Source of the DNA: Devosia beringensis
GTDB taxonomy: Bacteria > Pseudomonadota > Alphaproteobacteria > Rhizobiales > Devosiaceae
Length of the DNA stretch: 64,000 bases
Direction: 5' to 3'
Assembly: GCF_014926585.1 (NCBI RefSeq)
Contig: NZ_CP045422.1
Location: 1,838,501 to 1,902,500 of the forward strand
The notes beneath the pieces are model-generated. The model was not told where the DNA came from. It did not search any database and saw only the letters and a program-made list of their open reading frames with translations. Positions within the stretch are counted from its first letter, which is position 1. The number at the start of each line of letters is the position of its first letter. Positions 1 through 64,000 of this stretch are shown here, in pieces. Made by a program: the position numbers and the translations under genes.

Positions 1-1
1 G

Positions 2-148
2 CCGGCGCTGCGCCTCTACCGACAGGCCGGCTTTGAGATTTACGGGACCGATCCGCGTTTCATGAAAGTGGACGGTCGCTTTATCGACGAACATTTGATG
101 GTGCGCTTCCTCGACAAGGCACCAGGAAAGACCACTGAAAATGACTGA
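2..148 (+). CDS. GNAT family N-acetyltransferase, C-terminal part (cut by window edge)
   Basis: Only the last 48 codons are inside the window, read in frame from base 2 to the TGA at 146-148. The visible part has the GNAT motif-B look ([19 protein letters not shown]) followed by [12 protein letters not shown], typical of small acetyltransferases that sit next to hslU in rhizobia, usually after hslV. The stop overlaps the hslU start by 8 bp, so the two genes are probably co-transcribed and translationally coupled. The substrate is unknown. The family call is fairly secure from the RQAGF motif; the rest of the protein lies upstream of the window. Confidence 0.75.
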
Positions 149-1451
149 AACCAATTTCTCCCCCCGCGAAATCGTCAGCGAGCTGGACCGGCATATCGTC
201 GGCCAGAACGACGCCAAGCGCGCCGTGGCCGTGGCCCTGCGCAATCGCTGGCGCCGCCAGCAGCTGCCGCCCGAATTGCGGCGCGAGGTCAGCCCCAAGA
301 ATATCCTGATGATCGGGCCGACCGGCGTCGGCAAGACGGAGATTTCCCGACGCCTGGCCCGCCTGGCCCAAGCCCCTTTCATCAAGGTGGAAGCCACCAA
401 GTTTACCGAAGTGGGCTATGTCGGCCGCGATGTCGAACAGATCATCCGCGACCTGGTGGAAGCCGGCATCGCCGTGCTGCGCGAAAAGCGCCGCGCCGAC
501 GTGCAGGCGCAGGCGCACCAGAATGCCGAGGACCGCGTGCTGGACGCGCTGGTGGGCACTTCCGCCACCCCTTCGACGCGCGATTCATTCCGCAAGAAGC
601 TGCGCAACAACGACATCGATGACAGCGAAATCGAGATCGAGATGCAGCCGGCGGGCAATACCGGCGGCTTTGAAATGCCCGGCATGCCCAATGGCGGCAT
701 CGGCATGATCAATTTGAGCGACATGTTCAAGCAGGCCATGGGCGGGCGCGGGGTCAAACGCAAGATCAAGGTCAAGGATGCCTATGCGCCGCTGATCGCC
801 GAAGAGGCCGACAAGCTGCTCGATCAGGACCAGCTCAAGAGCGAAGCCATCGACCTGGTGGAAAACCACGGCATCGTCTTCATCGACGAGATCGACAAGG
901 TGGCCCATCGCGAAGGTGGCGCCCAGGGCGGTCCGTCGCGCGAAGGCGTGCAGCGCGATCTGCTGCCACTGATCGAGGGCACCACCGTTGCGACCAAATA
1001 TGGCCCGGTCAATACCGACCATATCCTGTTCATCGCCTCTGGCGCCTTCCATGTCAGCAAGCCCAGCGATCTGCTGCCCGAGCTGCAGGGGCGGCTGCCG
1101 ATTCGGGTCGAGCTCAAGGCGCTGACGCGCGGCGATTTCATCCGCATCCTCAACGATACCGAGGCGAGCCTGATCAAGCAGTATATTGCGCTGATGGCGA
1201 CCGAGGGGGTGACGCTGGCGTTCAGCCAGGATGCCATCGAGGCGATTGCCGATGCGGCCGTGCTGGTCAATGACACGGTGGAAAATATCGGTGCCCGGAG
1301 GCTGATGACGGTGATGGAGCGGCTGGTGGAGGACATCAGCTTTGACGCGCCGGACAAGCATGGCCAGACCATCGCCATCGACGCGGCCTTTGTCGCCGAC
1401 AAGGTGGGCAAGCTGGCCGGCGATACCGATCTCAGCAAGTTCGTCTTGTAG
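141..1451 (+). CDS. hslU: ATP-dependent protease ATPase subunit HslU (ClpY)
   Basis: This is the AAA+ unfoldase that feeds substrates to the HslV peptidase in the cytoplasm. Visible motifs are Walker A GPTGVGKT at residues 59-66, the pore motif GYVGRD at about 92-97, Walker B VFIDEID at 246-252, and a short hydrophobic C-terminus (SKFVL) of the kind that docks into HslV. The variable I-domain lies between about 110 and 230. The length of 436 aa is normal. The ATG at 141 fits, being embedded in the end of the upstream GNAT gene. HslV must lie outside the window to the left. A GC-rich hairpin follows the stop, and the next gene converges on it. Confidence 0.97.
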
Positions 1452-1458
1452 CTCTGAT

Positions 1459-1482
1459 CTCCCTCCCCCCACGGGGAGGGAG
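1459..1482. terminator. GC-rich hairpin between convergent genes
   Basis: The sequence CTCCCTCCCC, four bases, then GGGGAGGGAG forms a perfect 10-bp stem between the hslU stop (1451) and the stop of the convergent XRE gene (1484). Neither strand has a clear T-run after it, so it may block readthrough or stabilise 3' ends rather than act as a classic intrinsic terminator. Confidence 0.45.
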
Positions 1483-1483
1483 G

Positions 1484-1852
1484 TCACCGCGCCTTGCCGC
1501 TGCGGCGGACCAGCTCGTCGCGCAAGGCCCGCAAATCCTCGGCGTCAAGCTTGCCGATATCGGTGGCCAGCCGGTTGCTCAGCTCGGTGGCTTCGGGCAG
1601 CAGCCCGGCAGTATCAATGGTGATGCGGGGGTCGCTGATCTCGGCCAGGCGCTGGAATTCCTCGGCCTCGTCCCAGATGACATTGAAAAAAGTGATCATC
1701 CGGTGAAGCAGAAAGCCGGTGGGCTTGCCGCGGCGGCCATGCTCGAGCGCCGAGAGATAGGCGCTCGAAATGTTGAGCGCCTTGGCCATGTCCTTGAGGG
1801 AAATGCCGCGCTCCTCGCGCAATTGCCTGATCTTGGCGCCAAGCGGGGTCAT
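1484..1852 (-). CDS. XRE-family helix-turn-helix regulator
   Basis: This is a 122-aa protein starting MTPLGAKIRQ. It carries a Cro/C1-type helix-turn-helix over about residues 5-60, where SLKDMAKALNISSAYLSALE is the HTH core. A short acidic/basic C-terminal helix (DAEDLRALRDELVRR) follows. The ATG at 1852 was chosen over an upstream GTG because it forms an ATGA overlap with the stop of the Smr gene, which implies translational coupling. Rhizobia commonly carry this HTH gene beside smr and hslU. The target genes are unknown, and no small-molecule domain is visible. Confidence 0.85.
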   Translation of the reverse strand: MTPLGAKIRQLREERGISLKDMAKALNISSAYLSALEHGRRGKPTGFLLHRMITFFNVIWDEAEEFQRLAEISDPRITIDTAGLLPEATELSNRLATDIGKLDAEDLRALRDELVRRSGKAR

Positions 1853-2436
1853 CGGCGGCGCAGGCGCACATACCACGCCCCCTCTCCACCATGGCCGCGA
1901 CTGGCCATGGACCAGCCCGATACCAGCGGCGCCAGCGATGGCTCATTGAGCCAGATCGGCAGCATGGTGCGCAGTATTCCCCGCCCGGTCATGGCGGCGA
2001 TATAATCGTCATCGGACTTGAGCCCCTTGCCGGTAATTACCAGGACGGTGCGGGCGCCTTGCGCCACCTTGGCATGGACAAAGCGCTGCAGCGCCCCCCG
2101 TGCCTCAGATTGGGTCATGTCATGCAGGTCAATCCGCCCATCGATATCGAGCTTGCCGCGGCCCAGCTTCTTGCGGATGGCCGGATCGACCGCCTTGTCG
2201 GGTGCAGCGCTGCCCGGGGCCGGCGCCTGGTAGGGCGGCAGGAAAGGCTGACGCGGCGCCTGGCGCTTGGGCGCGGCTTTGGTCGGGGGGGTGGGCGGTT
2301 CTTCGGGCACCGGCAGCGGCAAGGGCCCGTGGCTCAGCTTGAGCAGGCCCTTGCGGCGCAGAGGATCGACCGTCGCGGCGACGGCCGTCCAGAGGTGAAA
2401 ATCGTGCGGCAGGCGCTTGGGATCGCGCTTGGACAT
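1849..2436 (-). CDS. Smr/MutS2 C-terminal domain protein
   Basis: This is a 195-aa protein. The first 90 residues are basic and proline-rich and probably disordered. The C-terminal half is an Smr domain with IDLHDMTQSEA at about 103-113, matching the conserved LDLHG element, and a VLVITGKG motif (HGKG/TGKG class). Smr domains act as DNA- or RNA-directed nucleases in several proteins, but the role of this stand-alone rhizobial type is not established. It lies 30 bp downstream of the Tim44-like gene and overlaps the XRE gene by 4 bp, so it is probably part of the Tim44-Smr-XRE operon. Confidence 0.88.
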   Translation of the reverse strand: MSKRDPKRLPHDFHLWTAVAATVDPLRRKGLLKLSHGPLPLPVPEEPPTPPTKAAPKRQAPRQPFLPPYQAPAPGSAAPDKAVDPAIRKKLGRGKLDIDGRIDLHDMTQSEARGALQRFVHAKVAQGARTVLVITGKGLKSDDDYIAAMTGRGILRTMLPIWLNEPSLAPLVSGWSMASRGHGGEGAWYVRLRRR

Positions 2437-2466
2437 GGCGCTGAACCGGGCGCGAGGGGCCTTGGA

Positions 2467-3180
2467 CTAGTCGAGCTGGCTGGTGGAGACGACTTTCCAG
2501 TTCGGATCGCGCGACTTGGGATTGCGCGCAAAGGTCCATTCATCGGCAATGGTCTGGACCTGGTCGGCATTGCCCTCAACCAGATTGCCATCCTTGTCGC
2601 GGGTGGCCGAAACCACCTCGGCATGGAAGCGGACGGTGAGCATGACGTTCTTCTTGTCGTATTCGGCGTCGGCATATTCCACCTTGGGCAGGCCGACAAA
2701 GGTGAAGTCGACGGTCTGGCCGGCGGCCTCGCGCTCGCTGATGGCGCGCTGGAAGCCGTCAAACACGTCCTTTTCCAGCAGGTTCTTGAGCGTGGTGCGG
2801 TCGCCGGTGGCGTAACCGGTCACGATCATCTCATAGGCCTGCTTGGCGCCTTCGAGGAAGGATTTGGGCGTGAAGGTCACGTCGGCTTCGGCGACATCGC
2901 GGAAGCCGGCGGCCAGTTCGGCGTCGCCATGAGCAAACTGCTCGATCTCGGCCTCCACCTTGCGGGCCCGGCGATCATCATCGAGTTCGGGGGCAGCGGC
3001 GGTACGGGGGCGCAGCGGCACCACCGTATCCTCATTGGCCGGCGCATCGGCGGGCTTGCGGCGCTCGAGCGGCGGCCGTTCCGTGCCCGTGCGGGTGCCC
3101 AGCACCGAGCGCAGGCGGAACAACACGAAGACCGCGATGGCAATGACGATGAGGGTAGGCAGATCGAAGAATTCGTCCAT
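2467..3180 (-). CDS. Tim44-like domain protein (TimA-type), membrane-anchored
   Basis: This is a 237-aa protein. It has one N-terminal membrane segment (about residues 8-24, LPTLIVIAIAVFVLF), a proline/arginine-rich linker, and a C-terminal Tim44-like domain (about 95-237). Typical features are FTPKSFLEGAKQAYEMIV and LLEKDVFDGFQRAI. In alphaproteobacteria this family is the relative of mitochondrial import motor subunit Tim44. Its bacterial role is not settled and is probably at the inner membrane. It is divergent from fxsA, with a 14-bp palindrome in the shared promoter region. The gene is followed directly by smr; many rhizobia have mltA between them. Confidence 0.9.
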   Translation of the reverse strand: MDEFFDLPTLIVIAIAVFVLFRLRSVLGTRTGTERPPLERRKPADAPANEDTVVPLRPRTAAAPELDDDRRARKVEAEIEQFAHGDAELAAGFRDVAEADVTFTPKSFLEGAKQAYEMIVTGYATGDRTTLKNLLEKDVFDGFQRAISEREAAGQTVDFTFVGLPKVEYADAEYDKKNVMLTVRFHAEVVSATRDKDGNLVEGNADQVQTIADEWTFARNPKSRDPNWKVVSTSQLD

Positions 3181-3248
3181 TGGGCAAGCACCTTACGGTC
3201 GGCTACGTCGGAAAATGACGCGGGAACGCTCGTGGAGCGCGCGATTTA

Positions 3249-3262
3249 GCCTATATATAGGC
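3249..3262. promoter_or_regulatory. 14-bp perfect palindrome in divergent promoter
   Basis: GCCTATATATAGGC reads the same on both strands. It lies between the divergent Tim44-like gene (start 3180) and fxsA (start near 3341). Its TATATA core could supply a -10 element on either strand or be an operator. No binding protein is recognised. Confidence 0.4.
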
Positions 3263-3340
3263 AAAGGCTCACCCCAAAACCAGTTCACGATGGGGTCAAT
3301 GCCGTTTTGCCGCGCTTTTTGCGAGAAGGATACCCCGATC

Positions 3341-3799
3341 TTGGCCCGATTTTTTGTTCTGAGCCTGCTCCTGCTGCCGCTGATCGAGATCGCCATCTTC
3401 ATCAAGGTGGGGCAAAGCATCGGCCTGCTGCCCACCTTGGCCCTGATCATCGGCGCCGCGCTGGCCGGCGGCCTCTTGCTGAGGGCGCAAGGAATGCAGG
3501 TGATCGGCCAGTTGCGCAGCAATATGGGCAGCGGCAGATTGCCCGGCCGCACCATTGCCGATGCGATGATGATCGGGCTGGCAGCGCTGCTGCTGCTGCT
3601 GCCGGGCTTTCTGAGCGATGTGGTGGCACTGGCGCTGCTGCTGCCGCCGGTACGCGGCTGGATCTATGCGCGCCTGGCCAGCCGGGTCACCGTGGTCAGT
3701 GCCACGACCGGCTATCGCGCGCCGCACCAGCCGGATGACCCGCGCGTCGGGGGCCCAGGCACCATTGATCTTGATGAAGACGATTACCGGCCACACTAG
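3341..3799 (+). CDS. fxsA: FxsA family cytoplasmic membrane protein
   Basis: The protein is about 152 aa and highly hydrophobic, with PLIEIAIFIKVGQSIGLLPT near the N-terminus and a following LALIIGAALAGGLLL helix. Further hydrophobic stretches lie at about 75-110, and the tail is acidic and polar (DLDEDDYRPH). This matches FxsA, an inner membrane protein known in E. coli from suppression of F-plasmid exclusion of phage T7; its normal role is unclear. I chose the TTG at 3341 because GAGAAGGA lies about 11 bases upstream. ATGs at 3290 and 3299 are in frame and would add 14-17 residues. secB follows in the same direction. Confidence 0.82.
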   Translation: MARFFVLSLLLLPLIEIAIFIKVGQSIGLLPTLALIIGAALAGGLLLRAQGMQVIGQLRSNMGSGRLPGRTIADAMMIGLAALLLLLPGFLSDVVALALLLPPVRGWIYARLASRVTVVSATTGYRAPHQPDDPRVGGPGTIDLDEDDYRPH

Positions 3800-3879
3800 C
3801 CGGTTGAACGGGGCCCTGCTTGTGGCACACCGGCAAAGATGGTAGCCAGCAGCAAAGCTTTTCGACAAAGGAACCGTCT

Positions 3880-4398
3880 ATGACCGACGAGAACCAGGGC
3901 GGCGCAACAGCCCAGGAAAACCCACCCAGCATGAACATGGTGGGCCAGTATATCCGCGACCTGTCGTTCGAAAATCCCGGCGCACCGGGCTCGATCATGG
4001 CCGGTGGCGGCAATCCTGCCTTCAACGTCTCGATTTCGGTCGCGGTCAAGAAGCAGGCTGACGATATCTATGCGGTCGAGCTGACGCTGAACGCCAAGGC
4101 CAATCGCGAAGCGGTCGTGCTGTTCAATGTCGAGCTGATCTATGGCGGCGTCTTCCGCCTCAAGAACGTGCCCGAGGCAACGCTCAGCCAGCTGCTGATG
4201 ATCGAATGCCCGCGGCTGATCTTCCCGTTTGCCCGCCAGGTGCTGGCCAGCGTCACCCAGCAGGGCGGCTTCCCGCCGCTGATGATGGAGCCCGTCGATT
4301 TTGCCGCCATCTACCGGCAGAACCTGGCCAAGCTGGCCGCCCAGCAGGGCGCCGCGCCGCTCGCCGCACCCACCGACGGGTCGGGCAAGCCGAACTGA
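3880..4398 (+). CDS. secB: Protein-export chaperone SecB
   Basis: SecB is a tetrameric cytoplasmic chaperone that keeps preproteins unfolded and delivers them to SecA. The 172-aa protein has the family beta-sheet motifs YAVELTLNAKA and VELIYGGVFRL, then the C-terminal region with CPRLIFPFARQ and PPLMMEPVDFAAIY. It ends in a polar tail, slightly longer than the E. coli protein. The ATG at 3880 has AAAGGAA just upstream, while an in-frame ATG at 3820 lacks one. A strong intrinsic terminator follows, and the next gene (dnaQ) converges. Confidence 0.97.
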   Translation: MTDENQGGATAQENPPSMNMVGQYIRDLSFENPGAPGSIMAGGGNPAFNVSISVAVKKQADDIYAVELTLNAKANREAVVLFNVELIYGGVFRLKNVPEATLSQLLMIECPRLIFPFARQVLASVTQQGGFPPLMMEPVDFAAIYRQNLAKLAAQQGAAPLAAPTDGSGKPN

Positions 4399-4420
4399 TT
4401 GTTCGACACGGAAAAGAATA

Positions 4421-4447
4421 AACCCCGGATCGCTCCGGGGTTTTTTT
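4421..4447 (+). terminator. Intrinsic terminator of secB
   Basis: AACCCCGGA, a TCGC loop, then TCCGGGGTT forms a 9-bp stem followed by a run of T (TTTTTTT). It stands 22 bp after the secB stop and 12 bp before the end of convergent dnaQ. Confidence 0.9.
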
Positions 4448-4459
4448 ATGGGGTAGAGC

Positions 4460-5173
4460 CTAGGACGCTGCGCTGCTGTCGTCCTGATAACGCTGCCACA
4501 GCGCCGCTTCACCCATGGCGGCGATGAACAGGCCATGGGCCGCCACTTCATCGTCGGTCAGGCGGGGAGGCAGCGGCGTGGGCCGGCGGGTCGCCGTGAC
4601 ACGCGTGGCGATGGCATCGGCGCCCGAAACGGTATTTTCGGCGATCAGCGCCAGGCTGACCTGCTTGCCACCGATCAGCTCGAGATAGACTTCGGCCAGG
4701 ATCTCGCTGTCGAGCAGGGCGCCATGCAGGGTGCGGCGGCCATTGTCGATGCCGTAATGCTTGCACAGGGCATCAAGGCTCACCCGGGCACCCGGATGCT
4801 TCTGGCGCGCCAGCATGACGGTATCGATCACCGGATTGGACAGCCGCTTGTGCCCGGCGCGCTCGAGCTCGGCATTGAGAAAGCCCATATCGAAGGGGGC
4901 ATTGTGAATGACCAGCGTGGCGTCGCCGATAAAGGCCCGGAAATCGTCCACTACGGTGCCAAACAACGGCTTGTCGGCCAGGAACTCGTCGCTCAGTCCG
5001 TGCACGCGAAACGCCTCTTCCGGCATTGAACGCTGCGGATTGACATAGACATGGAAGTGCTGGCCGGAGGGGATGTGGTTGATCAACTCGACGCAGCCGA
5101 TTTCCACCAGGCGATCGCCACTGGCTGGCGACAGGCCGGTGGTTTCGGTATCGAGCACGATCTCACGGTTCAT
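4460..5173 (-). CDS. dnaQ: DNA polymerase III epsilon subunit (3'-5' proofreading exonuclease)
   Basis: This is a DEDDh exonuclease of 237 aa. Exo I is DTETTGL at residues 8-14, Exo II is [14 protein letters not shown] at about 92-105, and Exo III is [17 protein letters not shown] with the catalytic H and D. A variable C-terminal part after about residue 175 would bind the polymerase alpha subunit. The start codon overlaps the coaE stop as ATGA. It is the last gene of the leftward maf-aroE-coaE-dnaQ cluster that reads away from the putative origin. Confidence 0.95.
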
Positions 5174-5766
5174 TGTCTTGGCTCTCTTGCTCGGATGGCC
5201 GCCACCAGCGCCTCCACCATCTCCACCGTTCTGGCGATGGGCAGGCCGGTATCGAACAGATAGGTGGCCCTGGCCTTCTTGTCGTCCTGCGGCAGCTGGC
5301 GAGCAAGGATGGCGTCGAGCTTTTCCCCGCTCATTGCCGGCCGGGCCAAAGCACGCTGGCGCTGGGTGGCCGGGTCCACCCAGGTGACACCCACGGCGTC
5401 AAAGCCATAGTCATAGCCGCTCTCGAACAGCAGCGGCACTTCCACCACGGCCAGGGCATGACCCTGCGCCTCAGCCGTGTCGAGAAAGGCAGCGATGCGG
5501 GCGCGGACCAGGGGATGCACGACGGCCTCAAGGCGAGCAAAGCCTGCGGGGTCAGCGGCAAGCCGTTGCGAAAGGGCGGTCCGGTCGATCACCCCATCCC
5601 GGGCCACACCGGGGAACAGGGCCTCGACGGGTTCGACAGCATCACCGGCATAGAGCTCGGCCACGGCAGCATCGGCGGAAAAAACCGGTACGCCCAGATC
5701 GGCAAAGGCCTTGAGCACCGTTGACTTGCCCGTGGCGATGGAACCGGTGAGTCCGATGCGCCACAT
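5170..5766 (-). CDS. coaE: Dephospho-CoA kinase
   Basis: This enzyme catalyses the last step of coenzyme A synthesis, phosphorylating the 3'-hydroxyl of dephospho-CoA with ATP. The 198-aa protein has the P-loop [12 protein letters not shown] at 5-16, [11 protein letters not shown] in the substrate region, VVHPLVR, and [10 protein letters not shown], all CoaE hallmarks. It overlaps dnaQ by 4 bp and is separated from aroE by one base, so the cluster is almost certainly one transcript. Confidence 0.96.
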
Positions 5767-5767
5767 G

Positions 5768-6598
5768 TCAGGACTCCAGCGTTGCTTCGATACGGGCGCG
5801 CAGGGAAGCTGTCACCGTCGGCTGGACGCCGAACCAGGCCGCAAAGCCCGGTACCGCCTGATGCAGCAGCATGCCCAGGCCGTCGACCGTGCGCAGCCCC
5901 TGAGCCGCCGCTTCAACTAGCAGCGGGGTCAGCAGCGGGGTGTAGACGATATCGGTCACGAGCGTGGTTTTGGGCAGAAGGGCCAGGTCGAGCCAGTCGA
6001 AGCGTGTGCCATGCATGCCGATCGCGCTGGTGTTGACCACCAGGCCGATCTGCGGCGCGAGTTCGGCAAAGGCGTCGAAACCATGTGCCTCGAAGGGCCC
6101 GTCGATATCGGCGACGAGGGCCTGGGCCTTTTCCAGCGTCCGGTTGAGCACGTGTACCTTGCCGCCATTGCGCCGGCGCAGCGCGACCAAAACGGCCCGG
6201 GCAGCGCCGCCGGCGCCGATGATCATGGCGTCGTTGGGCCCGTCGGACCAGCCAGGCGCATTGGCGTCGAGATTGCCGAGAAAACCAAGATAGTCGGTAT
6301 TGGTTCCATGCACCTTGCCATTCGTGACCACCAGCGTGTTGACCGCGCCAATAGTGGCGGCCAGCGGGTCGACGCTGTCGCAGAGCGCAAATACGGCTTC
6401 CTTGTGCGGAATGGTGACATTGCCGCCGGCGAATTCGCCGCGGCGCAGACGCTCGAAGAAGACGGGCAGAGCCTCAGGGGCCACATCGATGGCTTCATAG
6501 CTGCCGTCAATGCCGTGTTCTTCCAGCCACTGGCCATGGATCAGCGGTGAGCGCGAGTGATTGATCGGGTGGCCGATCACGAAGGCTTTGCGGGTCAC
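5768..6598 (-). CDS. aroE: Shikimate dehydrogenase (NADP+)
   Basis: AroE reduces 3-dehydroshikimate to shikimate in aromatic amino acid synthesis. In this 276-aa protein the shikimate-binding segment GHPINHSRSPLIH lies at 9-21, and the catalytic lysine K66 is in VTIPHKEAVF. The NADP-binding GAGGAARA loop is near residue 130. The start overlaps the maf stop as ATGA, and the stop lies one base before the coaE start. Confidence 0.96.
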   Translation of the reverse strand: MTRKAFVIGHPINHSRSPLIHGQWLEEHGIDGSYEAIDVAPEALPVFFERLRRGEFAGGNVTIPHKEAVFALCDSVDPLAATIGAVNTLVVTNGKVHGTNTDYLGFLGNLDANAPGWSDGPNDAMIIGAGGAARAVLVALRRRNGGKVHVLNRTLEKAQALVADIDGPFEAHGFDAFAELAPQIGLVVNTSAIGMHGTRFDWLDLALLPKTTLVTDIVYTPLLTPLLVEAAAQGLRTVDGLGMLLHQAVPGFAAWFGVQPTVTASLRARIEATLES

Positions 6599-7197
6599 TT
6601 GAGGGTCTCGGGGTCGATGGTACGCAAAGCGGCCAATAATGGCAGCAGTGGCAGACCCAGAATCGTGAAGTAGTCCCCCACGACCTTTTCGAACAGATGG
6701 ATGGACGGTCCCTCAAGGCGATAGCCGCCCACCGAGGCCAGAACGGCGTCTCCTTCGCGGTCGAGTACATCGTCGCGTTCGGCCGGCGTGAAGTCCCGCA
6801 TCGTCAGTTCGGCGGTCTGCACATCAGACCACAGCAGCTGGCTGTCGCGGACCAGGGCAATTCCGGCATGCAGGCGATGGGTCTTGCCGCGCAGATGCTC
6901 GAGCTGGGCGACCGCGTCAGCACGGTCGAGCGGCTTGTGCAAAAGTTCAGTGCCCAGGCTCAGGGTCTGGTCGGCGCCGATCACGATCGCGCCGGGATGG
7001 TCGCGGGCCACCCATTCGGCCTTGTGCCGGGCCAGCACGGCCGCCACGTCGCGACCATCGCCGCCGGCCGCCAAAGCAGCCGATTCCAGCGCCCTCTCGT
7101 CCAGCTGGGCAGGGGCAGTGGAAAAGCGCAATCCGGCCTGCTCCAGCAAGGCTTTGCGCGTGGTACTCTGGGAAGCGAGGATCAACATGGCTAGCAT
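6595..7197 (-). CDS. maf: Maf family nucleoside triphosphate pyrophosphatase
   Basis: This family hydrolyses non-canonical or modified nucleoside triphosphates to monophosphates and is linked to septum control in some bacteria. The roughly 200-aa protein has LASQSTTRKALLEQAG at the N-terminus (canonical S.SPRR replaced by SQSTTR), VIGADQTLSLG, and the GKTHRLHAGIALVRD stretch. I chose the ATG at 7197, which has GGAAAAC upstream; a GTG at 7218 and an ATG at 7188 are alternatives. It is the first gene of the leftward cluster, and its start abuts the putative replication origin. Confidence 0.9.
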   Translation of the reverse strand: MLAMLILASQSTTRKALLEQAGLRFSTAPAQLDERALESAALAAGGDGRDVAAVLARHKAEWVARDHPGAIVIGADQTLSLGTELLHKPLDRADAVAQLEHLRGKTHRLHAGIALVRDSQLLWSDVQTAELTMRDFTPAERDDVLDREGDAVLASVGGYRLEGPSIHLFEKVVGDYFTILGLPLLPLLAALRTIDPETLK

Positions 7198-7198
7198 G

Positions 7199-7207
7199 TT
7201 TTCCACA
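7199..7207 (+). promoter_or_regulatory. DnaA-box-like site TTTTCCACA
   Basis: It matches 8 of 9 positions of the DnaA consensus TTATCCACA and lies immediately before the maf start, inside the candidate origin. Confidence 0.5.
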
Positions 7208-7283
7208 CTGTCATGCACAGCTCAAGCCCAAGCTGTGACAATGACTCATGACTTCGGCCAATCGGCAAAGTTGTTCGACTTGG

Positions 7284-7298
7284 TTACCGAACTGTTAA
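7284..7298 (+). promoter_or_regulatory. CtrA-type box TTAC-N7-TTAA (7 of 8)
   Basis: TTAC, CGAACTG, TTAA, followed by C, matches the CtrA consensus TTAA-N7-TTAA(C) with one mismatch in the first half. It is the first of three such boxes in the candidate origin. Confidence 0.5.
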
Positions 7299-7342
7299 CA
7301 CTCCGGCCCGGGGCGCCGGTCTCGACCGCCTACTGATAGCTG

Positions 7343-7351
7343 TGGGGATAA
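7343..7351 (-). promoter_or_regulatory. DnaA-box-like site TTATCCCCA
   Basis: On the minus strand it matches 8 of 9 positions of TTATCCACA (A to C at position 7). It lies in the middle of the candidate origin. Confidence 0.45.
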
Positions 7352-7383
7352 CTGTTCGCGGCAGCGCCATGGCTGCCAAGCGC

Positions 7384-7392
7384 TTATGCACA
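7384..7392 (+). promoter_or_regulatory. DnaA box TTATGCACA
   Basis: It is a full match to the relaxed DnaA consensus TTATNCACA and the best DnaA box in the maf-hemE gap. It lies 35 bp before the first perfect CtrA-type box. Confidence 0.65.
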
Positions 7393-7426
7393 TGCCAAAG
7401 CGAATCGTTGACTCCGGAGTCGGCCG

Positions 7427-7441
7427 TTAACGCTTCGTTAA
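7427..7441 (+). promoter_or_regulatory. CtrA-type box TTAA-N7-TTAA, perfect
   Basis: TTAA, CGCTTCG, TTAA has both half sites intact with the canonical 7-bp spacing. A third TTAA at 7448-7451 follows 6 bp later. In Caulobacter CtrA binds such boxes in the origin and silences replication in swarmer cells. Confidence 0.65.
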
Positions 7442-7483
7442 GGAGTGTTAAGCAGAGGTGAAGCGCTGGGCTGCCAGACTCTA

Positions 7484-7498
7484 TTAACAGCGCGTTAA
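7484..7498 (+). promoter_or_regulatory. CtrA-type box TTAA-N7-TTAA, perfect
   Basis: TTAA, CAGCGCG, TTAA. It is the second perfect match in the candidate origin, 57 bp from the first. Confidence 0.65.
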
Positions 7499-7629
7499 GC
7501 ATCAGGCTGCGCGCTTGTGCCACGAGGCAGGGTGATTGTGGACGGGCGTGAATTGCCCCAAAACACCGCCATGATAATACAAATACGAAGTCAGAAAGAC
7601 TCTTTGGGGTTTTGGAAGGGAAGTCGAAC

Positions 7630-8655
7630 GTGATCCATAAACCTCTGCTCGCCACCGTGCTCGGCGAGCGCCAGGCGCGGCCACCGATCTGGATCATGCG
7701 CCAGGCCGGACGCTATCTGCCGGAATACCGGGCGACCCGGACCAAGGCGAAGAACTTCCTCGACCTCTGCTATACGCCTGAGCTCGCCATCGAAGTCTCG
7801 CTGCAGCCGCTGCGCCGCTTCGATCTTGACGCTGCCATCATGTTCTCGGACATTCTCGTAATCCCCGACGCGCTCGGTCAGAAAGTTCGCTTTGAACAAG
7901 GCGAGGGACCGATCCTGGATGCGGTGGACGAGACCAGCATCGCCCAACTGCAGCCCCAACGGGCATTAGCGCACCTGGCGCCAGTGCTGGAGACGCTCAA
8001 GGGGCTTAAAGCTGCGCTGGCTCCTGAGAAGACCCTGATCGGCTTCTGTGGCTCTCCCTGGACGGTGGCGACCTATATGATCGGCGGTCGGGGATCGACA
8101 GATCAGGCCGCCGCGCGGCTGTTTGCCGTTCGCCATACGGATGCCTTCGCAAACCTGATGGATATTCTGGTCGCCACGAGCATCGACTATCTGGTGGCCC
8201 AGTTCGAAGCGGGCGCCGATGTGGTGCAGCTGTTTGAAAGCTGGGCGCTCAATCTGGACGACCTGGCTTTTGACGAGCGGGTCATCGGCCCCAACCGCCG
8301 TATCGTCGAGGGCGTGCGGGCGCGTATTCCCAATGCGCCCATTATCGGCTTTCCGCGCGGTGCCGCTGGCAATTTGGCGCGCTATGCCGCGCAGACCGGG
8401 GTGAATGCGCTAGGGCTGGATTACGCGACGCCGCTCGATTTTGTGTCCGGGCATTTGCCCAAGACGCTGCCGGTGCAAGGCAATCTGGACCCTTTGCGGC
8501 TGGTGGCTGGTGGCGCCCAGATGGATGAACGGGTGGATGCCATCATCGCCGCCTTCAGCGATCGCCCGCATATCTTCAATCTGGGCCATGGGATCGTGCC
8601 GGAGACCCCGATCGATCATGTCGCGCGCCTGATCGACCGGGTGAAAAACGGCTAG
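7630..8655 (+). CDS. hemE: Uroporphyrinogen decarboxylase
   Basis: HemE decarboxylates the four acetate side chains of uroporphyrinogen III to give coproporphyrinogen III in heme synthesis. The 341-aa protein has the signature RPPIWIMRQAGRYLPEY at about 17-33 and MFSDILVIPDALGQ with the catalytic Asp region. It also has GFCGSPWTVATYMIGG and the C-terminal GHGIVPETP motif. I chose the GTG at 7630 because GGAAGGGAAG lies 7 bp upstream; a TTG at 7612 would precede that ribosome binding site. It is the first rightward gene from the putative origin and is followed by hemJ. Confidence 0.97.
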   Translation: MIHKPLLATVLGERQARPPIWIMRQAGRYLPEYRATRTKAKNFLDLCYTPELAIEVSLQPLRRFDLDAAIMFSDILVIPDALGQKVRFEQGEGPILDAVDETSIAQLQPQRALAHLAPVLETLKGLKAALAPEKTLIGFCGSPWTVATYMIGGRGSTDQAAARLFAVRHTDAFANLMDILVATSIDYLVAQFEAGADVVQLFESWALNLDDLAFDERVIGPNRRIVEGVRARIPNAPIIGFPRGAAGNLARYAAQTGVNALGLDYATPLDFVSGHLPKTLPVQGNLDPLRLVAGGAQMDERVDAIIAAFSDRPHIFNLGHGIVPETPIDHVARLIDRVKNG

Positions 8656-8681
8656 GCGTTCGCGCTGATGGGGGCTCTGGA

Positions 8682-9110
8682 ATGATTGAATGGGTCACGG
8701 CACTGCATGTGCTCTCGGTAATCGCCTGGATGGCCGGCCTGCTGTATCTGCCGCGGCTCTTTGTCTATCACGCCGGCGTCGCCGTTGGTTCGGAGGCCTC
8801 CGAGACCTTCAAGATCATGGAGCGCAAGCTCTATCGCGGCATCATGGTGCCGGCGATGATCGCGACCTGGATCTTCGGGTTGTGGCTGGCCTTCGGCCTT
8901 GGGCTGGTGGATTTTTCCATGGGCTGGATGTGGGTCAAGGCGGCGATGGTCATTGCACTGACCGGGATGCAGGGGTTTTACGGCTCTCTGCGGCGGGCCT
9001 TTGCCGAAGATCGCAATACGCGTAGCCACAAATTCTTCCGGGCGATCAATGAAATCCCCTTCGTCCTGGCCATCATCATCGTCATCATGGTGATCGTGAA
9101 GCCTTTCTAG
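8682..9110 (+). CDS. hemJ: Protoporphyrinogen IX oxidase HemJ (UPF0093)
   Basis: This is a small membrane protein of 142 aa with about four hydrophobic helices. It begins MIEWVTALHVLSVIAWMAG, with the family's conserved N-terminal histidine (His9), followed by LPRLFVYH and ERKLYRGIMVPAMIATW. The Lys in MGWMWVKA (K86) sits where the family has a conserved lysine. HemJ oxidises protoporphyrinogen IX to protoporphyrin IX in bacteria that lack HemG and HemY. Its place directly after hemE supports that role, since both act late in heme synthesis. Confidence 0.9.
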   Translation: MIEWVTALHVLSVIAWMAGLLYLPRLFVYHAGVAVGSEASETFKIMERKLYRGIMVPAMIATWIFGLWLAFGLGLVDFSMGWMWVKAAMVIALTGMQGFYGSLRRAFAEDRNTRSHKFFRAINEIPFVLAIIIVIMVIVKPF

Positions 9111-9116
9111 GCGCAC

Positions 9117-9132
9117 GGTTTCACGTGAATCT
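9117..9132. promoter_or_regulatory. Weak parS-like site
   Basis: GGTTTCACGTGAATCT matches 13 of 16 positions of parS (TGTTTCACGTGAAACA). The central TTTCACGTGAA is intact. It lies between hemJ and rho, 1.5 kb from the candidate origin. Confidence 0.45.
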
Positions 9133-9292
9133 GCAACAGGCACAGCGGTTCAACCTTGAAACGGCCGCGGGTTCGCGTTATGTGGGTTGTCACGCATCCC
9201 ATTTCACAAGCTGGCCCGCCCGGGTCGCTGCGCGGTGCCTGCCCTCCCCAATCGACTAGCGTCCAGATTTCCCTCAAGGGTTTATCGTTTAC

Positions 9293-10558
9293 ATGCAGAA
9301 TATGAAGCTCAGCGAGCTCAAGGCCAAATCTCCGGCCGAATTGCTGGTGTTCGCCGAAGAACACGAGGTCGAGAACGCCTCGACCATGCGCAAACAGGAA
9401 TTGATGTTTGCCATCCTCAAGGAACTGGCCGCCCAGGAAGTGGACATTACCGGGGAAGGCGTCGTCGAGATCCTGCCGGACGGCTTCGGCTTCCTGCGCT
9501 CGCCCGACGCCAATTACCTGCCAGGCCCGGACGACATCTATGTCAGCCCGAGCCAGATCCGTCGCTTTGGTCTGCGGACCGGCGACACGGTTGAAGGCCA
9601 GATCCGGTCTCCCAAGGATGGCGAGCGCTATTTTGCGCTGCTCAAGGTCAATACCATCAATTTCGAAGATCCCGAGGCCGTGCGCCACAAGGTCAACTTC
9701 GACAATCTGACACCGCTTTATCCCGAGGAACGTCTCCGCATGGAGATGCCCGATCCGACCATCAAGGATCGTTCGGCGCGTCTGCTGGATCTGGTGGCGC
9801 CGCTTGGCAAGGGCCAGCGCGCCCTGATCGTTGCTCCGCCACGTACCGGTAAGACGGTACTGTTGCAGAATATTGCACAATCCATCGCTGCCAATCATCC
9901 GGAATGCTATCTGATCGTGCTGCTGATCGACGAGCGGCCCGAAGAAGTGACCGACATGCAGCGCTCGGTGCGCGGCGAAGTCATTTCCTCGACCTTTGAT
10001 GAGCCCGCCAGCCGCCACGTCCAAGTCGCCGAAATGGTGATCGAAAAGGCCAAGCGCCTCGTCGAGCATAAGCATGACGTCGTAATCCTGCTCGATTCGA
10101 TCACTCGCCTGGGCCGCGCCTACAACACGGTCGTGCCGTCGTCCGGCAAGGTGCTGACCGGTGGTGTCGACGCCAATGCGCTGCAGCGCCCCAAGCGCTT
10201 CTTCGGCGCCGCGCGCAATATCGAGGATGGCGGTTCGCTGACCATCATTTCGACGGCACTGATCGATACCGGTTCGCGCATGGACGAAGTGATCTTTGAA
10301 GAATTCAAGGGTACCGGCAATTCGGAAATCATTCTTGATCGCAAGGTCGCTGACAAGCGCATCTTCCCGGCTCTCGACATCACCAAGTCGGGTACCCGCA
10401 AGGAAGAGCTGCTAATCGAGCCCGATATCCTCAAGAAGATGTATGTGCTGCGCCGTATCCTCAATCCGATGGGGACGATCGACGCCATGGAATTCCTGAT
10501 GGACAAGGTCCGCCAGACCAAGACGAATTCCGACTTCTTCGATTCGATGAACACCTAA
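9293..10558 (+). CDS. rho: Transcription termination factor Rho
   Basis: Rho is a hexameric RNA-dependent ATPase and helicase that ends transcription. The 421-aa protein has the N-terminal Rho-N helix bundle and a cold-shock-like RNA-binding fold with GFGFLRS at 64-70. The ATPase domain has P-loop APPRTGKT at 181-188 and the Q/R loops ([38 protein letters not shown]). The length is normal. ATG 9293 and ATG 9302 are both possible starts. The hemE-hemJ-rho-mnmE order is typical of alphaproteobacteria. Confidence 0.98.
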
Positions 10559-10610
10559 CCGGCATGGGCGCGTCGCAACTGGCACACGCCCCTAGCCTCG
10601 TCTGATCGCC

Positions 10611-11903
10611 ATGCGATCGGGCGATACCATTGTGGCGTTGTCCTCCGGGGCAACGCCGTCCGGCGTCGCCGTCATCCGCCTTTCCGGACCTGACGTCCCG
10701 GCATTGCTACAAGCTGTCGCCGGTACCGTCCCCGAACCGCGTCGATTGACCCTCCGCCCCATTGGCCAGGATTCGCTGCTCGATCGCGGACTCGTTGCAT
10801 ACTTTCCAGCGCCGCACAGCTTTACCGGCGAGGATTGTGCCGAACTGCAGGTGCATGGGTCACCCGCCGGTGTAAAGGCCATCCTGCGGCTCCTCACAGC
10901 ATTGGGCGCCCGTCTGGCTGAAGCCGGTGAGTTCACGCGACGCGCTTTCGAGAATGGCAAGCTTGACCTCGTTGAGATCGAGGGTCTGGGTGACCTCCTC
11001 GACGCCGAAACCGAAAATCAACGGCGCCAGGCACTGGCCCGCTTTGAGGGCGGCTTGAGTCAGCGCGTGGCGGATTGGCGTCATCAATTGCTTGATTTGC
11101 GGGCCGAGATCGAAGCGCGGCTGGATTTCTCCGATGAAGGCGATGTTGCCGATGCGCTGCCGGAGAGTTTTGCCGACAGCATCATGGCACTGCAGAGCGA
11201 CATCATCGCGGCACTGGCTGCGGCGGAAAGCGGCCGTATCATTCGCGAAGGCATCAGAGTGGCGCTGGCAGGCGCTCCCAATGCGGGCAAATCGAGCCTG
11301 CTCAATGCGTTGGCGCGATCCGACATTGCCATTGTCACCGATGAAGCGGGCACCACCAGGGATGTGCGCGAAGTGCCGCTCGATATTGGCGGACAGCTTT
11401 ATATAATACTCGATCTTGCCGGCCTGCGTGACGCTGACAGCAAGGCTGAGGCCGAGGGCGTGCGTCGGGCGCGCGCTGCAATCGAGCAGGCCGACATTGT
11501 GCTCTGGCTCACGGCGCCAGATATCGCCGATAGTGATGAGACGTTGAAAGCCAAGGCCGATCTGCGTATCGGTACCAAAGCCGACCTGGGCAAGCCGGTG
11601 GCTGCTGAACTGCCGGTCTCGGCTGCCACTGGGCAAGGACTGGAAGAACTGATCGCCGCCATAGCGCTTATTGGCGCCAGCAAGACCGGAGGCGAGCCCA
11701 GCCTGCTCAGTCGGGAGCGCGACCGCCTGGCTCTGACAGCGGCGCAGGACGCACTGCAGGCCGCCGCGGCACAGCTAGTGCAGCCGGAACTCGCCGCTGA
11801 AAGTCTGCGTATTGCCTCCCAGGCGCTGGAGCGGCTGATCGGCAAGATAGATGCCGAGCGGGTGTTGGATCGCCTATTTGCCAGCTTTTGCATCGGTAAA
11901 TGA
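10611..11903 (+). CDS. mnmE: tRNA modification GTPase MnmE (TrmE)
   Basis: MnmE works with MnmG to place carboxymethylaminomethyl groups on U34 of certain tRNAs. The 430-aa protein starts DTIVALSSGATPSGVAVIRLSGP, the folate-binding N-terminal domain. The G domain has GAPNAGKS at 221-228, DEAGTTRD, a DxxG motif DLAG, and TKAD where the G4 motif is classically NKxD. It ends in the obligatory CIGK. It is slightly shorter than the E. coli protein. A parS site overlaps the stop codon, and mnmG follows after 113 bp. Confidence 0.96.
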   Translation: MRSGDTIVALSSGATPSGVAVIRLSGPDVPALLQAVAGTVPEPRRLTLRPIGQDSLLDRGLVAYFPAPHSFTGEDCAELQVHGSPAGVKAILRLLTALGARLAEAGEFTRRAFENGKLDLVEIEGLGDLLDAETENQRRQALARFEGGLSQRVADWRHQLLDLRAEIEARLDFSDEGDVADALPESFADSIMALQSDIIAALAAAESGRIIREGIRVALAGAPNAGKSSLLNALARSDIAIVTDEAGTTRDVREVPLDIGGQLYIILDLAGLRDADSKAEAEGVRRARAAIEQADIVLWLTAPDIADSDETLKAKADLRIGTKADLGKPVAAELPVSAATGQGLEELIAAIALIGASKTGGEPSLLSRERDRLALTAAQDALQAAAAQLVQPELAAESLRIASQALERLIGKIDAERVLDRLFASFCIGK

Positions 11904-11916
11904 TTCACGTGAAACA
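11901..11916. promoter_or_regulatory. parS: parS site (15 of 16)
   Basis: TGATTCACGTGAAACA differs from the consensus only at position 3. Its first three bases are the mnmE stop codon. ParB would bind here to nucleate the segregation complex. Confidence 0.85.
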
Positions 11917-11967
11917 TTGCGATGCCTCGACCGGGCTTAGCGACTGCACCCAAATCGACCCGTGAAT

Positions 11968-11983
11968 TGATTCACGTGAAACA
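11968..11983. promoter_or_regulatory. parS: parS site (15 of 16) with nested dyad
   Basis: TGATTCACGTGAAACA is the second copy in the mnmE-mnmG gap. It overlaps another inverted repeat, CGTGAAT-TG-ATTCACG at 11961-11976, so two dyads share one arm. Confidence 0.85.
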
Positions 11984-12016
11984 TTGGCCTATTGAGCCCA
12001 TCTGGAGATCAGTGCC

Positions 12017-13879
12017 ATGAGCGACTATGCCGTCATCGTTGTTGGAGGTGGCCACGCCGGCTGTGAGGCCGCGGCCGCTTCGGCTCGCCTGGGCGTACCG
12101 ACGGCTTTGGTGACCCACAAGTTCGCTACCATTGGCGAAATGAGCTGCAATCCCGCCATAGGTGGCCTGGGCAAGGGTCACCTCGTACGGGAGATCGATG
12201 CGCTTGATGGGTTGATGGGCCATGTCGCGGACGCCGCCGGCATCCAATTCCGCGTGCTCAATCGCCGCAAGGGGCCAGCTGTGCGCGGCCCGCGCGCCCA
12301 GGCCGACCGCAAGCTCTATCGTCAGGCGATGCAGGCGGCGATCTCCAGCCAGCCGAACCTTGACGTCATCGAGGGTGAGGTCGACGATATAGACGTGACC
12401 GATGGAAAGGTATCGGGAGTCCGCCTTCTCGATGGCCGCCGGTTTTCAACTCAAGCGGTCGTTCTGACGACCGGGACCTTTCTGCGCGGTCTGATCCATC
12501 GGGGCGAAGAGACCACGCCTGCCGGGCGCATGGGCGAGGCGCCAGTACTTGGCCTTTCGACACGCCTGGAGACCATGGGTCTGGCGCTGGGTCGCCTCAA
12601 GACCGGTACACCGGCGCGACTGAATGGTTCGACGATCGACTTTTCCGTCCTTGAAGAGCAGCCCGGGGACACACCGCCAGAGCCCTTCTCCGCGCTGACG
12701 GCGGCCATTACCACGAGGCAGGTCAGCTGTCATATCACCCGCACGACGGCAGAGACGCACAAGATCATCGCCGATAACCTACATCGCTCGGCGATGTATT
12801 CCGGCAGGATCAGCAGCCGCGGCCCACGCTATTGTCCGTCCATTGAGGACAAGGTGGTGCGGTTTGCTGATCGTGACAGCCACCAGATCTTTCTGGAGCC
12901 TGAAGGACTCGACGACACGACCATCTATCCCAATGGGCTGTCGACCTCACTGCCGGCAGAGGTCCAGGAGACCTTCCTCCGCTCCATGCCCGGTCTCGAG
13001 CAGGTGCGCATAGTCCGGCCTGGCTACGCCATCGAATATGACTATGTCGATCCGCGCGAACTGCGGCCCACGCTGGAGGTGAAGCGACAGCCAGGCCTCT
13101 ATCTGGCCGGCCAGATCAACGGCACCACGGGATATGAGGAAGCAGGGGCGCAGGGTCTGCTGGCGGGCGCCAATGCGGCGCTGGCCGCCGTGGGTCGCGA
13201 TCCATTGGTGCTGTCGCGCACGGAAAGTTATCTTGGCGTCATGGTCGATGACCTGGTAACGCGCGGTGTCAGCGAACCCTATCGCATGTTTACCTCACGG
13301 GCCGAGTTCCGCCTGCATTTGCGCGCCGATAATGCCGACCAGAGACTGACGCCCCTGGGCGTGGCAACGGGCCTGGTGGGCCCGCAGCGCGGGGCCCTGT
13401 TCGGCGAGAAGGCGGACGCCTTGAGCCGCGGCAGGGCCATGCTGACGGGCTTGACGACCACACCCAGCGCCGCCCGGAAGGCGGGTATTGCCATCAATGA
13501 AGACGGCAAGTCCCGTTCGGCCTTCGAACTGCTGTCCTATCCTGACATGAGCACCGCTGAGGTTGTGCAACTCTGGCCGGAGATCGCCGAGATTGCGGAG
13601 CCGGTGATGGAGCAATTGGTCGTCGACGCCCAATATGCGGTTTATCTGGAGCGGCAGCGCGATGATATCGCCGCGGTCCGCCGCGATGAACACAAGTCGA
13701 TTCCGGATGGGATTGACTATGCAATCATTCCCGGGCTCTCCATGGAGCTTCGGCAAAAGCTGGCCCAGCACCGACCCCAAACCATCGCCCAGGCGCAGGC
13801 CATGGATGGCATGACGCCGGCAGCGGTGACACTGCTGCTGGCCGTGATTCGCCGTGGCGAACTGCGCAAGGCGAGCTGA
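12017..13879 (+). CDS. mnmG: tRNA uridine-5-carboxymethylaminomethyl modification enzyme MnmG (GidA)
   Basis: This is the FAD-dependent partner of MnmE. The 620-aa protein has the Rossmann [10 protein letters not shown] at 10-19, [22 protein letters not shown] at about 46-67, and [14 protein letters not shown]. It also has the [21 protein letters not shown] block that marks this family, and the C-terminal helical domain has [14 protein letters not shown]. The length is normal. The stop overlaps the rsmG start by one base (TGATG). Confidence 0.97.
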
Positions 13880-14526
13880 TGACTGATTATTCCGCCATTG
13901 AACCCTATGCCGCCTATTTCACGCGCTCTCTGGGCGCCGTCGGCGCAGATCTGGAATCTTATGCTGTCCTGTTGGCCAAATGGCAGGTGGTACAGAATCT
14001 TGTTTCACGTGAAACACTCGAAGCGGTCTGGTCACGACACTTTGCCGACAGCCTGCAGGTTCTAAGTCTGCTGCAACCAGGTGATCAATCCTTTCTGGAT
14101 ATCGGCAGTGGCGGCGGCTTTCCCGCCTTGCCGCTGGCCATCGCGCTCAAGGGATCAAATCGGCAGTTCACCCTGGTTGAGCCCAATGGCCGAAAGGTCA
14201 GCTTTCTGCGCACGGTAACGCGCGAGCTTGGTCTGCTGGTTGCGGTCGAGGGGCGCCGCAGCGATCAGATTGATTCACGTGAAACACCGGTGCCCGACGT
14301 GATCACATGTCGCGCTCTTGCCAGCCTGCCGCAGCTCTGTGAGTGGATGGCGCCGTTCTTTGGCCCCCACACACGGGCGATCCTGCATAAAGGGCGGGAA
14401 CATGTTGAAGAACTCGCTGAAACGGTTACCCGGTGGGACTTTAACGTGGTATCAACAGCCAGCGACACCGATCCAAGCGGTGTTCTGCTCACGCTCACGA
14501 ATCTGAGCGCGAAAACAGTACGTTAG
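13879..14526 (+). CDS. rsmG: 16S rRNA (guanine-527-N7)-methyltransferase RsmG (GidB)
   Basis: RsmG methylates G527 in 16S rRNA using S-adenosylmethionine. The 215-aa protein has the SAM-binding motif FLDIGSGGGFPALPLA at about 72-87, and NLVSRETLEAVWSRHFADSLQV upstream, the conserved N-terminal recognition stretch. Two parS sites are embedded in its coding sequence (14001-14016 and 14271-14286), both read in the frame that encodes Ser-Arg-Glu-Thr. It is coupled to mnmG by a one-base overlap and sits 24 bp before parA. Confidence 0.95.
   Translation: MTDYSAIEPYAAYFTRSLGAVGADLESYAVLLAKWQVVQNLVSRETLEAVWSRHFADSLQVLSLLQPGDQSFLDIGSGGGFPALPLAIALKGSNRQFTLVEPNGRKVSFLRTVTRELGLLVAVEGRRSDQIDSRETPVPDVITCRALASLPQLCEWMAPFFGPHTRAILHKGREHVEELAETVTRWDFNVVSTASDTDPSGVLLTLTNLSAKTVR
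14001..14016. promoter_or_regulatory. parS: Perfect parS site inside rsmG
   Basis: TGTTTCACGTGAAACA matches all 16 consensus positions. It lies within the conserved LVSRETL coding region of rsmG, 550 bp upstream of parA. Confidence 0.93.
14271..14286. promoter_or_regulatory. parS: parS site inside rsmG (15 of 16)
   Basis: TGATTCACGTGAAACA is the same variant as the two in the mnmE-mnmG gap. It encodes D-S-R-E-T in a less conserved part of RsmG. Confidence 0.85.
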
Positions 14527-14550
14527 CGGCAAACGAGCTGGAGGCCGATA

Positions 14551-15351
14551 GTGGCGCCCCGTATCCTGACACTGGCCAATCAAAAAGGCGGCGTGGGCAA
14601 AACCACGACGGCCATCAACCTTGCCACGGCTTTGGCTGCCGTCGGTGAACGCGTGCTGATTGTGGATATCGACCCGCAGGGTAATGCGTCCACGGGACTG
14701 GGGATTTCGCGGAATGATCGCGAAGTGTCTTCCTATGACCTGCTGGTGGGCGATGCGACGGTGGCCCAGGCCGCCATCATGACTAGTGTGCCCAATGTGG
14801 CTATCGTGCCCTCGACCATGGATCTGCTGGGCGTCGAGCTGACCATCGCCGACCATGGCGACCGCGCCTTCAAGCTGCGCAATGCCTTCAAGCAGCTGGG
14901 CGATCTGACGATCAACGAAAAGCCGGTAAGCTATATCCTGATCGACTGCCCGCCCTCGCTGAACCTGTTGACCATCAATTCGCTGGTGGCCGCCGACGCC
15001 GTGCTGGTGCCGCTGCAGTGCGAGTTCTTTGCGCTGGAGGGACTCAGCCAGTTGCTGCAGACCATTGAGCAGATCCGTTCCACGCTCAATCCCGGCCTGT
15101 CGATCCAGGGCGTGGTGATGACCATGTTCGACAAGCGCAATAATCTGAGTGAACAGGTGCTGGCTGACGTGCGCAGCGAAATGGGCTCGCTGGTCTATGA
15201 CACGGTGATCCCGCGCAATGTGCGCTTGTCGGAGGCGCCATCCTATGGCAAGCCCGCTTTGCTTTATGACTTGAAATGTGCCGGCAGCCAGGCCTATCTG
15301 CGGCTGGCCACCGAAGTGATCCGCCGCGAGCGGCAGCTCAACGCGGCATAG
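14551..15351 (+). CDS. parA: Chromosome partitioning ATPase ParA
   Basis: ParA is a Walker-type ATPase that binds DNA non-specifically and moves the ParB-parS complex. The 266-aa protein has deviant Walker A KGGVGKTTT at 12-20 with the signature lysine, VDIDPQGNAS at about 40-49, and DCPPSLNLLT as Walker B. It lacks an N-terminal DNA-binding extension, as expected for chromosomal ParA (Soj). The GTG at 14551 follows a GGAGG-like site. parB follows after 10 bp. Confidence 0.97.
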   Translation: MAPRILTLANQKGGVGKTTTAINLATALAAVGERVLIVDIDPQGNASTGLGISRNDREVSSYDLLVGDATVAQAAIMTSVPNVAIVPSTMDLLGVELTIADHGDRAFKLRNAFKQLGDLTINEKPVSYILIDCPPSLNLLTINSLVAADAVLVPLQCEFFALEGLSQLLQTIEQIRSTLNPGLSIQGVVMTMFDKRNNLSEQVLADVRSEMGSLVYDTVIPRNVRLSEAPSYGKPALLYDLKCAGSQAYLRLATEVIRRERQLNAA

Positions 15352-15361
15352 GAGCCCGACC

Positions 15362-16234
15362 ATGAACGAAAAACCGACACGTCTTGGTCGCGGGCTGGCC
15401 GCGCTGATTGGCGATATGGCTACGGTTGAAGGTGCCCGGGTCACCGAATCGGGTGGCATCAAGCGGCTCCCGGTCGATTTCATCATCGCCAACCGGTCCA
15501 ATCCGCGGCGCTCCTTCAATGACGAGCAGCTCGAAGAGCTGACCAATTCGATTCGCGAGAAGGGCGTCATGCAGCCCCTGCTGGTGCGCCCGAGCAATGA
15601 TCCCAACATTTTTGAGCTGATTGCCGGTGAACGGCGCTGGCGCGCCTCGCAGCGCGCTGGTCTGCATGACGTGCCGGTTATCATCCGGGATGTTGACGAC
15701 AAAGAAGCGCTCGAGCTTGCCATTATCGAGAATGTGCAGCGCGCCGACCTCAATCCGCTTGAGGAGGCCATGGGCTATGGCCAGTTGATCGAGCAATTCG
15801 AATATACCCAGCAGGACCTGGCGCAGGTGATCGGCAAGAGCCGTTCGCATGTGGCCAATACGCTCCGCCTGCTGCGTCTGCCGGAAGATGTGCGCGAGAT
15901 GGTGGCCAGCGGCACGCTGACCGCCGGTCATGCGCGCACGCTGATCACGGCGGAAGATCCGGCGACGCTGGCGCGGCAGATCGTGTCCGGCGGTCTCTCC
16001 GTGCGCGAGGCCGAGGCCTTGAGCCAGCAGCGCGACATTGCCGGCACCAAGAAGCCCACCGCTTCCGCGAGCGAGCGCGATGCCGATACCGTGGCGCTGG
16101 AGCGCCGTCTGTCGGATGCCCTGGGCCTGTCGGTATCGCTGGCGCACGGCGATCGCGGCGGCAAGTTGGAAATCCGCTACAAGACCCTCGAGCAGCTTGA
16201 CGGGATTTGTCTCAGGCTGACAGGTACCAACTAG
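15362..16234 (+). CDS. parB: Chromosome partitioning protein ParB
   Basis: ParB binds parS and spreads as a CTP-dependent clamp. In this 290-aa protein the N-terminus RLGRGLAALIGD resembles the ParA-stimulating peptide. The ParB/Srx CTPase domain has NPRRSFNDEQLEELTNSI and the GERRWRAS motif at about 95-101. A helix-turn-helix (QQDLAQVIGKSRSHVANTLRLL) contacts parS, and a C-terminal dimerisation part follows. It is in an operon with parA. A parS site starts 8 bp after its stop. Confidence 0.97.
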   Translation: MNEKPTRLGRGLAALIGDMATVEGARVTESGGIKRLPVDFIIANRSNPRRSFNDEQLEELTNSIREKGVMQPLLVRPSNDPNIFELIAGERRWRASQRAGLHDVPVIIRDVDDKEALELAIIENVQRADLNPLEEAMGYGQLIEQFEYTQQDLAQVIGKSRSHVANTLRLLRLPEDVREMVASGTLTAGHARTLITAEDPATLARQIVSGGLSVREAEALSQQRDIAGTKKPTASASERDADTVALERRLSDALGLSVSLAHGDRGGKLEIRYKTLEQLDGICLRLTGTN

Positions 16235-16242
16235 GTCTGGTG

Positions 16243-16258
16243 CGTTTCACGTGAAACG
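16243..16258. promoter_or_regulatory. parS: parS site (14 of 16) after parB
   Basis: CGTTTCACGTGAAACG is a perfect 16-bp palindrome that differs from consensus only at the outermost bases. It sits in the 30-bp gap between the convergent ends of parB and holA. Confidence 0.8.
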
Positions 16259-16264
16259 CTGCGG

Positions 16265-17287
16265 CTAGTGCGCTGCCGCCATCATGCAGATGGCCAGCAG
16301 GGCCCGGCGCAGGCTGGCTTCAGCCAGACCAGGACGGCGTCTCGTGTCCGCCGTGGTCTGCAGTAGCCGGGCGCTGGCGCCTGCCAGGGCGGTATCCGAC
16401 CAGAGTCGCAATTGCTGTTCCAGGGCGCCGGCTCTTGAGAAATGCGGCTTGGGCCGCTGTCCATCCAGTACGGCGCGCGGTAATTTGCCCGCATCCACCT
16501 CGATACGCCAGCGCCGCAGATTGGCAAAATGCATGGCACAGATGGCCAGCAGCCGCTGCGGATCGACAGCGGATGACAGGGCGCGATTGAGAGCCAGTTC
16601 CAGACGCTCGGCATGGCCACCGGCGGCAGCATCGACGATAGCGTCTATCACCAGCATGCCATTGTCGGCACACAGCAACAACACATCCTCGCGGGTCAGT
16701 ACCTTGGTGGCGGCGGCATAGAGGCAGAGCTTTTCCAGTTCGCGGCGCGTGATCTCGCGGTCATTGCCGAGGATTTCGCGCAGGGTCGCCACGACGTCAG
16801 CATCGACGCGGATGGCCTGCTGATTGAAGGTCTCGCGAATCAGCGCCTGCAGGGCCTCGTCACTGTCGGGATAGCAGGGCAGGGCCCGCCCGTTCCTTGC
16901 GGCCTCCACCAGGGCGCGCAGGGCGTCCTTGGGGGTGAGATTGCCGGCCTCGAGTACGATGGCGGCACCCTGGAGGTCGTCGCGCAGTTCGGTAAGGGTC
17001 ATGACCAGGGATTTGCCGGCGCCACGCACGCGCACAATGCGCTTGCCGCCAAACAGGGAAATGGTTTTGGCTTCCACGGCGAGGATAGAGGGGTCGGCAT
17101 CCACCTCGGCGCCGTCCAGGGTCACGATGCTGGCCGCTTCCGGGTCATCCCCAGCCAGTTTTCGAATCAGTTGCTGGGCGGTTTCACGGACGAGACCGGT
17201 ATCTGGCCCATAGGCGAGGAAAATCCCCTCATCAATGTCGGGCCGCGTGACAAAGCGCGCGACTTCATGGGCCTTGAGCGCAGTCAT
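16265..17287 (-). CDS. holA: DNA polymerase III delta subunit
   Basis: HolA is the clamp-loader subunit that opens the beta clamp. The 340-aa protein has an N-terminal domain with IFLAYGPDTGLVRE and GGKRIVRVRGAGKSL. A RecQ-lid-like middle and C-terminal collar domain contain LGNDREITRRELEKLCLYA, which matches HolA. It shares one base with lptE (TGATG) and is the last gene of leuS-lptE-holA. Confidence 0.92.
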   Translation of the reverse strand: MTALKAHEVARFVTRPDIDEGIFLAYGPDTGLVRETAQQLIRKLAGDDPEAASIVTLDGAEVDADPSILAVEAKTISLFGGKRIVRVRGAGKSLVMTLTELRDDLQGAAIVLEAGNLTPKDALRALVEAARNGRALPCYPDSDEALQALIRETFNQQAIRVDADVVATLREILGNDREITRRELEKLCLYAAATKVLTREDVLLLCADNGMLVIDAIVDAAAGGHAERLELALNRALSSAVDPQRLLAICAMHFANLRRWRIEVDAGKLPRAVLDGQRPKPHFSRAGALEQQLRLWSDTALAGASARLLQTTADTRRRPGLAEASLRRALLAICMMAAAH

Positions 17288-17793
17288 CAGCGGCGTTGTG
17301 CCGCCAGCACAGCCAGGCGCAGCGATTCGGCGGCGCCACGCGCGGCCCGTTCGGCCGCCTCGGTCGCGGCTGCATTGTCGGCCAGAACCTGACCGGATCG
17401 GGTATATTCTGCCGACGCCGTTCGGGCCAGGACGGTGGGTTCGGTATCGCTGCCGTCGCGGGCGGTGATGGTCAGCGTCGCCGTCACGGTGACGCTGACG
17501 GGCTTGGCCGGGTTGGTGGTGGTGGTCACCACCATGTCTGCCCCGCTGCTGGCGGCCGATACGGTCGCCAGGCGGGCTGTGGGCGCGGTTGAGCTGCCAA
17601 AGCGGAGCGACAGCTCCTGGTAGATGATCTGTTCCAGGCGGCTGGTTGGCTTGGCATAGGCGAGGTTGAGGGACGGCTGGTCGGCCAGCGTGCCGCTATA
17701 GACGGGCGAAAAGCTACAGGCCCCCAGAGTGGCGCCCATGCCGAGCAACAGCCCTGCCAGTACGGTGCGCCGGAGCGCGTCAGACCACGACAT
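17287..17793 (-). CDS. lptE: LPS assembly lipoprotein LptE
   Basis: LptE is the lipoprotein that plugs the LptD barrel in the outer membrane and helps LPS transport. The 168-aa protein has an N-terminal signal ending in a lipobox (GATLGAC, Cys at about residue 26), followed by SFSPVYSG, the usual LptE start of the mature part. The ATG at 17793 gives the right signal peptide; in-frame upstream codons lie deep in leuS. It overlaps the end of leuS by 14 bp and is coupled to holA. Sequence conservation in this family is low, so the name rests partly on the leuS-lptE-holA context. Confidence 0.87.
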
Positions 17794-20395
17794 TGACGAT
17801 CCTGTCCGGCACGATGACGATCTTCTTGGGTGCCTTGCCGTCGAGCATGCGGACAATCTCGTCCATAGACAAGACCAGTTGTTCCACGGTCGCGGCCGGC
17901 GTGCCCTTGGCGACGGTGATTTCGCCGCGGCGCTTGCCGTTCACCTGGATGGGCAGGGTCACCTCGTCGTCAACCAGCAGTGCTGAATCAACATCGGGCC
18001 ACAGCGCATCGGCCACGAGGCCCGGTTTGCCCAGAGCTTCCCAGCAGGTTTCGGCCAGGTGCGGCATCATCGGGGCGATCAGCTGGATCAGATGGGAAAC
18101 GCCCAGTTCCAGGGCGCCCAGCCGTCCAGCGGGTGCCACGGCGCAGATGCCGGCGGTGCGGACCAGGGCATTGGTCAGCTCATAGATCTGGGCCACGGCG
18201 CGGTTGAAGCGCAGGCCCTCGATGTCATTGCCGACATTGTGCACGGCGCGGTGAATGATCTTGCGCAGGGCCAGCCCTTCGCTGTCGTCGCTTTCGCGAA
18301 CAGTGCCGGATGACTGTTGCACAATGTCGATGGTTTCACCTACCAAGCGCCATACGCGCTGCTGGAAGCGGCTGGCGCCTTCGACGCCGGCCTCGGTCCA
18401 CTGCACGTCACGTTCAGGCGGCGAATCCGACAGCATGAACCAGCGCGCGGTATCGGCGCCGTAGGTGGCGACGATCTCGTCGGGATCGATGACGTTCTTC
18501 TTGGATTTGCTCATCTTCTCGATCGACCCGATCGAGATCCGCTCGCCTGACTTCAGATGCTGGGCGCGGCGGCCCTCGCCAAAGGTCTCGACCACCACGT
18601 CCACCGGGGCGACCCAGTCGCCCTTGGGCGACTTGTAGGTCTCGTGGGTCACCATGCCCTGGGTGAAGAGGCCCTTGAAGGGTTCATCAAGACCGACATG
18701 GCCGGTCGCCTTCATGGCGCGGGTGAAGTAGCGCGAATATAGCAGATGCAGGATCGCGTGCTCGACGCCGCCGATATACTGATCAACGGGCAACCAGCGG
18801 TTGGCGATCTCGGGAACAGTGGGGGTCGCCGCGTGGGGCGCGGTGAAGCGGGCATAGTACCAGGACGAATCGACGAACGTGTCCATCGTATCGGTTTCAC
18901 GTCTTGCGGCGCCGCCGCATTGCGGGCAGTGGACATGCTTCCAGGTCGGATGATGATCGAGTGCATTGCCGGGCTTGTCGAAACTGACATCCTCGGGCAG
19001 CACGACGGGCAGGTCCTTCTTGGGCACGGGCAGGGTGCCGCACACCTCGCAATGGATCACCGGGATCGGGCAGCCCCAATAGCGCTGGCGGGAGACGCCC
19101 CAGTCGCGCAAACGGTAGTTGACCTCCACCGTGCCCTGGGGCCGGCCATCGACTTCACGCTTAGCAAAATGGGCCGCAATCGTCCGCTTGGCATCCTCGA
19201 TGGTCTTGCCGTCGAGGAACCCCGAATTGAAAATGGTGCCCGCATCGGTGAAGGCCTCGTCAGCCACCGCAAAGGTAGCTGCATCGGCGCCGGCCGGCAG
19301 CACGACGGGCGTGACGGGCAAATCATACTTGCGCGCGAAGTCTAGATCGCGCTGGTCATGCGCCGGGCACCCGAAAATCGCTCCGGTACCATATTCCATC
19401 AGCACAAAATTGGCGACATAGACGGGCAAAGTCGCGCCCTCGATAACCGGGTGCTTTGCGTAAAGCCCGGTGAATACGCCCTTTTTCTCTGCCTTTTCGA
19501 GGGCTTCGGTCGCGGTGCCCAGCGAACGGCATTCGGCGATGAAACTCGCCAGGCCGGCATTGTCGGCTGCCAATTGCGTGCTCAGCGGATGATCGGCCGA
19601 CAGCGCGATAAAGGAAGCGCCGAATATGGTGTCGGGTCTGGTGGTGAACACCTCGACGGCCGTGGCATCGGTCTGATTGGGCATCAATGCGAACTGGAGG
19701 CGCAGCCCTTCGGACTTGCCGATCCAGTTGCGCTGCATGACGCGGACCTTTTCGGGCCATTCGGTCAGCGTATCGAGGCCGGCCAGCAGTTCTTCGGCAA
19801 AATCGGAGATCTTGAAGAACCACTGCGTCAGTTCGCGCTGCTCGACCGGGGCGCCGGAACGCCAGCCCTTGCCGTCAATGACCTGCTCATTGGCCAGCAC
19901 GGTCATGTCGATGGGGTCCCAGTTGACCTTGGACTGCTTGCGGGTGACCAGGCCGGCCGCCATCATGTCGATGAACATGGCCTGCTGGTGCTGGTAATAT
20001 TCCGGCTCGCAGGTGGCAATCTCGCGCGTCCAGTCGATGGCCAGGCCCATGGACTGCAACTGGGCCTTCATGGCGGCGATATTCTGCCTGGTCCAGGTGC
20101 CGGGATGGGTCTTGCGCTCGATGGCGGCGTTTTCGGCCGGCAGGCCAAACGCGTCCCAGCCCATGGGGTGCAGCACATTCTTGCCCCTGGCGCGGTGATA
20201 GCGCGCAACGACGTCGCCCATGGAATAATTGCGGACGTGGCCCATATGGATGCGGCCCGACGGATAGGGGAACATCTCAAGGACGTAATAGGGCTCGCGC
20301 GGGTCATCATTGCTGGTGACAAAGCTCTGGGCATCGTCCCAGACCTTCTGCCATTTGGGTTCCATTTCGCGCGGATTGTAGCGTTCGACGCTCAC
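17780..20395 (-). CDS. leuS: Leucyl-tRNA synthetase
   Basis: This is a class I aminoacyl-tRNA synthetase of 871 aa that charges tRNA-Leu. The HIGH motif is HMGH at 50-53 in [13 protein letters not shown], and KMSKS is at 627-631 (KMSKSKKN). Between them is the large CP1 editing domain with [12 protein letters not shown] and [14 protein letters not shown] zinc-ribbon-like CxxC pair (HCEVCG, HCPQCG) follows. The start is GTG at 20395, as no better ATG with a ribosome binding site is seen. It is the first gene of the leftward leuS-lptE-holA operon. Confidence 0.98.
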
Positions 20396-20525
20396 TTGGG
20401 CTCGTCCTTGGGTACATCTCGCAAAGTGCCGCGGAAGGTGGGAGCGGCTTGCGTTTATGGGGGATTTTGTCTACCGGACCATCACCAGAAATACCAAGCT
20501 AGGTCAACAGGAACAGGGCGAAAGC

Positions 20526-21203
20526 ATGGATGTCAGTGCCGCCGACAAGCTTGCCGCCATCCAGGAACGCATCGCCCGAGCGCAGCAGCGCTTTGGTCCG
20601 CCACCCACAGCGGTTACCCTGGTGGCCGTATCCAAAACCTTTCCCGCAGAGGCGATAGAGCCGTTCCTTGAGGCAGGCCAGCGCGTCTTCGGAGAAAACC
20701 GGGTGCAGGAGGCCAAGGACAAGTGGCCGGCACTGCGGGAGCGCTATCCCGATGTGAAACTGCATCTGATCGGGCCGTTGCAGACCAACAAGGCACGCGA
20801 GGCCGTGGCGCTGTTCGACGTGATCGAAACGCTTGACCGTGACCGCCTGGCCGGGGTGCTGGCCGAGGAGATGACCAAAGCCGGGCGGCAATTGCCGTGC
20901 TTCGTGCAGGTCAATATCGGGCTTGAGCCGCAAAAGGCCGGCATCGCGCCGGACGAGACGGTGGATTTTGTGGCACGCTGCCGCAGCCCGCATGGGCTCA
21001 ACGTGGTCGGGCTCATGTGCATCCCGCCCGACGGGGTGCCGCCGGGACCGTATTTTGCCCAAATGATGGCGCTGGCGCGCGATGCCGGCGTGGCGGAGCT
21101 GTCGATGGGCATGAGTGGCGATTTCGAAATCGCCATCGGCATGGGGGCAAGCCATGTGCGGCTTGGCTCGGCCCTGTTCGGCGGTCGTCCGCCCGCGGCT
21201 TAA
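20526..21203 (+). CDS. yggS: YggS family pyridoxal phosphate homeostasis protein
   Basis: This 225-aa fold-type III PLP-binding protein has no known enzymatic activity; the family keeps PLP and amino acid pools balanced. The PLP lysine is in LVAVSKTFP at about residue 38. FGENRVQEA, HLIGPLQTNK and the C-terminal SMGMSGDFEIAIGMGASHVRLGSALFG phosphate-binding region are all classic. ATG 20526 follows an AGGGCGAAAGC stretch and is preferred over the ATG at 20457. It is divergent from leuS. Confidence 0.95.
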   Translation: MDVSAADKLAAIQERIARAQQRFGPPPTAVTLVAVSKTFPAEAIEPFLEAGQRVFGENRVQEAKDKWPALRERYPDVKLHLIGPLQTNKAREAVALFDVIETLDRDRLAGVLAEEMTKAGRQLPCFVQVNIGLEPQKAGIAPDETVDFVARCRSPHGLNVVGLMCIPPDGVPPGPYFAQMMALARDAGVAELSMGMSGDFEIAIGMGASHVRLGSALFGGRPPAA

Positions 21204-21365
21204 CGGCCGCACCGGAAAATAGTCCTCCTGTGAGCGAACGGCTGCAACTTCTGGGCCTGGGACGTCGTTGTTGTTCTGTATAACGCCGTTGTGATTGGCT
21301 GGTCAAAAACTGGTTGCAATAGTGTGGCCCAAGGCCGGGTCGATGCGAAAAGACCGGAGAAAACA

Positions 21366-22049
21366 ATGAACAAGCGACGCATCCTGCTGGTGGACGACGA
21401 TGCAGACCTGCGCCAGACGCTGGTCGAGCAACTCGAGGCCCACCCCGAGTTCGAAATTCTCCAGGCGGGCACGGCCAATGACGCCCTCAAGTCTACACGT
21501 GAAAATAATATCGATCTGACCATTCTCGATGTCGGTCTGCCCGACATGGACGGACGGGATGCGGTAAAGCTGTTGCGCGCGGAGGGCTATAACAGCCCCA
21601 TCCTGATGCTCACCGGCCATGACAGCGATGCCGACCAGATCCTGGGCCTTGATTCGGGCGCCAATGACTACCTGACCAAGCCATTCCGCTTTCCGGTGCT
21701 GCTGGCGCGCATCAATGCGGCATTGCGCCAGCATGACCAGAGCGAAGATGTGGTGTTCACCATCGGGCCCTACAGCTTCCAGCCCTCGGTGAAGATGCTC
21801 GAGACCAATGACGGCATCAAGGTGCGCCTTACGGACAAGGAAACCTCGATCCTCAAATATCTCTACCGTCAGGGTCCCAAGACGATTTCCCGCGATATCC
21901 TGCTCAAGGAAGTCTGGGGCTACAACAATCGGGTAACCACCCATACGCTGGAAACCCATATTTATCGCCTGCGCCAGAAGATCGAACGCGACCCCTCCAA
22001 TGCTCGCCTGCTGGTGACCCAGGAGGGTGGATACCGCCTGGTGCCGTGA
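21366..22049 (+). CDS. cenR: OmpR-family response regulator, CenR-like
   Basis: The 227-aa protein has a receiver domain with acidic pocket DDD (10-12), phospho-acceptor D55 in LDVGLPDMDG, MLTGHDSD, and the lysine of LTKPFRFPVLLAR. The C-terminal winged helix has LTDKETSILKYLYRQG and TTHTLETHIYRLRQKIE. The sequence closely resembles Caulobacter CenR, an essential cell-envelope regulator, as I remember it, so the symbol is a reasoned inference. No histidine kinase is next to it, as is usual for cenR. ATG 21366 has GGAG upstream. A cyclic-nucleotide-binding gene follows. Confidence 0.82.
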   Translation: MNKRRILLVDDDADLRQTLVEQLEAHPEFEILQAGTANDALKSTRENNIDLTILDVGLPDMDGRDAVKLLRAEGYNSPILMLTGHDSDADQILGLDSGANDYLTKPFRFPVLLARINAALRQHDQSEDVVFTIGPYSFQPSVKMLETNDGIKVRLTDKETSILKYLYRQGPKTISRDILLKEVWGYNNRVTTHTLETHIYRLRQKIERDPSNARLLVTQEGGYRLVP

Positions 22050-22118
22050 AAGCCGTGGACGGCGGCCCGGAAACACAAAATCGGGTATAAATGCGCGTCA
22101 AATGCCCTATAGGATGGC

Positions 22119-22628
22119 ATGGCTTTGCTGCGACACGGCCAAAGTGCATCCGGAACGGGGCTTATGATCAGGGACGAGGCGGCCGCCGCACTGGCGCAAG
22201 CCGAATTTTTCGATATCTGCGACGATGAGCAGCGCCGCATGCTGGCGTTCGCTGGTGATCGTCGGCATTTCGACGCCGACGCGGTGCTCTACCAGGCCGG
22301 CAGCGTGCCGCACGGCGCCCATGTGCTGATCTCGGGTACGCTCAAGGCCAAACCCGAGGGAAAGGGCGCCAGCAAGCCCTATGCGATCTCCGAGCCGGGC
22401 AGCGTGGTGTCGTCCATGGCGTTGATCCTGGACAAGCCGCGCCAGGTTACATTCACGGCAGTGACCGATTGCGAAACTCTCTTCGTGCCGCGCCACGCCT
22501 TTCTCAAGCTGCTGCAGCAGTCGCCTGATCTGGCGCAGCGCGCGGTGGCGCGCATCGAGCGCGACCTGGGCAGTTATCTCGGGGCGCTCGAGCCCGTGGG
22601 TCGCCGGATGCGGGCTGGCGAGAGCTAG
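22119..22628 (+). CDS. Stand-alone cyclic nucleotide-binding domain protein
   Basis: This 169-aa protein consists of one cNMP-binding/Crp-type beta-barrel (about residues 25-140, with DADAVLYQAGSVPHGAHVLISGTL and EPGSVVSSMALILDKPRQVTFTA). A short C-terminal helix follows. No helix-turn-helix is present, so it is not a complete Crp/Fnr regulator; it may bind a partner or act as a sensor. An ATG at 22164 is a possible later start. Its 3' end overlaps convergent xth by 4 bp. It sits just after the CenR-like gene. Confidence 0.8.
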   Translation: MALLRHGQSASGTGLMIRDEAAAALAQAEFFDICDDEQRRMLAFAGDRRHFDADAVLYQAGSVPHGAHVLISGTLKAKPEGKGASKPYAISEPGSVVSSMALILDKPRQVTFTAVTDCETLFVPRHAFLKLLQQSPDLAQRAVARIERDLGSYLGALEPVGRRMRAGES

Positions 22629-23437
22629 ACGCCGGCGAAGCGGGCAATGACCGGCACGTGGTCGCTCGGCTTGTCGGTCCAGCCGCGAGCCGGTTTGATG
22701 ATTTCCGCACCAATGCAATGGGCCGCAACATCGGCGGTTGACCAGATATGGTCGAGCCGGCGGCCCTTGTTGGCCAGCTCCCAATCGGCGCTGCGATAGC
22801 TCCACCAGGAATAGAGCTTCTGGTCATAGGGCACATGCTTGCGCACTAGGTCGATCCAGCCATGGCCGCCACTGAGCAGGGCGTCGAGCGCTTCGGTTTC
22901 CACCGGGGTATGGCTGACGATCTTGAGCAACTGCTTGTGGCTCCAGACGTCATTTTCATGCGGCGCGATGTTGAAATCGCCGGCGATCAAATGACCGCGC
23001 TGGAAGATGGGCTCGTTGAACCAGCTGGTCAGTTCGCTCAAGAATCCCAGCTTGTGCTTGAATTTGGGGTTGATGGCCGGGTCGGGCTCGTCGCCGCCGG
23101 CGGGAATGTAGAAATCGTGCAGCGTCACCGGGCCATGGCCGAAATCGGTCAAGGCGGAGACGTGGCGCGATTCGGGAATGTCGCAGAACACGCGGCTTGA
23201 AACGTCGGTCAGGGGAAATTTCGAGACGATGGCGACGCCGTGATAGCCCTTCTGGCCATGCACTGCCTGGTGCGGATAGCCGGCCTCGGCAAAGGCCTTG
23301 GCTGGGAACTGGTCATTGGTGCACTTGATCTCCTGCAGCATCAGCACATCGGGGTGATACTGGGCGATGAAATCGAGCACCATGGGCAGGCGCAGGCGCA
23401 CCGAATTGATGTTCCAGGTGACGATGGAGACGGTCAT
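22625..23437 (-). CDS. xth: Exodeoxyribonuclease III / AP endonuclease
   Basis: This base-excision repair enzyme is a 270-aa member of the EEP family. Motifs are TWNINSVRLR at the N-terminus, QEIKC (metal Glu), the central IPAGGDEPDPA and GDFNIAPHENDVW, then GRRLDHIW and the catalytic SDHVPV near the end. ATG 23437 gives the usual MTVSIVTWNIN start; upstream codons are not conserved. It ends convergently with the cyclic-nucleotide-binding gene. Confidence 0.95.
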   Translation of the reverse strand: MTVSIVTWNINSVRLRLPMVLDFIAQYHPDVLMLQEIKCTNDQFPAKAFAEAGYPHQAVHGQKGYHGVAIVSKFPLTDVSSRVFCDIPESRHVSALTDFGHGPVTLHDFYIPAGGDEPDPAINPKFKHKLGFLSELTSWFNEPIFQRGHLIAGDFNIAPHENDVWSHKQLLKIVSHTPVETEALDALLSGGHGWIDLVRKHVPYDQKLYSWWSYRSADWELANKGRRLDHIWSTADVAAHCIGAEIIKPARGWTDKPSDHVPVIARFAGV

Positions 23438-23520
23438 GACGGGCCTTTGCGCTTGCGGGCCCCTCTTATCGCGGAGGCGCAAGGAGAGGTAAAGCCGGAA
23501 ATGGCGGTGTTGCTGCGGAG

Positions 23521-23536
23521 GGTTTCACGTGAATCG
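23521..23536. promoter_or_regulatory. Weak parS-like site
   Basis: GGTTTCACGTGAATCG matches 13 of 16 parS positions, with the TTTCACGTGAA core intact as at 9117. It lies in the xth-rplS gap, 16 kb from the candidate origin. Confidence 0.45.
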
Positions 23537-23550
23537 GTGACAGGGCACAC

Positions 23551-23581
23551 GAAAAAGCCCGGCACCTTGCGGGGCCGGGCT
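23551..23581 (-). terminator. Intrinsic terminator of rplS
   Basis: On the minus strand AGCCCGGC, a 10-base loop, then GCCGGGCT forms an 8-bp stem followed by TTTTTC. It stands 44 bp after the rplS stop. Confidence 0.85.
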
Positions 23582-23624
23582 CTGATCCTGATCGCTCCGG
23601 TGGGAGCGGCTGGCTTAGGCCAGA

Positions 23625-24191
23625 TTATTCAGCCTTTGGCTCGGCGCTGGCGGCTTCAGCCTCGGCAGCGGCGGCCTGTTCAGCGGCCTTCGCTGCTGCT
23701 GCGGCTTCGGCTTCCTTGGCGGCCTGTTCGGCGGCGAAAGCCTGGGCAGCTGCAACCTTTTCGGCCTCGCGGGCTTCCTTGGCCGCCACAGCGGCGGTGC
23801 GCTCGGTAGCTTCGATCTTCTTGGTACGCGAATTGGTCGATTCGAAAATGCGGGCAGATTTGCCGCGACGATCGCGCAGGTAGTACAGCTTGGCGCGACG
23901 GACCTTGCCGCGCTTGAGCACTTCCACCGACGCCACGTTGGGCGAATAGAGCGGGAAGACGCGCTCGACGCCTTCGCCATAGGAAATCTTGCGCACGGTG
24001 AAGGATTCCATCACGCCGCCGCCGTTGAAAGCGATCACAATGCCTTCATAGGCCTGCAGACGCTCCTTGGTGCCTTCGGTGATGCGGACCCACACCTTGA
24101 CGGTGTCGCCGTGGGTAAATTCGGGCAGCTGGCGCTTGGCGGCGACAGCGGCCATCTGCTCGGCTTCGAGCTGTTCGATGATGCTGGACAT
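23625..24191 (-). CDS. rplS: 50S ribosomal protein L19 with long Ala/Glu-rich tail
   Basis: The L19 core (about residues 1-120) has [33 protein letters not shown], and [30 protein letters not shown]. After residue 125 a tail of about 60 residues made mostly of Ala, Glu and Lys follows, likely helical or disordered. L19 in E. coli is about 115 aa; longer tails are known in rhizobia, though 188 aa is at the long end. It is downstream of trmD after a 171-bp gap and ends at a strong terminator. Confidence 0.97.
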
Positions 24192-24362
24192 GTCGATTCC
24201 GTTCTGAATCTTTTCAAAGGAGCGTTTATTCGAGCCTTGCGGTCCGATCGCCCGGTCTTGGTTGGTAACGGAGTTTGGTCGTCTTTTTATTGGTGCGCGG
24301 CAGGTCCGATTAGCCCGACACGCGGATAGTGGCGCGGCTATAGGGGAAAAGCGCCCAAGAGT
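24192..24362. other. 171-bp gap between trmD and rplS
   Basis: The gap is unusually long for this operon. It holds no ORF and no clear terminator for trmD. On the minus strand it is the leader of rplS, so it may carry an internal promoter or a leader element. No known riboswitch or protein-binding leader was recognised. Confidence 0.4.
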
Positions 24363-25070
24363 CTAGCGTTTGATGGTGCTTTGTGGCTTGGGCGGCAGAA
24401 GATCGGGGCGGCGCGCCTGCGTCAGGGCCAGGCTCTGCTCGGCCCGCCACTTGGCGATCTTGCCGTGATCGCCTGATGTCAGCACCGGGGGAATATCGAG
24501 GCCCTCGAAGGATTGCGGCCTGGTATATTGCGGATATTCGAGCTGGCCGTTTTCAAAACTCTCGTCGGCATGGCTGTCAGCCCCGCCCAGCACGCCCGGA
24601 ATGAGGCGCACAACGGCCTCCAGCAGCACCATGGCGGCGACTTCGCCCCCCGCCAGCACATAGTCGCCGATCGAGATTTCCTCCAGCCCGCGGGCGTCGA
24701 TGACCCGTTGGTCGATACCCTCGAAACGGCCGCAGACGATCACGGCGCCTGGCCCCAAAGCCAGCTGGCGGGCGCGCTGCTGCGTCAGGGGTGTGCCGCG
24801 CGGCGACATCAGGATGCGCGGGCGGTAGTCGCCCTGCGGTGAGACTGTGTCGATGGCGCGGGCCAGGATGTCGGGCTTGAGCACCATGCCGGCGCCGCCA
24901 CCCGATGGGGTATCATCGACGGTGTGGTGGCGATCGGTGGCAAAGCTGCGCAATTGCACGGCGTTGAGCGACCACAGGCCGTCCGCCAGGCCGCGGCCCA
25001 GTACGGAGGCGCCCAGCGGGCCGGGAAACAGCTCGGGAAAGAGCGTGATGATTGATGCCGAGAAGCTCAA
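24363..25070 (-). CDS. trmD: tRNA (guanine-37-N1)-methyltransferase TrmD
   Basis: TrmD methylates G37 next to the anticodon and prevents frameshifting. The 235-aa SPOUT protein has [13 protein letters not shown] at the start and [20 protein letters not shown] (substrate loop). The SAM-binding trefoil knot has [22 protein letters not shown] and [19 protein letters not shown]. The C-terminal domain has [12 protein letters not shown]. Its start overlaps the rimM stop as ATGA. Confidence 0.97.
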
Positions 25071-25606
25071 TCGGGCTCTTCCTCGCCCTCGGGCGCCTCG
25101 AGCGGCACTTCGATGACGAGATAGCCCTCGGCAATGCGGACGGCCGGCACTACAGCGCGGGTGAATGGATAGAGGTAGGTGTCGCCGCTCTGGGGATCGC
25201 GAATTTCAATCAGGTCGCCGGCGCCGAAATTGGGCAGGGCCGACACCTGGCCGATGATCTGGCCCGATTGCAGTCGTGCCTCGAGACCGATCAGGTCGGC
25301 ATGGTAGAAATCGTCCTCGTCTTCCGGTTCGGGCAGCCGGTCACGGTCGACAAAGAGGCTGACGCCGTTGAGCTTTTCGGCAGCGTCGCGGTCAGCAATG
25401 CCCTTGATGTGAGCAACGACCACATTCTTGTGCAGGCGCAGCTTGTCGATGGTTATGACCAGGCCCGGCCGGTCGGTATGCAGCGGGCCATAGGAGCCAA
25501 TGGCCAGCGGATCCTGGGTATGGGCGGCGATGCGGACGGCGCCCTTGATGCCGTGGGCGGCGCCGATCTGGCCGAGCAGGATGCGATTGCTGTTCTGGGT
25601 GGTCAT
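25067..25606 (-). CDS. rimM: 16S rRNA processing protein RimM
   Basis: RimM helps mature the 30S subunit head and binds S19. The 179-aa protein has the N-terminal barrel [52 protein letters not shown], and the PRC-barrel domain with [11 protein letters not shown] and [13 protein letters not shown]. In most bacteria rpsP lies directly upstream. Here the upstream neighbour is a small divergent hypothetical gene, and rpsP is about 35 kb away. Confidence 0.95.
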
Positions 25607-25725
25607 GGCGGCTCCGGGCGGTCTAAGGTGCTCTTAGCAGGCAATGCCCGGATTGGGAATTGTCGCGGAACCATACCCCATCCGGACGGCTTGTCCGGAG
25701 ACGTTTTACAGCAGGAGTGCATGCC

Positions 25726-26025
25726 ATGGCCAAGATTCTGACCGACCGAGAAGAGATCCGCGAATGGGCCGCAGCGCGGGGTGGCAATCCAATGCTGATG
25801 GAAACCCCGGAGGGGACCGGTACGCGCACGCTGCTGCAACTGACCTTCGGCCAGTATGAGATCAATACCGATGGCAATCAGGGTCCGGACCGGATCGGTG
25901 GCTTTGACCTGGTCAGCTGGGACGAATGGTTTGACGCGCTGGACGCCAACAACCTTGCCCTGCGGGTGTCGGATGATCCGTCTGGAGGCAGCGAGGCCGA
26001 ATTCGAGTTTGTCGAAAAAGTCTAG
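25726..26025 (+). CDS. Small acidic hypothetical protein
   Basis: This 99-aa protein starts MAKILTDREEIREWAAARGG. The middle has TLLQLTFGQYEINTDG, then a Trp/Asp-rich part (DLVSWDEWFDALDANNLALRV), and it ends FEFVEKV. It is acidic and soluble, with no signal peptide or membrane segment. The ATG at 25726 has GCAGGAG at good distance. It is divergent from rimM and reads alone. I do not recognise the family. The regular codon use and clear ribosome binding site argue that it is real. Confidence 0.65.
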   Translation: MAKILTDREEIREWAAARGGNPMLMETPEGTGTRTLLQLTFGQYEINTDGNQGPDRIGGFDLVSWDEWFDALDANNLALRVSDDPSGGSEAEFEFVEKV

Positions 26026-26106
26026 ATATTGGTCAGAGATCAAATCAGGCTTTAGCAGGCAGGCTCGGCTCGCGGCGTGAAGCCGCCTCCAGAGGGGTCA
26101 GGCGGC

Positions 26107-26412
26107 TCACTCAGGCGTCGCGAGCGAGTTCAGGCCGGCTTCGTACAGGCGCATCGTGGCTTCAATGTCCGCGATGTGCATGGACAGGCCCTGCTCGACG
26201 GCTTCGGCCTGGCGACGGACGAGGTCGCGGCGCGACAGCAGCTCGAAGCGCTCGCTCTCGAGTTCCTTGACGGCGAGGTCGATGCGGTCGCGGTGAGCGG
26301 CCAATCGCTGCACCATCGGTGCGGTCTGCTTCGCGGCTTCCTGCATCACGGCTTCCATCTGCTCGATTTCTGGCTGGACGATCTTCAGGTTCATCTTGGC
26401 TCGGGTGGTCAT
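26107..26412 (-). CDS. Small coiled-coil hypothetical protein
   Basis: This 101-aa protein starts MTTRAKMNLK, with GGGAAG upstream of ATG 26412; an in-frame start at 26427 is possible. Nearly the whole length is predicted helix with heptad-like leucines and charged residues (RDRIDLAVKELESERFELLSRRDLVRRQAEAVEQG). Many Met, Glu, Gln and Arg residues fit an amphipathic coiled coil. No enzyme motif is seen and the function is unknown. The stop is convergent with the 99-aa hypothetical gene. Its promoter would lie in the AT-rich gap to the right. Confidence 0.6.
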   Translation of the reverse strand: MTTRAKMNLKIVQPEIEQMEAVMQEAAKQTAPMVQRLAAHRDRIDLAVKELESERFELLSRRDLVRRQAEAVEQGLSMHIADIEATMRLYEAGLNSLATPE

Positions 26413-26541
26413 TTGGTCTTCCCACATTATCGTTGGATCTGCTGGCCCGGCTGGGTCATGCAGACGTTAATGTAACGTAATAGCCAAATTGCAGGAAATC
26501 CCAATCTTTACTGCATATTTACCTTAACAACGGGCGCGCTG

Positions 26542-26565
26542 AATTGATGCAGTATTGAATCAATT
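26542..26565. repeat. Inverted repeat in AT-rich gap
   Basis: AATTGAT, 10 bases, ATCAATT is a perfect 7-bp inverted repeat in the gap between the peptidase gene end and the start of the coiled-coil gene. It lacks a T-run and could be an operator or a weak hairpin. Confidence 0.35.
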
Positions 26566-26583
26566 GCAAGCAACGTCGGGCTG

Positions 26584-27006
26584 TCAGGAGACGTCGGCTG
26601 CAGCCTCGATGGCTTCCATGTCACTGTCAGACAAGCCGAAATGGTGGCCAAGCTCATGAATCAGCACGTGAGCAACGACGTCGCCGAGCGTGTTGTCATC
26701 GTTCTCGGCCCAGTAATCGAGAATGGCGCGGCGGTAGAGGAACACCGTGTTGGGCAACTGGCCGGTTTGCGGCACGGCGCCGTCTTCAGTGAGGCCGACG
26801 CCGGAAAACAGGCCCATGAGTTCGAAGGGGCCCTCCATGCCAAAGCCTTCCAGCACGTCGTCCTCGGCATAATCGGCCACGGTGCAGGTGACGTCTGCCG
26901 AAAGCGATTTGAACGGCTCTGGCAGGCCGGCCAGCGCGCGGCTGGCCAGGGCCTCAATGTCGTCAAGGGTGGGCGCGAAGCGCGCCCCCCAGTCGAGCTC
27001 GCTCAC
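26584..27006 (-). CDS. Zincin-like metallopeptidase family protein (DUF1025 type)
   Basis: This 140-aa protein carries [11 protein letters not shown] at 117-127, the HExxH zinc-binding motif typical of the small minimal-zincin family. The N-terminal half contains the family [14 protein letters not shown] stretch, and [14 protein letters not shown] precedes the motif. I chose the GTG at 27006 because it overlaps the leuC stop as GTGA. Longer in-frame readings run inside leuC and are not protein-like. The substrate is unknown. Co-transcription with leuC is likely. Confidence 0.83.
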
Positions 27007-28409
27007 TGCCACTCGCGAATGTCGACGAAGTGGCCGGCAATGGCCGCTGCCGCCGCCATGGCGGGGGAGACCAGGTGCGTCCGCCCCTTGAAGCCCTGAC
27101 GGCCCTCGAAGTTGCGGTTGGATGTGGAGGCGCAGCGTTCCTGCGGCTTGAGCTTGTCCGGGTTCATGGCCAGGCACATCGAGCAGCCGGGCTCACGCCA
27201 TTCAAAGCCGGCATCCTTGAAAATAACGTCGAGGCCCTCGGCCTCGGCCTGGTCCTTGACCAGGCCGGAGCCCGGCACGACCATGGCGCTGACCGTGGAG
27301 GCCACCTTGCGGCCACCGATGACGGCTGCGGCAGCGCGCAGGTCCTCGATGCGGCCATTGGTGCAGGAGCCGATGAAGACGCGGTCAATGCCGATCTCGG
27401 TGATCGGCGTGCCGGGCTTGAGGCCCATATAGTCCAGCGCTCGCCACTTGGAGGCGCGCTTGTTTTCATCATCGATCGCGTCAGGATCGGGAACGGCGCC
27501 GGTTACCGAGATCACGTCCTCGGGCGATGAGCCCCAGGAGACGATGGGCGGCAGGTTGGCTGCGTCGAGCACCACGACCTTGTCATAGACGGCGCCTTCG
27601 TCGGTATAGAGCGTCTTCCAGTAGTCGAGCGCCATGTCCCAGGCCTGGCCGGTTGGCGCGCGGTTGCGGCCCTTGACGTAGTCATAGGTGGTCTGGTCGG
27701 GGGCGATCAGGCCGGCGCGGGCGCCGCCCTCGATGGTCATGTTGCAGACGGTCATGCGGCCTTCCATGGAGAGGGCCTGGATGGCCTCGCCGGCAAACTC
27801 GATGACATGGCCATTGCCGCCGGCCGTGCCGATCTCGCCGATAATGGCGAGAATGATGTCCTTGGCCGTGACGTGCGGCGGCAGCTTGCCGTCCACCCGC
27901 ACCAGCATGTTCTTGGCCTTCTGCTGGATCAGCGTCTGGGTCGCGAGCACGTGCTCGACCTCGGAGGTGCCGATGCCATGGGCCAGCGCGCCAAAGGCGC
28001 CATGGGTGGAGGTATGGCTGTCGCCACAGACAATGGTCATGCCGGGCAGGGTGAACCCCTGCTCTGGCCCGACGATGTGGACGATGCCCTGGCGCTTGTC
28101 GAAGGGGTCGAAATATTCGATGCCGAAATCGGCCGTGTTTTCGGCCAGCGTGGCGATCTGGATGGCGCTTTCGGGGTCCGGATTGGGCAGCGAGCGGTCG
28201 GTGGTGGGGACATTGTGGTCCACCACCGCCAGGGTGCGCTCGGGGTGCCGTACCTTGCGATTGTTCAGCCGCAGACCCTCGAAGGCCTGGGGGCTCGTGA
28301 CTTCATGCACCAGGTGCCGGTCGATATAGAGCAGCGAGGTACCATCCTCGTTGTTCTGCACCAGGTGGTCGTCCCAGATCTTGTCGTAGAGCGTACGGGC
28401 CTTGGTCAT
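27003..28409 (-). CDS. leuC: 3-isopropylmalate dehydratase large subunit
   Basis: LeuC with LeuD isomerises 2-isopropylmalate to 3-isopropylmalate in leucine synthesis. The 468-aa protein has [42 protein letters not shown], and the Fe-S cysteines in [11 protein letters not shown] and [15 protein letters not shown] 28409 gives the typical [17 protein letters not shown] start. Its partner leuD lies 29 kb away at 57.5 kb on the other strand. Confidence 0.97.
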
Positions 28410-28498
28410 AGCGGTATTCCGGCAGGGAAAGTTTGGAGTGGTTCTAAGCCGGTGCGGCAGAAGGGTCAAGCATTACCGTACTCTCGGGTACGCTTGAG

Positions 28499-29854
28499 TT
28501 ACTGCGGCAGACGGTCCTGCGTACCCCTGACCGCGAAAACACCCAGCACGCTGGTGTCGAGGCCAATGCGCAACCGACACCACAGGGCGATCGACAGCTG
28601 GGCGAGGATGCGGGCGCCCATATTGGCTGCGGCCGCGCCGATCACCCCATAGGTGGGAATGATGAGGATCTGCACGATCAGGCCGGCGCCCATGATGCCG
28701 CCGAAAATCATGGCATAGGCGCGTTCATGCCCGGTCATCATCATCACGATCTTGGACGGACCGGTGGCGGCGTCAAACAGCAGCCCGAGGGCCAGCAGGA
28801 CCAGCACCAGCCAGCCTTCGGCATAGGCAGGTCCGAACAGGCTGAGGATCCACTCGCCCCAGCCGAAGAAGGCGACAAAGACCAGCAGGGAAAAGGCAAA
28901 GCCGGCAAACGAGGCCATGGCCGCAATGGCCTGGGCCTTGCGCATCTCGCCGGCATGGAAATGCTGGGCGATCATCGGGGCAATCACCAGTTCGATGGCA
29001 AAGGTGAAGAGCGTCATCAGGCCGGCGGTGCGGAAGGCGTTGAAGTAGAGGCCCGAGCTTTCGAGGTTGAGCATCAATCCCACGAGGACCACGTCGGCAT
29101 TGAGAGCGACCGTCTCTATCAAGGTGCCGAGCAGGAACCAGCGGCTGAGGCCGCCCCAGCGCTGCCAGTAGGGTCCAACGACGCCCACCACGGGACTCAA
29201 GACATAGCGGCGGGTTATGGCGCCCCAGAACTGCAGTGCCAGCATGCCCGACAGCAGGGCGGCCGAGAGCACCAGCGCATCGGGGCCGCTGAGCACGATA
29301 CCGACGCTGAACAGGCCCAGAACCACGGCGGGCAGAGCGATGCGCCAGAGAATGTCGCGCGGCACCAAGGCGGTCCAGAGCGAGCCCTGGGCCCGCAGGG
29401 CCGAGGAATTGTACTCCGCCAGTGCCATGGGGAGAATCAGGAAGGCGGCGCCATAAAAATGGTTGGCCGTATCCTCCAAGGGTAGCAGGAGCACCCAGAG
29501 AAAGACCACCAGACACATGACCAAAGCGATGGTCAGGCCAGACAGGATGGTGAGCATGGAGCCGGCCTGCACCGCTGCAGTGGCAGCGGCCCGGTTGCCG
29601 GCAACCGTCTCCTGCGACCAGAGACGCAGGATGGCGGTGGGCTGGCCCACGCCGGCGGCAATGGCCAGCACGGTGGCCAGAGCCAGGCCAAAGGCAAAAT
29701 GGCCGTATTCCGGCACCGTCATGGTGCGGGAAAGCACGACATAGGTCAGGTAGGTCAGGCCCGCAGTCGCGACCTTGATGCCCAGTGAGCCGATGACGCG
29801 CCACAGGCCAGCATGGAGCAATGCCGACAGGTCTGAAGGAATGGTAAGCCGCAT
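28499..29854 (-). CDS. Polysaccharide flippase-like membrane protein (MATE/MOP superfamily)
   Basis: This 451-aa protein has about 12 predicted membrane helices arranged as in Wzx/O-antigen flippases: VATAGLTYLTYVVLSRTMTVPEYG in the first repeat, QPTAILRLWSQ, and a C-terminal half with SLFGPAYAEGWLVLVLL and AAAANMGARILAQ. These proteins flip lipid-linked sugars across the inner membrane. No glycosyltransferase lies nearby, so the substrate cannot be guessed. Gene ends are clear: the ATG at 29854 follows an AGAGG site. Confidence 0.78.
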   Translation of the reverse strand: MRLTIPSDLSALLHAGLWRVIGSLGIKVATAGLTYLTYVVLSRTMTVPEYGHFAFGLALATVLAIAAGVGQPTAILRLWSQETVAGNRAAATAAVQAGSMLTILSGLTIALVMCLVVFLWVLLLPLEDTANHFYGAAFLILPMALAEYNSSALRAQGSLWTALVPRDILWRIALPAVVLGLFSVGIVLSGPDALVLSAALLSGMLALQFWGAITRRYVLSPVVGVVGPYWQRWGGLSRWFLLGTLIETVALNADVVLVGLMLNLESSGLYFNAFRTAGLMTLFTFAIELVIAPMIAQHFHAGEMRKAQAIAAMASFAGFAFSLLVFVAFFGWGEWILSLFGPAYAEGWLVLVLLALGLLFDAATGPSKIVMMMTGHERAYAMIFGGIMGAGLIVQILIIPTYGVIGAAAANMGARILAQLSIALWCRLRIGLDTSVLGVFAVRGTQDRLPQ

Positions 29855-29973
29855 CGAAAGCCTCTGGGCCGCGCCTCAAGCGCGACCCGGGCAATCTGTC
29901 ATGCCATTCTCAAGAAACAATTACCTTCCGCGGACATACCTAATTATGGTTTGGTAATGTTGCAGTCTCGTCC

Positions 29974-31560
29974 CTAGTGGCGGAAGTGGCGCATGCCGGT
30001 CATCACCATGGCAATGCCCGCGGCATCGGCGGCGGCGATGACCTCATCATCGCGCATCGAGCCGCCCGGCTGGATGACGGCGGTGGCGCCGGCGGCAACC
30101 AGGGCCTCAAGCCCGTCGGCAAAGGGGAAGAAAGCATCCGAAGCGGCCACCGAGCCCGTGGTCAATGCGCCTTCAAGGCCCGCGGCCTTGGCTGCGTCGA
30201 TGGACTTGCGATGGGCGGTGAGGGCGGAATCGACCCTGGACATCTGGCCGGCGCCGATGCCGACGGTGGCGCCGTCCTTGACATAGACGATGGCGTTGGA
30301 CTTGACGTGCTTGGCGACCTTGGCGGCCAGGCGCAGGTCGGCCATCTCAGCTTCGGTAGGCTGGCGCTTGGTCACGATCCTGAGCTCGCAGTCGTCGACA
30401 TTGCGGTTATCGCGCGACTGGACCAGCAGGCCCCCGGCCACCGATTTAACCATGAGGCCATCTGCCTTGGGGTCGGCCAGCCCGCCGGTCAGCAGCAGGC
30501 GCAGGTTCTTCTTGGCGGCGATGATGTCCTGGGCTTCCTGGGTCGCCGACGGCGCCACGATCACTTCGGTAAACACCTTGACGATCTCAGTGGCGGTGGC
30601 GGCATCGATCTCGCGGTTGGTGGCGACAATGCCGCCGAAGGCGGAGACCGGATCGGTGCGCAGGGCGTTCTGATAGGCGGTCAGCAGGTCGCCGGCCACG
30701 CCGACACCACATGGATTGGCGTGCTTGATGATGGCAACGGCGGCGACCTCGGCAGCGTCGAACTCGCTGACCAGCTCGAAAGCGGCGTCGGTGTCGTTGA
30801 TATTGTTGTAGCTCAGGGTCTTGCCCTGCACCTGGGTGGCGGTGGCCACACCGGGACGGGTATCGCCATTGGCATAGAAACCGGCCCATTGATGGGGGTT
30901 TTCGCCATAGCGCATGACTTCGCGCAGGTTGCCGGCAAAGCTGCGATAGGGAATTTCAGGATAGTCGATCGCCTTGGCGAACCAGGTTGAGATAGCGCTG
31001 TCATAGGCGGCGGTGCGGGCATAGGCCTTGGCGGCCAGCTGCTGGCGCATGGGGTAGGGCACGCCACCGGTCTCGGCGATGGCGGCCAGAATGGCGGGAT
31101 AGTCGGCCGGGTCGACAACAACCGTCACGAAGGCGTGGTTTTTGGCCGCCGAGCGGACCATGGCCGGACCACCAATATCGATATTCTCGATGATCTCGTC
31201 ATAGCTGGCGCCGGAGGCGACAGTCTTCTCGAAGGGGTAGAGATTGACCGCGACAAGGTCGATGGCACTGATGGCGTGCTCGGCCATGGATGCGGCATGG
31301 TCGGGCTTGTCGCGCACGGCCAGCAGGCCGCCATGCACCTTGGGGTGCAGGGTCTTGACGCGGCCATCCATCATTTCGGGAAAGCCGGTCAGGTCGGCGA
31401 TCTCGCGGACGGGCAGGCCGGCATCCTTGATCAGCTTGTGGGTGCCGCCGGTCGAGACCAGCTCCACGCCCGCCGCGCTCAGGCCCCTGGCAAAGTCGGC
31501 CATGCCGGATTTGTCGAATACCGAAAGCAGTGCGCGCCCGACCGTGACCGTCTTGCCCAT
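29974..31560 (-). CDS. purH: Bifunctional AICAR formyltransferase / IMP cyclohydrolase
   Basis: PurH carries out the last two steps of IMP synthesis. The 528-aa protein has an N-terminal MGS-fold cyclohydrolase domain with [23 protein letters not shown]-type element VSTGGTHK, and [22 protein letters not shown]. The C-terminal formyltransferase domain has [30 protein letters not shown], and [12 protein letters not shown]. The length is normal. It lies downstream of the heparinase-like gene, an order common in rhizobia. Confidence 0.98.
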
Positions 31561-31640
31561 GAGGTGTGTGCCCTATTTGGTGGTGAATTGGGGCGCTCGC
31601 TAGCACGAAGCCGCCAGAACGCCAAGTGCGGGTCAAAGCA

Positions 31641-33236
31641 CTAGGGCTGCTCGAGGGTGAAAATCCAGGCGATTTCGCTGCCGGCGACGACCCGGGTTTC
31701 AAGCACCAGCTGGCGCGTCTTGTGCAGGCCGACATAGGCCGACTGGCGCACGCTTTCCTCGTCGCGGCAGGCTGCCCCCTCCCAGAGAAAGCTCCAGATA
31801 GCGCCATTGGGCAGGTGCAGGCGGACCATGCTTTCGTCGCGATTGCGCTGCAGCCGCACGCCGGGCGCCAGATGAAAGCGCACAGCAATGGTGCCCGAGG
31901 CGGTGCCGTGGGCGATCATGCGGTCCTGGCCAACCAAAGTCGTGCCGCCCGAGAGCAGGGTGATGCGGCGTTCGAGATCGACGCCAAAACGCCGGGCATA
32001 GGCGGCGGTGGTAATGGACAGCAACTGATCAGCTGGCGCGAGGGTCATCTGCGCCGGCGGCGTTGGGGAGGCATTTTCCGAATCGATGGTGGGCGCGGAG
32101 TGGGCGATACCCTGGCGGAACAGAGCCTTGCTGGCGGCCAGATCGGCCGGGGCGGGGCCGCAACTGCCCAGGATCAGCTCGCTGCCATGGGAAAATTCGA
32201 GCGCCAGGGGGCTGGCATGGACGTTTTCGGCAAAGCCCGGTGGCGGGATGCGGCCGGAATCGGCGATGACCACGGCCTCGCCGGCGCGCAAAATGCCGTA
32301 GCCACCCAACAACTTGGAGCGCCGCTGATGGCCGGCGGCATTGGCCTGGATGGCGATTAGCACGTCATGGGGGAGATGACCGCCGCCGTTGAAATAGGCC
32401 GGCTCGCCGCTCGACAGCGTCAGGGCATCGAGGCTTTCATGCATGCGGTCGATCTGGGCCGCCAGTTCAAGGGAGGCATCGGACTTGAGCTGGCTGGCGA
32501 CGCGGCGAACACTGACCAGCTCGACCAGCAACTGCAATTGCAGCTTGGGGTTGCGCGAGCGATGCAGGCCATCGGCATCGAGCTGGGCGGCCAGGATGCG
32601 ATTGAGTCGGTCGATGCGGCGAGTGTCGGTGTGTTCGCCCTGCTCGCAATATTGCGCGCCGGCCAGGGCGATGGCGGCAAACAGGGCATCGCCGGGGTCG
32701 GCGGCGAGGCGCCCGCGCAGCTTGAGGCTCTGGATCTGGGCACCCAGCACGCGCTGGATGGTCTTGGCCTGCTCGGGAGTGGCGCCATCAAGCAGCAGCG
32801 GCAGGTGCCGCAGCCAGTTGAGCACGCGCTGCGCGGTCAGGGCTGGCGCCCAGGTCTGTCGGCCGAAGCGGCCTTCGCGGCCAATCCAGTCGAGCACCAG
32901 GGTGCGGGCAAAATGGCGCTCACCGCTATCGTCCACGTCGCGGAAATGGCGCAGCCAGGAAAAGCCGTGCAGGTTGAACCACCAGTCGGCATGGTCGACC
33001 GGGATGGCAAAGGGCGACAGGCCATGGGTTTCGATCAGTTTGCTGGCCAGCAGATAGCGCCCCGCCATCATGTCGCGCACGGCCTCGCGGTCGGCGGGAC
33101 GAAATTCGTGCAGCGCACCGGTAAAGGCATCGTCGGCCAGTCCCCGCCAGGTCCAGCGCAAGATGGGCAGGGTCACCATGGTGTCAGCCAGGCCAAAGGC
33201 AAAGCGCCGCACGGCGAAGCCCAGCCGGGACCGCAT
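31641..33236 (-). CDS. Heparinase II/III family protein
   Basis: The protein is about 531 aa. The N-terminal half is an alpha/alpha toroid with FSWLRHFRDVDDSGERHFARTLVLDWIGR and WAPALTAQRVLNWLRHL. The C-terminal beta-sandwich has GYGILRAGEAVVIADSG and RFHLAPGVRLQRNRDES. This fold is found in polysaccharide lyases, but the version beside rsmB and purH is a widespread alphaproteobacterial protein of unknown substrate. I preferred ATG 33236 because AGGAAC lies 6 bp upstream; the GTG at 33299 is an alternative. No signal peptide is obvious. Confidence 0.82.
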   Translation of the reverse strand: MRSRLGFAVRRFAFGLADTMVTLPILRWTWRGLADDAFTGALHEFRPADREAVRDMMAGRYLLASKLIETHGLSPFAIPVDHADWWFNLHGFSWLRHFRDVDDSGERHFARTLVLDWIGREGRFGRQTWAPALTAQRVLNWLRHLPLLLDGATPEQAKTIQRVLGAQIQSLKLRGRLAADPGDALFAAIALAGAQYCEQGEHTDTRRIDRLNRILAAQLDADGLHRSRNPKLQLQLLVELVSVRRVASQLKSDASLELAAQIDRMHESLDALTLSSGEPAYFNGGGHLPHDVLIAIQANAAGHQRRSKLLGGYGILRAGEAVVIADSGRIPPPGFAENVHASPLALEFSHGSELILGSCGPAPADLAASKALFRQGIAHSAPTIDSENASPTPPAQMTLAPADQLLSITTAAYARRFGVDLERRITLLSGGTTLVGQDRMIAHGTASGTIAVRFHLAPGVRLQRNRDESMVRLHLPNGAIWSFLWEGAACRDEESVRQSAYVGLHKTRQLVLETRVVAGSEIAWIFTLEQP

Positions 33237-33337
33237 GGTGTTCCTGCCGTCCGCCGCGGCCATTGCCTGCGTGGCTGATTGTCTGCCCGTCAATGACACG
33301 TCCCTAGTTTGGCGCCTTCCCCGTCAGCGCCCGTCGA

Positions 33338-34645
33338 TCATCCTATCTCGCTGCGGCGAAAGCGTGCCACGAAGAAGCCATCCATGCCGCCGGCGCGGCC
33401 ACCGGGCAACATGCCCGGATGGGTCCGTACCAGCCCGCGTGGCGAAACGGCGGCTTCCAGCCCCGCCATTTCATCACCGGTCACTGGCCAAAGGCTTAAC
33501 CCGGGCAAAGATTGCAGCGCCCAGTCGACCTGTTCTTCCCCTTCGGCCGGCTCGAGCGAACACACGCAATAGATGAGGACGCCGTCTCGATCAAGGCAGC
33601 GGAGGGCGTTGGCAAGCAAGGCGCGTTGCAGGCGGACGCGCCCAGCCACGTCGCCCACCGAGCGATGCCAGATCACTTCGGGATGGCGGCGGAAGGTGCC
33701 GGTGGCCGAGCAGGGTGCATCCAGCAGGACGCCCTGAAAGCGGGTTTCGGGCACGAACTTGCCGGCATCGTCGACAATAGTCTCGGCGGTGTAATCGAGG
33801 CGCGCCAGGTTTTCCTTGAGGCGTTCCATGCGCTTGGCATCGGCATCGAGCGCGGTGACGGCGTAGCCGGCCTTGACCAGCTGGGCCGTCTTGCCGCCGG
33901 GGGCCGCGCAAAGGTCAAGCACGCGCGCGCCAGATGGCAGGCCGAGCAGGCGCGCCGGAATGGCGGAAGCCGCATCCTGCACCCACCAGCTGCCCTCGAC
34001 AAAGCCGGGCAGGGCTTCGACCGGGCGATCGCGCTGCTCGATGCGCACGGTGTCGGCCATGACGGGTTCGGCGCCCAGCGAATCAATCAGCTCGGCATCG
34101 TTGTGCTTGAGCGTCAGGTCGAGTGCGGCGCCGGCCAGAAGGGCATCGGAAAACGCATCGATGGCGTCTTCGCCATAGGCATTGAGCCAGGTATCGCCGA
34201 AGGTTTCGGGGATAAGCAGGTCATCGCTGAGCATGCCGAACTTGGCTGAATTGGCCTGGGCATTGCGCAGCACAGCATTCATCAGGCCCGAGAGGTGGCG
34301 CGCCTTGGGATCGCGCTTGGTGGCTTCGACCGCGAGAAAAAGCGCGCTGTGCGCGCCCAGGTCAGGCAGGAAGACCAGTTGCGCCAGACTCAGGCGCAGC
34401 ACGGCCTCGAAAGTGCCCGACTTGCCCGGCATGCCCTTGTCGAGCAAGGCATGCAGCATGAAATTGAGTTGGCCATGGCGCCGCAGCGCGGTGGTGATCA
34501 GCCGGTTGGCCAGGGCACGATCGCGTCCATCGGCGAGCTCGGCGGCCCCCAAAGGGACGAAATTGTCGCCCGCCAGAACAGATTTCAGCCGCTCTGCGGC
34601 CACGAGGCGGAGCTTGAGCCCCGCCGGTTCAGGTTTGTACGCCAC
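33338..34645 (-). CDS. rsmB: RsmB-type 16S rRNA m5C methyltransferase
   Basis: This 435-aa protein has an N-terminal NusB-like RNA-binding domain (about 1-150) and a C-terminal SAM-dependent methyltransferase domain. Motif I is VLDLCAAPGGKTAQL, motif IV is LDAPCSATGTFRRHPEV with a catalytic cysteine, and motif VI is YCVCSLEPAEGEEQ with the second cysteine. The family methylates C967 of 16S rRNA in E. coli. The GTG at 34645 starts 8 bp after the htpX stop. Confidence 0.9.
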   Translation of the reverse strand: MAYKPEPAGLKLRLVAAERLKSVLAGDNFVPLGAAELADGRDRALANRLITTALRRHGQLNFMLHALLDKGMPGKSGTFEAVLRLSLAQLVFLPDLGAHSALFLAVEATKRDPKARHLSGLMNAVLRNAQANSAKFGMLSDDLLIPETFGDTWLNAYGEDAIDAFSDALLAGAALDLTLKHNDAELIDSLGAEPVMADTVRIEQRDRPVEALPGFVEGSWWVQDAASAIPARLLGLPSGARVLDLCAAPGGKTAQLVKAGYAVTALDADAKRMERLKENLARLDYTAETIVDDAGKFVPETRFQGVLLDAPCSATGTFRRHPEVIWHRSVGDVAGRVRLQRALLANALRCLDRDGVLIYCVCSLEPAEGEEQVDWALQSLPGLSLWPVTGDEMAGLEAAVSPRGLVRTHPGMLPGGRAGGMDGFFVARFRRSEIG

Positions 34646-34653
34646 GCTTGCAT

Positions 34654-35637
34654 CTATCCCCAGGGACCGCGTTGTCCGCCATCCTCGTCGGTCCGTCCGA
34701 CGGTCGGCACGCGCCAGCCGCCGCCAATGTCGCGACCGGTACTGGTCGGGGCAGGGCGAGGCTGAGGCCTGCGGCCCTTATCGTCCACATGGCTCGAAGC
34801 TGCAAGCTTACGTAGCGCGGCAATACGATTGGCCGTATCGGGATGGGTCGAGAACAGATTGTCCATGCGCTGACCCGACAGCGGATTGATGATGTACATA
34901 TGGGCCATGGCCGGGTTGCGCTCGGCCGCGACATTGACCTCGCGACCGGCCAGGGCGGCGATCTTGGCCAAAGCCGAGGCCAGCGCCAGCGGATCACTGG
35001 CAATCTCGGCGCCAAGCCGGTCGGCCTCGTATTCACGGGTGCGGCTGACCGCCATCTGCACCAGCATGGCGGCCACGGGCGCCAGAAACACCATCAGCAG
35101 CGCGCCGACGCCGCCCAGCGGATTGTCGCGATTATTGCCGCCGCCGAAGAACAGGCCGAACTGGGCCAGGGCCGAGATGGCGCCGGCAAAGGTGGCCGTG
35201 ATGGTCATGGTCAGGGTGTCTCGGTTGCGGATATGGGCCAGCTCATGGGCGACCACGGCAGCCACCTCGCGCGTTTCGAGATGACGCAGCAAGCCGGCCG
35301 AAACCGCCACGGCGGCGTTTTGCGGGTTGCGGCCGGTGGCAAAGGCATTGGGCTGGTCGGACTGGATCAGATAGACGGCCGGGGTCGGGATGCCGGCCTT
35401 GCGGGCGAGGATGTCGACCATGTCGTAGAGTTCAGGCACGCGACTGCGCTCCACCGGCACGGCATTCTGCATGCGCAGCACCAGCTTGTCCGAGTTCCAG
35501 TAGCCGAACAGATTGGTCACCAGGGCAAAGCCGAAGGCGATCATCATGCCACCCGTGCCGCCGATGAAATAGCCCACGGTCATGAACAGGGCCGTCAGCG
35601 CCGCCAGCAGGACAAAGGTACGAAACGTATTGAACAT
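34654..35637 (-). CDS. htpX: Membrane zinc metalloprotease HtpX
   Basis: HtpX degrades misfolded inner membrane proteins together with FtsH. The 327-aa protein has two N-terminal membrane helices ([20 protein letters not shown] and [18 protein letters not shown]). The active site HELAH is at 131-135 and two more hydrophobic segments follow. The [11 protein letters not shown] motif supplies the third zinc ligand. The C-terminal tail is Arg/Pro-rich. ATG 35637 matches the usual MFNTFRT start. It is the first gene of a leftward htpX-rsmB-heparinase-purH group. Confidence 0.95.
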
Positions 35638-35735
35638 CAGGAGCCCTTGGGTTTGAGATCTTGCGGCATTATGTTGGGTGACGAGCAGATGCATGCAAGC
35701 GCATGACCAAAACGTAATGTGGGAAGGTCCCTACC

Positions 35736-35942
35736 ATGAACGAGTCCGATAGCGCGCCTGAACAGACCCCGCGTGCGCCACTGACACCGGCGGCCGAGCG
35801 CGCGCTCGCCGAGGCCGCTGCGCGCCGCGCGGCGATTGACGGAAAGGGCGCCTTTGCGCCCAAGGAACAGGGCGGTCGCGGCGGTCTCGAGCCGGGGCGT
35901 TATGGCGACTGGGAGATCAAGGGGCTGACGAGCGACTTCTAG
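35736..35942 (+). CDS. Succinate dehydrogenase assembly factor 4 homologue (DUF1674)
   Basis: This 68-aa protein ends in the family signature GGRGGLEPGRYGDWEIKGLTSDF (positions 46-68; conserved GRGG, EP.RYGDWE and SDF). The N-terminal half is Ala/Glu/Arg-rich and probably flexible. Eukaryotic SDHAF4 binds the flavinylated SdhA subunit and helps it join the complex; a similar bacterial role is inferred. GGAAGG lies upstream of ATG 35736. It is divergent from htpX and convergent with the small pilin gene. Confidence 0.9.
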   Translation: MNESDSAPEQTPRAPLTPAAERALAEAAARRAAIDGKGAFAPKEQGGRGGLEPGRYGDWEIKGLTSDF

Positions 35943-35948
35943 GTCGGC

Positions 35949-36107
35949 TCAATCTCGCGGTGCGGTGCCCAGCAGGTCATGGAGCGTATAGCCGGCGGCC
36001 GAGGCGGCGGCCGTGGCGAAAACCACGATGATGGCGGCGATCAGGCCATATTCAATCGGGGTTACCCCGGCTTCGTCACGGATGAAGGATTGGATCGCGG
36101 TCAACAT
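35949..36107 (-). CDS. Flp/Fap-type pilin, orphan
   Basis: This 52-aa ORF on the minus strand begins MLTAIQSFIRDEAGVTPIEY and continues GLIAAIIVVFATAAASAAG. It has the Flp layout: a short charged leader ending in Gly, a VTPIEYGLIAA motif like the G-(A/V)T-x-IEYGLIA prepilin site, and one hydrophobic helix. Cleavage after Gly14 is inferred. Tad/cpa assembly genes (cpaA-F, tadB-C) are not in the window. The stop is 7 bp from the convergent SDHAF4 stop. It lies downstream of ccmG with a 72-bp gap. Confidence 0.8.
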   Translation of the reverse strand: MLTAIQSFIRDEAGVTPIEYGLIAAIIVVFATAAASAAGYTLHDLLGTAPRD

Positions 36108-36179
36108 GGCAAGCTTTCAACACCAGAACATTGCCAGGACTATGGCAAGGTCTGGCTGAACCCAGACTGAACGGCGTGT

Positions 36180-36713
36180 TCACTCGCTCGCCCGGGCGAT
36201 GGCGGGCAGGAGGTCGCTCTGCAGCGTCTGCGGCGTCAGGGGCCCGACATGCTTGAAGGTGATGATGCCATCGGCATCGACCACGAAGGTTTCCGGGACG
36301 CCATAGACGCCCCAGTCGATGGACACGCGGCGGTCGCGGTCGGCGCCGACCGCATCATAGGGATTGCCCAGTTCGGCCAGGAAGGCGCGGGCATTTTCTG
36401 GCGCGTCGTTCTGGTTGATGCCCAGCAGGCGGATATCGGCCGTGTCCCGCAGCGCCATCAGCAAGGGATGTTCGTCGCGGCAGGGAATGCACCAACTGGC
36501 AAAGACATTGACCACGCTGACCTGGCCCTTGAGGGATGCCGTATCAAATCCGGGTACGCCCAGTTCCGGTACGGCCTGGAGGGCGAAGGCGGGTACCGGC
36601 TTGTCGATGAGCACCGAGCGCACGAGGTTGGGATCGCGATTGATGGAAAAGGCAAAGACGGCGACAAGAGCCACCAAGGCGAGCAGCGGCAGGCCGAACA
36701 GAACATAACGCAT
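36180..36713 (-). CDS. ccmG: Cytochrome c biogenesis thiol-disulfide protein CcmG (DsbE)
   Basis: This is a periplasmic thioredoxin-like protein, anchored by one N-terminal helix (about residues 4-22), that reduces apocytochrome c for heme attachment. The 177-aa protein has WCIPC with redox cysteines 75 and 78 in NVFASWCIPCRDEHP. It also has GINQNDAPENARAFL, typical of DsbE, and GVYGVPETFVVD with the cis-proline. It shares one base with ccmD and is the last ccm gene. Confidence 0.95.
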   Translation of the reverse strand: MRYVLFGLPLLALVALVAVFAFSINRDPNLVRSVLIDKPVPAFALQAVPELGVPGFDTASLKGQVSVVNVFASWCIPCRDEHPLLMALRDTADIRLLGINQNDAPENARAFLAELGNPYDAVGADRDRRVSIDWGVYGVPETFVVDADGIITFKHVGPLTPQTLQSDLLPAIARASE

Positions 36714-36886
36714 CAGGCCTGAGTCTCCCGGACGGGTCGGCGCGGTGCCTGTGCTTCGAGGGCCGCGAGGCGGGCCGCGGTGATGCGCGCGTCCATCAGT
36801 GTCCAGGCCAGGAGCCCGAACACGCCCAGGGCGACGCCGAGATAGGCCCAGACGATATAGACGGCATGCGGTCCTAGGTCGATCAT
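36713..36886 (-). CDS. ccmD: Heme exporter protein CcmD
   Basis: This is a 57-aa membrane protein. One helix (about 8-30, AVYIVWAYLGVALGVFGLLAW) is followed by a basic cytoplasmic tail. It helps release holo-CcmE from the CcmABC complex. ATG 36886 overlaps the ccmC stop as ATGA, and the stop overlaps the ccmG start by one base. Longer in-frame readings run through ccmC and are rejected. Confidence 0.9.
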   Translation of the reverse strand: MIDLGPHAVYIVWAYLGVALGVFGLLAWTLMDARITAARLAALEAQAPRRPVRETQA

Positions 36887-37644
36887 GCCTGCACTCCCTG
36901 CGCCAGCCTGCGTTCCAGGGTCATGACCCGGCGGCGTTTGACCTCGGTGTGCATGGCCTTGAGATGGAGCGCCAAAAACAGAAAGGTAAAGGCAAAGAAC
37001 ATTACGAAAAGGGGCGTCAGGATCGAGCCCGGCATGGTCGGGCCGTCGGCGCGGAAGACACTGGCGGGCTGGTGCAGCGTGCTCCACCAGTCGACGGAAA
37101 ACTTGATGATGGGAATGTTGATGGCGCCCACCAGGGTGAACACCGCCACGACGCGGGCGGCGCGGAGCTGGTCGTCAAAGGCGCGCCAGAGCGCGATGAT
37201 GCCCAGATAGATGAAGAGCAGGACCAGGGTCGAGGTCATGCGCCCGTCCCATTCCCAGAAGGTGCCCCAGGTCGGACGGCCCCAGAGCGCGCCGGTGAAC
37301 AGGGCCAGCGCAGTGAACAGCGCGCCCAGGGGGGCGGCGGCCTTCATCGACACATCGGCCATGGGGTGGCGCCAGACCAGGGTGCCCAGGGCCGAGACCG
37401 TCATCACGGCATAGACGAACTGGCTGAGCCAGGCATTGGGCACGTGGACATACATGATGCGCACGGTGTCGCCCATCTGGTAGTCCTGGGGTGAATTGAA
37501 GAAGGCGAACCACAGGCCCAGCGCGAACAGGGCGGCGGTGAGCGCCGTCAGCGGCCAGAGCAGCGGCGTCGTCCAGGCGACAAACTGCCCCGGATGGGCG
37601 ATCCGCTGCCACCAGTTCTGCCGCTGTGTCGTCTCATCGTGCAT
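36883..37644 (-). CDS. ccmC: Heme exporter protein CcmC
   Basis: This is a six-helix membrane protein of 253 aa that binds heme and hands it to CcmE. The conserved tryptophan-rich loop is WGTFWEWDGRMTSTLVLLFIYLG, and MYVHVPNAWLSQF supplies a conserved histidine. A second His region is near FSVDWWSTLHQPAS. ATG 37644 has GGAA upstream and was chosen over TTG 37659. It is in the middle of the leftward ccmA-B-C-D-G operon. Confidence 0.95.
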   Translation of the reverse strand: MHDETTQRQNWWQRIAHPGQFVAWTTPLLWPLTALTAALFALGLWFAFFNSPQDYQMGDTVRIMYVHVPNAWLSQFVYAVMTVSALGTLVWRHPMADVSMKAAAPLGALFTALALFTGALWGRPTWGTFWEWDGRMTSTLVLLFIYLGIIALWRAFDDQLRAARVVAVFTLVGAINIPIIKFSVDWWSTLHQPASVFRADGPTMPGSILTPLFVMFFAFTFLFLALHLKAMHTEVKRRRVMTLERRLAQGVQA

Positions 37645-37686
37645 GGGAATTTCCGGCAACCATCTGACAATATGGGGCGCTTGGCG

Positions 37687-38340
37687 CTAGTCTTCCGCCG
37701 TTCCTAGCGCAAACGCGGCGACAAAGGGAGCCAATGCCACCGCCATGAGGCTCAATGCCGCAAGAAACAGCGTGGCCGACCCGGACTGGGGGGAGGTGAT
37801 GGCGCCAACGCCGAAGATCAGCGCCGGGACCGACAGCGGCGCGATCAGAATGGGGGCGATCAGGCCACCGTGTCGGATCGGCACGGTCACGGCGGCACCG
37901 ATGGCGCCAAAGGCCGCCAAGGCTGGGGTTCCCAGCAGCAACGACAGCAGGGTGCGACCGAAGGCGTCCAGATCCATGGCCAGCAGTACAGCCAGGACCG
38001 GGCTGGCCAAAAGCAGCGGCACGGCCGAAACCAGCCAGTGGGCGATCAATTTTGCGGCAACAATGGCGCTCAGGGGCAGTTCCGCGTGGCGCAGCAGGAT
38101 CAGCGAGCCGTCTTCGTGATCGGGGCGAAACAGGCGCTCCAGCCCGAGCAGCATGGCGAGGAACGCGGCGATCCAGACAATGCCCGGCGCAATGGCGGCC
38201 AGCAGCGTCTGGTCGGGACCGACCGCGAAGGGGACGATCGCCCCGACAATGACAAAGAACAGCACCAGCGTCAGCACGTCGCCGCCGCCACGCAGGGCCA
38301 GCCGCAGTTCGCGGGCCAGCATGGTCATGAAAGCCCTCAC
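37687..38340 (-). CDS. ccmB: Heme exporter protein CcmB
   Basis: This is the membrane subunit of the CcmAB ABC transporter that powers release of heme from CcmE. The 217-aa protein has six hydrophobic helices and the family pattern RELRLALRGGGDVLTLVLFFVIVGAIVPFAVGP. LFRPDHEDGSLILLRHAELPLSAIVAAKLIAHW follows. It overlaps ccmA by 4 bp (ATGA) and is 42 bp from ccmC. Confidence 0.95.
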   Translation of the reverse strand: MRAFMTMLARELRLALRGGGDVLTLVLFFVIVGAIVPFAVGPDQTLLAAIAPGIVWIAAFLAMLLGLERLFRPDHEDGSLILLRHAELPLSAIVAAKLIAHWLVSAVPLLLASPVLAVLLAMDLDAFGRTLLSLLLGTPALAAFGAIGAAVTVPIRHGGLIAPILIAPLSVPALIFGVGAITSPQSGSATLFLAALSLMAVALAPFVAAFALGTAED

Positions 38341-38966
38341 CAGATGCCCTCCAGCTGCAGCACGCGCGGGGCGCGGTCAGGCAGGCTGATGGGATCGTGT
38401 GTTGCCGCGATGGCGAGGCCTCCTTTGGCCAGATGGGCATCGAGCAGGCGGGCCACCAGGCCATGTCCGGCCGCGTCAAGGGCAGCGGTGGGTTCGTCAA
38501 GCAGCCAGAGCGGCCGCAGGCTGACCAGGAGGCGTGCCAGGGCCAAGCGACGGGCCTGACCGGCCGACAGGTAGCCGGCGTCCAGTCCGGCCAGCCTGGC
38601 CAGCCCCACCTCGGCCAGTGCCGCTTCCGGTTCCAGGCCGGTGGGGCCGTTGAGTTCAGCCCAGAAGCCCAGATTTTCCAGCACGCTGAGGCGCGGCTTG
38701 ATGGCATTGCGGTGGCCGCAATAGTGCAGCAATGGCATCTCGTCGCCGGGCCTCTCCGGGGCAAAGCGGCCTGCCAGTGGGGCAACAATCCCGGCCATGG
38801 TCAGCAACAGCGTGGTCTTGCCGGTGCCGTTGGGACCGCGCAGCAGCAGGCACTCGCCGCTGGTCAGGGAAAAATCCAGATTTTCGTTGAGTACCAGACC
38901 GCTGCGACCACAGCTGAGGCCGCTGGCGCGCAGGGTGAGCGGGGAATAGACTTGCTGATCGGTCAT
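38337..38966 (-). CDS. ccmA: Heme exporter ATP-binding protein CcmA
   Basis: This is the ATPase subunit of the CcmAB transporter, 209 aa. Walker A is GPNGTGKTT at 44-52, the signature is [14 protein letters not shown], and Walker B is [12 protein letters not shown]. The N-terminal [12 protein letters not shown] is typical. It starts the ccm operon and is divergent from acnA. No ccmE, F or H is present in the window, so they must be elsewhere. Confidence 0.96.
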
Positions 38967-39020
38967 GGCCCCTTCTCGTATTGAACGAAAGGTCGGGCTG
39001 GCAAGCCCAATCGTCTTTCT

Positions 39021-39036
39021 CTATAAGCCCTTATAG
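39021..39036. promoter_or_regulatory. 16-bp dyad in the ccmA-acnA promoter region
   Basis: CTATAAG-CC-CTTATAG is a perfect 7-bp inverted repeat with a 2-bp spacer, about 100 bp before the acnA start. It could be an operator for either gene. Iron or redox control is plausible because both genes handle heme or Fe-S, but it is not a known Irr, RirA or Fur box. Confidence 0.4.
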
Positions 39037-39136
39037 ATTGGAGTCATTCCAGGAAAGGCAGTGCTGCCGAGCGGTTTTGGACGCAATTCCCGAACCGGCG
39101 CGCCTGCCGCAACACCAGATGACGGGCGGAAACACA

Positions 39137-41809
<2,673 letters not shown>

Positions 41810-41829
41810 TTTTTAGGGCCCAAAGTGAC

Positions 41830-41858
41830 AATGGCGGCCCTTGTGGCCGCCATTTTCT
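41830..41858 (+). terminator. Terminator of acnA
   Basis: AATGGCGGCC, a 5-base loop, GGCCGCCATT is a perfect 10-bp stem followed by TTCTT, 20 bp after the acnA stop. Confidence 0.8.
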
Positions 41859-41930
41859 TGCGCTGCAGGGCGGTTTTAACCGTCTCACCCTCTTTTGACT
41901 GGCGGGGGCCGGCACGGCCAGCTTACAACC

Positions 41931-42671
41931 ATGGCCATGAAACATGTGTCCTGGTGTTCAGCCCTTGTCGGGGTTGCCGTCCTGTGGAGCCTGGCCGCGC
42001 CGGCCAGCGCAGAAACGCGTATGAGTCCGCGGGCGGTGGTGGAGCTGTTCACCAGCCAGGGCTGTTCCTCCTGTCCACCAGCCGACGCCTTGCTGACCAG
42101 CCTGGCCGAGCAGGACGATGTGGTGGCGCTGGCCTATCACGTCGACTACTGGGACTATGTGGGCTGGGAGGACACCTTCGGCGCGGAAGACTATTCCGAT
42201 CGCCAGCGCGCGTATGCCCAGAGCTGGGGCTCCTCGCGCATCTTTACCCCGCAAATGGTGGTCAACGGCACCAAGGGTGTCGTCGGTTCGCGCCGCGGCG
42301 AGGTGCATGGGGCGATCGAACGGGCCAGCCTTTCCCTGCCGGTGGGCATTGCGGAAGACGGGGACATGCTCAAGATCACCATTCCGCCCGATCCGTCGCT
42401 GCAGGATGCGGTGGTCTGGCTGGTGACCTATATCGACCGGGCCGATGTGGCCATCGAGCGCGGCAACAATGCCGGCAAGACCATGGCCTATACCCAGGTC
42501 GTCACCGGCCGGCAGGCCTTGGGGGTCTGGGAATACGAGACCGGTGCCACCATCAAGCTGCCGCTTCCCGAAGTGCTGGCGCACAAGAGCACGGGCATCG
42601 CCGTGATCGTGCAGCAGGAGCATGATGGCCTGCCGGGTCCCATCCTGGGCGCAGCAAGCTTCGAACGCTAG
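41931..42671 (+). CDS. DUF1223 secreted thioredoxin-like protein
   Basis: This 246-aa protein has a signal peptide (MKHVSWCSALVGVAVLWSLA, cleavage after PASA). The mature part starts ETRMSPRAVVELFTSQGCSSCPPADALL, with a CxxC pair in a thioredoxin-like setting. HVDYWDYVGWEDTFG and YTPQ-like FTPQMVVNG follow, as in DUF1223. A periplasmic redox role is suggested by the motif but not proven. ATGs at 41931 and 41937 are both possible. The acnA-DUF1223-DUF2794 order is common in rhizobia. Confidence 0.85.
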   Translation: MAMKHVSWCSALVGVAVLWSLAAPASAETRMSPRAVVELFTSQGCSSCPPADALLTSLAEQDDVVALAYHVDYWDYVGWEDTFGAEDYSDRQRAYAQSWGSSRIFTPQMVVNGTKGVVGSRRGEVHGAIERASLSLPVGIAEDGDMLKITIPPDPSLQDAVVWLVTYIDRADVAIERGNNAGKTMAYTQVVTGRQALGVWEYETGATIKLPLPEVLAHKSTGIAVIVQQEHDGLPGPILGAASFER

Positions 42672-42956
42672 ACACTACCGCAAAAGAAAAACCCCGCCCC
42701 TGGGGGACAAGGGCGGGGGCAGTTCTGACTGGTCAACTCAATAGGAGAGGCTGGCGCCAAGGCTTCAAGGTTTGGGGGCTCAGTCGGCCCGGGCGCCAGC
42801 CCCTGTAGGCAATGGTGCTAACCTGATCGCGCATTTGGGCGGGTTCAGGGATAAATTGTGACCGCATTGGGGTATTTCGGGCGGCCTCGGGGGCCTTGCG
42901 TCGCGGCGCAAATGCCGCAATCATGACACTGCGTTGACAATGGAGCAGGCGGACTG
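42672..42956. other. 285-bp gap with structured sequence
   Basis: The gap between the DUF1223 and DUF2794 genes holds a GC-rich hairpin at 42692-42718. A second perfect 10-bp stem is GGCTGGCGCC at 42749-42758 pairing with GGCGCCAGCC at 42792-42801. No ORF with a ribosome binding site is seen. A TTGACA at 42934 is too close to the DUF2794 start to serve as its -35. The pattern would fit a small RNA on the minus strand. Confidence 0.4.
42682..42718 (-). terminator. Intrinsic terminator reading on the minus strand
   Basis: On the minus strand CCCCGCCC, an 11-base loop, GGGCGGGG is followed by TTTTTCTTTTG. Both neighbouring genes are on the plus strand, so it would end a minus-strand transcript that starts within the gap or is antisense to the DUF2794 gene. 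On the plus strand it has no T-run. Confidence 0.65.
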
Positions 42957-43340
42957 GTGCAAAGCGGCACACCAACCGACAAGCCGGGTTCGCTCGTGCT
43001 GGTACATACCGGCGAGCCGACTGCCAGTGGCAGCAAGGTGCCCGTTATCGTGACCTTTGATCGTCGTGAGCTGACGACCATTCTGGCCGTCTATGGTCGC
43101 AAAGTGGGGCAGGGCGAGTGGCGCGACTATGCCATGGATTTCCTGCGCGACCGGGCGGTGTTTTCCATCTATGCCCGCGTCTCGGAACGGCCGCTGTTCA
43201 TCGTGGAAAAGACCCCCAAGCTGCGCAATCGCCAGGGCCAGTACAGCGTTACCAACCAGCAGGGCCGCATCCTCAAGCGCGGGCACGACATCGCCCAGGT
43301 GCTGCGCGTACTGGATCCGCAACTGGCGGTGGTGGGTTAG
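42957..43340 (+). CDS. DUF2794 family protein
   Basis: This 127-aa protein has VIVTFDRRELTTILAVYGRKVGQGEWRDYAMDFLRDRAVFSIYARVSERPLFIVEKTP. The C-terminus is GRILKRGHDIAQVLRVLDPQL. This matches the alphaproteobacterial DUF2794 family, whose role is unknown. It is cytoplasmic with no signal or membrane segment. The start is a GTG at 42957 with GGAGCAGGCGG upstream. The following GNAT gene begins 1 bp after its stop. Confidence 0.85.
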   Translation: MQSGTPTDKPGSLVLVHTGEPTASGSKVPVIVTFDRRELTTILAVYGRKVGQGEWRDYAMDFLRDRAVFSIYARVSERPLFIVEKTPKLRNRQGQYSVTNQQGRILKRGHDIAQVLRVLDPQLAVVG

Positions 43341-43341
43341 C

Positions 43342-43827
43342 ATGACGCCGCGCGCGCCGGCTCCGGTGCGCAAGGGTCTGATTACCATCAGACCAGCGCG
43401 CCTGCAGGATGCCGAAGCGATGAGTGCGATCAGGATCGCCTCCATAACCGCGCTGTGCGCGCCCGACCACGACAATGACGCCGATACCATTGCGGACTGG
43501 ATTGCCAACAAGGATGGCGCGGCTTTCCGCAGCATGCTGGCGCGCGATGCGATATTGCTGGTGGCCGAGCGGGATGGGCGCGTGGTCGGGCTGGGCGGCG
43601 CCCGTGGGGCCAGAGTTACGTTGAACTATGTCGATCCCGACTGCCGCTTTGCCGGTGTCAGCACCGCGCTGCTGGCGGCCCTGGAAGCCGCCATTGCAGC
43701 GCAGGGCTTTGCCAGCGCCGGCCTTGACAGCACCGCCACGGCGCTGCGCTTTTATGCCGGACGTGGCTGGCGCCAGACCGGCCTCGGCTCGCGCCTTGCG
43801 GGCTATCCGATGGTCAAGCTGCTCTGA
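43342..43827 (+). CDS. GNAT family N-acetyltransferase
   Basis: This 161-aa protein has a GNAT core: TIRPARLQDAEAMSAIRIASI at the N-terminus, ILLVAERDGRVVGLGGARG, and a motif-A stretch DPDCRFAGVSTALLAALEAAIAAQG. The usual R/QxxGxG/A is loosely kept (RFAGVST). It ends with ALRFYAGRGWRQTG and YPMVKLL. The acceptor substrate is unknown. ATG 43342 follows DUF2794 immediately. The stop codon directly abuts that of the next, convergent GNAT gene. Confidence 0.82.
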   Translation: MTPRAPAPVRKGLITIRPARLQDAEAMSAIRIASITALCAPDHDNDADTIADWIANKDGAAFRSMLARDAILLVAERDGRVVGLGGARGARVTLNYVDPDCRFAGVSTALLAALEAAIAAQGFASAGLDSTATALRFYAGRGWRQTGLGSRLAGYPMVKLL

Positions 43828-44325
43828 CTATAGCGCCAGCTGCAGGTGCACGATGTCGTGCCAGCGGTCGAACTTATAGCCCACCGCTTCGTAGCGGCCG
43901 ACATGGCGGAAGCCGAATTTTTCATGGATGGCGACAGAATTGGCGGTTTCGGCGGTGATCACGGCGATCATCTGCTTGAACCCGAAGGCCCTGGACTGGA
44001 CCAGCAATTCGGTCAACATCGCTTTGCCGATGCCGCGACCCTTGGCGTCGGGATGCAGGTAGATCGAATCTTCGCAGGTGAACCGATAGGCGGCGCGGGG
44101 GCGGTAGAAGCTGGCATAGGCATAGCCTACCGCTTCGCCAGCGGACTCCGCGACAATCAACGGGTGACCGAGCTTGACCAGGCCGGCGAATTTTTCCGCC
44201 ATGGCCGCCTCGCCCGGCACCTCGGTGTCAAAGGTGATCGCCGTTTCTTCCACATAGTGCTTGTAAATGGTGGTGATGGCGGGGACGTCGGCCCAGCGGA
44301 AGGGGCGCAGCAGGAATTCGGACAC
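43828..44325 (-). CDS. Phosphinothricin/methionine sulfone-type GNAT acetyltransferase
   Basis: This 165-aa protein is of the PAT/bar-like group: FRWADVPAITTIYKHYVEETAITFDTE at the N-terminus, VGYAYASFYRPRAAYRFTCEDSIYLHPDAKGRGIGKAML with the acetyl-CoA motif GRGIGKA, then NSVAIHEKFGFRHVGRYEAVGYKFDRWHD. Family members acetylate phosphinothricin, methionine sulfone or sulfoximine. The exact substrate cannot be told. It faces the previous GNAT gene tail to tail with no spacer. Confidence 0.87.
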   Translation of the reverse strand: MSEFLLRPFRWADVPAITTIYKHYVEETAITFDTEVPGEAAMAEKFAGLVKLGHPLIVAESAGEAVGYAYASFYRPRAAYRFTCEDSIYLHPDAKGRGIGKAMLTELLVQSRAFGFKQMIAVITAETANSVAIHEKFGFRHVGRYEAVGYKFDRWHDIVHLQLAL

Positions 44326-44344
44326 GGCTTGTCATCCAGGCAAA

Positions 44345-44376
44345 GAAAAGACCGCAGCCCTTGTAGGCTGCGGTCC
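44345..44376 (-). terminator. Terminator of the Bax inhibitor-1 gene
   Basis: On the minus strand GACCGCAGCC, a short loop, GGCTGCGGTC forms a 10-bp stem followed by TTTTCTTT. It lies about 50 bp after the gene's stop at 44428. Confidence 0.85.
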
Positions 44377-44427
44377 GATTTGTCGTCCAACCAAATTCCT
44401 TGATCATGCAATCAAGGATGCTGGGTC

Positions 44428-45198
44428 CTATTCGCGATTGCCGAAGAGGCGCAGCATCATCAGGAACAGGTTGATGAAGTCGAGGTAGAGGCTGAGCGCG
44501 CCCATGATGGCACCCTTGGCCAGGACTTCGGCACCATGGGACTCGTCATAGCCTTCCTTGATCTTCTGGGTATCGTAGGCGGTCAGGCCGACAAAGATCA
44601 GCACGCCCACCACCGAGATGATGAATTCCATCATCGAGGACTGCATGAACATGTTGACCACCGAGGCAATGATCAGGCCGATCAGGCCCATCATCAGGAA
44701 GCTGCCCATGCCGGTCAGGTCACGCTTGGTGGTGTAGCCATAAAGGCTCATGGCGCCAAAGGTGGCCGCGGTGATGAAGAATACCTTGGCGATCGAGGCG
44801 TCGGTATAAACGAGGAAAATGGAGCTGAGCGACAGGCCCATGATGGCGGCAAAGCCCCAGAAGGTCGCCTGGGCGGCCGGCACCGAGAGCTTGTTGATGC
44901 CGAAGCTGAGCACCAGCACAAAGGCCAGCGGAGCGAGCATCACTACCCACTGCAGCGGGCTGGCGAACAGCAGGTAACCCCACTGGGTGACCATGGTGCC
45001 ATTGGCAAGCGTGCCGACGGCGGCGGCCGGATCGGTGGTGACGGCAGCAGCGGCGGCGAACCAAGCGGCAAGGCCGGTTACGACCAGGCCAATGCCCATA
45101 TAGTTGTAAACGCGCAGCATGTAGCTGCGAAGGCCCTCGTCAATGGCCGCGGCCGAGTGGGCCCGCGCGCCGAGGGTCTGACGGTCAAATTCAGCCAT
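44428..45198 (-). CDS. Bax inhibitor-1 / YccA family membrane protein
   Basis: This 256-aa inner membrane protein has about seven helices. It starts MAEFDRQTLGARAHSAAAIDEGLRSYMLRVYNYM, typical of the alphaproteobacterial group, and includes GVLIFVGLTAYDTQKIKEGYD with the conserved Asp pair near the C-terminus. Related proteins form pH-dependent Ca2+ leaks or bind FtsH. ATG 45198 has AAAGGAA upstream; the longer in-frame start at 45270 does not. Confidence 0.93.
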   Translation of the reverse strand: MAEFDRQTLGARAHSAAAIDEGLRSYMLRVYNYMGIGLVVTGLAAWFAAAAAVTTDPAAAVGTLANGTMVTQWGYLLFASPLQWVVMLAPLAFVLVLSFGINKLSVPAAQATFWGFAAIMGLSLSSIFLVYTDASIAKVFFITAATFGAMSLYGYTTKRDLTGMGSFLMMGLIGLIIASVVNMFMQSSMMEFIISVVGVLIFVGLTAYDTQKIKEGYDESHGAEVLAKGAIMGALSLYLDFINLFLMMLRLFGNRE

Positions 45199-45397
45199 TA
45201 GTCGGTTCCTTTCCCGTAAAAAAGCGGTCTGTTGCACCGCCGGTGGGCATTTGTGCCACTTGACGAACAATATGGAGGCGGGATCAGGCGTTTACAAGGC
45301 TCCAGGCTTGGCTGCGACGAATAGACTGGCCGGATGGATCGGCTGTGCTAGGGTCTAGGCACGAATCGCGTTGATCTGCGTACAAGAGGAGGGCCCG

Positions 45398-45937
45398 ATG
45401 CCCCGGCTCTTCACCGGTCTCGAAATCCCCGCTTCGGTGGGATTTGCCCTGTCGTTGAAGCGGGGTGGCCTCTCCGGCGCACGCTGGATCGATGCCGACA
45501 ATTATCACATTACCTTGAGATTCATCGGCGATGTCGATCATCAGACCGCCGATGAGGTTGCCGATGGTCTCGACCGGCTGTCGAACTCACTGCGTTTTGA
45601 TGTCCGGCTGACGCATCTGGGCAGCTTTGGCGGCGACAAGCCGCGGGCGCTCTATGCCGGCATCGAGCCCAGCGAGGCGCTCAACCGGCTGCAGGCGGCG
45701 CAGGAGCGGGTGCTGCAGCGCATCGGCCTGCCGGCGGAAGGGCGCAAGTTCGTGCCCCATGTGACGCTGGCCCGGCTGCGTGGCGCGACGGCGCTGGAGG
45801 TGGCCCGGTTCATGGCGGATGCGGGCCGGTTTGAGCCGCTCAGCTTTCCGGTGGGTCGTTTCGTGCTCTATTCGAGCAAGGATTCGGTAGGGGGCGGGCC
45901 CTATGTGGTGGAGCAGAGCTATCCGCTGGCGGCGTGA
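45398..45937 (+). CDS. thpR: RNA 2',3'-cyclic phosphodiesterase (2H family)
   Basis: This 179-aa 2H phosphoesterase has HITL (H37, T39) and HVTL (H121, T123), the two catalytic HxT motifs. It also has the family start MPRLFTGLEIP. It hydrolyses RNA 2',3'-cyclic phosphates to 2'-phosphates and was earlier called 2'-5' RNA ligase. ATG 45398 has GAGGAGGGC upstream. Confidence 0.93.
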   Translation: MPRLFTGLEIPASVGFALSLKRGGLSGARWIDADNYHITLRFIGDVDHQTADEVADGLDRLSNSLRFDVRLTHLGSFGGDKPRALYAGIEPSEALNRLQAAQERVLQRIGLPAEGRKFVPHVTLARLRGATALEVARFMADAGRFEPLSFPVGRFVLYSSKDSVGGGPYVVEQSYPLAA

Positions 45938-45957
45938 ATGCTGGGCCCGTGACAGCG

Positions 45958-45972
45958 TTAGCCTGATCTTAA
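45958..45972 (+). promoter_or_regulatory. CtrA-type box TTAG-N7-TTAA (7 of 8)
   Basis: TTAG, CCTGATC, TTAA followed by CC lies about 165 bp before the first IalB-like gene. It has one mismatch to TTAA-N7-TTAA. A TTGACA hexamer occurs at 46029. Confidence 0.35.
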
Positions 45973-46138
45973 CCCTGACGGCGCAAACCGGATGGCAGTT
46001 GTGTCCCGCCGTCAAAGTGCTGCCGCGTTTGACAGGCAATTGAAACAAATTCGTTCAGATGTGGCGGCATTTGACGCCTTGGTAACGATGTCGGGGGCAG
46101 ACTCTGCGGGCAGCCCACCTCCATAGCGGACCGTAAAG

Positions 46139-46678
46139 ATGAGGAATAAATTGGCGATGACGAGGAAAACCGGAAGCCTTGTGCTTGGGCTCGCGGTCGG
46201 CGCGATCATGGCTCTGGCCCCTGCCGCCCAGGCGCAGCAGGCGACCGAGCTGGGGACATTCAATGCCTGGACCGCCTGGCAGGCGACCGATGCCAGCGGG
46301 GTGATCTGCTATATTTCGGCGACGCCGGAATCCAGTGAGCCGGCTGGCGCCAACCGCGACCCGATCCATTTCATGATCATTCACCGCAAGGGCATGGGCA
46401 CCAAGAACGAGGTGCAGACCATTATCGGTTATCCGTTCAACAGCACCAATGCCCAGGCCAGTGCCAGCATTGACGGCAAGTCCTATCCCATGGTCACCGA
46501 AGGTTCGGCAGGCTGGCTGGCCTCGACCGGCGACGAGGGCGGTTTCGTGCAGGCCTTCAAGGCGGGCACCAGGCTGACCATCAAGGGCACCAGCCAGCGT
46601 GGCACCAATACCAGCGACAACTATTCGCTGAGCGGGGCCACGGCAGCCATGAATGCCATTGATACCGCCTGCCAGTAA
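46139..46678 (+). CDS. IalB-like secreted protein, first copy
   Basis: This 179-aa protein has a signal peptide (lys/arg start, SLVLGLAVGAIMALAPAAQA, cleavage before QQATELG). The mature domain is of the invasion-associated locus B type: FNAWTAWQATDASGVICYISATPESSEP, FMIIHRKG, and the end NYSLSGATAAMNAIDTACQ. Cysteines in GVICY and DTAC may pair. IalB was named in Bartonella but the family is general in alphaproteobacteria with no proven role. ATG 46157 is an alternative start. A paralogue follows. Confidence 0.83.
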   Translation: MRNKLAMTRKTGSLVLGLAVGAIMALAPAAQAQQATELGTFNAWTAWQATDASGVICYISATPESSEPAGANRDPIHFMIIHRKGMGTKNEVQTIIGYPFNSTNAQASASIDGKSYPMVTEGSAGWLASTGDEGGFVQAFKAGTRLTIKGTSQRGTNTSDNYSLSGATAAMNAIDTACQ

Positions 46679-46690
46679 GCCGTAGTTTGC

Positions 46691-46711
46691 GATTGCCCGG
46701 TCCGGGCAATC
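46691..46711. repeat. Hairpin between the IalB-like genes
   Basis: GATTGCCCGG-T-CCGGGCAATC forms a tight stem 13 bp after the first gene's stop, without a T-run. It could limit expression of the second gene or protect the first gene's mRNA. Confidence 0.5.
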
Positions 46712-46767
46712 CGCCCATAACCGGGCGACGGGCTGCTCAGCCCGCGCCCCTTTCGTTTGAGGCCTCG

Positions 46768-47271
46768 ATGTCCAAGTCTGCTGTGGCGCTTGCTCTTGCC
46801 GGCACGCTTTTTCTGACCGGCGTTGCCAGTGCGCAGCAGGTCCGGCTGCTGGGTGAACACCGGGCCTGGTCGAGCTATGGCGCTACCGACACGGCTGGCG
46901 AAGTGTGCTTTGCCATGACCAAGCCGGAAAGCGTCACGCCGGCGCCCGACGGCTATACGCAGGCCTATATCTACATCACCAACCGGCCGGCCGAGAATGT
47001 TGCCACCGAATTCAACGTGGTGGCCGGCTTTACCTTCCAGCCCGACAGCATGGCCACGGTCAGTGTCGATGGCCAGGTGTTCAACCTGTTCACCCAGAAT
47101 GATGCCGCCTGGCTCGACGATGCCGGCCAGGCCGAAGCCCTTGCCACCGCGATCCGGGCCGGGTCGAGCATGAGCGTGGAAGGCACCAGTGCCGCCGGCA
47201 TCAAGGTGACCCAGGCCTATTCCCTGTCCGGCGCCACGGCGGCGCAGCAGTCGATTGCCTCGGCCTGCTAG
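46768..47271 (+). CDS. IalB-like secreted protein, second copy
   Basis: This 167-aa protein has signal peptide MSKSAVALALAGTLFLTGVA (cleavage after ASA), then RAWSSYGATDTAGEVCFAMTKPESVTPAP. A central AYIYITNRPAENVATEFNVVAGF leads to the C-terminus AYSLSGATAAQQSIASAC. The last part is nearly the same as in the first copy (YSLSGATAA, final Cys), so the two probably arose by duplication and diverged. ATG 46768 gives a clean signal peptide; the reading from 46687 does not. Confidence 0.83.
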   Translation: MSKSAVALALAGTLFLTGVASAQQVRLLGEHRAWSSYGATDTAGEVCFAMTKPESVTPAPDGYTQAYIYITNRPAENVATEFNVVAGFTFQPDSMATVSVDGQVFNLFTQNDAAWLDDAGQAEALATAIRAGSSMSVEGTSAAGIKVTQAYSLSGATAAQQSIASAC

Positions 47272-47396
47272 GCCGGCTTTGGCGCTGGCGACCTGACCGC
47301 GGCGCATTCCAGCTCCGCGACCGGTGATTTTGCCTAAAGCGCCCCCATATGCTATGTGCCGCGCCAATCCCGCAATTTCCGGACCCGTCGCACGCC

Positions 47397-48602
47397 ATGA
47401 GCATTGCGCTGAACCTTGACCATTCCTCTGCCATCCGGCCTGCCAGCAGCAGCCGGCCGTCGCTGATTGGCCTCAGTAAACCCCAGCTGGCCACGGCGCT
47501 GACCGAGGCGGGGATTGCGGCCGACAAGGAAGCGCGCATGCGGGCCAGCCAGCTGTGGAACTGGCTCTATGTGCATGGCACCACCGATTTCGACCGCATG
47601 AGCAATGTGGCGGCGCCGGTGCGGCAGAAGCTGGCCGACGTGTTCAACCTCGACCGTCCGGAGATCGTCTCCGAACAGGTTTCGAGCGATGGCACGCGCA
47701 AATGGCTGTTCCGTTTCCGCGATCCGGCCAATCCAAACTATCCGCCGGTCGAGGTGGAGACCGTCTATATCCCCGAGGAAGACCGCGGCACGCTCTGCGT
47801 TTCCTCGCAGGTGGGCTGCACGCTGACCTGTTCCTTCTGCCATACCGGCACGCAGAAGCTGGTGCGCAACCTGACCGCCGGCGAGATCCTGGGGCAGATC
47901 CTGATGGCGCGCGAGCAGCTGGGCGATTTCCCCGGCGGCACGCGCCCCGATGATGGTGGCCTGGTGCCCGCCGCTGGTACTCGTGCCATCACCAATGTGG
48001 TGATGATGGGCATGGGCGAGCCGCTCTACAATTATGACAACGTCAAGCAGGCGCTGCTGATCGCCTCGGCCGGCGACGGCATGAGCCTGTCCAAACGCCG
48101 CATCACCCTGTCGACCTCGGGCGTCGTGCCCTTCATCGAGCCGACCGGGCGCGAAATCGACGTGATGCTGGCGATCTCCCTGCATGCGACCAATAATGAC
48201 CTGCGCGACGTGCTGGTGCCGATCAACAAGAAGTGGCCGCTCGAAGAGCTGCTGGAAGCCTGCCGCACCTATCCGGGCGTTTCCAATTCGCGCCGCATCA
48301 CCTTTGAATATGTGATGCTGGACGGCATCAATGACAGCGACGCCGAGGCGCGCGAACTGGTGCGGCTGCTGGCCGGCATTCCGGCCAAGATCAACCTGAT
48401 CCCGTTCAATCCCTGGCCCGGCGCCAATTATGGCACCTCGCCCTCGAGCCGGATCGAGCGCTTTGCCGATATCGTCAACAAGGCCGGCTATGCCAGCCCC
48501 GTGCGCACGCCGCGTGGCCGCGATATCTTCGCCGCCTGCGGGCAGCTCAAGAGCGAAAGCGAACGGCTGAGCAAGAAAGACCGCGAGGCCCTGGCCGGGT
48601 AA
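47397..48602 (+). CDS. rlmN: Dual-specificity RNA methyltransferase RlmN
   Basis: This radical SAM enzyme makes m2A2503 in 23S rRNA and m2A37 in some tRNAs. In the 401-aa protein the CxxxCxxC cluster site is C141, C145, C148 in [14 protein letters not shown], and the catalytic cysteine near the C-terminus is C381 (DIFAACGQL). It also has [13 protein letters not shown] and [14 protein letters not shown] 47397 was preferred to 47349. The stop TAA overlaps the ATG of the next gene. Confidence 0.97.
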
Positions 48603-49000
48603 TGGCTGCCGTACTGGTCCCCGAGCTTTCGGTCAGCGATATCGGCCGCAGTCTTGCCTTTTATTGCGGTGTGCTGGGTTTTGGCCTGCGCTACCAGCGA
48701 CCCGACGAGGGCTTCGCCTTTGTCGACATCGGTGGCGCCGGCCTGATGCTCGATCAACTCGGGCTGGGCCGCGACTGGGTGACCGGTGCCCTGGAGCCGC
48801 CGTTTGGACGGGGCGTCAATTTCCAGTTCGAGCTGGACGATCTGGAGCCGTTGCTGCGGCGCCTGGCTGAAGGCAGGATCACGCCCTTTGTGCCCGTCGA
48901 AACCAGAACCTATGCGGTGGGTGACCGGCAGGTGACGCAGCGGCAGTGCTGTGTGCAGGATCCGGATGGCTATCTGCTGCGGTTCTGCGAAAGCATCTAG
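48602..49000 (+). CDS. VOC family protein (bleomycin-resistance-like)
   Basis: This 132-aa protein has the paired beta-alpha-beta-beta-beta fold of glyoxalase/bleomycin resistance proteins: LVPELSVSDIGRSLAFYCGVLGFGLRY and a C-terminal QRQCCVQDPDGYLLRFCES. The DPDGYLLRF end matches bleomycin-binding proteins. Whether it confers drug binding or has an enzymatic role is not clear. It is coupled to rlmN by a one-base overlap (TAATG). Confidence 0.83.
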   Translation: MAAVLVPELSVSDIGRSLAFYCGVLGFGLRYQRPDEGFAFVDIGGAGLMLDQLGLGRDWVTGALEPPFGRGVNFQFELDDLEPLLRRLAEGRITPFVPVETRTYAVGDRQVTQRQCCVQDPDGYLLRFCESI

Positions 49001-49065
49001 CTGCTTGTTGGCCGCCATTGCTGGCAATAAGCTGGCTCAAGGTCTGCCATTTCGCAGGTTGAGCA

Positions 49066-49482
49066 ATGCCGTTTCGGGTCCATCGCGTCTCTGCCGGGGA
49101 TGCGGCGTTGTTTTCGTCGGTCGCCGATGTGTTTGACGAACCCATCGATCCCGCCCGGCTGGCGCGATATCTTGATGCCCCCGGTCACCTCATGGTGGTG
49201 GCACTGGATGGCGATCTGGTCGTGGGCCAGTGCGCCGGCGTGTTGCACCACCATCCCGACAAGGTCAGCGAGCTCTATATCGATGAAGTCGGTACGGCGA
49301 CGTCGCATCTGCGCCAGGGCGTCGCCACGGCAATGCTGACCGAACTGTTCGTCTGGGGGCGAGAACTGGGCTGCGCGGATGCCTGGCTGGGCACCGAGCT
49401 CGACAATGACGCGGCCAATGGCCTCTACCGCCGTTTCGACGGGGCAGAGGACACCATCAAATATTACGAGTTCAAGCTCTAG
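49066..49482 (+). CDS. GNAT family acetyltransferase, AAC(3)-I-like
   Basis: This 138-aa protein has RVHRVSAGDAALFSSVADVFDEP, then HLMVVALDGDLVVGQCAGVLHHHPDKVSELYIDEVGTATSHLRQGVATAMLTEL, with the acetyl-CoA motif RQGVAT. It continues ELGCADAWLGTELDNDAANGLYRRFDG. The arrangement (VALDGDLVVG, ELYIDEVG) is like the AAC(3)-I branch, but the presence of this fold alone does not show drug resistance. It reads alone after the VOC gene. Confidence 0.82.
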   Translation: MPFRVHRVSAGDAALFSSVADVFDEPIDPARLARYLDAPGHLMVVALDGDLVVGQCAGVLHHHPDKVSELYIDEVGTATSHLRQGVATAMLTELFVWGRELGCADAWLGTELDNDAANGLYRRFDGAEDTIKYYEFKL

Positions 49483-49497
49483 CCCGTAGCGGCACGC

Positions 49498-49656
49498 CTA
49501 TTTGCGCAGGATGATCCAGACGGCGTGGATCAGACCGGGGAAATAGCCCAGCAGCGTCAGCAGGATATTGAGCCAGAAGTGCAGGCCAAGGCCGACCTGC
49601 AAAAAGACCCCGACGGGCGGGATGATGACTGACAGAATGATGCGCAGAACGTCCAT
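49498..49656 (-). CDS. YqaE/Pmp3 family membrane protein
   Basis: This is a 52-aa, very hydrophobic protein with two helices. It begins MDVLRIILSVIIPPVGVFLQ and ends GYFPGLIHAVWIILRK. The PPVGVF and GYFPGLIHA motifs define the Pmp3/UPF0057 family, linked to membrane potential and salt stress in yeast and plants. ATG 49656 fits the family length exactly; longer readings run out of the family. It is downstream of the LysE-like gene on the same strand. Confidence 0.92.
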   Translation of the reverse strand: MDVLRIILSVIIPPVGVFLQVGLGLHFWLNILLTLLGYFPGLIHAVWIILRK

Positions 49657-49706
49657 GGCTTGGCCCCTTTGTGACCCAACCCAACGGGCAAAACGCCCAG
49701 GCGTTC

Positions 49707-50354
49707 CTATTTCCGCCCTTCGGCCAGCAATATAGTCGCCGCGAAGGCCATGAAGACGGCAGCAAAACTCCAGTTCAGCGCCTTGGAAACCCAGGCATTG
49801 TCGCGCAGCGTGGTGGTCAGCCACTGGGCGAACAGCACGATGGCTATGACGACGGGCAGCGAGACGGCGACGAATTCCACCCCCAGGAACAGCAGCTTGC
49901 CCACGGCATCCGGATCACCGGCCGAGACGAACTGGGGCAGGAAGGTCACGAAGAACAGCGCCACTTTGGGGTTGGTCAGGTTGATGCCGAGGCCGGTCAT
50001 ATAGCTCTGGGCAAAACTGGGGACCTTGCCGCCGGCCCGGGTGACCAGAATGCCGCCACCACTGCGGATGGCCTGGATGGCCAGCCAGACCAGATAGAGC
50101 GCACCGACAATCTTGAGCGCCCAGAAGGCGGCCGGCGCCGCCACGATCAGCACGGAAATGCCGAAGGCCACCAGCATGGTGTGGACGGCGATGCCGGTCA
50201 GGGCACCCAGCACGGTGGCAAAGCCGTGCAGCTTGCCAAAATTCATGGTGCGCGAGACAAACAGCGCCATATCCGGTCCGGGCGTGACGGCCAGGACGAA
50301 GCCGGCCAGGGCAAAGGCCAGGATGACGGCAAGATCGGGAACAAAGGCGGGCAT
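49707..50354 (-). CDS. LysE/RhtB family amino acid exporter
   Basis: This 215-aa inner membrane protein has about six helices and the family start FVLAVTPGPDMALFVSRTMNFGKLHGFATVLG, with the conserved TPGPD. GLGINLTNPKVALFFVTFLPQFV follows, with the NPK motif. Family members export lysine, arginine, homoserine, threonine or related metabolites. The nearby Lrp-type regulator (50434-50901, same strand, 79 bp upstream) makes it a likely target, and argG is divergent from that regulator. Confidence 0.92.
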   Translation of the reverse strand: MPAFVPDLAVILAFALAGFVLAVTPGPDMALFVSRTMNFGKLHGFATVLGALTGIAVHTMLVAFGISVLIVAAPAAFWALKIVGALYLVWLAIQAIRSGGGILVTRAGGKVPSFAQSYMTGLGINLTNPKVALFFVTFLPQFVSAGDPDAVGKLLFLGVEFVAVSLPVVIAIVLFAQWLTTTLRDNAWVSKALNWSFAAVFMAFAATILLAEGRK

Positions 50355-50433
50355 GGCGGTTTCCGGGAGAAGCGGCTCAGCATGCCACCAGCTCTAGCGC
50401 AGGGCCGAGCCGCTTGCCAGTGCGTGTCCGCAA

Positions 50434-50901
50434 TCAGAGCAAAGGCAGTTCGGTGCTGGCCTTGATGGTTTCCATCGGCACGTCGGTCTTGACGCTCTGC
50501 ACGCTGGGGATGCGGGTCAGGTGGTCGGACTGGAAGCGCCAATAGGCGTGCAGGTCGGCGGTGACCACCCGCATGATGGCGTCGCATTCGCCGGTGGTCA
50601 GATAGCATTCCACCACCTCGGGAAAGCCGCGCACCGTCTCGGCAAACTGATGGGTGATGGCGGCGTCCTGGGTCTTGAACCAGACCCGCACGAAGACGGT
50701 GAGGCCGACGCCCACCTTGGCGGGGTTGAGCACGGCGACATAGCGGTCGATGATGCCGGACTGCTCGAGCAGGCGCACCCGGCGCAGGCAGGGCGAGGGC
50801 GACAGGCCGACCTGGTTGGCCAGCTCGACATTGGAGATGCGACCATCATGTTGCAGCACGCGCAGAATGCGGCGATCGATGGCATCAAGCGTTGGTGGCA
50901 T
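50434..50901 (-). CDS. Lrp/AsnC family transcriptional regulator
   Basis: This 155-aa protein has an N-terminal winged helix-turn-helix (DAIDRRILRVLQHDGRISNVELANQVGLSPSPCLRRVRLLEQSGII). A C-terminal RAM effector domain (VFVRVWFKT, CYLTTGECDAIMRVV) follows. These regulators sense amino acids. It lies divergent from argG and just upstream of the LysE-like exporter, so control of amino acid export is the most plausible job; arginine is one candidate effector. Confidence 0.93.
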   Translation of the reverse strand: MPPTLDAIDRRILRVLQHDGRISNVELANQVGLSPSPCLRRVRLLEQSGIIDRYVAVLNPAKVGVGLTVFVRVWFKTQDAAITHQFAETVRGFPEVVECYLTTGECDAIMRVVTADLHAYWRFQSDHLTRIPSVQSVKTDVPMETIKASTELPLL

Positions 50902-51032
50902 AATTGTGCGTCCTTAGGCGGCTGTGTTGGTGATTTATGCCACAACCGGGCTTTGGGGTGAAGTTTTGGCAAGATTATTGCGTTTGAGTTGGTCTATCCT
51001 TCCACATCATCACCGTTTGAACGACAGAGCTC

Positions 51033-52259
<1,227 letters not shown>

Positions 52260-52309
52260 GGTCACAATCGGGCCGGCGGGACGATTCGCCGGCCCCTGCG
52301 CCATTGTCC

Positions 52310-52324
52310 TTAATGGCTCGTTAA
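52310..52324 (+). promoter_or_regulatory. CtrA-type box TTAA-N7-TTAA, perfect
   Basis: TTAA, TGGCTCG, TTAA with canonical 7-bp spacing lies 61 bp before the start of the PAS-GGDEF-EAL gene and 51 bp after argG. It is the only perfect match I noticed outside the candidate origin. Confidence 0.6.
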
Positions 52325-52385
52325 GCGGTTGCCACTAGCGTTCACATCGGCGTCACATTAGTCGCCGAACGAAAGGGTTCGTCGA

Positions 52386-54518
52386 GTGCGGGCAGCAGAC
52401 GCTGGCAACTTGAGCGACATGGCGGAAGCATTGCTGCTTGATGCCGCGCTTGAAAATATTCCTTATGGGTTTTGTGTCTGGTCGCCGCAGTTCCGCCTGG
52501 TCATGTGGAACCAGCACTATAGCGACTTCTATGGCTTTTCCGACGAGGTCCTGCATCGCGGCATGAGCCTTGAGGATGTGGTGCAGCTCAGCGCGCGGCT
52601 GGGTAACCACCCCGATATGAGCCCGGAAGAATTCTACGAAACCTATACCGGCGAGCTGCTGGCCAATCGCAATGGCGCGCGGCTCAAGAGCCAGGAAGTG
52701 GTGCGGGGCGGCCGCACCATCGAAACGGCACATGCCTATTCGCCGGCGCTGGGCTGGGTGGTGACCCATGAGGACATTACCGACGAGGTGGCGCTGACCG
52801 AGGTGGTGCAGAAGCGCAAGCTCGAACTGGAGCGGCAGAACATCAGGCTCGACGCGGCCGTCAACAATATCAGCCAGGGCCTGTGCATGATGGATGCGCG
52901 CGGCAGGCTGGTGATCTGCAACGAACCCTATGCGCGCATCTACAGCCTGCCCGAACACCTGCTGCGTGCGGGTACCCAGCTCGAGGACATTTTGGGGCAC
53001 CTGTTCGACATGGGCATGAGCACGGGCGGCACGCGCGATGACTATATCGCCTGGCGCCGCGACGTCATCGCCCGGCGTGAATATGGCAAGAACATCCATG
53101 AGCTGAACAACCGGACCATCATGATGCAGCACCATCCGATGAAGGATGGCGGCTGGGTGTCCACCCATGAGGACATTACCGAGCAGCGGCAGAATGAGGC
53201 GCGCATCCAGCACCTGGCGCGCCACGATGCGCTGACCGACCTGCCCAACCGCATCGAGTTCCTCGACCAGATGGCCAAGGCAGAGTCTGGACTGAGCCGC
53301 GGCGAGATGGCGGCGGTGCTCTATATCGACCTCGATCATTTCAAGGCCGTCAACGACACGCTGGGCCATGCGGTGGGCGACGAGGTCATCAAGCAGGCCT
53401 CGGCGCGGCTGTGGGGCGCCACGCGGGAAACCGACGTGCTGGCGCGGCTGGGGGGTGACGAATTTGCCCTGCTGATGCGGCCCATCGATGGACCCGACGC
53501 CGCTGCCCGGGTGGCGGACCGGATCATCCAGTCGATCGGCCAGCCCATGCTGATCGGCGGCCAGATGATCGAGATCGGTGCCAGTGTCGGCATTGCCGTG
53601 GGTCCCGGCGACGGGGTCAAGACCGACACACTGGTCAAGAATGCCGACCTGGCCCTCTACAAGGCCAAGAGCGAGGGCCGCTCGACCTACCATTTCTTCG
53701 AAGCGGGCATGGATGCCGAGCTGCAGCAGCGCCGGTCCATCGAGGCCGGGCTGCGGCTGGCGCTGGCCCGCAACGAGTTGCGCCTGGTTTACCAGCCGCT
53801 GCTGGGGCTGGCAGAGAACCGGGTCATCTGCGTCGAGGCGCTGCTGCGCTGGGACCATGGCGACCGGACGGTGTCGCCTGTCGAATTCATCCCCATTGCC
53901 GAGGAAACCGGGCTGATCGTGCCGATCGGCGAATGGGTGCTGCGCGAAGCCACCAAGGCGGCGGCCAAATGGCCCGGCGCGGTGCGAGTGGCGGTCAATC
54001 TCTCGCCCATCCAGTTCAAGAACCGCGACCTGGTGAGCCTGGTACAGTCGGCGCTGACCGATGCAAAGTTACCCGCGTCACGGCTGGAGCTGGAAATCAC
54101 CGAATCGCTGCTGCTGGCGGAAAACGAGACCACGCTCAGGGCGCTGCACGATCTGCGCGGCATGGGCGTGCGCATCTCCATGGATGATTTCGGCACCGGC
54201 TATTCCTCGCTGAGCTATCTGCGCAGCTTTCCCTTCGACAAGATCAAGATCGACCGCTCCTTCATGCATGACCTGACCTCGCGCAAGGACAGCCAGGCCA
54301 TCATGCAGGCGGTGATCGGCCTGGGCCGCTCGCTGGGCATGTCGACCACGGCCGAGGGCGTGGAAACTGAGGAGCAGCTGGCGCTGGTGCGGGCGCAAGG
54401 CGCCACCGAAGTGCAGGGCTTCCTGTTTTCGCCGCCCCTGCCGCCCAAGGCGCTGCTCAACCTGCTGCTGGCCGAGGCCAAGGCGGCGGCACCCGCCCTG
54501 CAGAAGCGGGCCGGCTGA
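52386..54518 (+). CDS. PAS-PAS-GGDEF-EAL cyclic-di-GMP signalling protein
   Basis: This 710-aa soluble protein has two PAS_7-type sensor domains (about 12-135 and 145-275; NIPYGFCVWSPQFRLVMWN and NISQGLCMMDARGRLVICN). A GGDEF domain (about 280-445) has an intact GGDEF motif at 356-360. An inhibitory-site RETD lies at 347-350, five residues before it. An EAL domain (about 460-700) has EALLRW at 484-489 and the metal-site region ITESLLL, MDDFGTGYSSL and KIDRSF. Both active sites look intact, so it could make and break c-di-GMP. The start is GTG 52386 with GAAAGGG upstream; ATG 52419 is possible. A perfect CtrA-type box precedes it. Confidence 0.93.
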   Translation: MRAADAGNLSDMAEALLLDAALENIPYGFCVWSPQFRLVMWNQHYSDFYGFSDEVLHRGMSLEDVVQLSARLGNHPDMSPEEFYETYTGELLANRNGARLKSQEVVRGGRTIETAHAYSPALGWVVTHEDITDEVALTEVVQKRKLELERQNIRLDAAVNNISQGLCMMDARGRLVICNEPYARIYSLPEHLLRAGTQLEDILGHLFDMGMSTGGTRDDYIAWRRDVIARREYGKNIHELNNRTIMMQHHPMKDGGWVSTHEDITEQRQNEARIQHLARHDALTDLPNRIEFLDQMAKAESGLSRGEMAAVLYIDLDHFKAVNDTLGHAVGDEVIKQASARLWGATRETDVLARLGGDEFALLMRPIDGPDAAARVADRIIQSIGQPMLIGGQMIEIGASVGIAVGPGDGVKTDTLVKNADLALYKAKSEGRSTYHFFEAGMDAELQQRRSIEAGLRLALARNELRLVYQPLLGLAENRVICVEALLRWDHGDRTVSPVEFIPIAEETGLIVPIGEWVLREATKAAAKWPGAVRVAVNLSPIQFKNRDLVSLVQSALTDAKLPASRLELEITESLLLAENETTLRALHDLRGMGVRISMDDFGTGYSSLSYLRSFPFDKIKIDRSFMHDLTSRKDSQAIMQAVIGLGRSLGMSTTAEGVETEEQLALVRAQGATEVQGFLFSPPLPPKALLNLLLAEAKAAAPALQKRAG

Positions 54519-54769
54519 GGCGCTGATCGGCGCGGCCCATTGCGCCAGCCATCGGGTAACCATCGGGCGCGGCGTTCGACACCGCAAACCACCCCTGCAT
54601 CGCTCGCGCTTGTGGAAAAGCCCATCTTCCTGTAATGCAGCCCCGAATGCGCCAATCCGCCTTTTGTCGGCGGAGCTGGCGCGCGTTCATTCCTGCATGG
54701 TTCAGCCGTTTGTTGCCGCCCCTATCGCGGCCCGAGGTTTTGGGATCATGCCAAACAGGCCGGATCCAT
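54519..54769. other. 251-bp gap before typA
   Basis: No gene is seen. The frame of typA stays open to 54635, but the N-terminal extension is not conserved-looking. The gap should hold the typA promoter; no clear motif was recognised. Confidence 0.4.
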
Positions 54770-56584
54770 ATGTCCTTGCGCAATATTGCTATCATCGCCC
54801 ACGTTGACCACGGTAAGACCACGCTGATCGACGTCCTGCTCAAGCAGTCGGGTTCGTTCCGCGAGAACGAGCGCGTCGAAGAGCGCGCCATGGACAGCAA
54901 TGATATCGAGCGCGAGCGCGGCATCACCATTCTGGCCAAGGTGACTTCGCTGCTGTGGAAAGACACCCGCATCAATATCGTGGACACCCCCGGCCACGCC
55001 GATTTCGGCGGCGAAGTCGAGCGCATCCTGTCGATGGTCGATGGCGTGGTGATCCTGGTGGACGCGGCCGAAGGCCCGATGCCCCAGACCAAGTTCGTGC
55101 TCGGCAAGGCGCTGGCCCAGGGCCTGCGCCCGATCGTGGCGATCAACAAGATCGACAAGTCGGACGAACGCCACCTCGAAGTGCTCGAAGAAATCTTTGA
55201 TCTGTTCATCGCGCTCGACGCGTCGCCCGAGCAGCTCGATTTCCCCGTGCTCTACGGTTCGGCCAAGCAGGGCTGGATGGCCATGGAGCCAGAGGGCCCC
55301 AAGGACGATCTGGGCCCACTGCTCGACAAGGTCATCGAGCATGTGCCTGAGCCAACCGTGGAAGAAGGCCAGTTCCGCATGCTGGTCACCACCATCGAGC
55401 GCAACCCCTTCCTGGGCCGCATCCTGACCGGTCGCATCACTTCGGGCACCGTCAAGTCGAACGATCCGATCCACACCCTCAACCGCGAGGGCAAGGAAGT
55501 CGAAAAGGGCCGCGTCTCCAAGGTGCTGGCTTTCCGTGGCCTCGAGCGCACCCCGGTGGATTCGGGCGAAGCGGGCGACATCGTCGCCATTGCCGGTCTC
55601 GTCACCTCCACCGTGGCCGACACCATCTGCGCGCCACAGGTGAGCAAGCCGATCGCGTCCAAGCCGATCGATCCGCCCACCCTGTCGGTGACCTTCCGCA
55701 TCAATGACGGCCCGCTGGCCGGCCGCGAAGGCGACAAGGTGCAGTCGCGCGTGATCCGTGAACGCCTGATGCGTGAAGCCGAGGGCAATGTGGCCATCCG
55801 CGTCACGCCCGGCGAAGACAATGACAGCTATGACGTGGCCGGCCGCGGCGAGTTGCAGCTGGCCGTGCTGATCGAAAACATGCGCCGCGAAGGCTTTGAG
55901 CTCACCATTGGTCGTCCCAAGGTGCTGTTCAAGGAAGAAAATGGCCAGAAGCTCGAGCCGATCGAGGAAGTCATCATCGACGTCGATGACGAGCATACCG
56001 GCACCGTGGTGCAGAAGCTGACCGAGCGGAAGGGCGAACTGACCGACATGCGCCCGTCCGGCATCGGCCGCACCCGCATCCAGCTGCTGGTGCCAACCCG
56101 CTCGCTGATCGGCTACCAGCCGGAACTGCTCAGCGACACCCGCGGCACGGCGATCTTCAACCGCCTGTTCCACTCCTTCGTGCCGTTCAAGGGCGATCTC
56201 CCCGGCCGCCGTACCGGCGTGCTGATCTCCAATGGCGCGGGCCAGTCCGTGGCGTTCGCGCTGTGGAACCTGGAAGACCGTGGCCAGATCATGATCGACT
56301 CGGGCGTGGACATCTATGAAGGCATGATCATCGGCGAGCACAACCGCGAGAACGATCTCGAGGTCAACGCGCTCAAGGGCAAGCAGCTCACCAATATCCG
56401 CACCACGTCCAAGGACGAAGCGGTGCGCCTGACCACGCCCAAGAAGCTGACCCTCGAGCAGTCGCTGGGCTATATCGCTGAAGACGAATATGTCGAGGTG
56501 ACGCCAAAGTCGCTGCGCCTGCGCAAGATCTGGCTCGACCCCAATGATCGCAAGCGCATGAGCCGCGTTTCCAAGTCGGCCTAA
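54770..56584 (+). CDS. typA: Translational GTPase TypA/BipA
   Basis: This ribosome-binding GTPase of the EF-G family is linked to stress and 50S assembly. In the 604-aa protein G1 is AHVDHGKT at 10-17, the switch region has ERGITILAK, G3 is DTPGHADFGGEVER, and G4 is NKID. Domains III-V and the BipA-specific C-terminal domain follow (QSLGYIAEDEYVEVTPKSLRLRK). ATG 54770 gives the usual MSLRNIAIIAHVD start. A terminator follows. Confidence 0.98.
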   Translation: MSLRNIAIIAHVDHGKTTLIDVLLKQSGSFRENERVEERAMDSNDIERERGITILAKVTSLLWKDTRINIVDTPGHADFGGEVERILSMVDGVVILVDAAEGPMPQTKFVLGKALAQGLRPIVAINKIDKSDERHLEVLEEIFDLFIALDASPEQLDFPVLYGSAKQGWMAMEPEGPKDDLGPLLDKVIEHVPEPTVEEGQFRMLVTTIERNPFLGRILTGRITSGTVKSNDPIHTLNREGKEVEKGRVSKVLAFRGLERTPVDSGEAGDIVAIAGLVTSTVADTICAPQVSKPIASKPIDPPTLSVTFRINDGPLAGREGDKVQSRVIRERLMREAEGNVAIRVTPGEDNDSYDVAGRGELQLAVLIENMRREGFELTIGRPKVLFKEENGQKLEPIEEVIIDVDDEHTGTVVQKLTERKGELTDMRPSGIGRTRIQLLVPTRSLIGYQPELLSDTRGTAIFNRLFHSFVPFKGDLPGRRTGVLISNGAGQSVAFALWNLEDRGQIMIDSGVDIYEGMIIGEHNRENDLEVNALKGKQLTNIRTTSKDEAVRLTTPKKLTLEQSLGYIAEDEYVEVTPKSLRLRKIWLDPNDRKRMSRVSKSA

Positions 56585-56620
56585 GCCTGCCGGGGGTGCG
56601 CCTGAGGCCCACCCCCTCCG

Positions 56621-56646
56621 ACCTCCCCAATCAGGGGAGGTTTTTC
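56621..56646 (+). terminator. Terminator of typA
   Basis: ACCTCCCC, a 5-base loop, GGGGAGGT is an 8-bp stem followed by TTTTC, 37 bp after the typA stop. Confidence 0.85.
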
Positions 56647-56751
56647 TACTCTTGGGCAAGATCGCGCCATTTCACAGTTCCATAGCGCCCTCCGGGGAGG
56701 CCAGGAGGGGGTGATGATTGGCCCCCATCCTGCATATTGAGAGGCAGACGC

Positions 56752-57360
56752 ATGACTGACTGGATCATCCAGACCATAGCCGAGCTTGGCTATGTCGGCA
56801 TTTTTCTCGTCATGCTGGCGGAATCGATCTTTCCGCCCATCCCGTCCGAACTCATCATTCCCTTTGCCGGCTTTGCCGCCGCCAGCGGCGATCTCAACCT
56901 GTTCGGCGTCATTGCCACCGCCACCCTTGGCGCGGTGGTGGGCATGCTGCCCTGGTATTATGCCGGGCGCCTGTTCGGGCTCGCTCGGGTGCGGTTTCTG
57001 GCCGACAGGTTCGGCCGCTTCATGGCCTTCAATGCCGACGAGATCGACATTGCCGTGGGCTGGTTCACCCGCTTCGGGCCGATCATCGTGCTGTTTGGCC
57101 GGCTGATGCCGCTGATCCGCACCCTGATCTCCATTCCGGCCGGGCTATCGCGCATGAGCCTGCCGGTATTCCTGGCAGCCTCCACCGCCGGTGCGCTGAT
57201 CTGGAATACCATCCTGACCATGGCCGGCTATATCCTGCATGAGCACTACCATGTCATCGAGGTGGTGCTCGATCCGCTCAGCTATGGCGTGCTGGCGCTG
57301 GTGGTGCTGGTCTATCTCTTCCGCGTCGTCACCTGGAAGCCGAGCAAGCAGCCCGGCTAG
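56752..57360 (+). CDS. DedA family membrane protein
   Basis: This 202-aa membrane protein has the DedA/VTT pattern: FLVMLAESIFPPIPSELIIPFAGF with the conserved E and P residues, YYAGRLFG, RFGPIIVLFGRLMPLIRTLISIPAGLSRM (the conserved R-x-(M/L)-P-x-(I/V)-R region), and a last helix. DedA proteins take part in lipid carrier recycling and envelope stability. ATG 56752 has GAGAGGCAG upstream. It reads toward leuD. Confidence 0.92.
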   Translation: MTDWIIQTIAELGYVGIFLVMLAESIFPPIPSELIIPFAGFAAASGDLNLFGVIATATLGAVVGMLPWYYAGRLFGLARVRFLADRFGRFMAFNADEIDIAVGWFTRFGPIIVLFGRLMPLIRTLISIPAGLSRMSLPVFLAASTAGALIWNTILTMAGYILHEHYHVIEVVLDPLSYGVLALVVLVYLFRVVTWKPSKQPG

Positions 57361-57455
57361 TCTCCAACGGGGCGCCGGCGAACGCTTTGCGGCATTGACG
57401 GCTTGACCGCGGGCGCGGTTTTGCGCCAAGACCGTTGCCAAAGCGAGGTTTCCTC

Positions 57456-58061
57456 ATGGACAAGTTCATCAGCCTGACCGGTGTCGCGGCGCCCCTGCCG
57501 TTCATTAATATCGATACCGATATGATCATCCCCAAGCAGTATCTGAAAACCATCAAGCGCACCGGCCTGGGCACGGCGCTGTTTTCCGAGATGCGCTACA
57601 AGGATGACGGCAGCGAAAACCCCGACTTCGTGCTCAACAAGCCGGCCTATCGCGACGCCCAGATCATCGTGGCCGGCGACAATTTCGGCTGTGGCTCGAG
57701 CCGCGAGCACGCGCCCTGGGCGCTGCTGGATTTCGGTATTCGCTGCGTGATCTCGACCAGTTTTGCCGACATCTTCTACAATAACTGCTTCAAGAACGGC
57801 ATCCTGCCGGTCGTGGTGTCGGCTGAGCAGCTTAAACTGCTGCTGGACGATGCCGAGCGCGGCTCCAATGCCACGCTGACGGTGGACCTCGAAAGCCAGA
57901 CCATCAAGGGCCCCGATGGCGGCACGCTGCATTTCGACATCGATCCGAGCCGCAAGCAGATCCTGCTTGAAGGCCTTGACGACATTGCCGGCACGCTGAA
58001 GTCCGATCCCTCGATCAGTTCTTTCGAAACCAAGATGGCGGCTGACCGCCCCTGGCTCTGA
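57456..58061 (+). CDS. leuD: 3-isopropylmalate dehydratase small subunit
   Basis: This is the swivel-domain partner of LeuC. The 201-aa protein has [24 protein letters not shown] and [22 protein letters not shown], the substrate-binding GSSREH motif. The length is normal. ATG 57456 follows GAGGTTTCCTC. leuC lies on the opposite strand 29 kb to the left. leuD is followed by a GNAT gene, a Rid gene and a CPBP gene before leuB. Confidence 0.97.
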
Positions 58062-58065
58062 GTCC

Positions 58066-58491
58066 ATGGTCGAGATCGGCTATGAGGCCGAGCTGCAGCC
58101 GGACAGTGCGGCGGCAATCAGCGCCGCGCTGACCGCCTTCAACCGGTCCAAGGCGCCGCAGTTTCCGGCGCCGCGCGATATCGGGCTGACCCTGCGAGAT
58201 CCGGCCTCCGGCGTCGTGGATGGCGGCCTCACCGCGCGCATCAGCTTGAACTGGATGTTCGTTGAACTGCTGATCGTGCCAGAGCGCCCGCGCGGGCAGG
58301 GCGTGGGCAGCCAGATCATGGCCAAGGCCGAAGACGTGGCCCGCCAGCATGGCTGCGATGGCATCTGGCTGGATACCTTCAGCTTCCAGGCGCCGGGCTT
58401 TTACGCCAAGCTGGGCTATGTCGTGTTCGGCGAAATCGCCCATTATCCCCCCGGCGCCAGCCGGTTCTTCCTTCACAAACACCTGAGTTGA
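58066..58491 (+). CDS. GNAT family N-acetyltransferase
   Basis: This 141-aa protein has VELLIVPERPRGQGVGSQIMAKAEDVARQHG with the acetyl-CoA motif RGQGVGS, then IWLDTFSFQAPGFYAKLGYVVFGEIAHYPPGASRFFLHKHL. The FQAPGFYAKLGYVVFGE segment is typical of one small-GNAT group found in many bacteria. The substrate is unknown. It begins 4 bp after leuD and is probably co-transcribed with it and the following genes. Confidence 0.87.
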   Translation: MVEIGYEAELQPDSAAAISAALTAFNRSKAPQFPAPRDIGLTLRDPASGVVDGGLTARISLNWMFVELLIVPERPRGQGVGSQIMAKAEDVARQHGCDGIWLDTFSFQAPGFYAKLGYVVFGEIAHYPPGASRFFLHKHLS

Positions 58492-58493
58492 TC

Positions 58494-58889
58494 ATGGTCC
58501 AGCGCGTTTCCACCGGCTCCCCCTTCGAGGCTACCTTCGGCTATTCCCGTGCAGTCCGGCATGAGGACACGGTCTATGTGTCCGGCACCACCGGCTATGA
58601 CTATGCCAGCATGACCATGCCCGACGACGTTAGCGCCCAGGCAGCCAATGCCCTGGCGACCATAGACAAGGCGCTCAAGGAAGCCGGCTCGTCGATCCAG
58701 GACACGGTGCGGGTGGTCTACTATGTCGGCGACCGCGCCGATGTCGAGGCGGTGGTCAAGGCCGTCGGTCCGGTGTTCAAGGATATCCGGCCGGCAGCCT
58801 CGATGCTGATCGTGCAGATGATCGAGGCCGGCATGAAGATCGAGATCGAGGTCACCGCCCGCATCGGCGCCGCCGGCAGCCATAGCTGA
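58494..58889 (+). CDS. Rid (YjgF/YER057c/UK114) family protein lacking the catalytic Arg
   Basis: This 131-aa protein starts MVQRVSTGSPFEATFGYSRA. It has VYVSGTTGYDYASMTMPDD, AALATIDKALKEAGSSIQDTVRVVYYVGD and RPAASMLIVQMIEAGMKIEIEVTA, the Rid fold in order. In E. coli RidA the substrate-binding Arg105 lies in PARS; here the matching stretch is PAAS (residues 100-103), so Arg is Ala. Imine deaminase activity is therefore doubtful, as in Rid4-Rid7 groups. The symbol ridA is withheld. The adjacent TTG at 58488 is a less likely start. Confidence 0.85.
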   Translation: MVQRVSTGSPFEATFGYSRAVRHEDTVYVSGTTGYDYASMTMPDDVSAQAANALATIDKALKEAGSSIQDTVRVVYYVGDRADVEAVVKAVGPVFKDIRPAASMLIVQMIEAGMKIEIEVTARIGAAGSHS

Positions 58890-58902
58890 GCCGGGCCGGG
58901 TG

Positions 58903-59547
58903 ATGTCCGGTCGGCAGATCGCCCTTGTCATGCATGCAGCGCTCCTCATCGGGGCGCTGTTTTTCATCGTGCCCCGGCTCACCGCCTGGGATGGCCGGGC
59001 CGGCTATCTGCTCGTTCTCGGCTTCTACTGGCTGGCCTTTTGCCTCCCGGTCATTGTGCTGCATGCCCTGCCAGGCAATGACGGGCGCCTGTTTTCCGAG
59101 AAACTGCCTTGGCGCGACTGGTGGATCCTGCCGCTGCTGCTGGCGCAGGCGGGACTGGTGGCAGCGATCTATTTCGTGCCCCATACGGCCTTGCTCAGCA
59201 CGAACGGGATGTGGCTGGCCTTTCTCGTCGCGGCGATCCATGCGCCGCTCGAGGAGCTGGCCTGGCGCGGCGGGTTCATCGCCACCTTCCGGACCTTGCC
59301 GCGCTTGGGCTTCTGGCTGGGCTGGGCGCTGTTTGTGGCCTGGCATGTGCCGCTTACGCTCAGCGTCGGCATGGTGTTTGCGGGCGGCGCCCTGACGCTG
59401 ATCGGCGGCGCGGCTGCACTTGGCTTGCTTTGGAGCTGGATCGCCTGGCGGACCGGTTCGGTCTTCTATGTGGGCCTGGCCCATTTCATCAGCAGTTTTG
59501 TCGCCTTCTGGGTCCTGTTCGAGCACAATGGCTTTGTCGGGAGCTAA
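58903..59547 (+). CDS. CPBP family intramembrane glutamic endopeptidase-like protein
   Basis: This 214-aa protein has about six membrane helices. The family motif EExxxR is EELAWR at 117-122 (LEELAWRGGFIATF), and WHVPL at about 145 contributes the second conserved histidine. CPBP (CAAX/ABI) proteins include proteases and immunity proteins for bacteriocins; no bacteriocin gene is nearby. ATG 58903 was chosen over GTG 58900. It lies between the Rid gene and leuB. Confidence 0.8.
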   Translation: MSGRQIALVMHAALLIGALFFIVPRLTAWDGRAGYLLVLGFYWLAFCLPVIVLHALPGNDGRLFSEKLPWRDWWILPLLLAQAGLVAAIYFVPHTALLSTNGMWLAFLVAAIHAPLEELAWRGGFIATFRTLPRLGFWLGWALFVAWHVPLTLSVGMVFAGGALTLIGGAAALGLLWSWIAWRTGSVFYVGLAHFISSFVAFWVLFEHNGFVGS

Positions 59548-59673
59548 GTCAGCGTCGGGGGCCGACCGGCAAGGCGATGAGACGTTTTCAGCTGGGCACA
59601 GCTTGCGCAGATGTGACGATTGCCGCTATGAGCAAGGTCAAAGGCGTAACCACCAGTACGGCAAGGATCCCTC

Positions 59674-60774
59674 ATGGCCACCCATTCCCTCTTCCTGCTC
59701 CCCGGCGACGGCATCGGCACCGAGATCATGGCCGAGGTCGACAAGCTGATTTCCTGGAGCAATGGCGAGCAGCTGACCGACTTTGCCACCGAGCGCGGCC
59801 TGGCCGGCGGCGCGGCCTATGATGTCCACCAGGTGGCCATTACCGATGAGGATACCGAAAAGGCCAAGGCCGCCGATGCGGTGCTGTTTGGCGCGGTAGG
59901 CGGGCCTAAATGGGACAATGTGCCCTATGAGCAGCGGCCCGAGGCGGCGCTGCTGCGGCTGCGCATGGAAATGGCCGTATTCGCCAATCTGCGCCCCGCC
60001 ATCTGCTATCCGGCTTTGGCCGATGCCTCCTCGCTCAAGCGCGAGCTGGTGGAAGGGCTCGATATCCTGATCGTGCGCGAACTGACGGGCGGCGTCTATT
60101 TCGGCGAGCCCAAGACCATTACCGATCTGGGCGACGGGCAGAAGCGCGCCATCGATACCCAGGTCTACGAGACCTATGAGATCGACCGCATTGCCCGCGT
60201 CGCTTTCGATCTGGCGCGCACGCGCAACAACAAGGTGCATTCGGCCGACAAGAAGAACGTGATGAAGTCCGGCGTGCTGTGGGACGAAGTGGTCAAGGGC
60301 GTCGGCAAGGATTATGCCGATGTCGAGCTGCACCATATCCTGGCCGACAATGCGGCCATGCAGCTGGTGCGCAATCCCAAGCAGTTCGACGTCATGGTCA
60401 CCGACAACCTGTTCGGCGATATTCTCTCGGACGTCGCGGCCATGCTGACGGGTTCGCTGGGCATGCTGCCCTCGGCCTCGCTGGGCGCGCCCGATCCCGT
60501 CACCGGCAAGCGCAAGGCCTTCTACGAGCCTGTACACGGTTCGGCCCCCGACATTGCCGGAAAGGGCATTGCCAATCCGATCGCCATGATCGCCAGCGTC
60601 GCCATGGCGCTGCGCTACAGCTTCGGCATGATCGAGCTGGCCACCCGCATCGAAAACGCCATCTCGGCCGTCCTCAGCGACGGGCTGCGCACCGGCGACA
60701 TCGCCCAGGACAACCGCAAGACGGTCGGCACCGAAGAAATGGGCGCGGCCATCCTGGCCAAGCTCAAGGCCTAG
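59674..60774 (+). CDS. leuB: 3-isopropylmalate dehydrogenase
   Basis: LeuB oxidises and decarboxylates 3-isopropylmalate in leucine synthesis. The 366-aa protein begins [22 protein letters not shown], then has [30 protein letters not shown], and [19 protein letters not shown]-like [15 protein letters not shown] at the C-terminal half. [11 protein letters not shown]-like [15 protein letters not shown] binds metal. A bidirectional terminator follows. It is 126 bp from the CPBP gene, so it may have its own promoter. Confidence 0.97.
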
Positions 60775-60814
60775 CCGCGGCAGCCCCTCGCTGAGGGGTT
60801 GCGCAACAGAATGC

Positions 60815-60846
60815 AAAAAGGCCCCGGTGTTTCCACCGGGGCCTTT
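60815..60846. terminator. Bidirectional terminator between leuB and rpsP
   Basis: GGCCCCGGTG, loop TTTC, CACCGGGGCC is a perfect 10-bp stem. It is preceded by AAAAA and followed by TTTG, so it can serve leuB (+) and rpsP (-). A smaller hairpin, CCCCTC-GCT-GAGGGG, lies at about 60784-60798. Confidence 0.85.
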
Positions 60847-60868
60847 GTCATTCAGCGCTGCGCCAGAC

Positions 60869-61291
60869 TTATTCGGCGGCAGGGGCTTCTTCAGCAGGCG
60901 CTTCTTCGACAGGAGCCTCGACGACCTTGGGGGCGTTCTTGAGCTCTTCGGCAGCAGCCAGCTTGGCGGCCTTTTCTTCGGCGCGCTGGGTGGCCTTTTC
61001 GCCGGGCTTGCCCTTGTCAGGGTTGTTGCGGGCTTCGCGGTTCATCACGCCGGCGACGTCGAGGAAGCGCAGCACGCGGTCGGTCGGCTGGGCGCCAACG
61101 CTCAGCCAATGCTTGGAGCGCTCGAGGTCGAGCACGACGCGGCCCTCATTGTCCTTGGCCAGCAGCGGGTTGAAGGTGCCGAGCTTTTCGATGAAGCGGC
61201 CATCGCGGGGCGAACGGGCATCGGCAACGACGATCTGGTAGAATGGGCGCTTCTTGGTGCCACCACGGGCCAGACGGATCTTGAGGGACAT
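60869..61291 (-). CDS. rpsP: 30S ribosomal protein S16 with Ala/Glu-rich tail
   Basis: The S16 core (residues 1-85) has [42 protein letters not shown] and [13 protein letters not shown]. Residues about 90-140 form a charged tail rich in Lys, Ala and Glu, ending [13 protein letters not shown]. coli S16 has 82 aa, and the tail is longer than usual but known in some alphaproteobacteria. It follows ffh on the minus strand and is not followed by rimM, unlike the common order. Confidence 0.97.
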
Positions 61292-61319
61292 ATTGGTATC
61301 CTAGGGTTGGTTGAAAGGG

Positions 61320-62912
61320 TTACTTTTTCTTGCCCAGGCCAGGCAGGCCGGGGAAACGGGGAGCGGCGGAGAAGCCGGGCAAAGCCGGTCCGCCAGCGGA
61401 TTTGAGCAGGGCGCCGACATCGCTCGGCAGCGCCTTGGATGCGGGGGCTGAAGGGCCGGGCAGGCCCTTGAGCTGGCTGGGGTCGATACCGGCCTGGCGG
61501 GCCATCTGCTCGAGCTGGGCGGGGTCCATCTTGGAGAGGTCGGGCATGCCGCCCATGCCACCCATCATCTGGCCCATCTTGCCACCCATCATGCCGCCCA
61601 GCGCGCCCATGCCACCCTTGCCGACCTTTTTCATCATGTCGGCCATCTGGCGGTGCTGCTTGGCCAGCTTGTTGATTTCGCTGACCTCAACGCCGGCGCC
61701 GGCGGCAATGCGCTTGCGGCGGCTGGCATTGAGCAGGTCGGGGGCGGCGCGCTCTTTCTTGGTCATCGAATTGATGATGGCGATCTGACGATCGAACACC
61801 TTCTCGTCGACATTGGCGCCGGCCATGGCCTTTTTCATCTGGCCCATGCCCGGCATCATGGCCATCAGGCCACCCATGCCACCCATCTTCTTCATCTGGA
61901 TCAGCTGGCTGCGCAGGTCGTCGAGGTCGAAGGAGCCCTTCTTGAGCTTCTTGGCCATCTTCTGGGCGTCTTCGGCCGAGACGTGTTCGGCGGCCTTTTC
62001 GACGAGGCTGACAATGTCGCCCATGCCCAGGATGCGGTCGGCAATGCGGCTGGGGTGGAAATCCTCCAGCGCATCCATCTTTTCGCCGGTACCGATCAGC
62101 TTGATCGGCTTGCCGGTGGCGGCGCGCATCGAGAGCGCCGCGCCGCCACGGCCATCGCCGTCGACGCGGGTCAGCACGATGCCGGTAATGTCGAGGCGCC
62201 CGTCAAAGGAGCGCGCCACATTGATGGCGTCCTGGCCGGTGAGGGCGTCAACCACCAGCAGGATTTCGTGCGGGTTGGCAATGTCGCGGATGCTGACGGT
62301 CTCGGCCATCAGCTCGTCATCGATATGGGTGCGGCCGGCGGTGTCGAGGATCAGCACGTCATAGCCGCCGAGGCGACCTTCGCGCTCGGCGCGGCGGGCG
62401 ATCTCGACCGGGGTCTCGCTGGTGACGATGGGCAGCGTATCGACGCCTACCTGTTCGCCCAGCACGCGCAGCTGCTCCATGGCAGCGGGGCGGCGGGTAT
62501 CGAGCGAGGCCAGCAGAACCTTCTTCTTCTGGCGGTCCCTGAGGCGCTTGGCGATCTTGGCGGTGGTGGTGGTCTTGCCCGAGCCCTGCAGGCCGACCAT
62601 CAGCAAGGTCACCGGGGCCTTGGCATTGAGGTCGATGGCGACGCTGGTTTCGCCCAGCACCGCAACCAGCTCGTCATGGACGATCTTGATGACCTGCTGG
62701 CCGGGGGTCACCGAACGGGTGACCTCGGCGCCGACGGCGCGGTCGCGGACCTGTTCGACAAAGGCCTTGACCACTTCGAGCGACACGTCGGCCTCGAGCA
62801 GCGCGCGGCGGATTTCGCGCAGCGCCAGATCGACGTCGTCGGCGCTCAGCGCGCCGCGGCCGCGTAGTCCATCAAAGATTTTGCCAAGCCGGTCGCTTAA
62901 GCTGTCAAACAT
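61320..62912 (-). CDS. ffh: Signal recognition particle protein Ffh
   Basis: Ffh binds signal peptides and 4.5S RNA and targets ribosomes to the membrane. The 530-aa protein has the N domain, G domain with GLQGSGKTTTTAKIA (P-loop at 107-114), DTRRPAAMEQL, DTAGRTHID and TRVDGDGRGGAAL, then a methionine-rich M domain (many Met after about 330). ATG 62912 gives the usual MFDSLSDRLGKIFDGLRG start; the upstream in-frame reading is not conserved. It is 28 bp upstream of rpsP. Confidence 0.98.
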   Translation of the reverse strand: MFDSLSDRLGKIFDGLRGRGALSADDVDLALREIRRALLEADVSLEVVKAFVEQVRDRAVGAEVTRSVTPGQQVIKIVHDELVAVLGETSVAIDLNAKAPVTLLMVGLQGSGKTTTTAKIAKRLRDRQKKKVLLASLDTRRPAAMEQLRVLGEQVGVDTLPIVTSETPVEIARRAEREGRLGGYDVLILDTAGRTHIDDELMAETVSIRDIANPHEILLVVDALTGQDAINVARSFDGRLDITGIVLTRVDGDGRGGAALSMRAATGKPIKLIGTGEKMDALEDFHPSRIADRILGMGDIVSLVEKAAEHVSAEDAQKMAKKLKKGSFDLDDLRSQLIQMKKMGGMGGLMAMMPGMGQMKKAMAGANVDEKVFDRQIAIINSMTKKERAAPDLLNASRRKRIAAGAGVEVSEINKLAKQHRQMADMMKKVGKGGMGALGGMMGGKMGQMMGGMGGMPDLSKMDPAQLEQMARQAGIDPSQLKGLPGPSAPASKALPSDVGALLKSAGGPALPGFSAAPRFPGLPGLGKKK

Positions 62913-63254
62913 GCGGTTTCCTTGCTCTCCGCGGATAATCGCAAAGATGTAAGATCCATCAGTCCAAACGCCAAGCACACCCACGGGCGCAACGCGCTGG
63001 TGGATGGTGGCCTCCGGGATCGTCGATACCCGCAAGGGGTCCCGGTCGGCTGGTCAGGAGCAAGGCCTGATGAATGGGCTGGCTTTAGGGGAAAGCCAGA
63101 TACGAGTCAAGAAAATCAGGCCCGTTGGCACGGCCCCGACATTGAAATGCGCTTTGTGGGTAAAGACGGCACCACGCCATGCGGTCATTAATCAAATCCT
63201 GCCCATTAGCCGTTAGCCTAGCCGTCCGATCCCTTGCACGGACCAAGCCGACTG
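62913..63254. other. 342-bp gap between ffh and the CelD-like gene
   Basis: The gap is divergent and should hold both promoters. I found no ORF with a good start, no tRNA, and no strong repeat. One readable plus-strand frame (62922-63191) looks like chance. Confidence 0.45.
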
Positions 63255-64000
63255 ATGACGTTGCTGACAGGGCGCAAAGCCGGACAGGGGCCAATACCGC
63301 CCCACAAGGCGTTTGACGTCGCGATTTTCCACGCCATGGATGTGGCCGAGGCCGAATGGCGGGCGTTTGAGGCGGTTGCCGTGCTGACGCCTTATCAGCG
63401 CTTTGACTGGGTCAAGGCACTGATCGCGGCCGGCCTGGAAAGCGAGGCGGGACTGGCAATCGCCGTGATCCGCCGCGATGGCGAAACCGTGGCGCTGCTG
63501 CCCTTGGCCATAAGGCAGCGTTTCGGCTTACGCGTGGCCACCATGCTGGGCACGACGTCATCAAATGGCGACTGGCTGATGGCGCTGCCCCGGTTCAATC
63601 CCGACGCGGCGACGCTGCAGGTGCTGTTGCGGCGCATCTGCCAGGCGGCCGGGGGCGCGGACCTCGTGACGCTCTACAACCAGCCCGCCAGCTGGCAGGG
63701 CATGGACAATCCGGTGCTGGCGCTAGCCAAGGCGCCGGGCGCCTCCAACACCTATGTGGCGACCATCGGTCCCACGCCGGTGCCCTATATCGAGCACAGG
63801 CTGAGCACCAAGCGGCGCAACAATATCACCCGCGGCATGCGGCGGCTGGCGGAGAGTTTTGGCCCGCTGCGGACCGTGCGGGTCAACGATCTGCCCACGC
63901 TGGAAGCGGCGCATCAGGTGTTTCTCGAGCAGCGCGCGGCGCGCTTCGTCGAGATGGGCGTGCGCAATATCTTTGCCGAGGATGGATTTGTCCGCCTGTT
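63255..64000 (+). CDS. CelD/BcsL-like GNAT acetyltransferase, N-terminal part (cut by window edge)
   Basis: The open frame runs from ATG 63255 to the window end without a stop (about 248 residues). It begins MTLLTGRKAGQGPIPPHKAF and continues with DWVKALIAAGLESEAGLAIAVIRRDGETVALLPLAI, LGTTSSNGDWLM, and STKRRNNITRGMRRLAESFGPLRTVRV. FLEQRAARFVEMGVRNIFA follows. This is the pattern of Acetyltransf_6 proteins annotated as involved in cellulose biosynthesis (CelD). No cellulose genes are visible here, so the name describes the fold only. The C-terminus lies outside the window. Confidence 0.75.
   Translation, partial: MTLLTGRKAGQGPIPPHKAFDVAIFHAMDVAEAEWRAFEAVAVLTPYQRFDWVKALIAAGLESEAGLAIAVIRRDGETVALLPLAIRQRFGLRVATMLGTTSSNGDWLMALPRFNPDAATLQVLLRRICQAAGGADLVTLYNQPASWQGMDNPVLALAKAPGASNTYVATIGPTPVPYIEHRLSTKRRNNITRGMRRLAESFGPLRTVRVNDLPTLEAAHQVFLEQRAARFVEMGVRNIFAEDGFVRL

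Follow-up and report, generated by a model that had tools for sequence, protein, structure and literature searches.

A very probable hemE-linked replication origin in Devosia beringensis, at which the sampled GC skew of the chromosome does not invert

The gap between maf and hemE

The window, i.e. the whole 64-kb stretch of DNA that was analysed (G000:C1:1838501-1902500, where G000 denotes this genome), lies on a single contig of 4,048,765 bp and contains at positions 7198-7629 an intergenic gap of 432 bp. The left flank is maf (6595-7197, minus strand; Pfam Maf, 4.5e-43), which encodes a Maf-like protein and starts with ATG at 7197 or 7188. The right flank is hemE (7630-8655, plus strand; Pfam URO-D, 4.2e-107), which encodes uroporphyrinogen decarboxylase, starts with GTG at 7630 and has its closest match among named relatives in Devosia sp. 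FKR38 (85% identity). The two genes read away from the gap on either side, as the preliminary description of this DNA had it. The neighbours on the left are maf, aroE and coaE, and those on the right are hemE, rho, mnmG, parA and parB. The G+C content of the gap is 54% versus 63% in the window (A+T 46% versus 37%). Neither the Rfam scan of 6500-8700 nor the tRNA scan of the window gave a match.

The proximity of parAB-parS, also claimed earlier, is confirmed by Pfam and by a site search. parA (14551-15351, plus strand; AAA_31, 1.1e-57) is followed by parB (15362-16234, plus strand; ParB_N, 1.4e-35 and HTH_ParB, 9.9e-34), and seven parS-like sites with at most three mismatches are found in the 64-kb window versus 0.12 expected, all of them on the hemE side. 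Those between 11.9 and 16.3 kb number five: two with one mismatch each at 11901 and 11968 (11901-11983), a perfect parS, TGTTTCACGTGAAACA, at 14001-14016, one with a single mismatch at 14271 and one with two mismatches at 16243. Genes for DnaA, CtrA, ParA and ParB are all present in the genome; ctrA scores 426.7 bits against an NCBIfam cut-off of 350.

Motifs in the gap were called by consensus only: TTATNCACA with at most one mismatch for DnaA-like boxes, TTAA-N7-TTAA with at most one mismatch for CtrA-like boxes and GANTC for CcrM-type sites. The gap contains four DnaA-like boxes (one perfect, three matching at 8 of 9 positions), four CtrA-like boxes (two perfect) and six GANTC sites. The preliminary description had the perfect boxes right, both the one full DnaA box and the two full CtrA boxes, but undercounted the rest, with two 8-of-9 DnaA boxes rather than three and three TTAA-N7-TTAA-type boxes rather than four; its six GANTC sites, said to exceed chance, do so. 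In 2000 dinucleotide shuffles of the gap, 0.24 DnaA-like boxes, 0.09 CtrA-like boxes and 1.18 GANTC sites are expected, and counts at least as high as those observed occur in 0 of 2000 shuffles for DnaA-like boxes, 0 of 2000 for CtrA-like boxes and with P = 0.0015 for GANTC. No 432-bp stretch of the window, taken in 20-bp steps, exceeds any of the three motif counts.

The window and 40 sampled 20-kb stretches, 864 kb of the 4.05-Mb genome in all, were also searched for mixed clusters. One or more DnaA-like sites occur together with one or more CtrA-like sites in ten 450-bp stretches; four of these have just two sites, and the six with more than two all start between 6936 and 7384. Perfect TTAA-N7-TTAA occurs at 33 places genome-wide, two of them in the gap and 57 bp apart. 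A second perfect pair, 105 bp apart, is found at G000:C1:1917573-1917692 (1917573/1917678). The 700 bp scanned around it contain no DnaA box within one mismatch of the consensus, and the pair perhaps marks a CtrA-regulated promoter. A third pair (2380912/2381337) is 425 bp apart.

For comparison with relatives, we collected 47 loci whose hemE is at least 68% identical: 18 on named contigs, of which three carry just the name Rhizobiales or Hyphomicrobiales bacterium, and 29 others. Forty-four have maf beside the gap and, together with the window, give 45 gaps, which reduce to 40 distinct sequences of 424-471 bp. The remaining three loci (L053, L058 and L059), in which maf was not detected upstream of hemE, were dropped; the gap of L058 is 538 bp and is adjoined by aroE. 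The 40 distinct gaps carry on average 2.90 DnaA-like boxes versus 0.24 in shuffles, 1.35 perfect CtrA boxes versus 0.01 and 6.0 GANTC sites versus 1.5, and every one of them has a perfect TTAA-N7-TTAA somewhere.

Read from the maf side, the gap opens with the DnaA-like box TTTTCCACA (7199-7207, plus strand), which is the same in 36 of the 40 distinct gaps. It is followed by the 8-of-9 box TCATGCACA (7211-7219, plus strand), which is mostly TCATCCCCA or TCATCCACA in relatives, and, at 7343-7351 on the minus strand, by TTATCCCCA, a position held by TTATCCCCA or TTTTCCCCA in 27/40 gaps. The box that is perfect here, TTATGCACA (7384-7392, plus strand), is perfect in only two of the 40, the commonest form among relatives being TTTTGCACA (19/40). 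Next comes a cluster of three GANTC sites at 7402, 7410 and 7417 (7402-7421), kept in at least 28, 31 and 27 of the 40 gaps, respectively; the others are at 7243 (32/40), 7598 (25/40) and 7477 (2/40).

The four CtrA-like boxes all lie on the plus strand. The first, TTACCGAACTGTTAA (7284-7298), has one mismatch and a conserved right TTAA half. The perfect box TTAACGCTTCGTTAA (7427-7441) has both half-sites at a 15-bp span in 38 of the 40 gaps but 26 distinct spacers, and fixed halves around a free spacer are the pattern that a dimer binding site would leave. The third, TTAAGCAGAGGTGAA (7448-7462; one mismatch), is not conserved, and the second perfect box, TTAACAGCGCGTTAA (7484-7498), is perfect at that place in 12/40 gaps. 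A conserved block at 7509-7524 (around CTTGTGCC) lies between the CtrA boxes and an AT-rich block. On the minus strand at 7534-7544 is a conserved weak DnaA-box core (TCCACA), and a second conserved block, around ATTGTGGA, is at 7535-7544, likewise before the AT-rich block. The AT-rich block itself (7559-7590) may serve as unwinding element and/or hemE promoter-leader and ranks with the most strongly conserved parts of the gap. At 0.62 A+T, the 50-mer starting at 7575 is the most AT-rich in the gap, and 0.13% of the 50-mers in the window reach this value. The layout proposed earlier, with DnaA boxes on the maf side and CtrA boxes on the hemE side, therefore holds only roughly, since the CtrA-like box at 7284 sits among the DnaA boxes and the conserved TCCACA core is on the hemE side.

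Two motifs looked for are missing: the IHF consensus WATCAN5WTR is absent from the gap and present in only 2/40 distinct gaps, and the E. coli 13-mer with at most two mismatches does not occur in the gap.

Strand polarity and the position of the origin

To place the gap on the chromosome, sampled 20-kb stretches were re-based on the position and strand of hemE: 43 from this genome (about 20% of it) and 10 from each of ten other genomes (about 5% of each). Family f1 is presumed here to be the Devosiaceae. The KOPS motif used is that of E. coli, GGGNAGGG, and the reversed-read GGGANGGG served as composition control. In D. beringensis, forward and reverse KOPS number 82/20 on the right arm and 28/77 on the left. 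The same preference, forward on the right and reverse on the left, is seen in 11/11 genomes, with few sites in G212 (10/4 and 2/4). Pooled over seven Devosiaceae, the counts are 212/46 on the right and 75/221 on the left, against 91/57 and 66/66 for the control. As the arms are defined from hemE, such totals alone cannot place the origin, and the switches between the arms are more telling.

Opposite hemE, the switch is sharp: in the seven pooled Devosiaceae, KOPS counts go from 11/2 at 0.45-0.50 of the circle to 3/43 at 0.50-0.55, where the control has 2/0 and 9/12. On the origin side it is diffuse, with 9/16 at 0.85-0.90, 12/12 at 0.90-0.95, 21/9 at 0.95-1.00 and 23/6 at 0.00-0.05, so that, going by KOPS alone, the origin could lie anywhere from hemE to roughly a tenth of the circle to its left. 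The counts at 0.95-1.00 have the sign of the right arm and are no more one-sided than the control (13/4). Over the whole of 0.90-1.00, left of hemE, the pooled 33/21 leans the right-arm way like the control (22/10), as would be expected of a G-rich strand on which KOPS are under little selection close to the origin.

The diffuse switch leaves room for another reading, in which the gap is only a dense promoter region of maf and hemE, regulated through CtrA and GANTC, and the real origin is elsewhere, e.g. near dnaA, which is located about 160 kb left of hemE at 0.96 of the circle. CtrA and GANTC sites are also common at promoters, the origin-side switch of KOPS does lie left of hemE, near 0.90-0.95, and no GC-skew minimum falls at the gap (see below). 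We nevertheless regard this reading as quite improbable: the KOPS ratio near hemE is that of the composition control, no DnaA box within one mismatch of the consensus is present in the 3.5-kb dnaA locus (L001), the 864 kb scanned contain no further dense mixed cluster, and the sharp switch opposite hemE fits equal arms only with an origin at hemE.

The strands of two ribosomal protein genes tell the same as the far KOPS switch. In single- or near-single-contig genomes, rplB (17/17 genomes) and rpsB (18/18) occupy the hemE strand in the first half of the circle and the opposite strand in the second, once the rounding of genome lengths is taken into account: 22 copies before half-way and 13 beyond, i.e. 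35/35 placements. Both genes are near the half-way point; the last copy before the switch is at 0.486-0.497 and the first after it at 0.500-0.514, and all 13 left-arm copies lie within about 0.11 of half-way. These placements are not independent, as the genomes are related and inversions symmetric about the terminus would move strand and arm together; independent or not, they put the axis through hemE and the point opposite it. A switch of both KOPS and rplB/rpsB at half the circle, with equal arms, places the origin at hemE.

Other markers were less useful. The atp operon is uninformative for the left arm, being in the right arm in 18/18 genomes; it is on the hemE strand in 16/18 and on the opposite strand in G028 and G039, of which G028 also has the weakest net strand excess (see below). 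The 16S rRNA search recovered only 9/14 control genomes and none in D. beringensis, and a dif-type pattern had no match.

The motif enrichment, the conservation in 40 distinct related gaps and the polarity switch on the opposite side of the chromosome support the earlier proposal of a candidate origin, and the maf/hemE gap at 7198-7629 is very probably the chromosomal oriC, of the hemE-linked alphaproteobacterial (Caulobacter) type. At such an origin, DnaA would assemble on the box cluster at 7199-7392, with the weaker conserved core near 7540, and would open the conserved AT-rich block beside hemE. Phosphorylated CtrA bound to the two mid-gap TTAA-N7-TTAA boxes may block this opening until it is removed, and CcrM methylation of the GANTC cluster at 7402-7421 may mark whether the region has already been replicated. 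Separation of the new origins would then fall to ParAB and the parS sites, which lie 4-9 kb away.

A matching gap of 405 bp is found in Sinorhizobium medicae between hemE and a Kinase-PPPase gene (Pfam), which we take to be COG1806. This gene sits there between maf and the gap, and the flanks are those given for Caulobacter and Rickettsia origins, a COG1806 gene and hemE, in PMC1914354. The 44 maf-flanked gaps are too short to hold a Kinase-PPPase gene. No perfect TTAA-N7-TTAA is found between maf and hemE at the S. medicae locus (L076).

As described in PMC1914354, the Cori of Caulobacter crescentus resembles the Devosia gap in being beside hemE, about 400 bp long and AT-richer, with several DnaA and TTAA-N7-TTAA sites and an encoded CtrA. 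The Devosia gap differs in having maf rather than COG1806 on its other side, and differs from Caulobacter-type origins in having neither an IHF consensus nor a GC-skew shift (PMC1914354). Its conserved GANTC cluster is a possible further difference. Among the features by which alphaproteobacterial origins are recognized in PMC1914354, the gap thus has a length of 200-1000 bp and a place beside hemE or COG1806 (here hemE), multiple DnaA and CtrA sites that outnumber those of the rest of the 864 kb scanned, higher AT content and conservation in close relatives, and lacks the IHF site and the skew shift; according to the same paper, not all of them need be present in every genome. The origin is ordinary in kind, yet useful: with it, Devosia has a likely site for replication to start and a set of conserved boxes.

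A GC skew of one sign

A strand bias that is expected to flip at the origin keeps one sign in nearly every stretch sampled. In D. beringensis, GC skew is positive in 43/44 sampled segments around the circle and, at four-fold sites after correction for gene orientation, in 41/44. The preliminary description had predicted a skew minimum at the gap; none was found, the sign being the same on both sides in the sampled stretches. A skew that does not flip has no minimum elsewhere either, and hence does not refute the origin, but the skew test is unusable here.

In all seven sampled Devosiaceae, the point estimates are positive on both arms, G being in excess on the hemE strand. The strand component at four-fold sites, right arm/left arm, is.114/.075 in D. 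beringensis,.127/.060 in G015,.126/.065 in G060,.100/.098 in G012,.085/.041 in G022,.113/.084 in G025 and.239/.044 in G129. The uniform part of the skew ranges from 0.063 to 0.142, each 95% interval lying above zero, while for the left arm taken by itself zero lies within the interval in G012, G022 and G129. When the six Devosia are pooled, each of the eight four-fold codon families has a positive value on either arm, and the skew stays positive whichever way the genes point and in sequence beyond the kept ORFs. All ten distance bins are positive as well, that at 0.5-0.6 with an interval that includes zero; the left-arm bin adjoining hemE has +0.064 [0.020, 0.099]. A weaker two-arm part of normal sign is also present (pooled 0.019 [0.003, 0.036]). 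The uniform skew is weakest opposite the origin, at 0.4-0.6 of the circle (bins +0.051 and +0.038), as frequent inversions there would make it.

The four outgroups differ among themselves: G117 (.052/-.048) and G192 (.101/-.041) flip, G212 has almost no skew, and G136 (family f15;.072/.053) is uniform. The two-arm part excludes zero only in G192 and not in G117; in the two genomes pooled, 8/8 codon families are positive on the right and 8/8 negative on the left. A T-over-A companion of the G-excess is present in G117 and G192 and is not seen in the six Devosia.

As a whole-chromosome check, GGTGGCG and its reversed-read pattern were counted on both strands of 34 one-contig genomes (G129 has two contigs). 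All 18 Devosiaceae have an excess of GGTGGCG on the hemE strand, with ratios of 1.11-2.26 and z of 2.7 in G028 and at least 5.9 in the others. The reversed-read pattern, whose choice was not ours, has the same sign in 18/18, not significantly so in G028 (z 0.4) and G042 (z 1.1). In other families, the excess is on the hemE strand in 13/16 genomes, and the three others are opposite, G128 significantly. Of the 13, G136, already noted for its uniform skew outside the Devosiaceae, is strong (1.75), G092, G113, G138, G218 and G219 are moderate (1.26-1.38), and seven are weak (1.04-1.16); in genomes without arm sampling, a moderate excess could come from unequal arm lengths.

The origin is thus well supported and known in kind, and the sampled GC skew of the chromosome does not invert at it. 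Origins are routinely located by GC skew, which makes the skew result more important than the assignment of oriC: the skew is silent although the origin is otherwise well marked, and skew-based predictors may therefore miss or misplace it in Devosiaceae. In PMC9836097, the skew distribution of Rhizobiales is described as bimodal, with an unambiguous origin in 133/462 closed genomes, and Devosia goes unnamed in the main text. In Wolbachia, for which GC skew failed, the origin was assigned by means of hemE and of sites for DnaA and CtrA (PMC1914354); there, no clear skew shift was seen and recombination was suggested, whereas in Devosia the skew is clear and of one sign. Our search of the literature on Devosia GC skew, which did not extend to the replicon list in Table S1 of PMC7858055, found no report of a one-sign skew.

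Possible causes of the one-sign skew

The composition would be explained if replication ran mostly rightward, but two forks are favoured by KOPS and by the strands of the ribosomal genes. A reading that covers both is that two forks are built in and that, over evolutionary time, the fork directed into hemE has copied most of the left arm too. The left-moving fork would often fail to start or finish, perhaps in slow growth; composition would then record rightward copying, and the orientation of genes and KOPS would record fast two-fork growth. This is a real possibility, if short of a probable one. It would account for a four-fold component that is positive in both arms of 7/7 Devosiaceae with a uniform part above zero, for the positive values in all eight codon families, in non-ORF sequence and in all ten distance bins of the pooled Devosia, and for a sign that follows the hemE strand in 18/18 Devosiaceae chromosomes. 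The small two-arm part of normal sign (0.019) would be the remnant of the left fork, and G129, with 0.239 on the right versus 0.044 on the left, resembles a mixture. What sits badly with dominance of one fork is the sharp inversion of KOPS polarity at half the circle and, on the left arm, the 13/13 rplB/rpsB copies on the leftward-leading strand (though all are near half-way) and a preference of coding sequence for the leftward strand (57%). In addition, the T-over-A companion seen in G117 and G192 is missing in the six Devosia.

One-way replication has precedents. According to PMC7858055, Pseudoalteromonas chromids replicate one-way, as shown by sequencing depth, and skew predicts one-way replication for 77 of 16,103 large replicons, some of them in Alphaproteobacteria. 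The chromids share with Devosia a GC skew without the usual inversion (PMC7858055). However, the proven one-way replicons in PMC7858055 and PMC13342612 are secondary and most have dif beside ori, whereas here the replicon is a 4.05-Mb single contig on which KOPS converge opposite hemE, a further point against one dominant fork. All chromosomes in the coverage panel of PMC13342612 are reported to replicate two-way. We suggest only tentatively, with the balance against it, that in nature the main chromosome of Devosiaceae is copied mostly by one hemE-directed fork, which covers most of the circle, the left fork being weak, late or conditional. If true, this would be an exception, in an easily grown soil genus, to a rule held general for the main chromosomes of bacteria.

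A fork-independent strand effect is nearly as likely as dominance of one fork. Replication would be ordinarily two-way, and a process fixed to the strand rather than linked to the forks would load G on one strand of the circle, e.g. if, once the cell has divided, its parental strands meet different fates. The two-way architecture signals (KOPS, rplB/rpsB) fit directly, and the letter signature of the uniform part in the six Devosia differs from that of the fork-linked part in G117 and G192. The data point to no such process in particular, and we know of no mutational process besides one-way traversal that tells the two strands of a circle apart; taken by itself, we regard this explanation as doubtful. 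If replication is not one-way, some new kind of process tells one strand of a circular chromosome from the other.

That assembly, sampling or codon usage produced the skew artificially is highly unlikely: the skew is read from 20-kb samples only and the whole-chromosome evidence is one heptamer and its reverse, but the sign is the same in 18/18 chromosomes including the reversed-read control (G028 and G042 not significant there), the skew is positive for either gene orientation and in sequence beyond the kept ORFs, and in G117 and G192 the identical script finds the two arms opposite in sign, albeit with wide intervals. Two further candidate causes were rejected. An inversion of one arm would have inverted KOPS along with the skew, and a displaced terminus as the sole cause would not fit, there being no left-arm bin of opposite sign and a KOPS switch at one half.

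The same-sign excess in 13/16 other Hyphomicrobiales possibly reflects a left-right inequality throughout the order. If the one-fork reading is true, this mostly weaker excess would mark a graded, order-wide inequality between the left and right forks.
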